From Acetobacteraceae bacterium (GTDB taxonomy: Bacteria > Pseudomonadota > Alphaproteobacteria > Acetobacterales > Acetobacteraceae): a stretch of DNA of 39,396 nucleotides. A program made the position numbers and the translations under genes. The stretch covers positions 1 through 39,396 of the forward strand of contig JANXRN010000166.1 of the NCBI GenBank assembly GCA_025352995.1. The letters are read 5' to 3'. How positions within the stretch are numbered: position 1 is the first letter of the stretch; every line of letters starts with the position of its first letter. Of this stretch, positions 1 through 39,396 are shown piece after piece. The notes beneath the pieces are model-generated. The model was not told the DNA's origin. It saw nothing but the letters and a program-made list of their open reading frames with translations, and searched no databases.

Positions 1-1
1 G

Positions 2-88
2 GAGGTCTGGCCGCCGGCAGCGTGGCAGGAGACGGTCAGGCAGGCCGGGATGCATATCGGGCCGGGCGGGCGGCTAGTATGGAACTAG
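2..88 (+). CDS. possible C-terminal tail of a CDS truncated by the left window edge (EVWPPAAWQETVRQAGMHIGPGGRLVWN*)
   Basis: Open frame 2 from the window edge to TAG at 86-88; too short to identify. Confidence 0.25.
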   Translation, partial: EVWPPAAWQETVRQAGMHIGPGGRLVWN

Positions 89-175
89 GCGCTCGGGGAT
101 TGGTTTGTTCTTTTCGTTACGTTATCGTAATAAATTGCAAGCCAACCCGAGCCAACGGCCAGGAAGTAGCGTCGG

Positions 176-224
176 AAAAAGTTTTTTTGGTTCTTTTTGT
201 TCACAAAAAGAACTGCTTCCTTCC
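176..224 (-). repeat. AT-rich hairpin element copy A (reverse orientation), upstream of the DUF2161 gene
   Basis: aaaaagtttttttggttctttttgttcacaaaaagaactgcttccttcc; perfect 10-bp stem 190-199/204-213, loop TTCA. Identical over 49 bp to 37656-37704. Confidence 0.85.
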
Positions 225-251
225 CCTCCCCTACAATTTTACCCTCCCACG

Positions 252-947
252 ATGAAGCAATCCGAATCCGACCTCTACCCCAAGGTCAAAGCCTACCTAG
301 AAGCCCAAGGCTTCACGGTAAAAGGCGAAATCCGCGGCTGCGACCTGGTTGCGACCGCCGCTGATGGCGACGTGGTGGTGATCGCCGAGCTCAAGCTGAT
401 GCTGTCCTTCGAGTTGGTATTGCAAGCGGTCGAAAGGCTGGCAATTGCCGATGAGGTATGGATTGCGGTGCCGCTGACCAGGCGGGGACGGGACCAGGAC
501 CGGCGGGCGCATCGGCTGTGCAAGCTGCTCGGGATTGGGCTGCTGACCGTGCACCCCAAGCGCGGCACGGTGGAATTGGTGACCGCGCCGGCGCCGTACC
601 GGCCGAGGCCCAACCTGCGTCGCCGATCTTTGCTGCTGCGCGAATTCCAGCGCCGGCGTGGCGATCCGGAAATTGGCGGCAGTGCCAACAAGACAAGGAT
701 GACGGCTTATCGGCAATTCGCGCTTGACTGCGCCATTGCCATGTTGGGCGGTGAGGATAGCAGCAAGGTGTTGCGCGGCATCGTGCCGGAGGCGACCAAG
801 TATCTTTACGCGAATTTATACGGCTGGTTCGAACGGATCGGCACCGGGCGCTATAGGCTCACCCCGGCCGGGATCAGCGCTGCCCAGGCGAGGCTGGCGG
901 AAACTGGGCCGCCGGGGCAGGCTGGGCCGATCGGGACAGGAGTTTGA
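252..947 (+). CDS. DUF2161-type putative PD-(D/E)XK nuclease-fold protein
   Basis: MKQSESDLYPKVKAYLEAQGFTVKGEIRGCDLVA...VVIAELKLMLS; GCDLVA plus ELK resembles the D...ExK core. Confidence 0.75.
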   Translation: MKQSESDLYPKVKAYLEAQGFTVKGEIRGCDLVATAADGDVVVIAELKLMLSFELVLQAVERLAIADEVWIAVPLTRRGRDQDRRAHRLCKLLGIGLLTVHPKRGTVELVTAPAPYRPRPNLRRRSLLLREFQRRRGDPEIGGSANKTRMTAYRQFALDCAIAMLGGEDSSKVLRGIVPEATKYLYANLYGWFERIGTGRYRLTPAGISAAQARLAETGPPGQAGPIGTGV

Positions 948-949
948 CG

Positions 950-2428
950 ATGGCAAAGCTGGTGCTGACGGCGGAGGTTGCCCATGAAACCAACACATTC
1001 AGCAAGGTGCGGACCGACCTTGCCGCCTTCCGGCGCGGCGCTTTGCTTGGCGCCAATGAAATTCCGGCGGCGCGGCGTGGCACAAGATCGAGCATGGGCG
1101 CGACATTTGAAGCGGCCGACCGGTTCGGCTGGAATTTGCGCCACCCGATTCTTGCGCATGCCAATCCGTCCGGCCTGGTGACGGACGCCGCCTTCGCGCA
1201 TTTCGCCGACCTGCTGCTCGCTGATGCGGCCGACGTCGACGGCATGCTGCTGCATTTGCATGGCGCGATGGTGACCGAAACCTATCAGGACGGCGAAGGC
1301 GAATTGCTGCGCCGGTTGCGCGTAGCGGTGGGACCGGATGTGCCGATTGTGGTGACGCTCGATCTGCACGGCAACATCACCCAGTTGATGGCTGACAGCG
1401 CCAGCGCGCTGATCGCGGTGCGCACCTATCCGCATGTCGACTATTATGAACGCGCCTGGCAGGGGGCCGACTTGCTCAACCGGGCGATGTTGGGCGAAAT
1501 CCGCCCGCGCACGGTGATTGCGAAACGGCCGATGCTGCGCGGCCTCGATGGCGGACGCACCCAGACCGGGCCGATGCGCGAATTGATCGATCGTGGCGAG
1601 AAGCTCGAAGCCGAGGGCGCGGCACTGGTGATCAGCATTTGCGCCGGCTTCACCGCGGCCGACATCCACGATATCGGCCCGAGCGTCACTGTCACCACCG
1701 ATGACAACAACCCTGGCGGCCAGGCGATTGCCGAGGCGTTCATGGATCATGCGTGGGCGACGCGGGAATTCGTCTCCGTTAGACATCGCCCGATTGCCGA
1801 CGCGGTGGCCTACGCCAAAGCTGGTGAAGCCGCGCCCGAAGCGCCGCTGGTGATCGCCGAAGTCACTGACAATCCCGGCAGCGGCCATTACGGCGACGCG
1901 ACCAATTTGCTGCGCGCGATGATCGCGGCCGATTTACAGAACGCGGTGTTCTATCCGATTTACGACCCGCAGGCGGTGCTGGATGCCCAGGCGATCGGGG
2001 TGGGTAACAGCGGGATGATCTCACTCGGCGGCAAGCATGATGTCGATGCCGGCGGCGGCCCGTTGCACATTGAAGCGCACGTGGTGGCGATCACCGACGG
2101 ACGCTTCCGCGCCTTTGGGCCGATGGCGGGCGGGGTGTGGCGCGACTATGGCCTGTCGGCGCTGCTGCGGATTGGCGGGATGGAAATCTGCCTGATCACC
2201 AACAACGCCCAGGCGACCGATCTTGGGCAATTGACCTCGCTCGGGGTCGATCCGACGCGCAAATCCACCATCGTGGTGAAATCGGCGCATCATTTCCGCG
2301 CCGCCTTCCAGCCGATTGCGCGCGAGGTCATCACCTGCGACGGCGGCGGGCTGGGCGCGGTGATCTTGCGGCAGGCCGGCTTCAAGAATGTGCGTCGCCC
2401 GATCTGGCCGCTTGATGACATCGCCTGA
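950..2428 (+). CDS. M81 family metallopeptidase (MlrC-like)
   Basis: MAKLVLTAEVAHETNTFSKVRTDL...LDLHGN...RTYPHVDYYER; starts 2 bp after the previous stop. Confidence 0.88.
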   Translation: MAKLVLTAEVAHETNTFSKVRTDLAAFRRGALLGANEIPAARRGTRSSMGATFEAADRFGWNLRHPILAHANPSGLVTDAAFAHFADLLLADAADVDGMLLHLHGAMVTETYQDGEGELLRRLRVAVGPDVPIVVTLDLHGNITQLMADSASALIAVRTYPHVDYYERAWQGADLLNRAMLGEIRPRTVIAKRPMLRGLDGGRTQTGPMRELIDRGEKLEAEGAALVISICAGFTAADIHDIGPSVTVTTDDNNPGGQAIAEAFMDHAWATREFVSVRHRPIADAVAYAKAGEAAPEAPLVIAEVTDNPGSGHYGDATNLLRAMIAADLQNAVFYPIYDPQAVLDAQAIGVGNSGMISLGGKHDVDAGGGPLHIEAHVVAITDGRFRAFGPMAGGVWRDYGLSALLRIGGMEICLITNNAQATDLGQLTSLGVDPTRKSTIVVKSAHHFRAAFQPIAREVITCDGGGLGAVILRQAGFKNVRRPIWPLDDIA

Positions 2429-3011
2429 CCTCGAAACGATATTGCGCGGCAATCCATGGCTGGCGGCTTTGCTTGACCGGTTCGACAGCATCGGCCTGCC
2501 GGATTGCTGGATCGTCGCAGGGGCGGTGGTGCAGACCGTATGGAACCATCGCTTCGGGCTGCCGCCGACCACCGGCATCAGCGATATCGACATCGTCTAT
2601 TTTGATCGGGATGTGAGCGCGGAGGCCGAGGCTGGCCATGCCGAACGGTTGCGCCAGATTTTTGCCGATCTGCCGGTCTGGCTCGACGTGAAGAACCAGG
2701 CCCGGGTGCATCTTTGGTACCAGGCGCGGTTTGGGGTGGCGATTGCACCGTATGGATCGACTGCGGCGGCGATTGCGACCTATCCGACGCCGGCGACCGC
2801 GACCGGGGTGCGGATGGCGGAGGGAAAGTTCGAGATTTGCGCGCCGTTCGGGCTGGATGATCTGCTCGGTGGCGTGGTGCGGCCCAACCGGGTGCTGGTG
2901 ACGGAGGATGTTTACTGCGCCAAGGTTGCGCGTTGGGCGGCGATCTGGCCGGTCCGGGTTCAGCCCTGGAACGATACGGCTTGCATGCCGGGAGATAAAG
3001 TGGGAAACTAA
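2415..3011 (+). CDS. nucleotidyltransferase family protein (NTP_transf_6 / DUF925-like)
   Basis: WIVAGAVVQTVWNHRFGLPPTTGISDIDIVYFD; overlaps the 3-prime end of the M81 gene. Confidence 0.8.
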   Translation: MTSPDLETILRGNPWLAALLDRFDSIGLPDCWIVAGAVVQTVWNHRFGLPPTTGISDIDIVYFDRDVSAEAEAGHAERLRQIFADLPVWLDVKNQARVHLWYQARFGVAIAPYGSTAAAIATYPTPATATGVRMAEGKFEICAPFGLDDLLGGVVRPNRVLVTEDVYCAKVARWAAIWPVRVQPWNDTACMPGDKVGN

Positions 3012-3039
3012 CCCACGTAAAAAATTGTGGAACCTGTCC

Positions 3040-3879
3040 TTGTCTGACCCGGCGACCGAACGACTGCAAATTCCAGCGCCCGATGCGCTGATGGCGCCGC
3101 TCGCCCGGCTGCTGCGGCCGATGGTGCGGCTGATGATCCGGGCCGGCATCACCTTTCCGGTGCTGGAGGATTTGCTGCGCAGCCTGTTCGTCGATGTGGC
3201 GCAAAACGATATTCTGCCCGACGCCAAATCGCGCACCGATAGCCGGATCAGCTTGTTGAGCGGGGTGCACCGCAAGGAAATCCGTCGCCTTCGGCTGGAA
3301 CCGCAGGCGCTGCTCGAAACCCCGCCCATCGTCACCATTGCCAGCCAGATCATCGCGCGCTGGCTCGGCGCCGCGCCCTGGATGGCGGCTGATGGCACGC
3401 CGCTTCCGCTACCGCGCGGGAACGAGGAGGTCAGTTTCGAACGGCTGGTGGAAAGCGTGACCAAGGATATGCGGCCCCGCGCAATCCTGGATAGCTGGCT
3501 TGCTGATGGGGTGGTCTCGATCGATGCCGACGAGCATGTGGTGCTGAACGGCGCGGCCTTCGTGCCGCAGCCGGGAAAGGACGCGCAGCTTTTCTACTTC
3601 GGGCGCAATTTGCACGATCACATCGCCGCCGCCTGCGCCAACATCACCGCCGTTGGCCGTGCGCCGTTCGTGGATCGCAGCGTGCACTACGACCGACTGC
3701 CAGCCGACATCGCCGACAAGCTCGCGGCGATCAGCCGTGACGCGGCGCAGAAAATGCTGCTGGAAATCAATCGTGCCGCCCTGCGGATGACCGAGGTGGC
3801 AGAGGCTGAGATGCCGGCGACGCGGCGGGTTAATCTGGGGGTGTATTTGTACATCGATGACGACGCGGCGGGGGGCTGA
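3040..3879 (+). CDS. DUF6502 family protein (TTG start proposed)
   Basis: LSDPATERLQIPAPDALMAPLARLLRPMVRLMIRAGITFPVLEDLLRSLFVDVA...SRISLLSGVHRKEIRRL; stop 1 bp before the next ATG. Confidence 0.75.
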   Translation: MSDPATERLQIPAPDALMAPLARLLRPMVRLMIRAGITFPVLEDLLRSLFVDVAQNDILPDAKSRTDSRISLLSGVHRKEIRRLRLEPQALLETPPIVTIASQIIARWLGAAPWMAADGTPLPLPRGNEEVSFERLVESVTKDMRPRAILDSWLADGVVSIDADEHVVLNGAAFVPQPGKDAQLFYFGRNLHDHIAAACANITAVGRAPFVDRSVHYDRLPADIADKLAAISRDAAQKMLLEINRAALRMTEVAEAEMPATRRVNLGVYLYIDDDAAGG

Positions 3880-3880
3880 G

Positions 3881-5215
3881 ATGCGCGCGCACGCCCTTGG
3901 CGCCGGATTGCTGGCAGTGCTGTTCGGCTGCGCGCCCCCGTCGGCTGGGCCGGAGCGGTCGGCAGGGGCAGTGTGCACCGCCGACGGGGACGGTTTCGCG
4001 CCCGATCGTGGGCTTGGCGGCACCGGGGTGCGGGTGGCTGATCGTGGCATTGGCGGCACGGGGGCCCCTGTGCGGATGGCCGATCGGGGCATTGGTGGCA
4101 CCGGCGCGCCGATCGGGGTGCGTGGCACGGTGACCGGTTTTGCCAGCATTTGCGTGAACGGGCTCGAAATCGCCTACGCCCAGACCGACAAGGTCGATAT
4201 TGACGGGATCGAGCTGGAGGCACGCGAATTGCGGGTCGGCCAGGTGGTGACATTGCGGGCAGATCCGGCTCCGGGCGCGTTGGTGGCCGCCGACCTTTCC
4301 GTACGGCACGCAGTGTCCGGCCCCATCGAGGCGGTGGAAAATGGCGGGATGAACCTGATCGTCGCCGGACAGTCGGTGCTGATGGGGGCCGGCTCGCCCG
4401 GCGCGGATTTGCTGCGGCCGGGCGATTGGCTGGAAGTTTCCGGTCTGCGCGATCCGGCCGGCTATATCGTCGCTGCGCGGGCCGATGTGCGCGGACCCGG
4501 ACAGGTGGTGATTTCCGGCAAGCTTGCCGGGCGTGCGGGCGCATTGCGCATTGGCGGCGCGCGGCTTGCAGGCGTCGTGCCGGCCGAGATCAATAGCGGC
4601 GTGACAGTTGCTGGTGATTATGCCGATGGCGTTCTCACCGTGCGCCGGGTGATATCGGCCGGGGACACCTTGTCCGGCGCGGGCCGCGGGGTGATTTATA
4701 TCGAAGCCTATGCCAAGTCGGGCGGCGGCCAGACGCTGCAAATCGGCGATGACCTGACCGCCGAAATTGCCAGCAGCTTCGGCAAGCTGCCGGATCGTTC
4801 AACCTTGCTGGTGCTGGCCTTGCAGCATGCCGAGACCGGCGGGCTGGTCGCCGTCGCGCAGTTTGACGGGCATGGCAATAGTTCGGGCGGGACGACACCG
4901 GTCGCGACGACAGTCGCCGCCGCGATTGCGCCCCATGCCACGACGACGACGGCGATCAGTACCTCGACCACCGCCAGCGCCACCGCCGGCGCCAAAGCCG
5001 CGGCTTCCACTGCGGCGACAAATGCCGCGAAAGCCGCCGCCACCACCAGTGCGAAATCGGCCGCCGCCAGCACGGCGACCAGCACGTCCAAGGGAAGCAC
5101 CAGCGCCACTTCCGGCGCATCGAGTTCAGGCGGCAAGGGCGCCAGCGCGACCGGTAAGGACACTGCCGGCAACAGCAGCGCGGCCGGCGGAAGCGCCGCC
5201 CCGACGAAGAAGTAG
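3881..5215 (+). CDS. DUF5666 domain protein, probable exported or lipoprotein, with DRG[IL]GGTG repeats and an Ala/Thr/Ser-rich C-terminal tail
   Basis: N-terminal hydrophobic segment ending LFGC; three DRG(L/I)GGTG motifs; about 100-residue low-complexity tail. Confidence 0.75.
   Translation: MRAHALGAGLLAVLFGCAPPSAGPERSAGAVCTADGDGFAPDRGLGGTGVRVADRGIGGTGAPVRMADRGIGGTGAPIGVRGTVTGFASICVNGLEIAYAQTDKVDIDGIELEARELRVGQVVTLRADPAPGALVAADLSVRHAVSGPIEAVENGGMNLIVAGQSVLMGAGSPGADLLRPGDWLEVSGLRDPAGYIVAARADVRGPGQVVISGKLAGRAGALRIGGARLAGVVPAEINSGVTVAGDYADGVLTVRRVISAGDTLSGAGRGVIYIEAYAKSGGGQTLQIGDDLTAEIASSFGKLPDRSTLLVLALQHAETGGLVAVAQFDGHGNSSGGTTPVATTVAAAIAPHATTTTAISTSTTASATAGAKAAASTAATNAAKAAATTSAKSAAASTATSTSKGSTSATSGASSSGGKGASATGKDTAGNSSAAGGSAAPTKK
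4004..4120 (+). repeat. three tandem DRG(I/L)GGTG-coding repeats
   Basis: DRGLGGTGVRVA / DRGIGGTGAPVRMA / DRGIGGTGAPIGV. Confidence 0.85.
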
Positions 5216-5218
5216 CTT

Positions 5219-5273
5219 ATACCAACCCGCATAAGTGTTGACCCATGAAGAATGGGTCAACGCGGGTCGGTAT
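5219..5273. repeat. palindromic element P1
   Basis: ataccaacccgc (5219-5230) / gcgggtcggtat (5262-5273), one mismatch; inner stem ttgacccat / atgggtcaa. Confidence 0.85.
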
Positions 5274-5283
5274 CAGTCTTTGT

Positions 5284-5317
5284 TTGGCGCGCCGCCGCCG
5301 GCCAACCCGGCGCGCAA
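5284..5317. repeat. GC-rich hairpin between P1 and P2
   Basis: gcgcgccg / cggcgcgc arms within ttggcgcgccg...cggcgcgcaa. Confidence 0.6.
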
Positions 5318-5368
5318 TACCAACCCGCCTTGACGATGGAAGTGTCATCGTCAAGGCGGGTTGGTATT
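5316..5368. repeat. palindromic element P2, perfect 23-bp inverted repeat; possible bidirectional terminator
   Basis: aataccaacccgccttgacgatg (5316-5338), loop gaagtgt, catcgtcaaggcgggttggtatt (5346-5368); overlaps the stop codon of the minus-strand gene. Confidence 0.9.
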
Positions 5369-7154
5369 ACCGCCCGATCGCGTAGCCCTGCATGCCGCGC
5401 GGATTGGCGCCGGCATACATCTGGCCATCCGGCTCGATCTTGGCGCCCGACAGCCGACCCTCGGTCCACAGATCGCCCATTTCCGCCTTGTGGCCGCGCG
5501 CCAGCAGATCGGCGAGCACTGCCAGATCGAAGCGGCCTTCGATGACCAGCTTGCCGGGCCGGGCGGCGCGCGGCCAGAAGCTTGACGGGAAATGCTCGGT
5601 ATGGAAGCTCGGCGCGTCGATGGCTTCCTGGATGCCCATCCGATGATGCACCAGGCGCAGGAACATGATCAGCTGCCACTGGTCCTGCTGATCGCCACCG
5701 GGCGTGCCGAACGACAGCCAGGCCTGCCCGTCGCGCAGCGCCATGCTGGGGGACAGCGTGCTGCGCGGGCGTTTGCGCGGCGCGATGGTGTTGGGATGGC
5801 CGGGCTTGGTCCAGAACATCTGGCCGCGCGTCGAAAGCGGAAAGCCGAGTTCGGGGATCACCGGCGATGATTGCAGCCAGCCGCCCGACGGCGTGGCGCT
5901 GACCATATTGCCCCAGCGATCGATGACATCGATATGGCAGGTATCGCCGCCGGTCGCGCCGAGCCGCGCCATCGTCGGCTCCCCGGCGCCGGGGGCGCGG
6001 GTGAGCAGCGCGATGCGGTCTTCGGCATGGTGATCGACCTGGGGCTGGAAGCCGAGCACGTTGCCGGGGCGGAGTTCCATCGAGGCCTGGTCAGTGATCA
6101 GGCCGCGCCGTTCGTCGTTATAGTCACGCGACAGCAAAGTGCCGAGCGGCACTTCGGCCTGATCGGGATCGCCGTAATAGGCTTCCCGGTCGGCCCAGGC
6201 GAGCTTGATGGCTTCGGCGACAGTGTGCACGAACACGGGCCCGACCGGGTCCATCGCACCCATGTCGTAGCCTTCGAGGATGGCGAGCGCCTGCAAGACG
6301 GCTGGGCCTTGGGTCCAGGGGCCGCATTTGAGCACGGTGTAGTTATGGTAATCATGGGCAAGCGGGTCTTCCACCGGGGCGGCCCAGCGCGCCATGTCGT
6401 CCGCGGTCAGCAAACCGCGATGGCGCCGACCGGAGGTGTCGAGCAATTCGTTCTCGGCGTAAAATTTTCCTATTGCTTCGGCGCCCCAACCGCGATAGAA
6501 AGCGTTCCTCGCCGCATCAATGCGCGCTTCGCGTGACGGCCCTACGGCATCGCGGCACAGGCGCTGCCAGGTGGCGGCGAGTGCCGGGCGACGGAATAAA
6601 GTCCCAACTTCGGGTACTTTGCCACCGGGCAACCAGACCTCTGCCGAGCTTTTCCATTCCTGTTCGAACATCGGCGCCATGCCGGCAATGCCGGCGGCGA
6701 TGCGCGGGACGACATGGATGCCGTTGATGGCGTAGCCGATGGCGTATTCGAGGACTTGATGCACCTCCCAAGTGCCCCAGTCGCGCAGCAGGCGCATCCA
6801 GGCATCGAACGCGCCGGGCACCACGGCGGGCAGCAGCCCGGTGCCGGGCACCAGGTCTAATCCCAGGGCGGCAAAAGCGGCGGGGGTCGCGGCATCCGGC
6901 GCCACCCCTTGCCCGCACACCACGTGCTGAGTGCCGGTGCGCGCGTCATGCAAAATGATCGGCACGTCGCCGCCCGGACCGTTCAGATGCGGCTCGGCGA
7001 GGTTGAGCACGAAGGCAGTGGCGACGGCAGCGTCAAACGCGTTGCCGCCTTTTTCCAGCACGGACATGCCGACCGCCGACGCGATCCAATGGGTGGAGGC
7101 GACAACGCCAAACGTGCCGGCGATTTCGGGGCGGGTGGTGAACATTGATGCCAA
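5367..7154 (-). CDS. gamma-glutamyltransferase family protein
   Basis: ASTHWIASAVGMSVLEKGGNAFDAAVATAFVLNLAEPHLNGPGGD...GGDTCHIDVIDRWGNMVSATPSGGW. Confidence 0.9.
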   Translation of the reverse strand: MASMFTTRPEIAGTFGVVASTHWIASAVGMSVLEKGGNAFDAAVATAFVLNLAEPHLNGPGGDVPIILHDARTGTQHVVCGQGVAPDAATPAAFAALGLDLVPGTGLLPAVVPGAFDAWMRLLRDWGTWEVHQVLEYAIGYAINGIHVVPRIAAGIAGMAPMFEQEWKSSAEVWLPGGKVPEVGTLFRRPALAATWQRLCRDAVGPSREARIDAARNAFYRGWGAEAIGKFYAENELLDTSGRRHRGLLTADDMARWAAPVEDPLAHDYHNYTVLKCGPWTQGPAVLQALAILEGYDMGAMDPVGPVFVHTVAEAIKLAWADREAYYGDPDQAEVPLGTLLSRDYNDERRGLITDQASMELRPGNVLGFQPQVDHHAEDRIALLTRAPGAGEPTMARLGATGGDTCHIDVIDRWGNMVSATPSGGWLQSSPVIPELGFPLSTRGQMFWTKPGHPNTIAPRKRPRSTLSPSMALRDGQAWLSFGTPGGDQQDQWQLIMFLRLVHHRMGIQEAIDAPSFHTEHFPSSFWPRAARPGKLVIEGRFDLAVLADLLARGHKAEMGDLWTEGRLSGAKIEPDGQMYAGANPRGMQGYAIGR

Positions 7155-7217
7155 GTCCCTGGTTGCTTTTGCCGCAGGTTAATCGCATGACGCGGGCGGT
7201 CAAATCGGGGGCGCGCA

Positions 7218-7757
7218 ATGCTGGTTTTGGTGGTCGGCCCGTCGGGCGCCGGCAAGGACACGCTGCTCGATCTGGCGCGCGCCGAATTGGCCGGCGAACC
7301 CAAAGTGCGCTTCGTGCGCCGGGAAATCACTCGGCCGGCGAGCGCGGGCGGGGAAGATCATATCGCCATCACGCCGGCCGAATTTGAGGCGCGGCGTGAT
7401 GGCTATGCGCTGGCGTGGGAAGCGCATGGGCTGGGCTACGGCATTCCGGCCGATATTGCCGACGATCTCGCCGCTGGGCACGTCGTGGTGGCCAATATCT
7501 CGCGCGCGATGATCCTAGCGGCCGCGGCGAAATTCCCGGTCATGGTGCTGGAAATTACCGCGCCGCCGGAAATACTGGCCGCCCGTCTGGCCGCGCGCGG
7601 ACGCGAAACGGCCACCGACATCGCGGCCCGGCTGGCGCGAGAAGTTCCGTTGCCCGATACGGTGCCGGTGGTGCAGGTGATCAATGATCGCACCCCGGCC
7701 GAGGGCGCAGCGCGGATCGAAAATTTCCTGCGCGCCTGCCTCAAAACCGGGTCGTAA
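7218..7757 (+). CDS. phnN: ribose 1,5-bisphosphokinase PhnN
   Basis: MLVLVVGPSGAGKDTLLDLAR P-loop, RREITRPAS..GGEDH, GYGIP; guanylate-kinase-like PhnN features. Confidence 0.85.
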   Translation: MLVLVVGPSGAGKDTLLDLARAELAGEPKVRFVRREITRPASAGGEDHIAITPAEFEARRDGYALAWEAHGLGYGIPADIADDLAAGHVVVANISRAMILAAAAKFPVMVLEITAPPEILAARLAARGRETATDIAARLAREVPLPDTVPVVQVINDRTPAEGAARIENFLRACLKTGS

Positions 7758-8469
7758 GATCGGTCAGCCAGTCGGGCGACGCGTTGACTAAAATCGTTTC
7801 CAACGCGTGATCCCACCCGGTCAGGATCAACAGCGCCACCGCCAACGCCCCACTTCCCAGGAGATATTTCCCGCCTTGCCCGGTTGCCAGCATTTTACCC
7901 CGCCAGCGCAGCAGCGCCTGGCGCGACAGGCTGCCGACCAGGATCAGCGGCAGGGCGGCACCAAGCCCAAACGCTGCCATCACCGATCCGGCTTCGACCA
8001 GGTTGCGGCCTTGGGCGGCCATCACGGACGCCGCGCCCAAAGTCGGCCCGACGCACGGACTCCAGACCGTGCCCAGCACCAGTCCGGTGACAAACTGCCC
8101 CCGCCAGCCGCCCAGCGCGGTGTCGGGGACAAACCGCGACAGGAAACTATTGCCCGCGTTGCCAACGCGCGACGTTGCGATGGCGAGGCGGGCCTGCAAC
8201 GACCCGCTCAGAAGCACCAGCCCGATCACCCCGAGCAGCACGGCAGAAACCGTGCGGAACCAATCGGCATCAAGCCCGATGGCGAAGCCGACCGTCGCGA
8301 CAAACAGCCCGACCACCACGAACGCCAGGATCAGCCCGGCCCCCAGCGCCAGCATGCCAAAGCGGTGCGCCGCGACCGCGCTGCCCAGCACCAGCGGTAG
8401 CACCGGCAGCACGCATGGCGACAAGGTGGACAGCATGCCCGCCAGCAGCCCGGCGAGCAGCGTGCCCAT
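7741..8469 (-). CDS. CcdA-like cytochrome c biogenesis / thiol-disulfide membrane protein
   Basis: GLLAGMLSTLSPCVLPVLPLVLGSAV plus multiple TM segments; 17-bp convergent overlap with phnN. Confidence 0.85.
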   Translation of the reverse strand: MGTLLAGLLAGMLSTLSPCVLPVLPLVLGSAVAAHRFGMLALGAGLILAFVVVGLFVATVGFAIGLDADWFRTVSAVLLGVIGLVLLSGSLQARLAIATSRVGNAGNSFLSRFVPDTALGGWRGQFVTGLVLGTVWSPCVGPTLGAASVMAAQGRNLVEAGSVMAAFGLGAALPLILVGSLSRQALLRWRGKMLATGQGGKYLLGSGALAVALLILTGWDHALETILVNASPDWLTDLTTRF

Positions 8470-8474
8470 CGGAC

Positions 8475-8867
8475 CTAGCCGTTGGCCTTGGCAAGCAGCG
8501 CCTTGATCCGCCCGGCATCGGTTTCGCCGGTGGACCGACCAACTTCATTCTTGCCGCGAATAACGATCAACGTGCTCTGCTTCTGCACCCCGAACGCGAC
8601 GACGATGGGCTTCTGCGAATCAAAATCCACCGTCATCATCACCATGTCCTTGAACGCGGGATCGTTGGCGAGGTCGGCCAGGATCGGGCGCTGCTTGGCG
8701 CAGATTGGGCACCAGCTGGCATGCACGGCGACCAGGATCGGCTTGCCGGCGGCCTGGGCGGCATCAAAAGCCGCCTTGTCCCAGAGTTGTTGGGTCGCGG
8801 CCCGTGCACCAGTGGCGGCAAGCACGCTTGCGGCGAGGGCGCCGGTCAGAAATTCGATGCGTCGCAT
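8475..8867 (-). CDS. thioredoxin family protein, exported
   Basis: MRRIEFLTGALAASVLAATGARA signal; HASWCPICAKQRP active site. Confidence 0.85.
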   Translation of the reverse strand: MRRIEFLTGALAASVLAATGARAATQQLWDKAAFDAAQAAGKPILVAVHASWCPICAKQRPILADLANDPAFKDMVMMTVDFDSQKPIVVAFGVQKQSTLIVIRGKNEVGRSTGETDAGRIKALLAKANG

Positions 8868-9053
8868 GCTGGGTTTCCCTGAATGATGAACAAATTTTGG
8901 CATTACCGGGAGATTAGCGCCTTCTGGAGCCGGGTAACAAACAATCTTTTTGTCAGAAATATTTTTCCGGGCAGGCATCTGGGCCAATTTCCCCCGCGTA
9001 GTCCGGGCGTGAATGGACGGCAATTCGCCGCCCAAGCAACGAGGAATGCCCCA

Positions 9054-9641
9054 ATGCGCGCACGCCACTCACTTCCGATGACCATGGCCGCCATCCTGCT
9101 CGCCGCTTGCACCCAGGCCGTGGCCCAAGCGCCCACACCGATGATGGACAGCAATGCGACCGTTATGGTCGGCGGACAGTCGATGTTCCCGGCAAAGGAC
9201 ATTATCGATAACGCAGTGAACTCGGCCGACCACACCACCCTGGTCGCCGCGGTCAAAGCCGCCGGCCTGGTGGCAACCTTGAAAACCGCTGGCCCGTTCA
9301 CCGTCTTTGCACCCACCAACGCCGCGTTCAATGAACTGCCGGCCGGCACGGTTGCGACGCTGCTGAAGCCGGAAAACAAGGCGACCTTGACCAAGGTGCT
9401 GACCTATCACGTCGTCGCCGGGAAGCTTGGCTTTGACCAGCTCCACAGCATGGTGATGGACGCCAAGGGCACTGCCAGCCTGACCACGGTTGCCGGCGAA
9501 AAGCTGATGGTGAAAATGAACGGGCCGCACAATATCCTGATCATGGATGCCAAGGGCCAGACCGCCCACATCACAACCTACGATGTGTTCCAATCCAACG
9601 GCGTGATCCAGGTGATCGACAAAGTCATGCTGCCAGGCTGA
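9054..9641 (+). CDS. fasciclin domain protein, probable lipoprotein
   Basis: LLAAC lipobox-like; TLVAAVKAAGLVATLKTAGPFTVFAPTNAAFNELP; VLTYHVVAGK. Confidence 0.92.
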   Translation: MRARHSLPMTMAAILLAACTQAVAQAPTPMMDSNATVMVGGQSMFPAKDIIDNAVNSADHTTLVAAVKAAGLVATLKTAGPFTVFAPTNAAFNELPAGTVATLLKPENKATLTKVLTYHVVAGKLGFDQLHSMVMDAKGTASLTTVAGEKLMVKMNGPHNILIMDAKGQTAHITTYDVFQSNGVIQVIDKVMLPG

Positions 9642-9648
9642 TCGTGGC

Positions 9649-9674
9649 GGCGCGGCCGGGGCACCGGCCGCGCC
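9649..9674. terminator. GC-rich hairpin between convergent genes
   Basis: ggcgcggccgg ggca ccggccgcgcc, perfect 11-bp stem; no U-tract. Confidence 0.6.
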
Positions 9675-9675
9675 A

Positions 9676-10503
9676 TCACCGCAAGGTCGGGTCCAAACGA
9701 TCGCGCAACCAATCCCCGAGCAGGCTGACCGCAAGCGTGGTCAGCACGATCACCACGCTCGGCGTCAGCAAAATCCACGGCGCCCGGGTCAGATATTCCC
9801 GCCCATAGCCGACCATGTTGCCCAGGCTGGTCATCGGTGGCTGCACCCCGAGGCCGAGAAATGACAGCCCACTTTCCAGCAGAACCACTTCGGGAAACGA
9901 CAAAGTGGCCGAAACGATCAAGGTCGAGGCGATATTGGGCAAGACATGCCCAAGATAAATCCGCATCGGTTGAGCACCTAATTGCCTGATCGCTGCGGCA
10001 TAGCCCTGCGCATTGGCGGCAATCGCCAGGCCACGCGCAATGCGGGCGTAACGTTCCCAGCCATAGAGCCCGAGCAGGCAGGTGAACAGCAGCAGCGAAT
10101 TGCCGAAAAACGCCAGCACCGACAAGGCCAAAATCAGAAACGGCATTGACGCCTGGAAGTCGACCAGCATCAGCACGATTTGTTCGGCCCAGCCGCGGAA
10201 ATGCGCGGCAATAAACCCCATGAAGGTGCCGAACACCGCCGCAATCACCGTCGCGCCAAAGGCAATGCGCAACGACATCTGGATCGACACGAGCAACCGG
10301 CTTAGCACATCGCGGCCCAGTTCATCGGTGCCCAGCGCATGCGCCCAGCCGCCGCCGAACCCGACCGGCGGCGTCAGACGGGCGCGCAGATCGAGCGCGG
10401 TAATGCCGAACGGGCGCAGCACATCGGCGAGGATCGCCACTGCCAGCACCAGCGCCAACCACAGCATCGCTGCCGACACGGCAACCGGAATGTTCCACTT
10501 CAT
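9676..10503 (-). CDS. ABC transporter permease (DppC-like), transporter 1
   Basis: GTDELGRDVLSRLL, LLESGLSFLGLGVQPP, GDWLRDRLDPTLR. Confidence 0.9.
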   Translation of the reverse strand: MKWNIPVAVSAAMLWLALVLAVAILADVLRPFGITALDLRARLTPPVGFGGGWAHALGTDELGRDVLSRLLVSIQMSLRIAFGATVIAAVFGTFMGFIAAHFRGWAEQIVLMLVDFQASMPFLILALSVLAFFGNSLLLFTCLLGLYGWERYARIARGLAIAANAQGYAAAIRQLGAQPMRIYLGHVLPNIASTLIVSATLSFPEVVLLESGLSFLGLGVQPPMTSLGNMVGYGREYLTRAPWILLTPSVVIVLTTLAVSLLGDWLRDRLDPTLR

Positions 10504-11423
10504 GGCCGGCGAGCCCGCAAGCGCGGATCGAGCACGCCGTAGAGCAGATCGACGATAAAGTTTGACGTCACCATCGTTGCCGCCACCAGCAGCAGGATAC
10601 ATTGCACCACCGCAAGATCGCGGTTGGCGACCGCGACCACCAGCAGGCGGCCGACGCCGGGCCAGGAAAACACGCTTTCGACGACCACCGCCCCGGCGAT
10701 CAAGGTGCCGACCATGAAACCGATGATGGTAACGGTGGGAATGGCCGCGTTGGGCAAGGCGTGGCCGCGCACCACCGCCGGCCACGGCACGCCCTTGGCC
10801 GTTGCGGTGCGGATATAAGGCTGGCCGAGCACTTCGAGCATCGCGGACCGGGTGAAGCGCGCCAGCACCCCTGCCCCGCCCATCGACATGGTGATCACTG
10901 GCAACACCAGGCTGCGCCAGCTACCTTGCCCACCCGATGGCAGCCATCCCAGGCTGACCGCGAAGACCAGCACCAGGATCAGCCCAAGCACGAAACTCGG
11001 CACGGTGAAGCCGGCAACAGCCAGCGCCATCACCAACCGATCGATCCAGCTATTGCGGTAAAGCGCTGCAAAAATCCCCGCCGGCACGCCAATGCCGACC
11101 TTCACGATCAGCGCGGGAATGGTCAGCATCAGGGTTGCCGGAATACGTTCGACCACCACCGCAATCGCCGGGCGGCCATCGCGCATCGACTGGCCCAGTT
11201 CGCCATGCAGGATGGCGCCGAAATAGCTGAAATATTGTTCCCAGATCGGCCGATCCAGGCCCCAGGCCGTGCGAAACGCCGCAATTGCCTCGGGCGGCGC
11301 TTCGGGGGACATGATGGTCATCGCCGGATCGCCGGAAAGCCGCAGGACGATGAACGCAAAGCTCACCACCAGCGCAATGGTGAGCGCGGCGCGCAGCAAA
11401 CGTAAGGCCAGAAAGCCGATCAT
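10500..11423 (-). CDS. ABC transporter permease (DppB-like), transporter 1
   Basis: RLLRAALTIALVVSFAFIVLRLSGDPA...VVESVFSWPGVGRLLVVAVANRD...DLLYGVLDPRLR. Confidence 0.92.
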   Translation of the reverse strand: MIGFLALRLLRAALTIALVVSFAFIVLRLSGDPAMTIMSPEAPPEAIAAFRTAWGLDRPIWEQYFSYFGAILHGELGQSMRDGRPAIAVVVERIPATLMLTIPALIVKVGIGVPAGIFAALYRNSWIDRLVMALAVAGFTVPSFVLGLILVLVFAVSLGWLPSGGQGSWRSLVLPVITMSMGGAGVLARFTRSAMLEVLGQPYIRTATAKGVPWPAVVRGHALPNAAIPTVTIIGFMVGTLIAGAVVVESVFSWPGVGRLLVVAVANRDLAVVQCILLLVAATMVTSNFIVDLLYGVLDPRLRARRP

Positions 11424-12970
11424 CCGCGCCAGCCTTTGGGGCCGAAATCGAGGAAGAACGACGGCGGCGCCTGCCAGGGCAAATCGCGGCGCAGGCCGGT
11501 GAAGGTCGCGTTCTGGTGAAGCAGGATGTAGGCGGGATCATCGCGCTCGCAAATTTGCAGCATGCGGGCGAAAAGCCGCTTACGCTCAGCCATGTCGGTG
11601 CCGGCTTCGAGCGCCCCCGACAAGGCGTTCATTTCGGCGTTTGACCATTCGCCATTGCCCTGCTGGGCGCCGTTGGGGCCGTGCTGGTTGACGATCGAAG
11701 AAACCGGATCGTCAAATGTCGGGGAATTCGACCAGTCGCGCACCCCGCGTGGCCCGGCTTTATCCAGCACCTGGCCCCAGTTTTCCTTGACCTGCAACTG
11801 CACGTTCAGCCCGACCGCGCGCCACATCTCCACCAGGATTTGCGCGGTGGCGAGTTCAGCGGTGTAGTAGTCGTTGCGGGCACGATAGATGATCGCGTCC
11901 CCCTTGTAGCCGGCGGCCTTTAGCAAACGCTGCGCCTCGGCAGGGTCGAATTTCGGCACCGTCCAGCCATCGATGAACATCGGGCCGTAGAACGGCCACT
12001 GCAATCCTGCCGGCACCTTGGCGCGACCGGCCCAGATGCTATCGACAATCGCCTGGCCATCGATGGCGTGCGCCATCGCCAGCCGCACCCGTGGATCGAC
12101 CAAGGCCGGATGCTGCTTGTCAAACGCCAGGATGCGGTGATTGAGCACCAGGCCGCCTTTGACGATCAGTTTCGCATCGCGCTCAATCTCGCCGATCTGG
12201 TCGGGGGAGATATCGCAGGCGAACTGATATTCGCCCGCCCGCAGCCCGGCGATGCGCGACGCCTGTTCCGGCACTTCGAGGATGCGGATGCGCTTCAACG
12301 GTGGGCGGCCACCCCAATATTGGTCATGCGCTTCCAGCAGCATTTCACTGTCGGGCTTGAAGCCCACCAGCCGGTACGGCCCGCTGCCGGTGGCGAGCCG
12401 TGCATTGGCCTGCCAGCTGCCGGCGGCGAGCCAAGCGCGGCGCGACACGATCTGGCCGCCACCGGCGGATAGCCGGCCTTCCAACGTCACATCCGGTTTG
12501 GCATTGACCACGCGGATGGTGGCGCGATCGACGATCTCGATTTTCTCCAGCGCCGGCCAGTAGCGCTTGGCAACCGCGCGCACATCGGTCGGCAGGTCGG
12601 GGCCGAACATGCGTTCCGGCCCGAAGGAAAATACGACATCTTCGGCGCTGAGCGAATCGCCGTTATGCAGCACCACGTCCGGGCGCAGCGCAAGTTCGAC
12701 CGTGCGCGTATCGATCCGCCGCCATGATGTCGCCAGCGCCGGCACCCGTTCCAACTGGCCCTGCTGGTTGCGCCCGATCAGGTTTTCCAGGATCGAGCCG
12801 AGCCAGCGTTCTGATACGTTCGATGATTGTTCGCGCATCGGATCGGTGGTGTTGGTGTTGGCAATTTTCTGCACCGCAACCGTGATCGACGGCCGCTGGT
12901 CGGACTGCGCAATGGCAAAGCGCGGCAGGATGGTGGCGGCGAGGACAAGGCGGCGGGAAATACGGGTCAT
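11420..12970 (-). CDS. ABC transporter substrate-binding protein (family 5), SBP-B
   Basis: SRRLVLAATILPRFAIAQ twin-Arg-like leader; SBP family 5 pattern; paralogue of 14953-16581. Confidence 0.9.
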   Translation of the reverse strand: MTRISRRLVLAATILPRFAIAQSDQRPSITVAVQKIANTNTTDPMREQSSNVSERWLGSILENLIGRNQQGQLERVPALATSWRRIDTRTVELALRPDVVLHNGDSLSAEDVVFSFGPERMFGPDLPTDVRAVAKRYWPALEKIEIVDRATIRVVNAKPDVTLEGRLSAGGGQIVSRRAWLAAGSWQANARLATGSGPYRLVGFKPDSEMLLEAHDQYWGGRPPLKRIRILEVPEQASRIAGLRAGEYQFACDISPDQIGEIERDAKLIVKGGLVLNHRILAFDKQHPALVDPRVRLAMAHAIDGQAIVDSIWAGRAKVPAGLQWPFYGPMFIDGWTVPKFDPAEAQRLLKAAGYKGDAIIYRARNDYYTAELATAQILVEMWRAVGLNVQLQVKENWGQVLDKAGPRGVRDWSNSPTFDDPVSSIVNQHGPNGAQQGNGEWSNAEMNALSGALEAGTDMAERKRLFARMLQICERDDPAYILLHQNATFTGLRRDLPWQAPPSFFLDFGPKGWRG

Positions 12971-13944
12971 GCGGCTCGGTCCAGGTTCGGGTGCGCTAGA
13001 TGGCAGGCGACAGAACGCCCGTCCGCCATGGCACGCAAGGGTGGGGTTTGCTGTGCACAGACAGGCACAGCCACCGGACAGCGCGGATGAAAGGCGCAGC
13101 CGCTCGGCCGCGCGGCGGGGTTGGGCGGGTCGCCGGTCAGCACGATGCGTTCCCGCGCAATCCGGCCGGGCGTTGGCACCGCCGACACCAGCGCCCGTGT
13201 GTACGGGTGCAAAGGTGCCGCCAGAACCCAGTCGGCCGCGCCCTGTTCGACGATGCGGCCGAGATACATCACCGCCACACTGTCGCTGACCTGGCGCACC
13301 ACTTTCAGATCATGGCTGATGAAAACCATTGCGATGCCGCGCGCCTGCTGCAGATCAACCAGCATGTTGACCACTTGCGCCTGGATCGAAACATCAAGCG
13401 CGGACACCGGTTCATCGCACACCAGCAACGCCGGATCGGTCGCCAGCGCGCGGGCCAGCACCGCACGCTGGCGTTGCCCGCCGGAAAGCGCGTGCGGATG
13501 GCGCGCGGCGAGGTCTTCGCCCAGCCCGACATCGGTGAGCAATTGCGCCACCCTGGCGCGCCGCGCCGCAGCATCGCCGATGCCGTGGATGACCAACGGT
13601 TCCGCGATCTGACGCGCAACCGTCAGCCGACGATCGAGCGCGCCGAGCGGGTCCTGGAACACCAGTTGCATCCGTGCCCGCAATTTGCGCCAGGCATCCG
13701 TGCCCGGTGCCGGCATCGCCGCGCCGTCAAACTCAACCTGACCTTCGCTCGGCGGTTCCAGCCCCAGCATCAGCCGGCCGAGAGTCGATTTGCCGCAGCC
13801 CGATTCGCCAACGATCCCCAACGTGGAGCCCGCTTCGACCGTCAGGCTGACGCCATCGACGGCGCGTACCGAGGCGGCCTTGGCGAACAGGCGCCGCTCG
13901 CCGGGATAGGTTCTGGCGACTGCATCAAGGCGCAGCAAACTCAT
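12967..13944 (-). CDS. ABC transporter ATP-binding protein (DppF-like), transporter 1
   Basis: GESGCGKST Walker [41 protein letters not shown]. Confidence 0.93.
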
Positions 13945-14891
13945 GCCGCGATCCGCAAACAGGCAGCGCGATGGCCTGGGCGCACCGTGCGCAAAGCTGG
14001 CGTGCCGGCATCGCAATCTGCCCCCGCGCTGCCGCAGCGCGGTGCGAAGGCGCAGCCCGGCGGCATGGACGCCGGATTGGGCACCGCACCTTGAATAGCC
14101 TCCAACCGCCGCCGTGGCCCGACCATATCCGGCAAGGCCGCCAGCAGCCCCTGCGTATAGGGATGCGCCGGCGACTGGAAAATCTGCTCAGCCTTGCCCT
14201 GCTCCACCATCCGCCCGGCGTACATGACCCCTACCCTGCTGCACAGATCGGCAACCACCCCGAGATCGTGGCTGATCAGCACCAGCGCCATGCCGTGGTC
14301 CTGTTGCACCCGGCGCAGCAGATCGAGGATCTGCGCCTGGATGGTGGCGTCCAACGCCGTCGTCGGCTCATCAGCGATCAGCAGATCGGGGCGGCCGGCG
14401 AGCGCCATGGCGATCATCACCCGCTGGTTCTGCCCGCCCGACATTTCATGAGCGAAGGCGCGCAGCCGCCCGGCGGGGTCCGGGATGCCGACCTGTTCAA
14501 ACAGCCGCCGCGCCTCGGCGGTCGCCGCACCACCGGTTAAGCCGCGATGCAGGCGCAGCGCTTCCTCCACCTGCTTGCCCACCCGGATCACCGGATTGAG
14601 CGCGCTTGCCGGGTCCTGGAAAATCATCGCCACCCGACCGCCGCGCACCTGATCGAGGCTAGGTGCCGGCGCGCCCAGCAATTCCTGATCCCCCAACCGT
14701 ACGCTGCCGCCAACCTGGGCGCGCGCCGGCAGCAGCCCGAGGGCTGCAAGCCAGGTGACCGACTTGCCACAGCCGCTTTCGCCGACCAAGCCCACGGCTT
14801 CCCCTGGATGCACATCCAAATCGATTCCGCGCAGGGCCGGCACGCCGTCAAAGGCGACGGTCAGGCCGCGAATGCTGATCAGGGGTTCCAT
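13941..14891 (-). CDS. ABC transporter ATP-binding protein (DppD-like), transporter 1
   Basis: [66 protein letters not shown]. Confidence 0.93.
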
Positions 14892-14952
14892 GGCCGGCGA
14901 TTGAAGCCCAATCGCGGGCGCGGTGGAAGCAACGTCTTGCGGGGCCAGAGGT

Positions 14953-16581
14953 TCACGCCCCCCAATTGGCGGCGCGGAAATCCATCGCGAAGGACGGCGC
15001 GGCGCGCCATTTGATATCGCGGCGCTTGGCGGTGAAGGTCGCGTTCTGGTGCAGCACGGTGTAGGCGGGGTCTTCGCGCTCGGCAATTTGCAGCAGGCGG
15101 GCAAAGACTTGCTTGCGGCGGGCGCGATCGGTGCTGGTTTCCAACTCCAGCGACAGCGTGTTCATTTCAAGGTTGCTCCATTCGCCATATTGCTGCTGCT
15201 CTCCATTGGGCCCATGCTGACTGACGATGGATGACACCGGATCGGAGAACACCGCCGAGTTCGACCAGTCGCGAATGCCGCGTTCCGGGTTGCGCTCGAA
15301 AATCTGACTCCAGTTTTCCTTCATGGTGATCTGCACGTTCAGCCCGACCTCGCGCCACATTTCGACCAGCGCCTGGGCGGTGAAAACCTGGTTGGTGTAG
15401 TAGTTGGACAGCAGGCGGTAGGTGATCGGATCGCCCTTGTAGCCCGACGCTTTCACCAGTTCGCGGGCACGCGCCGGATCAAACGCTGGCACCGTCCAGT
15501 CCTTGATGAACATGTCGTTGTAAAATTCCCATTGCAGCCCGGCGGGGACGCGGGTGCGGCCGGCCCACAGGCTGTCAACGATGGCGCGGCGGTCAATCGC
15601 ATGGGTCATCGCCTGGCGCACGCGGGGATCGCGCAAGGGCGCGTGGTTCTTGTCGAACGCGGTGATGCGGTGGTTGGGGATAGTGCCGCCTTGGACTTCA
15701 AACGCCTTGTTGCGTTCGATGTCCATGATCTGGTCGGGCGGGATGTCGCAGGCGAACTGGAACTCGCCGGCCAACAACCCGGCAACGCGGCTCGAAACCT
15801 CCGGCACTTCGACCAGGCGCAGGGTCTTGATCGGCGGGCGGCCGCCCCAGTAATCATCATGTGCATCAAGCACCAATGTGCTGTCAGCGGCAAAGCTGCG
15901 CACCTTGTAGGGGCCTGAGCCAATCGGCTTCCGAGCATACTCGATCCAGCTTGCAGCGTCGGCAAAGGACCGGCCGCTGACCACGCCCGCGCCCGACGCC
16001 GACATGCGGCCTTCGATGGTTACGTCCGGGGTGCCGTTGACGATGCGGACAGTGTAGGGATCGATGATATCGACGCGGTCGAACGCCGGGAACAGCCGGC
16101 GCGCCACCGGCGGGATTTCGCGCGGCAGTTCCTTGCTGACACTGGTCGAAACGATCTGGCCGGACAGCGGCAAGGTCTTGCCCTGCACGGTTGGCCGTGT
16201 ATCGCCGAACATGCGCGCGGCCGAAAAGCTCATCGCGACATCTTCCGCGCTGAAGTCGCGGCCATCATGCATCTTGACCCCACGGCGCAGCGAAAATTCC
16301 ACCGTCCGGTCGTCAATCCGGCGCCATTCCGTGGCAAGGCCGGGCTTGGATTCGATCTGGCCCTGATAATTGAGGTCAATCAGCCGTTCGACAAACATCG
16401 GCATGAAGCGGGTGCCGACATTGGATTGCTCCCGCAGGCAATCGAGCGTGTTGGAATTGGCAATTTTCTGCACTGCCACTGTGATGGTCGGGCGATTATC
16501 AGCCTGCCCGATGGCAATGCGCGGCAAGGCCGTTGCCGCGGTTGCGAGCTTGAGCGTGTGGCGACGGCTGATCTTGCGCAT
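14953..16581 (-). CDS. ABC transporter substrate-binding protein (family 5), SBP-A
   Basis: [26 protein letters not shown] leader; [24 protein letters not shown]; close to SBP-B at both termini. Confidence 0.9.
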
Positions 16582-16741
16582 CTCGGTGGCCCCTTCGGCA
16601 AATGGAGGCCGCGAGGTAGCAGCGCCTGGGGACAGGGTGATGACGGTTCGGTGGCAAGCGCATGACAGCGTGCCGCCTTGCGCAATCCCCCTTCCTGCCC
16701 CACATCCCGGCCAGCACCGCAATCAAAGGGACGCCCAAACC

Positions 16742-18175
16742 ATGTATAATGATGTGAACCTGTTCATCGATGGCGCGTGGACCGCGCCCGAAGCCGGCAA
16801 GATGCTGGTGGTGATCAACCCCGCGACCGGGGAACCCGCCGGCAAGGTCGCCCATGCCGAGCGCGCCGATCTCGACCGCGCGCTTGACGCCGTGGCCAAG
16901 GGCTTCGTGGTCTGGAAGAAGGTCAACGCCTACGACCGCAGCAAAATCATGCGCAAGGCGGCCAATTTGCTGCGCGAACGGGCAGCGATGATCGCCGGCC
17001 TGATGACCATCGAACAGGGCAAGCCGAGCTTTGAAGCCATGGGCGAAACCATGGCCGGCGCGGATGTCATCGACTGGTTCGCCGAAGAAAGCCGCCGCGC
17101 CTATGGCCGCGTCATCCCGGCACGCGCCGAAGGCGTTTATCAGCTGGTCATCAAGGAGCCGGTCGGCCCGGTTGCCGCCTTCACGCCGTGGAACTTCCCG
17201 ATCAACCAGGCCGTCCGCAAGGTTTCGGCAGCGTTGGCCGCTGGCTGCTCAGTCATCCTCAAAGGCCCGGAAGAAACCCCGGCGAGCTGCGCCGAACTGG
17301 TGCGCTGCTTTGTCGATGCGGGCGTGCCGGCGGGGGTGATCAATCTGGTTTACGGCATTCCGTCGGACATCAGTTCGTACCTGATCCCGCATCCGACCAT
17401 CAAGAAAATCAGCTTCACCGGATCAACCGCGGTCGGCAAGCAACTCGCGGCACTCGCCGGGCTACACATGAAGCGGATGACGATGGAACTGGGCGGCCAT
17501 GCCCCGGCGATCGTATTCGGCGACGCCGATGTCGACGTCGCCAGCAAGCTGCTGGCGACCAACAAATACCGCAATGCCGGTCAGGTCTGCGTGTCGCCGA
17601 CCCGCATGCTGGTGCATGAAAGCGTCTATCAGCGCTTTGTCACCAATTTCGTTTCCATTGCCCAAGGCATCAAAGTTGGGCCGGGCGACGAAAAAGGCAC
17701 TGTGATGGGCCCGCTCGCCAATGCCCGCCGCATCACCGCGATGGAAAGCCTGGTGGGTGACGCGGTGCAAAAAGGTGCGACCTTGGAAACCGGCGGCAAG
17801 CGCATCGGCAACAAGGGCAATTTCTTTGAACCGACTGTGCTGACCAACGTCAATAACGACATGCGGGTGATGAACGAAGAACCGTTCGGCCCGCTTGCCG
17901 TCATCGCGCCGTTCTCCACCTTCGATGAGGTGGTGGCCGAAGCCAACCGGCTGCCTTACGGGTTGGCGGCATATGCCTATACTTCGTCGGCTAAGACCGC
18001 CAATGCGGTGGCGGCGGCGGTCGAGTCAGGCATGATGTCGATCAATCATCATGGGCTGGCGCTGCCGGAAGTGCCGTTCGGGGGGATCAAGGATAGCGGA
18101 TATGGGTCCGAAGGCGGGTCGGAGGCGATTGAGGCCTATTTGAATACTAAGTTTGTTACTCAGGCTGGGTTGTAG
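16742..18175 (+). CDS. NAD(P)-dependent aldehyde dehydrogenase, succinate-semialdehyde dehydrogenase-like
   Basis: [60 protein letters not shown]. Confidence 0.92.
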
Positions 18176-18222
18176 GAAGGAAGAATCTTCTTTGTTTGAA
18201 AACAAAGAAGCAAAAAAACTTT
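18175..18222 (+). repeat. AT-rich hairpin element copy B, overlapping the dehydrogenase stop codon
   Basis: ggaaggaagaatcttctttgtttgaaaacaaagaagcaaaaaaactt; stem cttctttgtt/aacaaagaag (18187-18196/18201-18210), loop tgaa. Confidence 0.85.
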
Positions 18223-18271
18223 GACTATTGTTGCCGTTGGCTTGGGACTGCACTCAGTCCTGGGCTGGCGG

Positions 18272-19399
18272 TTACAGTCTTTCTCCCCCCTGCCAGACAT
18301 CTAGCAACTGAAAATCTCCGTCCAGCGCCACCAAATCGGCGCGTAGCCCGGGGGCAATCCGGCCGCGATCGGTAAAACCGGCCGCGTCTGCGGGCGTTGA
18401 TGTCGCCATGCGCAGCGCGTCGCGCTGATCGCATCCGATTAGGCGCACCAGATTGGCCACCGCCTCCACCATCGTCAGATGCGCGCCCGCCAGGCCACCA
18501 TCGGGCGTGGTCAGCTTGCCGTTCCGCAAAACGATGTCGATGTCGTACAACCGAAAATGATCGATATCCGATCCCGCCGTCGCCATCGCGTCCGACACCA
18601 GAAACAGCCGCCCTGGCCCCATCGCATGGAAGGCAATCTTGATCGATGCGGTATGGGCGTGAATGCCATCGACGATGATGCCGGCATAGGGTCTTGGATC
18701 GGTCAATGCCGCGCCGACCGTGCCCGGCGCGCGCACATTCAACTGTGACATCGCGCTATAGAGATGGGTGAAGCCGGTCACCCCGGCATCGATCGCCGCG
18801 ACGATTGTTTCATAGTCAGCATCGGTGTGGCCGGCGAAGACGATGCGGCCAGCTTTGGCCAGCGCGCCTAGCATTGCCGCCGGCACGATGTCGGGCGCCA
18901 TGGTGATCATGAACGGCGCCGGAAATTCTGCCGCCAACAACGCGATGTCGTCAGCGTCAGGTACGATCATGTTCGCCGCCGGGTGACACCCACGGCGAAC
19001 CGGCGCGAGGAACGGGCCTTCGAGGTGCAAGCCACCAACGCCGGGCACGCCCTGGGCGATCGCGGCGCGGGCAACATCGATGGTGGCGCGCAGTTCCGGC
19101 CGTGTGCCGCTGATCAGCGTTGGCAAAATTGTGGTGCTGCCGCAGCGCGCATGGGCGGCAGCGATGATGGCCATGCCGGCAACATCGATCTGGTTGTTGA
19201 GCAGCACGCCGCCGCCACCATTGACCTGCAAATCGATGAAGCCCGGCGCGAGGATGGCGCCGTCTGGCAGCACCACAACTTCCACCCCTGCGGGCGGTTC
19301 GGCGGCCATGCCGACGATGCGATCGCCGTCAATCAGCAGCACCGCGCCGACATGGTCCTGTTCGCCGTCAAATATCGTTTCAGCTGCTATCGCCTTCAT
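18272..19399 (-). CDS. nagA: N-acetylglucosamine-6-phosphate deacetylase
   Basis: LAPGFIDLQVNGGGGV, GGLHLEGPFLAPVRRGCHP, GHTDADY. Confidence 0.92.
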   Translation of the reverse strand: MKAIAAETIFDGEQDHVGAVLLIDGDRIVGMAAEPPAGVEVVVLPDGAILAPGFIDLQVNGGGGVLLNNQIDVAGMAIIAAAHARCGSTTILPTLISGTRPELRATIDVARAAIAQGVPGVGGLHLEGPFLAPVRRGCHPAANMIVPDADDIALLAAEFPAPFMITMAPDIVPAAMLGALAKAGRIVFAGHTDADYETIVAAIDAGVTGFTHLYSAMSQLNVRAPGTVGAALTDPRPYAGIIVDGIHAHTASIKIAFHAMGPGRLFLVSDAMATAGSDIDHFRLYDIDIVLRNGKLTTPDGGLAGAHLTMVEAVANLVRLIGCDQRDALRMATSTPADAAGFTDRGRIAPGLRADLVALDGDFQLLDVWQGGERL

Positions 19400-20295
19400 C
19401 GCCCGATCTCCCGCAGGGCGCGCCGCAGCACGCCCGAGTGCCGTGCCAAGGCCTGCGTCGCGGCACCTGCGTCAAGCCCGTGCACCACCAGCACCGCTGG
19501 CTTGATGCGGCCGTCGGTGGCGGCGAGCGCCGCGGTTGCCGCGGCTTCATCACACTCCGTCAGTGCCCGCAGCATGCGAATGGCCCTCAACCTTAGTTTG
19601 GCGTTCTTGGCCTGCATATCAACCATCAGGCCGCGATGGACATGGCCCAACAACACCATCACCGTCGATGACAGCAAATTCAGCACCACTTTCTGCGCCG
19701 TGCCAGCCTTCATCCTGGTTGATCCAGCGATTACTTCCCCGCCTGTTTCGACCAGGATCGGGTGTTCGGCTTCGCTGAGTAGCGCGCCGCCTGCGGAGTT
19801 TGACATCCCGATGGTGAGCGCGCCGGCAGCGCGCGCGGCGAGGATGGCAGCGGTCGTAAAGGGCGTGCTGCCGCTGGCGGCGAGGCCGATCACCACGTCG
19901 TTTTGACCAACTTTGTGGGCGGCGATCGCAGCGGTCGCCGCCCCGCGATCATCCTCCGCATTTTCCACCGATTTGGTAAAAGCGATGTCTCCGCCTGCCA
20001 TCAGCAACAGCAAGCGTTCCTGCGGCCAGTTGAAGGTTGGCGACAGTTCGGCGCCATCTTGCGCGCCGATGCGGCCCGATGTGCCGGCGCCGACCATGAC
20101 CAGCCGCCCGCTGGTTGCCAGGCGCGCGGCGGCGGCCACGCAGGCGGCCTCGATCGCGGGCAATGCCGGGCGCACGGCGGCGACCGCTGCCAACTGCGCT
20201 TCCCACATGGCGGCCAGCATGTCGGCGGCCGGCCAGGCGTCAAGATCGGCGTAGCGGGCCAGAATTGTTTCGGTCGCGGGAAGCTGTGGTTTCAT
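19396..20295 (-). CDS. murQ: N-acetylmuramic acid 6-phosphate etherase-like (SIS domain)
   Basis: GRLVMVGAGTSGRIGAQDGAELSPTFNWP, AGGDIAFTKSVENAEDD, KVGQNDVVIGLAASGSTPF, GSTRMKAGTAQK. Confidence 0.9.
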   Translation of the reverse strand: MKPQLPATETILARYADLDAWPAADMLAAMWEAQLAAVAAVRPALPAIEAACVAAAARLATSGRLVMVGAGTSGRIGAQDGAELSPTFNWPQERLLLLMAGGDIAFTKSVENAEDDRGAATAAIAAHKVGQNDVVIGLAASGSTPFTTAAILAARAAGALTIGMSNSAGGALLSEAEHPILVETGGEVIAGSTRMKAGTAQKVVLNLLSSTVMVLLGHVHRGLMVDMQAKNAKLRLRAIRMLRALTECDEAAATAALAATDGRIKPAVLVVHGLDAGAATQALARHSGVLRRALREIGR

Positions 20296-20461
20296 TCAAT
20301 CCTCCGCTGCATCGCAGCAAAATTACAGTCGGGCTAAATAAGTCTTTACATCACCGAAAAACGGTTGTTACGACGCAGTGTCTTTATGACATTCACATGC
20401 CAGCCGCCGAGTCGGAGTGTGCAACACAGGCGGTTGCTGACACCAAAGGAAAGACCAGACT

Positions 20462-20731
20462 ATGTCGAAAGCATTTATCGCCAAGGCCATCCAGGAATCG
20501 ACCGGCCTGACCGGAACCGCATCGAACCGCTGCGCGGGTGAACTGATGGGCGCCATCGTCAAGGAAATGAAGAAGGCGGGCAAGTTCACCCTGCCGAGCT
20601 TCGGGACCTTCACGGTGCGCAAGACCAAGGCGCGCAAGGGCTTGAACCCGCGCACCGGCGAATCCATCAAGGTCAAGGCTGGCAAAACCGTGCGCTTCAA
20701 AGCGTCCCCCACGCTGAAGAAATCGGTTTAG
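20462..20731 (+). CDS. HU family DNA-binding protein
   Basis: LPSFGTFTVRKTKARKGLNPRTGESIKVKAGKTVRFKASPTLK. Confidence 0.95.
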   Translation: MSKAFIAKAIQESTGLTGTASNRCAGELMGAIVKEMKKAGKFTLPSFGTFTVRKTKARKGLNPRTGESIKVKAGKTVRFKASPTLKKSV

Positions 20732-20743
20732 CGTTGCTCGATC

Positions 20744-20766
20744 GGGTCGGGCAGCGCGCCCGACCC
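20744..20766. terminator. hairpin between convergent HU and flavin reductase genes
   Basis: gggtcgggc agcgc gcccgaccc perfect 9-bp stem. Confidence 0.6.
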
Positions 20767-20768
20767 TG

Positions 20769-21380
20769 TCAGGCCGTTGGCCGCAGCATTTCAAACTTGC
20801 TGACCACTTCAGTGTAGTCCCCTCGATAACCCATGCGGGCGATCGGACGGGCGGCAACCGTATCGAAAATCCCGTCGACCAGATATGTGTCATCGATATG
20901 GACGCCGACCACTTCCCCCAGCACCAGCCAGGTATCGAGCAATCCGCCGCCGTGGCCTTGCAGTTGGATGATCTGGGTAACCTTGCATTCCAGCGCCGAA
21001 ATGGCCCGTGCGATGCGCGGCGGGCGAACAAGTGTTGACGGCGCCGCATCCAGCCCCGCCAGCTTCATTTCATCCACCCCATGGGCGACCGGGGCCGCGG
21101 TGATGTTCATTTCGCGGGCGAGGCTGGCGCTGACGAAGTTCGCAACGAACTCCCCGGTCGCTTCGGCATTTTTGAAACTGTCTTTGCGACCTTCATTGGA
21201 AAACCCGATCACCGGCGGGAAGGACGCGAAGCCGTTGAAGAAGCTGTAGGGCGCAAGATTAACCTGGCCCTCGGCATCAACGCTCGATATCCAGCCGATC
21301 GGGCGCGGCGCGATGATGGCCTTGAACGGGTCATGCGGCAGGCCATGACCCCGGCGCGGCTGGTAGAAATAATCGCTCAT
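20769..21380 (-). CDS. flavin reductase family protein (FMN-binding split barrel)
   Basis: FKAIIAPRPIGWISSVDAEGQVNLAPYSFFNGFASFPPVIGFS. Confidence 0.9.
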   Translation of the reverse strand: MSDYFYQPRRGHGLPHDPFKAIIAPRPIGWISSVDAEGQVNLAPYSFFNGFASFPPVIGFSNEGRKDSFKNAEATGEFVANFVSASLAREMNITAAPVAHGVDEMKLAGLDAAPSTLVRPPRIARAISALECKVTQIIQLQGHGGGLLDTWLVLGEVVGVHIDDTYLVDGIFDTVAARPIARMGYRGDYTEVVSKFEMLRPTA

Positions 21381-21955
21381 TTTCGCTCCTCTAACGCCGG
21401 TTCGCCCAGCGACAACATCAACCGATTAGCCCAGTTAAAAAACGCCGCGCCATGGATGGCATCCGCGATTGCCAGATCATCCAGCCCGACCGCACGCAAC
21501 GCCGCGATATTGGCAACCCCGAACCCGGTCGGGGTTTCGCTCAACGCGACCGAGGCTGCCACGATCGCATTCCAGCGCGGATCGAGATCGACATCCACGC
21601 CGTCCGCCAGCAGCCGATCGACGTCCGCGCCGCGCTTGGAGAAATGGCTGGCGAAGCGGGCATGGACCGACGCGCAATAGATGCAGCCATTCAGCCGGGA
21701 GGTGGCGGCGGCCGCCAGTTCACGTTCCGCCCGCGGCAGGCCGGCGGTTGGGTTGTAGAAAATGTCCTTATCGGTGCGGGTGCGGGCGCCGAGAATATCC
21801 GGATCGCGCGCCAGGAGCATGAAATAAGCCGATTTGGCCCGCGCCGGATCGACCAGGCCGTCCCAGTGGCGTGGGGTGAGTTCATCGGCCGGCAATGGCG
21901 GAAGCCATGGCAGCCAGTCGAGTTGGGCTTGGGTGAATTTGGTCGGTTGCGGCAT
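21377..21955 (-). CDS. alkylhydroperoxidase domain protein (Avi_7169-like)
   Basis: SRLNGCIYCASVHARF CxxC; AELTPRHWDGLVDPARAKSAYFMLLARDPDIL region. Confidence 0.85.
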   Translation of the reverse strand: MPQPTKFTQAQLDWLPWLPPLPADELTPRHWDGLVDPARAKSAYFMLLARDPDILGARTRTDKDIFYNPTAGLPRAERELAAAATSRLNGCIYCASVHARFASHFSKRGADVDRLLADGVDVDLDPRWNAIVAASVALSETPTGFGVANIAALRAVGLDDLAIADAIHGAAFFNWANRLMLSLGEPALEERK

Positions 21956-21956
21956 T

Positions 21957-22532
21957 TCAGGAAGCCTCGGCAAGGGCGCGTAGCCCAACGATAACGCGTA
22001 TCTGGAAACTCAGGAACGCCACCAGTTGCGACAGCGTGACGATGCCGGTGGCGGTCCAGCCGGCGGCTTCAAGCTGGCGCAGGGCTTCGGGCGCGGCATC
22101 GCGCGGGTGGAACACCAGCATATGCGCGTGGGCGAGCGCGGCTTGCAGGCGGGGCCCAATTGCGGTGATGGCGGTGTAGGCCGGGCCGTCCTTGTCCTCG
22201 GCGCTCAAGGGGCCTTCAGGATAGCTGCCATAGGGGCCGGCCGTGGCGCCGCGGGCGATTTCAGCCTCAATCATTGGCTGCAAATCCGGCGGCGCGGACA
22301 GGCCTGCGGCGTAGAAGGCCTGGATGGCGGGCTGGCGATGCAGGCCGGCGACGAATACGGCAACGGCGTAACGTTCCGTCAAGCTCATATCAACCGGATC
22401 AGTAGGGTGAAACAGCGCCAGATAGCTCGTCTGGGCGTTGTCGCGGGCCTGAACCCGCTGGGCACGCAGCCCGTCGAGGTGCGAACCTTGGGTAATGCCG
22501 ACGAGATGGTCGATGACATCCTTGTGGCTCAC
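21957..22532 (-). CDS. CMD domain protein (Avi_7170-like)
   Basis: DVIDHLVGITQGSHLDGLRAQRVQARDNAQTSYLALFHP; LTERYAVAVFVAGLH. Confidence 0.82.
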   Translation of the reverse strand: MSHKDVIDHLVGITQGSHLDGLRAQRVQARDNAQTSYLALFHPTDPVDMSLTERYAVAVFVAGLHRQPAIQAFYAAGLSAPPDLQPMIEAEIARGATAGPYGSYPEGPLSAEDKDGPAYTAITAIGPRLQAALAHAHMLVFHPRDAAPEALRQLEAAGWTATGIVTLSQLVAFLSFQIRVIVGLRALAEAS

Positions 22533-23554
22533 AATGCAGTCTCCAACTGGCGAACCGGGGCACGCTGCCAGCCGAGCGCCGGCGCGACCTGGGTCGCGAT
22601 GAGGTCGAGCGAGCGCAAGATCAGCTCGTGCGGCGGGTCGATCGAATGGACCTGGAAGACCAGATCGGTGACCCGGTTGAGGATGGGGTCACGGCGCAAG
22701 GCGTCCAGAACTTCCTCCACGGTGCCGATATAGCTGTCGGTGGAGGCGATCAGTTCATCGAGGGTTTCGCCCGGCACCGCGCGTCCGAGGCCGCGCAGCC
22801 GGGCTTCGTGCCGACGCAGGCCGAGATCGGCGTAGCGCCGCGCTTCGTCACGGTTATCGGCGACGAACAAAGTGCGCGATCCGGTGATGCGTGGGGTACG
22901 ACCGACAGGCAGTGCGGCGAGATAGGCGTCGATGATGGGTTCCTGCATTTCCGACAAGGTCGCCTTGGGGGCGCTGGCTGGCCTGGGCTGGGTGCGCGAC
23001 AGCATCAGGCCGTCACCATCCAGCCCCGCCCGCCGCCCGCCTTCGACCGAAAACGTGGCCTGCCACATGCGATCGAGAATTTGCGAGCCGGCCGGATAAA
23101 GCCTGGCATCGCCACCCAGGCTGTCGCCGCGCAAGGCTGTCCGCATTGCCTGCATATTCGCGACATAAACCAAGGTGCGATCGGCAATGACCTGCCCGAA
23201 CGGTGGGAAAGCCTGCGGATTGCCGCCCGAGCCGACGCCGAGTTCCAACCGGCCATCCGACAGCAGATCGAACACCGCCGCGTCCTCGGCCACCCGCAAT
23301 GGGTTTTCGAGCGCCAGCGTCACGATGCCGGTGCCGAGCCGGATGGTGGTAGTATGGGCGGCGATATGGGCAAGCAGCACGAAAGGCGATGGCAGCCCGC
23401 CTTCATCTTCGAAAAAATGATGCTGCGCGACCCAGGCGCTGTCAAAGCCAAGCCGCTCGGCCGTGGTGATTTGCTCGGTTGCCAGCCGGTAGCGGCTGGC
23501 CGCATCGGTCAGATCGAGCAGGCGGGAGAAAAAGCCGAGGCGTTTTGCGGTCAT
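22529..23554 (-). CDS. FMN-dependent luciferase-like monooxygenase (KPN_01858-like)
   Basis: AERLGFDSAWVAQHHFFEDEGGLPSPFVLLAHIAAHTTTIRLGTGIVTLALENPLRVAEDAAVFDLLSDGRLELGVGSG. Confidence 0.88.
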   Translation of the reverse strand: MTAKRLGFFSRLLDLTDAASRYRLATEQITTAERLGFDSAWVAQHHFFEDEGGLPSPFVLLAHIAAHTTTIRLGTGIVTLALENPLRVAEDAAVFDLLSDGRLELGVGSGGNPQAFPPFGQVIADRTLVYVANMQAMRTALRGDSLGGDARLYPAGSQILDRMWQATFSVEGGRRAGLDGDGLMLSRTQPRPASAPKATLSEMQEPIIDAYLAALPVGRTPRITGSRTLFVADNRDEARRYADLGLRRHEARLRGLGRAVPGETLDELIASTDSYIGTVEEVLDALRRDPILNRVTDLVFQVHSIDPPHELILRSLDLIATQVAPALGWQRAPVRQLETAL

Positions 23555-23566
23555 CGATGGGTGATC

Positions 23567-23632
23567 TCACCAAGTGTCGACGAAAGGGTACCTCTTACCG
23601 GGGCGGGGCGCCACTGGCGGTACCCGCTTCAA
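23567..23632 (-). pseudogene. relic of the 3-prime end of a carboxyltransferase / acyl-CoA carboxylase gene
   Basis: Encodes LKRVPPVAPRPGKRYPFVDTW*; intact carboxylase at 24484 ends LKRVPKPAARAGKKYPFVDTW*. 16 of 21 residues identical by hand alignment. Confidence 0.8.
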
Positions 23633-23787
23633 GCAGCAGACGATCGCCCGATAGTTCGTGCCGATGAAATCCCGCGCCAAGGCCGGAGCTTGCGCCGTTG
23701 GCCATGGTCGTCAGGGTCATCGGTGATCCCTCGCTGTCGTCGGCACCGTTATTCGATATCGCTTTCCGTGCCGCAACCTTGTATCAG

Positions 23788-23805
23788 TGACCAACTGGAT
23801 GGTCA
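23788..23805. promoter_or_regulatory. candidate vapBC operator: inverted repeat TGACCA-N6-TGGTCA
   Basis: tgaccaactggatggtca directly before GGAGG RBS (23806-23810) and GTG start (23816). Confidence 0.45.
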
Positions 23806-23815
23806 GGAGGTTGCC

Positions 23816-24058
23816 GTGAACGATGTATCACTGGCCGACGCGAAGGCAAGGCTGAGCGATTTGGTGGAGCGCAGCGTGCAAGGCGAAGCCGTGCGGATCA
23901 CCCGGCGCGGCAAACCAGTGGCGGAAATCCGGCCGCTGGATCGGCAACCGGCGCCGATCAACCTTGCCGCCCTGCGCGCGCTGACCGACGCTATGCCGCG
24001 CCAGCCCGAGGCCGCCGGCGATTGGCTACGCAAGGAACGCGACGCCGCGCGCTATTGA
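23816..24058 (+). CDS. type II antitoxin, Phd/YefM (VapB) family
   Basis: VNDVSLADAKARLSDLVERSVQGEAVRITRRGKPVAEIRPLD; GTG start with GGAGG RBS. Confidence 0.9.
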   Translation: MNDVSLADAKARLSDLVERSVQGEAVRITRRGKPVAEIRPLDRQPAPINLAALRALTDAMPRQPEAAGDWLRKERDAARY

Positions 24059-24480
24059 TGCTCTATCTCGATACGTCGCTGCTGATCAGCGCACTGACCA
24101 ACGAAGCCGATACGAACAAGCACCAGGACTGGCTCGGAGCGCAGGACCCTCGGGAACTGGCGGTCAGCGATTGGGTGGTGACGGAATTCTCCTCGGCGCT
24201 TGCGATCAAATTCCGCACCGGCCAGTTGGGTGCCGCGCATCGGGCAAGCGTGCTTGCCGCCTTCACCCGCCTGGTCAGCGACACGTTCCAGCTTCTGCCG
24301 GTTGGGCGTGACGCGTTCCGCACTGCGGCCCGGCTGGTCGATCTGCCGACCATGACGCTACGCGGAAGCGATGCGCTGCATCTGGCGATATGCCTCGCGC
24401 ACGGGGCGACGCTTGCGACCCTCGACCGTCGCCTGGCAGACAGTGCGCCGCTGGTGGGCGTTGGCGTGGCGCGGATTTGA
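24058..24480 (+). CDS. VapC-type PIN-domain toxin
   Basis: MLYLDTSLLISALTNE; VVTEFSSALAIKFR; LRGSDALHLAICLAHGATLATLDRRLA; 1-nt overlap with antitoxin. Confidence 0.92.
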   Translation: MLYLDTSLLISALTNEADTNKHQDWLGAQDPRELAVSDWVVTEFSSALAIKFRTGQLGAAHRASVLAAFTRLVSDTFQLLPVGRDAFRTAARLVDLPTMTLRGSDALHLAICLAHGATLATLDRRLADSAPLVGVGVARI

Positions 24481-24483
24481 TCC

Positions 24484-27400
24484 TCACCACGTATCGACAA
24501 ACGGGTATTTCTTCCCCGCCCGCGCTGCCGGCTTGGGCACCCGCTTTAGGCCGCGCGCGATCCAGCCACGGGTGGCGGCGGGGTCGATCACGTCGTCGAG
24601 GCCACCGCCAGTGACCGCGTTGACCGCGCGCGCGCTTTCATAGGCGCTGCCGACCCTTCGATCGAATTCGGCGCGGCGGACTTCGGGATCGGGGATGGCG
24701 GCGAGTTCGTGGCGGTAGCCGAGTTTGACCGATCCTTCGATGTTCATCCCGGCAAATTCGGCGGTTGGCCACGCAACGGTGAAGAAGCCGATCAGGGTGC
24801 TGGCGCCGCACATCGCCTGCCCGCCCAACCCATAGGCTTTGCGGGCGATGACGCAGAACAGCGGCACGGTGAGGTTAGCGCCAACATTGAACAGGCGGAC
24901 GCAATGGCGCACCAGCGCAGTGCGTTCGGCGTCCGGCCCGACCATGATGCCGGGGCAGTCCATCAGGCTCAGCACTGGGATATCGAACGCGTCACATAAT
25001 TGCAGGAAGCGCGCGCCCTTGTCGGCGCCGTCCGAATCAATCGCGCCGGCCAGATGATGCGGGTTGTTGGCGATCACCCCCATCGGCTTGCCTTCGATGC
25101 GGATGAAGGCTGTGATGATGCCGATGCCGAATTTCTCGCGAATTTCGAGCACCGAATCCTTATCCGCCAAGGTGTGGAGGATTTCCCGCATATCGTAGAG
25201 CCGCAAACGGTTTTCCGGCACCGCGTGGCGCAGGGTGCGCTGGTCGTGGGCTTCCCATTTATCGGTCGCGCCCTGGAAGTAGGACAGATATTTCTTCGCC
25301 GCCTGCACGGCTGCGGCTTCATCCTTGACCAGGATATCGACGACGCCATTTGGCACCTGGAACGACATCGGGCCGACTTCTTCCGGCGTGTAAATGCCAA
25401 GCCCGCCGCCTTCAATCATCGCCGGGCCGCCCATGGCGAGCGTGGTGCCCTCGGTCGCGATAATTACGTCACAGCAGGCCACCAAAGCGGTGTTGCCGGC
25501 AAAGCAGCGGCCATTGACCACCGCGATCATCGGCACCAGCCCGCTCAACTGCGACAGGCTGGTGAAAGTGTGGGTGTCCATCGCGACGCGCGGGCCGTTA
25601 TTATCGTCGCCGGGCCGGCCGCCGCCGCCTTCGCCGAACAAGATCAGCGGCAGGCGGAAGCGCTGGGCGAGTTCAAACATGCGGTCTTGCTTGTAGTGGT
25701 TGCGCCCGCCCTGGGTGCCGGCCAGAACAGTGTAATCATAATGCACCAGCGCCACGCGCGAGATTTCTTCGCCGAACAGATCGCCGTTGACGGTGCACAT
25801 GCCGGCAACCACGCCATCGGCCGGGGTGGTGCGGCGTAATGTATCGATATCGTAACGCTGATGCTGGCGGGCGACGATCAGCGGCCAATATTCGTCGAAC
25901 GATCCGGGATCGACCAGTTCGGCAATATTCTCCCGCGCCATGCGGTAGCCGCGTTCCTTGCGGCGACGCACCGCCTCCGGGCGGTTTTCATCCAGGGTGA
26001 AAGCGTGGCGGGCGATATTTTCGGCCAGATCGGGACGGATGAAATCAGGGTCAAGCGCTTCGGCGGCCGCGATTGCGCCGCCGGCGACCTCGGCCTGCTC
26101 AACGAAGACGATCGGGTAGCCTTCGCGCACCACATCGCCGGCGGCCATGGTGACGCCGCGGATGATGCCGCTATGCGGGGCGGCGATGACGTGTTCCATC
26201 TTCATCGCTTCGACCACCGCCAATTGCTGGCCGTGGCGCACCTGGTCCCCCACGGCGACGCTGATGGCGATGATGGTGCCCTGGATCGGGCTGGCGACCC
26301 CCGCCGAGCCATCCGGGCCGATCATTTCGGGGGCGGCCTGGGCGGTGGTTGCAGGTTGTTCGGATTTCACCTGGGCGTCATGGGCGAACAGCGCCAGCGG
26401 GTCTCGGCTGGTGACGCGGGCGCCGGCGAAGCCTGCGGCCGGGGCTGCGGCTGGCGGCGGGGCGGCGGCGACAAAACGGTCGCGGCCTTCGGGACTTGCT
26501 GCCAGGTCCTTGAGGTTTTCATCGACCCAGCGCGTATGCACCAGGCCGGCCGCGAAATCCGGATGCGCCAGGATATTTTGCAAAAACGGAATGTTGGTTC
26601 CCACCCCTTCAAGCCGAAATTCACTAAGCGCGCGCGCCGTTTTGCCGATGGCATCGGCGAAGTTTCGCGTAGGAGAGCGGCAGATCACCTTGGCAAGCAG
26701 GCTGTCAAACATGTCGCTGGTTTTGTAGCCGGCATAGCCGAAGCCATCGGTGCGCACGCCGGGGCCGTTCGGGGCTTCATAGACGCTGAGCGTGCCGCCG
26801 GCCGGGCGGAAAGTTCCGTTGGGCCGCAAGGTTTCCATATTGACCCGCGCCTGGATAGCGTAGCCGCGCAGCGCAATCGGCGCATCAAGCCCGAGCGAGG
26901 CCAGGGTTTCACCCTCCGCCAGCCGGATTTGGGTTTGCACCAGATCGACGCCGGTGACTTCCTCGGTGACGGTGTGTTCGACTTGCAGCCGTGCGTTGGC
27001 TTCGATGAACACGAAAGGCTGCACGCCTGCGCGGCCAGACACATCAACCAGGAACTCGAACGTGCCAAGATTTTCGTAGCCGACGCCGCGCGCGAAACGA
27101 ACCGCGGCATCCAGGATCGCGTCGCGAATGCCAGCATCAAGGCCGGGCGCGGGCGCAATTTCGATGACTTTCTGAAAGCGCCGCTGGGCGCTGCATTCGC
27201 GCTCCCCCAGATGGATCACCTGGCCGGTGCGATCGCCGAGCATTTGCACTTCGATATGGCGCGCGCGCGGGATGAACTCCTCGACATAGACATCTTCGCG
27301 GCCGAAGGCGGCGCGGGCTTCGGACTGGCAGCGCTTGAAGGCGTTGTCGATTTCGTCGGCCGCCAGCACCGCGCGGGTGCCGCGCCCGCCGCCGCCGGCG

Positions 27401-27882
27401 ACCGCCTTGATGATCATCGCACCGCCGTCGCCCAGCGTTGCGAAGAAGGCGCGGGCTTCTTCCACGGTGATGGCGTGGTCCAGCCCACGGATCACCGGCA
27501 CGCCGGCGGCAATAGCGGCTTCCCGGGCGCGCGCTTTGTCGCCGAATAAATCGAGATGGTCTGGGCTGGGTCCCACGAACAGCAGCCCGGCATCAGCGCA
27601 GGCGCGGGCGAAATCGGCGCGCTCGGCGAGGAACCCGTAGCCCGGATGGACGCCATCGGCGCCGGTCGCCTGGGCGGCGGCGATGATGCCAGCAATGTCG
27701 AGATAGGAAGCCGCGCCCTTCCCCGTGAGCGCGAAGGCTTCATCGGCGACGCGGACATGCAAGCTCAGCGCATCATCTTCGGAATGCACCGCGACGGTGG
27801 GAATACCGAGATCGGCGGCGGCGCGGGCAATGCGGATGGCGATTTCGCCGCGATTGGCGATCAGCAATTTGGTCAGGCGCAT
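24484..27882 (-). CDS. single-chain acyl-CoA carboxylase: biotin carboxylase - BCCP - carboxyltransferase
   Basis: KLLIANRGEIAIRIARAA; ARLQVEHTVTEEVTGVDLVQ; VVEAMKMEHVIAA biotinyl motif; CT domain YKQDRMFELAQRFRLPLILFGEGGGGRPGD. Confidence 0.93.
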   Translation of the reverse strand: MRLTKLLIANRGEIAIRIARAAADLGIPTVAVHSEDDALSLHVRVADEAFALTGKGAASYLDIAGIIAAAQATGADGVHPGYGFLAERADFARACADAGLLFVGPSPDHLDLFGDKARAREAAIAAGVPVIRGLDHAITVEEARAFFATLGDGGAMIIKAVAGGGGRGTRAVLAADEIDNAFKRCQSEARAAFGREDVYVEEFIPRARHIEVQMLGDRTGQVIHLGERECSAQRRFQKVIEIAPAPGLDAGIRDAILDAAVRFARGVGYENLGTFEFLVDVSGRAGVQPFVFIEANARLQVEHTVTEEVTGVDLVQTQIRLAEGETLASLGLDAPIALRGYAIQARVNMETLRPNGTFRPAGGTLSVYEAPNGPGVRTDGFGYAGYKTSDMFDSLLAKVICRSPTRNFADAIGKTARALSEFRLEGVGTNIPFLQNILAHPDFAAGLVHTRWVDENLKDLAASPEGRDRFVAAAPPPAAAPAAGFAGARVTSRDPLALFAHDAQVKSEQPATTAQAAPEMIGPDGSAGVASPIQGTIIAISVAVGDQVRHGQQLAVVEAMKMEHVIAAPHSGIIRGVTMAAGDVVREGYPIVFVEQAEVAGGAIAAAEALDPDFIRPDLAENIARHAFTLDENRPEAVRRRKERGYRMARENIAELVDPGSFDEYWPLIVARQHQRYDIDTLRRTTPADGVVAGMCTVNGDLFGEEISRVALVHYDYTVLAGTQGGRNHYKQDRMFELAQRFRLPLILFGEGGGGRPGDDNNGPRVAMDTHTFTSLSQLSGLVPMIAVVNGRCFAGNTALVACCDVIIATEGTTLAMGGPAMIEGGGLGIYTPEEVGPMSFQVPNGVVDILVKDEAAAVQAAKKYLSYFQGATDKWEAHDQRTLRHAVPENRLRLYDMREILHTLADKDSVLEIREKFGIGIITAFIRIEGKPMGVIANNPHHLAGAIDSDGADKGARFLQLCDAFDIPVLSLMDCPGIMVGPDAERTALVRHCVRLFNVGANLTVPLFCVIARKAYGLGGQAMCGASTLIGFFTVAWPTAEFAGMNIEGSVKLGYRHELAAIPDPEVRRAEFDRRVGSAYESARAVNAVTGGGLDDVIDPAATRGWIARGLKRVPKPAARAGKKYPFVDTW

Positions 27883-27895
27883 AAGGGTCAGGTTC

Positions 27896-28854
<959 letters not shown>

Positions 28855-28855
<1 letters not shown>

Positions 28856-29814
28856 CAGACCAGCTTCCAGCAGGCGGCGCTGTGGCCGTCGGACAGGGTG
28901 ACAGTCGGCGGCGCCTCGGCACATTTATCCATCCGCTGAGTGCAGCGCGCGGCGAAGCGGCAGCCGCTGGGTGGATCGATCAGGCTCGGCGGCTGGCCAG
29001 CAATGGCCACCAGCCGGGTGCGCTTGGCGCCGAGGCGCGGGATCGCGGCCAGCAGCGCCTTTGTGTACGGGTGCGACGGGGTGCGGTAGATCGCCCGCAC
29101 TGGCCCGGTTTCGATGATCTGGCCGGCATACATCACCGCGATGCGCCGACACAGGCTCGCCGCCACCCCGAGATCATGGGTAATCAGGATAATCCCGGCG
29201 CCGGTGTCGGCCTGGATGGTGCGCAGCAAATTGATGATCTGGACCTGGATGGTAACATCGAGCGCGGTGGTCGGCTCATCAGCGACCAGCAGGCGCGGGG
29301 TGCAGCCGATCGCCATGGCCGCAACGATGCGCTGGCGCTGGCCGCCGGAAAACTGATGCGGGTAATCGCCCAGCCGATCGGCCGGCGATGGCAGGCGCAC
29401 CCGTTGCAACACATCAACCACTGCCGAACGCAGCGCGGCGCCCCGGGCAATGTCGTGGTTGCGCAATGGCGATCCGACCTGATCGCCGATCGAGAACACC
29501 GGGTTCAAGGACGTCATCGGGTCCTGCATGATCATCGCGATCTTGCGGCCCCTGATGTCGCGCGCCAGGGCGCTTTCGGACAAGGTCGTGAGTTCCTGCC
29601 CGTCGAGCTTGATCGACCCACCGACAATCCGGCCGGAGCCTTTCGGCAACAGGCGCAGCAGCGACAGGCCGGTCAGCGTTTTGCCGGAGCCGGACTCACC
29701 CACCAGCCCCAGCGTTTCGCCCTCGGCAACATCGAAGCTGATGCCATCGACAGCACGCAGGACACCACGCTTGAGATGGAGATGGGTTTGCAGATCGCGG
29801 ACCGACAGCAGCAT
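28855..29814 (-). CDS. ABC transporter ATP-binding protein (DppD-like), transporter 2
   Basis: [63 protein letters not shown]. Confidence 0.93.
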
Positions 29815-30653
29815 CAGAGTTGCCTCAATTGCGGGTCAAGCCGATCGCGCAACCAGTCACCGAAAATATTGGACGCGAGGCAAGTCAGCATGATCGCAAT
29901 CCCCGGCATGGTGATCGCCCACCAGGCGTTGGTGATGTATTGCCGTGCGTCGGACAGCATCAGGCCCCAGGAAATATCCGGCTGCTGAATGCCGAGGCCG
30001 AGAAAGGACAAGGATGCTTCGAACAAGATCACTTGCCCGACCTGCAAGGTTGCCAGCACCACCAGCGTGTTGAAAATGTTGGGCAGCAGATGGCGGACGA
30101 AAATCGTCGGGGTGCCGACGCCGGCGACGCGGGCAAAGGCGATGTAGTCGCGGTTCTTGAGCGCCATGATTTCACCGCGGATAATCCGTGCGTACCAGGC
30201 CCAGTAGGTCAACACGATCACCACCACCACCGTCCACAGACCGGGTTCGAGGGCGGCGGCGAGGATGAGTGCAAGGGCGATGGCGGGGACGGATTGCTGG
30301 ATTTCGATCAGCCGCATCAGCAGCGTATCGACCCAGCCGCCGAAATAGCCGGCAATCATGCCGGCAATCGCGCCAATGCCGCCGGAAAACAGGATGGCGT
30401 AAAAGGCAACGATCACCGAAACGCGCGATCCGGCCATGATCCGGCTGAGAATATCGCGGCCAAGATTATCGGCGCCGAGCGGATTGGCGAAATCGCCGCC
30501 TTCCAGCCAGAATGGCGGCTTGAAGGCGCTGCCGAGATCAAGCTCATTCGGGTCGAACGGCAGCAGCCATTCGCCGCCGGCGGCGAAAATGCCTACTGCC
30601 GCCAAAATCGCCAGCGGAATCCATGGCACCCCGCGCCACATGCTAGCGCCCAT
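29814..30653 (-). CDS. ABC transporter permease (DppC-like), transporter 2
   Basis: LGADNLGRDILSRIMAGSRVS; LFEASLSFLGLGIQQPDISWGLML; GDWLRDRLDPQLR. In-frame ATG at 30671 also possible. Confidence 0.9.
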   Translation of the reverse strand: MGASMWRGVPWIPLAILAAVGIFAAGGEWLLPFDPNELDLGSAFKPPFWLEGGDFANPLGADNLGRDILSRIMAGSRVSVIVAFYAILFSGGIGAIAGMIAGYFGGWVDTLLMRLIEIQQSVPAIALALILAAALEPGLWTVVVVIVLTYWAWYARIIRGEIMALKNRDYIAFARVAGVGTPTIFVRHLLPNIFNTLVVLATLQVGQVILFEASLSFLGLGIQQPDISWGLMLSDARQYITNAWWAITMPGIAIMLTCLASNIFGDWLRDRLDPQLRQL

Positions 30654-31563
30654 GGCGAATTCTCGGGTCAACCAGGCCGTAGGACAGATCGACCAGCAAA
30701 TTGGACATCACGAACAAGATCGATGTGAACAGCACGCCGGCTTGCACCACCGGAAAATCGCGGGAGAACACCGCTTCAACCACGGTGCGGCCCACGCCGG
30801 GCCAGGCGAAAATGGTTTCGACCACGAACGCGCCCCCGAGCATGGCAGCGAAATAAACCCCGAGCATGGTGAGCAATGGCACCGCCGCATTGCGCAGCGC
30901 GTATTTCCAGATGATCAGCCTTTCCGGGGTGCCCAGCGCACGCGACAGGCGGATATGGTCGCTGTCCAGCACATCGAGCATCGCCGATCGCACGATGCGG
31001 GTTTGGGCAGCGACCGGATACCAGCCGAGCGAAATCGCCGGCAGCACCAGCTGGGCCCAGCTGCCATGGCCAAAGGCGGGCAACCAGTTGAGCTTGATGG
31101 CGAAAACCAGGATCAGCAGCAGCCCGACCCAGAAAGCCGGCATCGCCTGGCCGAGCATGGCGAACACCCGGCCGATCCGGTCAATCCAGCCGCCGCGATG
31201 CACGGCTGACATCACCCCCACCGGCACCGCAACGGCAACGCTGAACAGCAGGCCGCTCAAAGCGAGTTCGATGGTGGCCGGCAGGCGGTCCAGGATCAGC
31301 TTCAGCGCCGGCATTTTCCAGCGATAGGAATTGCCGAAATCGCCGACCAGCGCGTTCTGCGCGAAAATCAGATATTGCACCCAGAGCGGCTTATCGAGGC
31401 CGAGATTGCGGCGGGTTTCTTCGATCATGCTGGCCGGCGCGTCATTGGGCAGCAGCATCAGAATCGGATCGCCGGACAGCCGCGAGATCACGAAAATGAT
31501 CATGCTGGCGCCGATGATGCTGATCACCCCCTGGATCAGCCGGCGGGTGAAAAACCCGGACAT
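30643..31563 (-). CDS. ABC transporter permease (DppB-like), transporter 2
   Basis: RRLIQGVISIIGASMIIFVISRLSGDP; VVETIFAWPGVGRTVVEAVFSRDFPVVQ; DLSYGLVDPRIR. Confidence 0.92.
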   Translation of the reverse strand: MSGFFTRRLIQGVISIIGASMIIFVISRLSGDPILMLLPNDAPASMIEETRRNLGLDKPLWVQYLIFAQNALVGDFGNSYRWKMPALKLILDRLPATIELALSGLLFSVAVAVPVGVMSAVHRGGWIDRIGRVFAMLGQAMPAFWVGLLLILVFAIKLNWLPAFGHGSWAQLVLPAISLGWYPVAAQTRIVRSAMLDVLDSDHIRLSRALGTPERLIIWKYALRNAAVPLLTMLGVYFAAMLGGAFVVETIFAWPGVGRTVVEAVFSRDFPVVQAGVLFTSILFVMSNLLVDLSYGLVDPRIRHGR

Positions 31564-31654
31564 ATAAGACGTTCCCGCGATTGCTTGCGGGGAGTGTCCA
31601 GCATGATGGCGTGGATGGCAATCATGCGGGGTGGGGTTTTGTCTGGCGCGAGCT

Positions 31655-32590
31655 TTATCGCGGCGATATCGCCGACCGCAGCAGATCGACCGACTGCGCC
31701 ACCCCGTCTTCGGGCGTCAGCGCCAGATCTTCATGCTCGATCGACAGCACGTCGTCATAGCCGGCGGCGCGCAATTCAGTGCAAAAGCGCTTCCACCAGG
31801 CGGCATCGTGGCCGTGGCCCAGGGTGACGTAAGCCCAGGACCGCGCCGCCAGATCGGCCATTGGCGTCGTATCGATCAGCGAGTTCACCGACGCATTTTC
31901 AGCAATAATCCGGGTATCCTTGGCGTGGACGTGATGGATCGCCGGCCCTAGCGCGGCGATCGCGGCCAACGGATCGGCGCCCATCCAAAATAAATGGCTG
32001 GGGTCGAAATTGGCGCCGATCACCGGCCCGACCGCTGCGCGCAGGTGCTGCATGCTGCTGACATTATACACCGCCTGCTGGCCGTGCAGTTCGAGCGCGA
32101 GCCGGCTCACCCCGGCTTCCGCAGCGCGCGCGGCGGTTGCGCGCCAGTAGGGGATAATCACCTCCTCCCACTGCCAGCGCAGCACCAATGCGGTTTCCGG
32201 CGGCCAGGCGGTGGTGATCCAGTTGGCGTTGGCGTCGCCCGGCCCGCCCGGGCAGCCCGACATGGCGACGACGCGATCAACCCCAAGCAGCCCGGCCAGA
32301 CGAATGGTTTTGGCGGTCACCTCGGCATGGGCTGCCCCGGATGCGCCGGGATGCAGCGGGTTGCCGGAACAGTTCAGCGCAGAAATCGCCAGGCCGTGAT
32401 CGGCGAGCTTGCGCAGAAATTCCCGACGCGCATCCGGGCTGGCCAGCAAGCCATCAAGATCAAGATGCGGCGCGCTGGACCAGTTGCCGCAGCCGAATTC
32501 GACCATCGCAATGCCTTGCGCGGCGGCAATTGCCAGCATCGCGTCGAGCGGCAGATGCCCAAGACTGTCCGTCACCAGCCCGATTTTCAC
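31655..32590 (-). CDS. sugar phosphate isomerase/epimerase (xylose isomerase-like TIM barrel)
   Basis: MKIGLVTDSLGHLPLDAMLAIAAAQGIAMVEFGCGNW; GANFDPSHLFWMGADPLAAIAALGPAIHHVHAKDT. Confidence 0.88.
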   Translation of the reverse strand: MKIGLVTDSLGHLPLDAMLAIAAAQGIAMVEFGCGNWSSAPHLDLDGLLASPDARREFLRKLADHGLAISALNCSGNPLHPGASGAAHAEVTAKTIRLAGLLGVDRVVAMSGCPGGPGDANANWITTAWPPETALVLRWQWEEVIIPYWRATAARAAEAGVSRLALELHGQQAVYNVSSMQHLRAAVGPVIGANFDPSHLFWMGADPLAAIAALGPAIHHVHAKDTRIIAENASVNSLIDTTPMADLAARSWAYVTLGHGHDAAWWKRFCTELRAAGYDDVLSIEHEDLALTPEDGVAQSVDLLRSAISPR

Positions 32591-33552
32591 AGCGCCACCA
32601 CCTGGCCGGTCTGCGCCGACCGGGTTGCCGCGTCGGCAAGGCGCAACGCCGCCAGCCCATCATCGCCGCTGGGTCCGCTGGCGACATTGGTGACGAAACA
32701 ATCAAGTTCCGCGCGATAGGCGGCGGCGTAACGTTCGAGGAAGAACGGCAGCACCGGATCAGCGGTGATGCCCGACGCATTGGCGAGTTCGACCGTGCTG
32801 ACCGGAACGTTGCCGGCGCGCAGCATCCCGGTCGCACCATGGGCTTCGATGCGTTGATCATAGCCGTAAGTGGCGCGCCGTGAGTTGGATATCTGGCACA
32901 GCCGACCGGACGCGGTGCGCAAGGTAACCATCGCGGTATCGACATCGCCTGCGGTGCCGATCGCCGGATCGACCTGGACCGAGGCGGCGGCGTAAACCGA
33001 CACCGGTTCCTCGCCCAGCAGAAACAGCGCCATGTCGAGATCATGGATCATCATGTCGCGGAACAGCCCGCCAGAGACCGCAACATAGGCTGGCGGCGGC
33101 GGCGAAGGGTCGCGCGAAATGATGGTGAGCATTTCGAGCCGCCCGATCGCACCGGCATCGAGCCGGCGTTTCAGCTCGGCGAAATGCGGATCGAAGCGGC
33201 GATTGAAGCCAACCATCAATGCCACGCCAGCACGACGCACGGTAGCGAGGCATTCTTCCACCCGCGCCACCGATAGATCGATCGGCTTTTCACAGAAAAT
33301 CGCCTGGCCGGCATTAGCGGCGGCCTCAATAAAGTCCGCATGGGTGGGCGTGGGCGATGCAATCAGCACTGCCTTGGCGGCAAAGGCGGCATCGAGGCTG
33401 ATGACCGAGGTGCCGCAGGCATCCGCCAGCCGGCGCGCGGCAGCTTCATCGGGGTCGGCCACGCCCACCAGTCGCGCGCCTTGATGGGCGGCAATATTGC
33501 GGGCATGAATCTGGCCAATCCGGCCGGCGCCAATAACGGCGATGTCGAGCAT
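32587..33552 (-). CDS. iolG: inositol 2-dehydrogenase-like Gfo/Idh/MocA oxidoreductase
   Basis: MLDIAVIGAGRIGQIHARNIAAHQGARLVGVADP; FCEKPIDLS; MVGFNRRFDPHF. Confidence 0.87.
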   Translation of the reverse strand: MLDIAVIGAGRIGQIHARNIAAHQGARLVGVADPDEAAARRLADACGTSVISLDAAFAAKAVLIASPTPTHADFIEAAANAGQAIFCEKPIDLSVARVEECLATVRRAGVALMVGFNRRFDPHFAELKRRLDAGAIGRLEMLTIISRDPSPPPPAYVAVSGGLFRDMMIHDLDMALFLLGEEPVSVYAAASVQVDPAIGTAGDVDTAMVTLRTASGRLCQISNSRRATYGYDQRIEAHGATGMLRAGNVPVSTVELANASGITADPVLPFFLERYAAAYRAELDCFVTNVASGPSGDDGLAALRLADAATRSAQTGQVVAL

Positions 33553-33597
33553 GGGGCATTCCTCCGTAAGGACGGAAGCATAAGGAAGGGCTCGCCA

Positions 33598-35409
33598 ATG
33601 TCCAAGGTCCGGCTGACCGCAGCCCAGGCGCTGGTGCGCTATCTGGCAGCGCAAACCACTGAAGATGGCGTGCCGATCTGCGCCGGGGTGTGGGCGATTT
33701 TCGGCCATGGCAATGTCGCCGGCATGGGCGAGGCTTTGCAGGCTGTGGGCGATGCATTGCCGACCTATCGCGGGCAGAACGAACAATCGATGGCGCTGGC
33801 GGCCATCGCCTTCTCCAAGGCATCGAACCGGCAGCGCTTCATGGCCTGCACGTCCTCGATTGGGCCGGGGGCGACCAATATGGTCACGGCGGCCGCAGTC
33901 GCCCATGTCAATCGGCTGCCAGTGTTGCTGCTGCCGGGCGATGTGTTTGCCAATCGGCTGCCCGACCCGGTGTTGCAACAAGTTGAAGATTTCGCCGACG
34001 GCACGGTTTCCGCCAATGATTGTTTTCGCCCGGTTAGCCGCTATTTCGACCGCATCACCCGGCCGGAACAACTCCTGTCCGCCCTGCCCCGCGCCATGGC
34101 GGTGCTGACCGATCCGGCGGCGTGCGGGCCGGTGACGCTGGCGCTGTGCCAGGACACCCAGGCGGAAGCTTATGACTATCCGGAGAGCTTCTTTGCCCCG
34201 CGCGCTTGGCGCATTCGCCGGCCGATGCCAGATCGGGCCGAACTTGCTGACGCATTGGCAGCTTTACGCGCCGCCCGGGCACCGCTGATCATCGCCGGCG
34301 GCGGGGTGCATTATAGCGGCGCGTGCGATGCGTTGGCTGCGTTCGCCAGCGCGCATGGCATTCCGGTCGCCGAAACCCAGGCCGGCAAGTCGGCGCTGCG
34401 CCATGATCATAAGCTGAACCTGGGCGCCATCGGCGTCACTGGGACCGACGCGGCCAATGCGGCGGCGGCGGAAGCCGATCTGGTGCTGGCGGTTGGCACG
34501 CGGCTCGCCGATTTCACCACCGGGTCCTGGGCGGGGTTGAGCGCACCGATCCTGGCGCTGAATGTGCAGCCGTTCGATGCTGGCAAGCACGGCGCGCTTT
34601 CGCTGGTCGCCGATGCCGCCGAAGGGCTTGCGGCGCTGACCAGCGACTATCGCGCGCCCACCGCCTGGACGGCGCGCTGCACCGCACGACTGGCGGACTG
34701 GGGCGCCGCCGTCGCCGCCGTCACCGCGCCAGCCAACGGCCTGCCATCCGACGCCCAGGTGATCGGCGCGGTGCAGCGCTGGGCTGGGGACACCACAATT
34801 GTGGTCGCCGCCGCCGGTGGGTTGCCGGGGGAATTGCATAAATTATGGCAGGCCGGCGCGCCGGGTAGCTACCATCTGGAATATGGCTATTCGACCATGG
34901 GCTACGAAATCGCCGGCGGCCTCGGGGTGAAGCTCGCGCGGCCAGATCGCGAAGTGGTGGTGCTGCTCGGCGACGGCAGCTGGCTGATGCTGAATGCAGA
35001 GATTTTTACCAGCGTCATGCTGGGGGCAAAGCTGATTGTGGTGCTGCTCGATAATGGCGGTTTCGGCTGCATTGATCGCTTGCAGCGTGGCACGGGTGGG
35101 ATTGGGTTCAACAATCTGCTTGCCGATGCGCGCCATGTGGCGCTGCCGAGCTTGGATTTTGCCGCCCAAGCGCACGGGCTGGGTGCGCTGGCGATCACGG
35201 TCGATGGCATCGCCGATCTGGAAGCCGCCTTGCTTACGGCGCGCAACGCCGATCGTACCACGGTTATCGTTCTAAAGTCCGACCCGCGCGCCAGCACCGA
35301 AGCCGGCGGGCAATGGTGGGACGTGGCGGTACCGGAAGTTTCCGCACGCGCCGAAGTCCAGGCCGCACGTGCCAGTTACGAGGCAAAATTGAAGGAACGC
35401 GCGGCATGA
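33598..35409 (+). CDS. iolD: 3D-(3,5/4)-trihydroxycyclohexane-1,2-dione acylhydrolase (ThDP-dependent)
   Basis: LTAAQALVRYLAAQ; VWAIFGHGNVAGMGEAL; GQNEQSMALAAIAFSKA; GDGSWLMLNAEIFTSV...DNGGFGCIDRLQ. Confidence 0.92.
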   Translation: MSKVRLTAAQALVRYLAAQTTEDGVPICAGVWAIFGHGNVAGMGEALQAVGDALPTYRGQNEQSMALAAIAFSKASNRQRFMACTSSIGPGATNMVTAAAVAHVNRLPVLLLPGDVFANRLPDPVLQQVEDFADGTVSANDCFRPVSRYFDRITRPEQLLSALPRAMAVLTDPAACGPVTLALCQDTQAEAYDYPESFFAPRAWRIRRPMPDRAELADALAALRAARAPLIIAGGGVHYSGACDALAAFASAHGIPVAETQAGKSALRHDHKLNLGAIGVTGTDAANAAAAEADLVLAVGTRLADFTTGSWAGLSAPILALNVQPFDAGKHGALSLVADAAEGLAALTSDYRAPTAWTARCTARLADWGAAVAAVTAPANGLPSDAQVIGAVQRWAGDTTIVVAAAGGLPGELHKLWQAGAPGSYHLEYGYSTMGYEIAGGLGVKLARPDREVVVLLGDGSWLMLNAEIFTSVMLGAKLIVVLLDNGGFGCIDRLQRGTGGIGFNNLLADARHVALPSLDFAAQAHGLGALAITVDGIADLEAALLTARNADRTTVIVLKSDPRASTEAGGQWWDVAVPEVSARAEVQAARASYEAKLKERAA

Positions 35410-36281
35410 AAGTTCGTATCGGCACCAACCCGATTGCCTGGTCGAACGACGATCTGCCGGCGCTGGGGGGCGACACGAAGCTGGAGACCTGTTTGGCCGA
35501 AGCGCGCGAGGCAGGCTTTGTCGGGATCGAACTCGGCAACAAATTCCCCCGCGACGCGGCAAAGCTGCGCCCGATTCTGGACGCGCACGGGCTGGCGCTG
35601 ATTTCCGGCTGGTATTCCGGCGCACTGTGCGAACGCGATGCTGCCGCCGAAATGATCGCGCTGCGCCCGCATCTCGATTTGTTGAAAGCGATGGGCTGCA
35701 ATGTGCTGATCTACGCCGAATGCACCGGCACCGTGCATGGCAGCCAAAGCGTGCCCCTGTCGCGCCGGCCGGTGATGGCGGAGGCCGAGTGGGCGCCGTT
35801 CGCTGACCGCCTCACCCGCCTTGCCGCGATGGTCGCCGCCGAAGGGGTGGCCTTGTGCGTCCATCACCATATGGGCACCCGCGTCCAGACCGGCGGCGAA
35901 ATCGACCGCATGATGGATATGACCGGCGATGCGGTAAAACTGCTGCTCGATACCGGCCATGCGACCTGGGCCGGCGCCGATCCCGCGGCGCTTGCGCGTC
36001 GCCACCGCGCCCGCATCGGCCATGTCCATTGCAAGGATGTCCGCGCCGCCATTATGGCCCAGGCCAACGACGGCGACTGGAGCTTTCTCGATGCGGTGAT
36101 CGCCGGGGTTTACACCGTGCCGGGCGATGGAATGGTCGATCTGGCTGCTGTGCTGCGTGCACTGCCGGATTACCATGGCTGGCTTGTCGTTGAAGCCGAG
36201 CAAGACCCGGCCCGCGCCAATCCGCTATATTATGCCAGGATCGGCCATGCAGCTGTCACCGCCGCCTTGCCGCGCGGCTAA
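35406..36281 (+). CDS. iolE: myo-inosose-2 dehydratase
   Basis: MKVRIGTNPIAWSNDDLPALGGDTKLETCLAEAREAGFVGIELGNKFP; CVHHHMGT; LLLDTGHATWAG; 4-bp overlap with iolD. Confidence 0.9.
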   Translation: MKVRIGTNPIAWSNDDLPALGGDTKLETCLAEAREAGFVGIELGNKFPRDAAKLRPILDAHGLALISGWYSGALCERDAAAEMIALRPHLDLLKAMGCNVLIYAECTGTVHGSQSVPLSRRPVMAEAEWAPFADRLTRLAAMVAAEGVALCVHHHMGTRVQTGGEIDRMMDMTGDAVKLLLDTGHATWAGADPAALARRHRARIGHVHCKDVRAAIMAQANDGDWSFLDAVIAGVYTVPGDGMVDLAAVLRALPDYHGWLVVEAEQDPARANPLYYARIGHAAVTAALPRG

Positions 36282-36323
36282 AGCCAGGGCAGCATTGCCC
36301 ATCACCCTTGAGGAAACCATCCC

Positions 36324-37553
36324 ATGAGCATCGCCGTTACCGCCGCCCCCGCAACATTGGGCCTGGCCCCGGACCGCCTCGCCCGCATCGATGGCTGGCT
36401 GGATAATTATGTCGCGAGCGGCAAGCTCGCAGGTGCCTCTGCCGCCATTTTGCGCCGCGGTCAGGTCGCCTATTTCCACGCCGCCGGCAAGGCCGACATC
36501 GCCCGTAACACCGCGATGGATGCCGACACCATCGTGCGGATTTATTCGATGACCAAGCCGCTCACCTCGGTCGCCATCATGATGCTGTACGAAGAAGGCG
36601 GTTTCCAACTCGACGATCCGATTTCCAACGTGCTGCCCGAGTTCAAATCGAGCCAGGTTTATGTCGGTGGCTCCCGCCTACGGCCGCAGCTGGTGACCGC
36701 CAATCGCGGCATTACCTATCGCGATTTGCTAACCCACACAGCCGGCCTCAGCTACAGCTTCATGGAACAAAGTGTGGTCGACGCGATGTATCGCCAGGGC
36801 AAGATCGAGTTTAATGCGCCCGGCGAACGCAATTTGCGCGAAACCACCCGGGCGCTCGCGGCCCTGCCGCTGCTGTTCCATCCCGGCCAGGAATGGAACT
36901 ATTCCAACGCCACCGACGTGCTCGGCTGCCTGGTCGAAGTGATTTCGGGCGTCCCGTTCGATGAATTCATGCGCACCCGCGTGCTTGCCCCGCTCGGCAT
37001 GAACGATACCGATTTTACCGTTCCCGCCGACAAGATTTCGCGCTTCGCCAGCAACTACTACATCAACCCCAAGGACGGCTCCCTCGCGGTGCTCGATGAC
37101 AGCCACACCAGCCATTACACCAAGCCGCTCAGCGTGATTTCCGGCGGTGGCGGCCTGGCCGGCACCATCGGCGACTATATGCGCTTCTGTCGCTTCCTGC
37201 TGAACAAGGGCACGCTTGATGGGGTCCGCCTGCTCGGCCGCAAAACCATCGAACTGATGACGATGAACCACCTCAAAGCCGACCTCTCCGCGCTCGGCGC
37301 GTCCCGCCTGTCGGACGGTAACTTTGACGGTGTTGGCTTCGGCCTCGGCTTTTCCGTCGTGCGCGATCCGGCCCAGGCGCAAATCCTCGGGAGCGCTGGC
37401 AGCTACGCCTGGTCCGGTGCCGCCAGCACCCATTTCTGGTGCGATCCGGCCGAGGAGATGGCGGTGGTGTTCCTGACCCAGATGATGCCGTCATCGACCT
37501 ATCAGGTGGGCAAGGAGCTTCGGGTGTTGGCGTATCAGGCGATTGTGGATTGA
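36324..37553 (+). CDS. serine hydrolase / class C beta-lactamase-like esterase
   Basis: RIYSMTKPLTSVAIMMLYEEG (SxxK) and WNYSNATDVLG (YxN). Confidence 0.92.
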   Translation: MSIAVTAAPATLGLAPDRLARIDGWLDNYVASGKLAGASAAILRRGQVAYFHAAGKADIARNTAMDADTIVRIYSMTKPLTSVAIMMLYEEGGFQLDDPISNVLPEFKSSQVYVGGSRLRPQLVTANRGITYRDLLTHTAGLSYSFMEQSVVDAMYRQGKIEFNAPGERNLRETTRALAALPLLFHPGQEWNYSNATDVLGCLVEVISGVPFDEFMRTRVLAPLGMNDTDFTVPADKISRFASNYYINPKDGSLAVLDDSHTSHYTKPLSVISGGGGLAGTIGDYMRFCRFLLNKGTLDGVRLLGRKTIELMTMNHLKADLSALGASRLSDGNFDGVGFGLGFSVVRDPAQAQILGSAGSYAWSGAASTHFWCDPAEEMAVVFLTQMMPSSTYQVGKELRVLAYQAIVD

Positions 37554-37562
37554 TGGGTTAGG

Positions 37563-37609
37563 GGAAGGAAGACTCTTCTTTTTGTGAACAAAAAGAAGCA
37601 AAAAAACTT
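37563..37609 (+). repeat. AT-rich hairpin element copy C-left, just after the serine hydrolase stop
   Basis: ggaaggaagactcttctttttgtgaacaaaaagaagcaaaaaaactt; stem 37575-37584/37589-37598, loop tgaa. Confidence 0.85.
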
Positions 37610-37622
37610 CCTTACTTGGGTT

Positions 37623-37653
37623 CCATGTGCGCACCGGCAGCGGTGCGCCATGG
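37623..37653. repeat. GC-rich hairpin between the two inverted AT-rich elements
   Basis: ccatgtgcgcaccg gcag cggtgcgccatgg, perfect 8-bp core plus ccatg/catgg. Confidence 0.75.
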
Positions 37654-37655
37654 AT

Positions 37656-37704
37656 AAAAAGTTTTTTTGGTTCTTTTTGTTCACAAAAAGAACTGCTTCC
37701 TTCC
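37656..37704 (-). repeat. AT-rich hairpin element copy C-right (reverse orientation), upstream of the enoyl-CoA hydratase
   Basis: 49 bp identical to 176-224. Confidence 0.9.
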
Positions 37705-37716
37705 TGGAGCGCCTAA

Positions 37717-38496
37717 ATGACCATCACCACCGAAACCACCGGCGCGGTCGCCACCGTCACCATCAATCGCCCGGAAAAAATGAACGCACTGACCGCCGCA
37801 ATGCGCGAAGGGCTGATCGCCGCTTTCGAGAAAATTCGTTTCGACAGCGCCATTCGCGCGGTGATCCTGACCGGCGCCGGCACCAGCTTCTGCGCCGGCG
37901 CGGACGTGGACAAGATGGCCGGGCGCGATACCGGCTTGCCGGCGGGGCGCGCCAGGCTGCAAAGCCTCAGCCATGTTTACATGCGGTTGCTGCATTCGCT
38001 GGAAAAGCCAGTGATCGCGGCGGTGCGGGGCCATGCGGTCGGCATCGGCATGTCGTTGGCGCTGGGCTGTGACATCATGCTGGCGTCCGACACCGCAAAA
38101 TTCGGCCAGACTTTCCGGCGTATTGGGTTGGCGCCGGATGGTGGCGGCATCTGGTATCTGGCGCGCCGCCTGCCGCTGAATATCGCCAAGGAATTGGTGT
38201 TTACCGGCCGGGTGATCGACGCGGCCGAGGCGAAATCGCTCGGGCTGGTCAATCATGTTTATCCCGACGCCGAGCTGATGGATCGGGCACGCACAATGGC
38301 CGCCGAAATGGCCGAGGGGCCGACTTTTGCCCTCGGGCTGTCGAAGAAACTGTTCCATGTCGCGACCGCGCCGAGCATGGAAGACTACCTGGAATACGAA
38401 GCGTTCGTGCAGCCGTCGTTGCAAGCGTCGGACGATCACCGTGAAGGCGTGGCGGCGTTTCGGGAGAAGCGCAAGCCGAAATTTGTTGGACGATAG
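37717..38496 (+). CDS. enoyl-CoA hydratase/isomerase family protein
   Basis: VATVTINRPEKMNALTAAMREGL; AVILTGAGTSFCAGADVDKM; FGQTFRRIGLAPDGGGIWYLARRLP. Confidence 0.93.
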   Translation: MTITTETTGAVATVTINRPEKMNALTAAMREGLIAAFEKIRFDSAIRAVILTGAGTSFCAGADVDKMAGRDTGLPAGRARLQSLSHVYMRLLHSLEKPVIAAVRGHAVGIGMSLALGCDIMLASDTAKFGQTFRRIGLAPDGGGIWYLARRLPLNIAKELVFTGRVIDAAEAKSLGLVNHVYPDAELMDRARTMAAEMAEGPTFALGLSKKLFHVATAPSMEDYLEYEAFVQPSLQASDDHREGVAAFREKRKPKFVGR

Positions 38497-38529
38497 CCGC
38501 GCTAGAGTCTTGTTTTCACGATCATCTAT

Positions 38530-38558
38530 ATCCGATCGATAAGGCAAGCCGATCGGAT
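38530..38558. terminator. inverted repeat between convergent genes
   Basis: atccgatcg (38530-38538) / cgatcggat (38550-38558), perfect 9 bp; no clear U-tract. Confidence 0.5.
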
Positions 38559-38564
38559 GACAAT

Positions 38565-39396
38565 CTACCGCCCGAACACCGCCCGCGCATTGCCGCGATA
38601 GAACGCCGCCTTCTGCGCCTCAGTCATCCGGGGCGCCGAGGTGAACGGGTCGTCGAAATCCCAATGCGGGTAGTCGGACGCGAACAGCAGCCGATCCCAG
38701 CCGATCCAATCAATCGCATCCAACACATGCTGGCGGTTTTCCGGTTCTTCCATCGGCTGGGTGGTGAACCAGACTTGTTGGCGGATATAGTCGCTCGGTG
38801 GCCTTGGCACATGCGGGGTTTCGGCGCGCAATTTTTCCCAGATTTTGTCGAGCCGCCAGCACAGCGACGGCGTCCAGCCGAAGCCACCCTCAATCAGCAC
38901 CAGCTTCAACCCCGGCAAGCGCGCGAACACGCCTTCCATCACCAGGCTGATCAACTGGCCCTGCATCGACTGCGCGTGGCCGACCATGTCCTCGATATAA
39001 TAGCTCGCCCAGCCCGCCGCGGTGTTCTTGATCCCGCCAAAGCCGAATGCATGCACCGCCACTGGCAGGCCAGCGCGCGCCGCCGCCTCAAAAATCGGGA
39101 AATAACGCCGGCTGCCCATCGGTTCAGCAATGCGTGACAGCAGCCCGACATGGGTGAAGGCCGGGTTGCCGGCGCAACGTTCAATCTCGGCAACCGACGC
39201 CAGTGTATCCTCAGAATTCACCGTAATCGACGCACCCAAACGCGGCTCTGACCGCACCAGGCATTCCACCTGGAACGCATTCATCGCCGTCGCCAGCGCA
39301 TTGGCCAGATCCTGGTTCATCGGTGACTGGCTGGCCAACGGCGGATTGATCACCCCGAACTGCACGTTATAGGCGTCCAGATGCTGGGCCTGGACA
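38565..39396 (-). CDS. amidohydrolase family (ACMSD-like) metal-dependent hydrolase, 5-prime truncated by the window edge
   Basis: LPVAVHAFGFGG; LVLIEGGFGWTPSLCWRLDKIWEKLR; LLFASDYPHWDFDDP; frame open to the right edge (VQAQHLDAYNVQFGVINPP). Confidence 0.9.
   Translation of the reverse strand, partial: VQAQHLDAYNVQFGVINPPLASQSPMNQDLANALATAMNAFQVECLVRSEPRLGASITVNSEDTLASVAEIERCAGNPAFTHVGLLSRIAEPMGSRRYFPIFEAAARAGLPVAVHAFGFGGIKNTAAGWASYYIEDMVGHAQSMQGQLISLVMEGVFARLPGLKLVLIEGGFGWTPSLCWRLDKIWEKLRAETPHVPRPPSDYIRQQVWFTTQPMEEPENRQHVLDAIDWIGWDRLLFASDYPHWDFDDPFTSAPRMTEAQKAAFYRGNARAVFGR

Follow-up and report, generated by a model that had tools for sequence, protein, structure and literature searches.

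One-sided events of homology-facilitated illegitimate recombination have been described (PMC3240628), and the same mechanism has been applied to the T6SS effector arrays of Vibrio, where the 3′ end of an effector gene is shifted back and remains of the displaced gene are left (PMC5361080). The locus considered here lies in a window of 39,396 nucleotides (the whole stretch of DNA that was analysed) from a bacterium of the Acetobacteraceae. As we read it, it resembles these cases in that a new block would be joined beside a homologous anchor, with the remains of the displaced gene downstream (PMC3240628, PMC5361080). It differs from them in that the anchor, the donor and the breakpoints are ones that we infer, and in that the remnant is the tail of a metabolic gene, 22 codons long. 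The single-chain long-chain acyl-CoA carboxylase of PDB entry 4rcn has the same BC-BCCP-CT layout as the intact gene of the window, whereas the relic corresponds to the final 21 residues only. Closer still are two congeners (G001 and G003) in which a CoA-transferase gene of the same cluster has been deleted and only the last codons remain next to an intact neighbour; unlike the locus of the window, these sites have no toxin-antitoxin pair and no second copy of that intact gene alongside.

The relic occupies positions 23567 to 23632 of the minus strand. Its translation is LKRVPPVAPRPGKRYPFVDTW followed by a stop, and when the minus strand is translated over 23567-23815 the end reads RAIVCCLKRVPPVAPRPGKRYPFVDTW and the same stop. 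Homology, substitution pattern and quartet analyses point to the last 21 codons and TGA of a single-chain acyl-CoA carboxylase of a second lineage. Aligned with the C-terminus of the intact carboxylase (24484-27909), which is of the same family, on the same strand and less than 1 kb away, the relic has 44 of 66 bases and 16 of 21 residues identical, or 41 of 63 coding bases plus the common TGA. Among the 22 base differences, 14 are at third positions, and the codons show 10 synonymous differences and five residue changes. Recomputation gave the same match counts as the earlier note, which had reported at least seven synonymous differences; it had also placed the relic stop 12 bp before the monooxygenase start, and the gap at 23555-23566 agrees. 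When the whole window was shuffled (n = 326), matches to the intact tail reached 9 of 21 residues at most, against the 16 of 21 observed, and a chance origin of the match is excluded. Carboxylase homology starts at about 23634-23637 and amounts to 66-68 nt in total, confined to one gene end; upstream of that point we found no carboxylase likeness beyond a marginal R-x-I next to the relic. The reading frame of the intact enzyme is absent, with in-frame stops upstream in the 0.18 kb that lead to vapB. A DNA search with 23555-23815 against 200 genomes of the family yielded carboxylase tails and, apart from these, nothing but short chance matches. The relic thus classes as a 3′ pseudogene fragment, the remnant of a gene of the single-chain acyl-CoA carboxylase family, and would have no protein function.

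We then asked how the relic had diverged. In a simulation of unconstrained change, 22 nucleotide differences from the intact tail are expected to produce 12.9 amino acid changes; five are seen, and none of 4000 simulations gave a value as low. The comparison with the tail of the congener G004 (16 nucleotide and four amino acid changes) likewise shows fewer amino acid changes than expected without selection, as does that with G030, from an outgroup genus (15 and five; P 0.001 in the same simulation). Few residue changes next to many base changes indicate that most of the divergence accrued while both sequences were coding and under protein-level selection, as the earlier note had argued against the decay of a fresh duplicate. 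Moreover, the DNA of the relic alone is nearer to the carboxylase 3′ ends of other Acetobacteraceae (79-80% over 66 nt) than to that of the neighbouring gene; among the loci compared, it matches locus L078 at 80% over 66 nt (E 8e-11) and G030 at 79% (E 1e-9). Of the 63 coding bases, the relic shares 50 with L078, 48 with G030 and 47 with G004. In no quartet did more than 31% of bootstraps (range 0-31%) make the relic and its neighbour's tail sisters. When L078 or G030 was the fourth member, the relic joined the outgroup in 76-95%; with other outgroups it went with G004 or nowhere. The full-length tree places the relic at the base with 44% support, from 63 bases that are too few for a firm position, so that only the negative statement is firm, namely that relic and neighbour are not sisters. 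It is therefore not a fresh duplicate: the neighbouring copy, which would be the closest relative of a recent tandem duplicate, is not the closest relative here.

In the window, DppBCDF-like transport genes lie upstream of the carboxylase and a luciferase-like monooxygenase cluster lies downstream. Going by database titles, the nearest loci come mostly from Acetobacteraceae metagenome-assembled genomes. The DppF-like ABC ATPase (27896-28924, minus strand; domain match) is the gene that directly precedes the monooxygenase in congeners, and the monooxygenase itself (PF00296; 22529-23554, minus strand), recognized by its Pfam match and from the relatives' loci, is the first gene after the relic. 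In G001, G003 and G004, dppF is followed by the monooxygenase within about 60-75 bp and no carboxylase lies between them; in G004 the monooxygenase ATG comes 75 bp after the point where the dppF alignment ends and about 60 bp after the dppF stop. A single uninterrupted stretch in congeners is thus orthologous to both flanks of the window block, which argues against a chimeric contig. The last part of dppF in the window (27896-27945) is unlike that of relatives and carries, just before the carboxylase, a small perfect inverted repeat, TCACGC-GTT-GCGTGA. The earlier note had supposed that an ancestral carboxylase abutted the monooxygenase operon and had suggested looking in relatives for the arrangement DppBCDF-carboxylase-monooxygenase without vapBC. 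This arrangement did not turn up: none of 29 other monooxygenase homologues, each with at least 331 bp of upstream sequence, is preceded by a carboxylase (17 of the 29 have a DppF-like ATPase upstream), and a search downstream of 80 carboxylase loci likewise turned up no orthologue of the monooxygenase. Given these counts and the abutment of dppF and monooxygenase in congeners, a carboxylase beside the monooxygenase would hold for this lineage only, and the idea of a conserved ancestral operon is not supported, no other genome having been found with it. In G030 and G037, which belong to outgroup genera, a CoA-transferase and a carboxylase come after the orthologous dpp operon (77-87% protein identity). 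A distant parallel occurs in another family of the same class (G070, L016:1489-6199), where a 57% carboxylase paralogue is followed after 42 bp by a different luciferase-family gene and then by a PIN-like gene on the other strand.

The intact gene (24484-27909, minus strand) encodes a single chain with BC, BCCP and CT domains, and its best full-length sequence match, the closest solved relative, is 4rcn; by domains and similarity it is predicted to be a single-chain long-chain acyl-CoA carboxylase. The likelier start is the ATG at MRLTKLLIANRGE, a few codons into an open reading frame that begins with GTG. The gene groups with G004 and G003 in its BC part, in its CT part and in its last 95 codons, and this agreement in three separate parts makes the intact carboxylase native to the genus, at a different address. 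A foreign tail on it was considered and rejected: identity falls over the last 90 codons, yet the tree keeps the tail with congeners, and no clear internal breakpoint was found in the gene. The carboxylase of G001 (L040:1445-4840) is a mosaic, about 82-89% identical to G004 in its 5′ part and about 71-87% in most of its 3′ half, with a carboxyltransferase part that groups weakly with the outgroup L089 and not with G004 or G003. This suggests a foreign or replaced 3′ half and, as a consequence, that this gene does recombine.

The congeners have their carboxylase away from dpp, with a CoA-transferase, an esterase or both next to it. The order in G004 is M19 peptidase, CoA-transferase, carboxylase, esterase. 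On contig C500 of the window's genome, the order is M19 peptidase, a second vapBC, CoA-transferase and esterase, and the carboxylase is absent. This second vapBC-like pair (L174:2441-3174) is unrelated to the first and sits between the M19 peptidase and the CoA-transferase, a gap of only 23 bp in G004. Each of the two sites involved in the carboxylase move hence carries a PIN toxin that is absent from the matching G004 site. In G001 and G003 (L040 upstream of 1445, L039 upstream of 5210), the CoA-transferase is reduced to the tail SIIGTRAV before the carboxylase, and after the carboxylase of G003 the esterase is represented by no more than a weak match to its start.

Between the intact carboxylase and the relic, on the opposite strand, lie a VapB-like antitoxin gene of the Phd/YefM family (PF02604; 23816-24058, plus strand) and a VapC toxin gene with a PIN domain (PF01850; 24058-24480, plus strand), both recognized by Pfam matches; the two genes overlap, a PIN toxin adjoining its antitoxin gene as in VapBC type II toxin-antitoxin systems. 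VapC was not found at the matching site in congeners, and its best homologues within the family are at 57-58%. A near-identical vapBC on plasmids was sought and discarded, the best match being only 60%. The junction between the relic and the vapB start (23633-23815) is free of carboxylase homology except for the marginal few codons by the relic, and presumably holds the vapB promoter; a promoter and terminator scan found nothing. An SDR-like peptide, MTLTTMANGASSGLGAGF, in another frame upstream of the relic has no Pfam match and was taken as chance. When both flanks of 39 PIN-toxin loci were compared (those of the window, C500 and others in G000, the window's genome, and in G001 and G004), a gene end was repeated at the window locus alone (E 2e-9, with a background of about 1e-5). 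We are thus dealing with a single scar, and tail duplication is not a general habit of vapBC. The window's genome (4.5 Mb) has 30 PIN-domain matches, against 11-19 in three congeners, so a PIN toxin at a rearranged site is not surprising.

We propose, with a probability of about 0.5, that in this lineage the space between dppF and the monooxygenase once held a carboxylase of an older branch, that the present gene displaced it, and that the 66 bp are the 3′ end of the displaced gene. According to this scenario, the dpp operon would first have carried a CoA-transferase and a carboxylase, as it does in related genera. The native carboxylase, with vapBC behind it, would then have come into the dpp site by recombination, the far end of which may have fallen among the old gene's final codons. 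The old carboxylase would have been removed save for its tail of 22 codons, whose stop codon and trailing bases would now serve as the leader of the monooxygenase gene, and the present carboxylase would have been lost from its other site. This is the simplest account that uses all of the observations, namely the homology, the synonymous divergence, the genus-native present gene, the dppF-monooxygenase junction of congeners and the CoA-transferase/esterase site that lacks a carboxylase. The SIIGTRAV tail of G001 and G003, another such scar in the same genus, and the mosaic carboxylase of G001 speak for it. Against it, the intermediate with the old carboxylase adjoining the monooxygenase is kept in no genome that we found, 63 bases are too few to place the relic firmly, a donor carrying carboxylase and vapBC was not seen, and the intact gene has a tail that does not stand out clearly as foreign from its body. 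The scar itself is solid, and the donor, the anchor, the order of the steps and any role of vapBC are what we infer.

The relic may instead have come with vapBC, as a foreign segment of vapBC and carboxylase tail that landed downstream of the present carboxylase, with no complete second carboxylase ever at this site. We regard this as possible but doubtful. Congeners lack vapBC here and its homologues elsewhere are only 57-60% similar, the truncated end of the relic faces the vapB upstream region, and the intact gene is genus-native throughout. However, the same carboxylase family on both sides of vapBC is then unexplained unless homology guided the insertion, no donor was found, and the relic joins the monooxygenase start with that gene's native leader lost, as though it had already been resident there. 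It is unlikely that two old copies were reciprocally lost, the present gene being the dpp-linked copy, the congeners having kept the other, and the relic stemming from a third. The dpp - CoA-transferase - carboxylase linkage does occur in outgroup genera, and the DNA before the present ATG (AGGAACCTGACC) resembles the dppF/CoA-transferase junction of G030 (AGGACCTGACC), but the nearest relative of the present gene is the non-dpp copy of the congeners and not the dpp-linked copies of the outgroups, and three copies are needed.

The geometry of the locus (gene, restored end, cargo, displaced end) also fits a vapBC mini-element that, in the manner of tRNA islands, entered the carboxylase, restored its 3′ end and left the displaced end as the relic. 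Nevertheless, the 0.85-kb insert holds only vapBC and no integrase, the two gene ends, at 66% identity, do not form an identical direct repeat, the tree still puts the restored tail among the congeners, and a repeated tail occurs at one of the 39 PIN-toxin loci in three genomes, which makes this origin extremely improbable. A related idea, in which vapBC is a mobile pair that lands by homology at the end of the carboxylase gene, swaps in a working 3′ end, leaves the old one and spares its target without an integrase, is very unlikely. Equally hard to credit as the integrative element is a recent duplicate of the present carboxylase that was truncated and then decayed neutrally: family, strand and proximity would suit it, but the relic is closer to G004, G030 and L078 than to its neighbour, the substitutions are mostly synonymous, and the quartets disfavour sisterhood.

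Coming back to the displacement that we favour, no new system is revealed. The relic is an ordinary scar of gene-cluster rearrangement, although an unusually legible one and more informative than most relics, and a very short gene end proved assignable through its synonymous changes. Altogether, the locus is a legible record of the reshuffling of catabolic clusters between close species, in which one carboxylase has two addresses and fragments mark its former neighbours.
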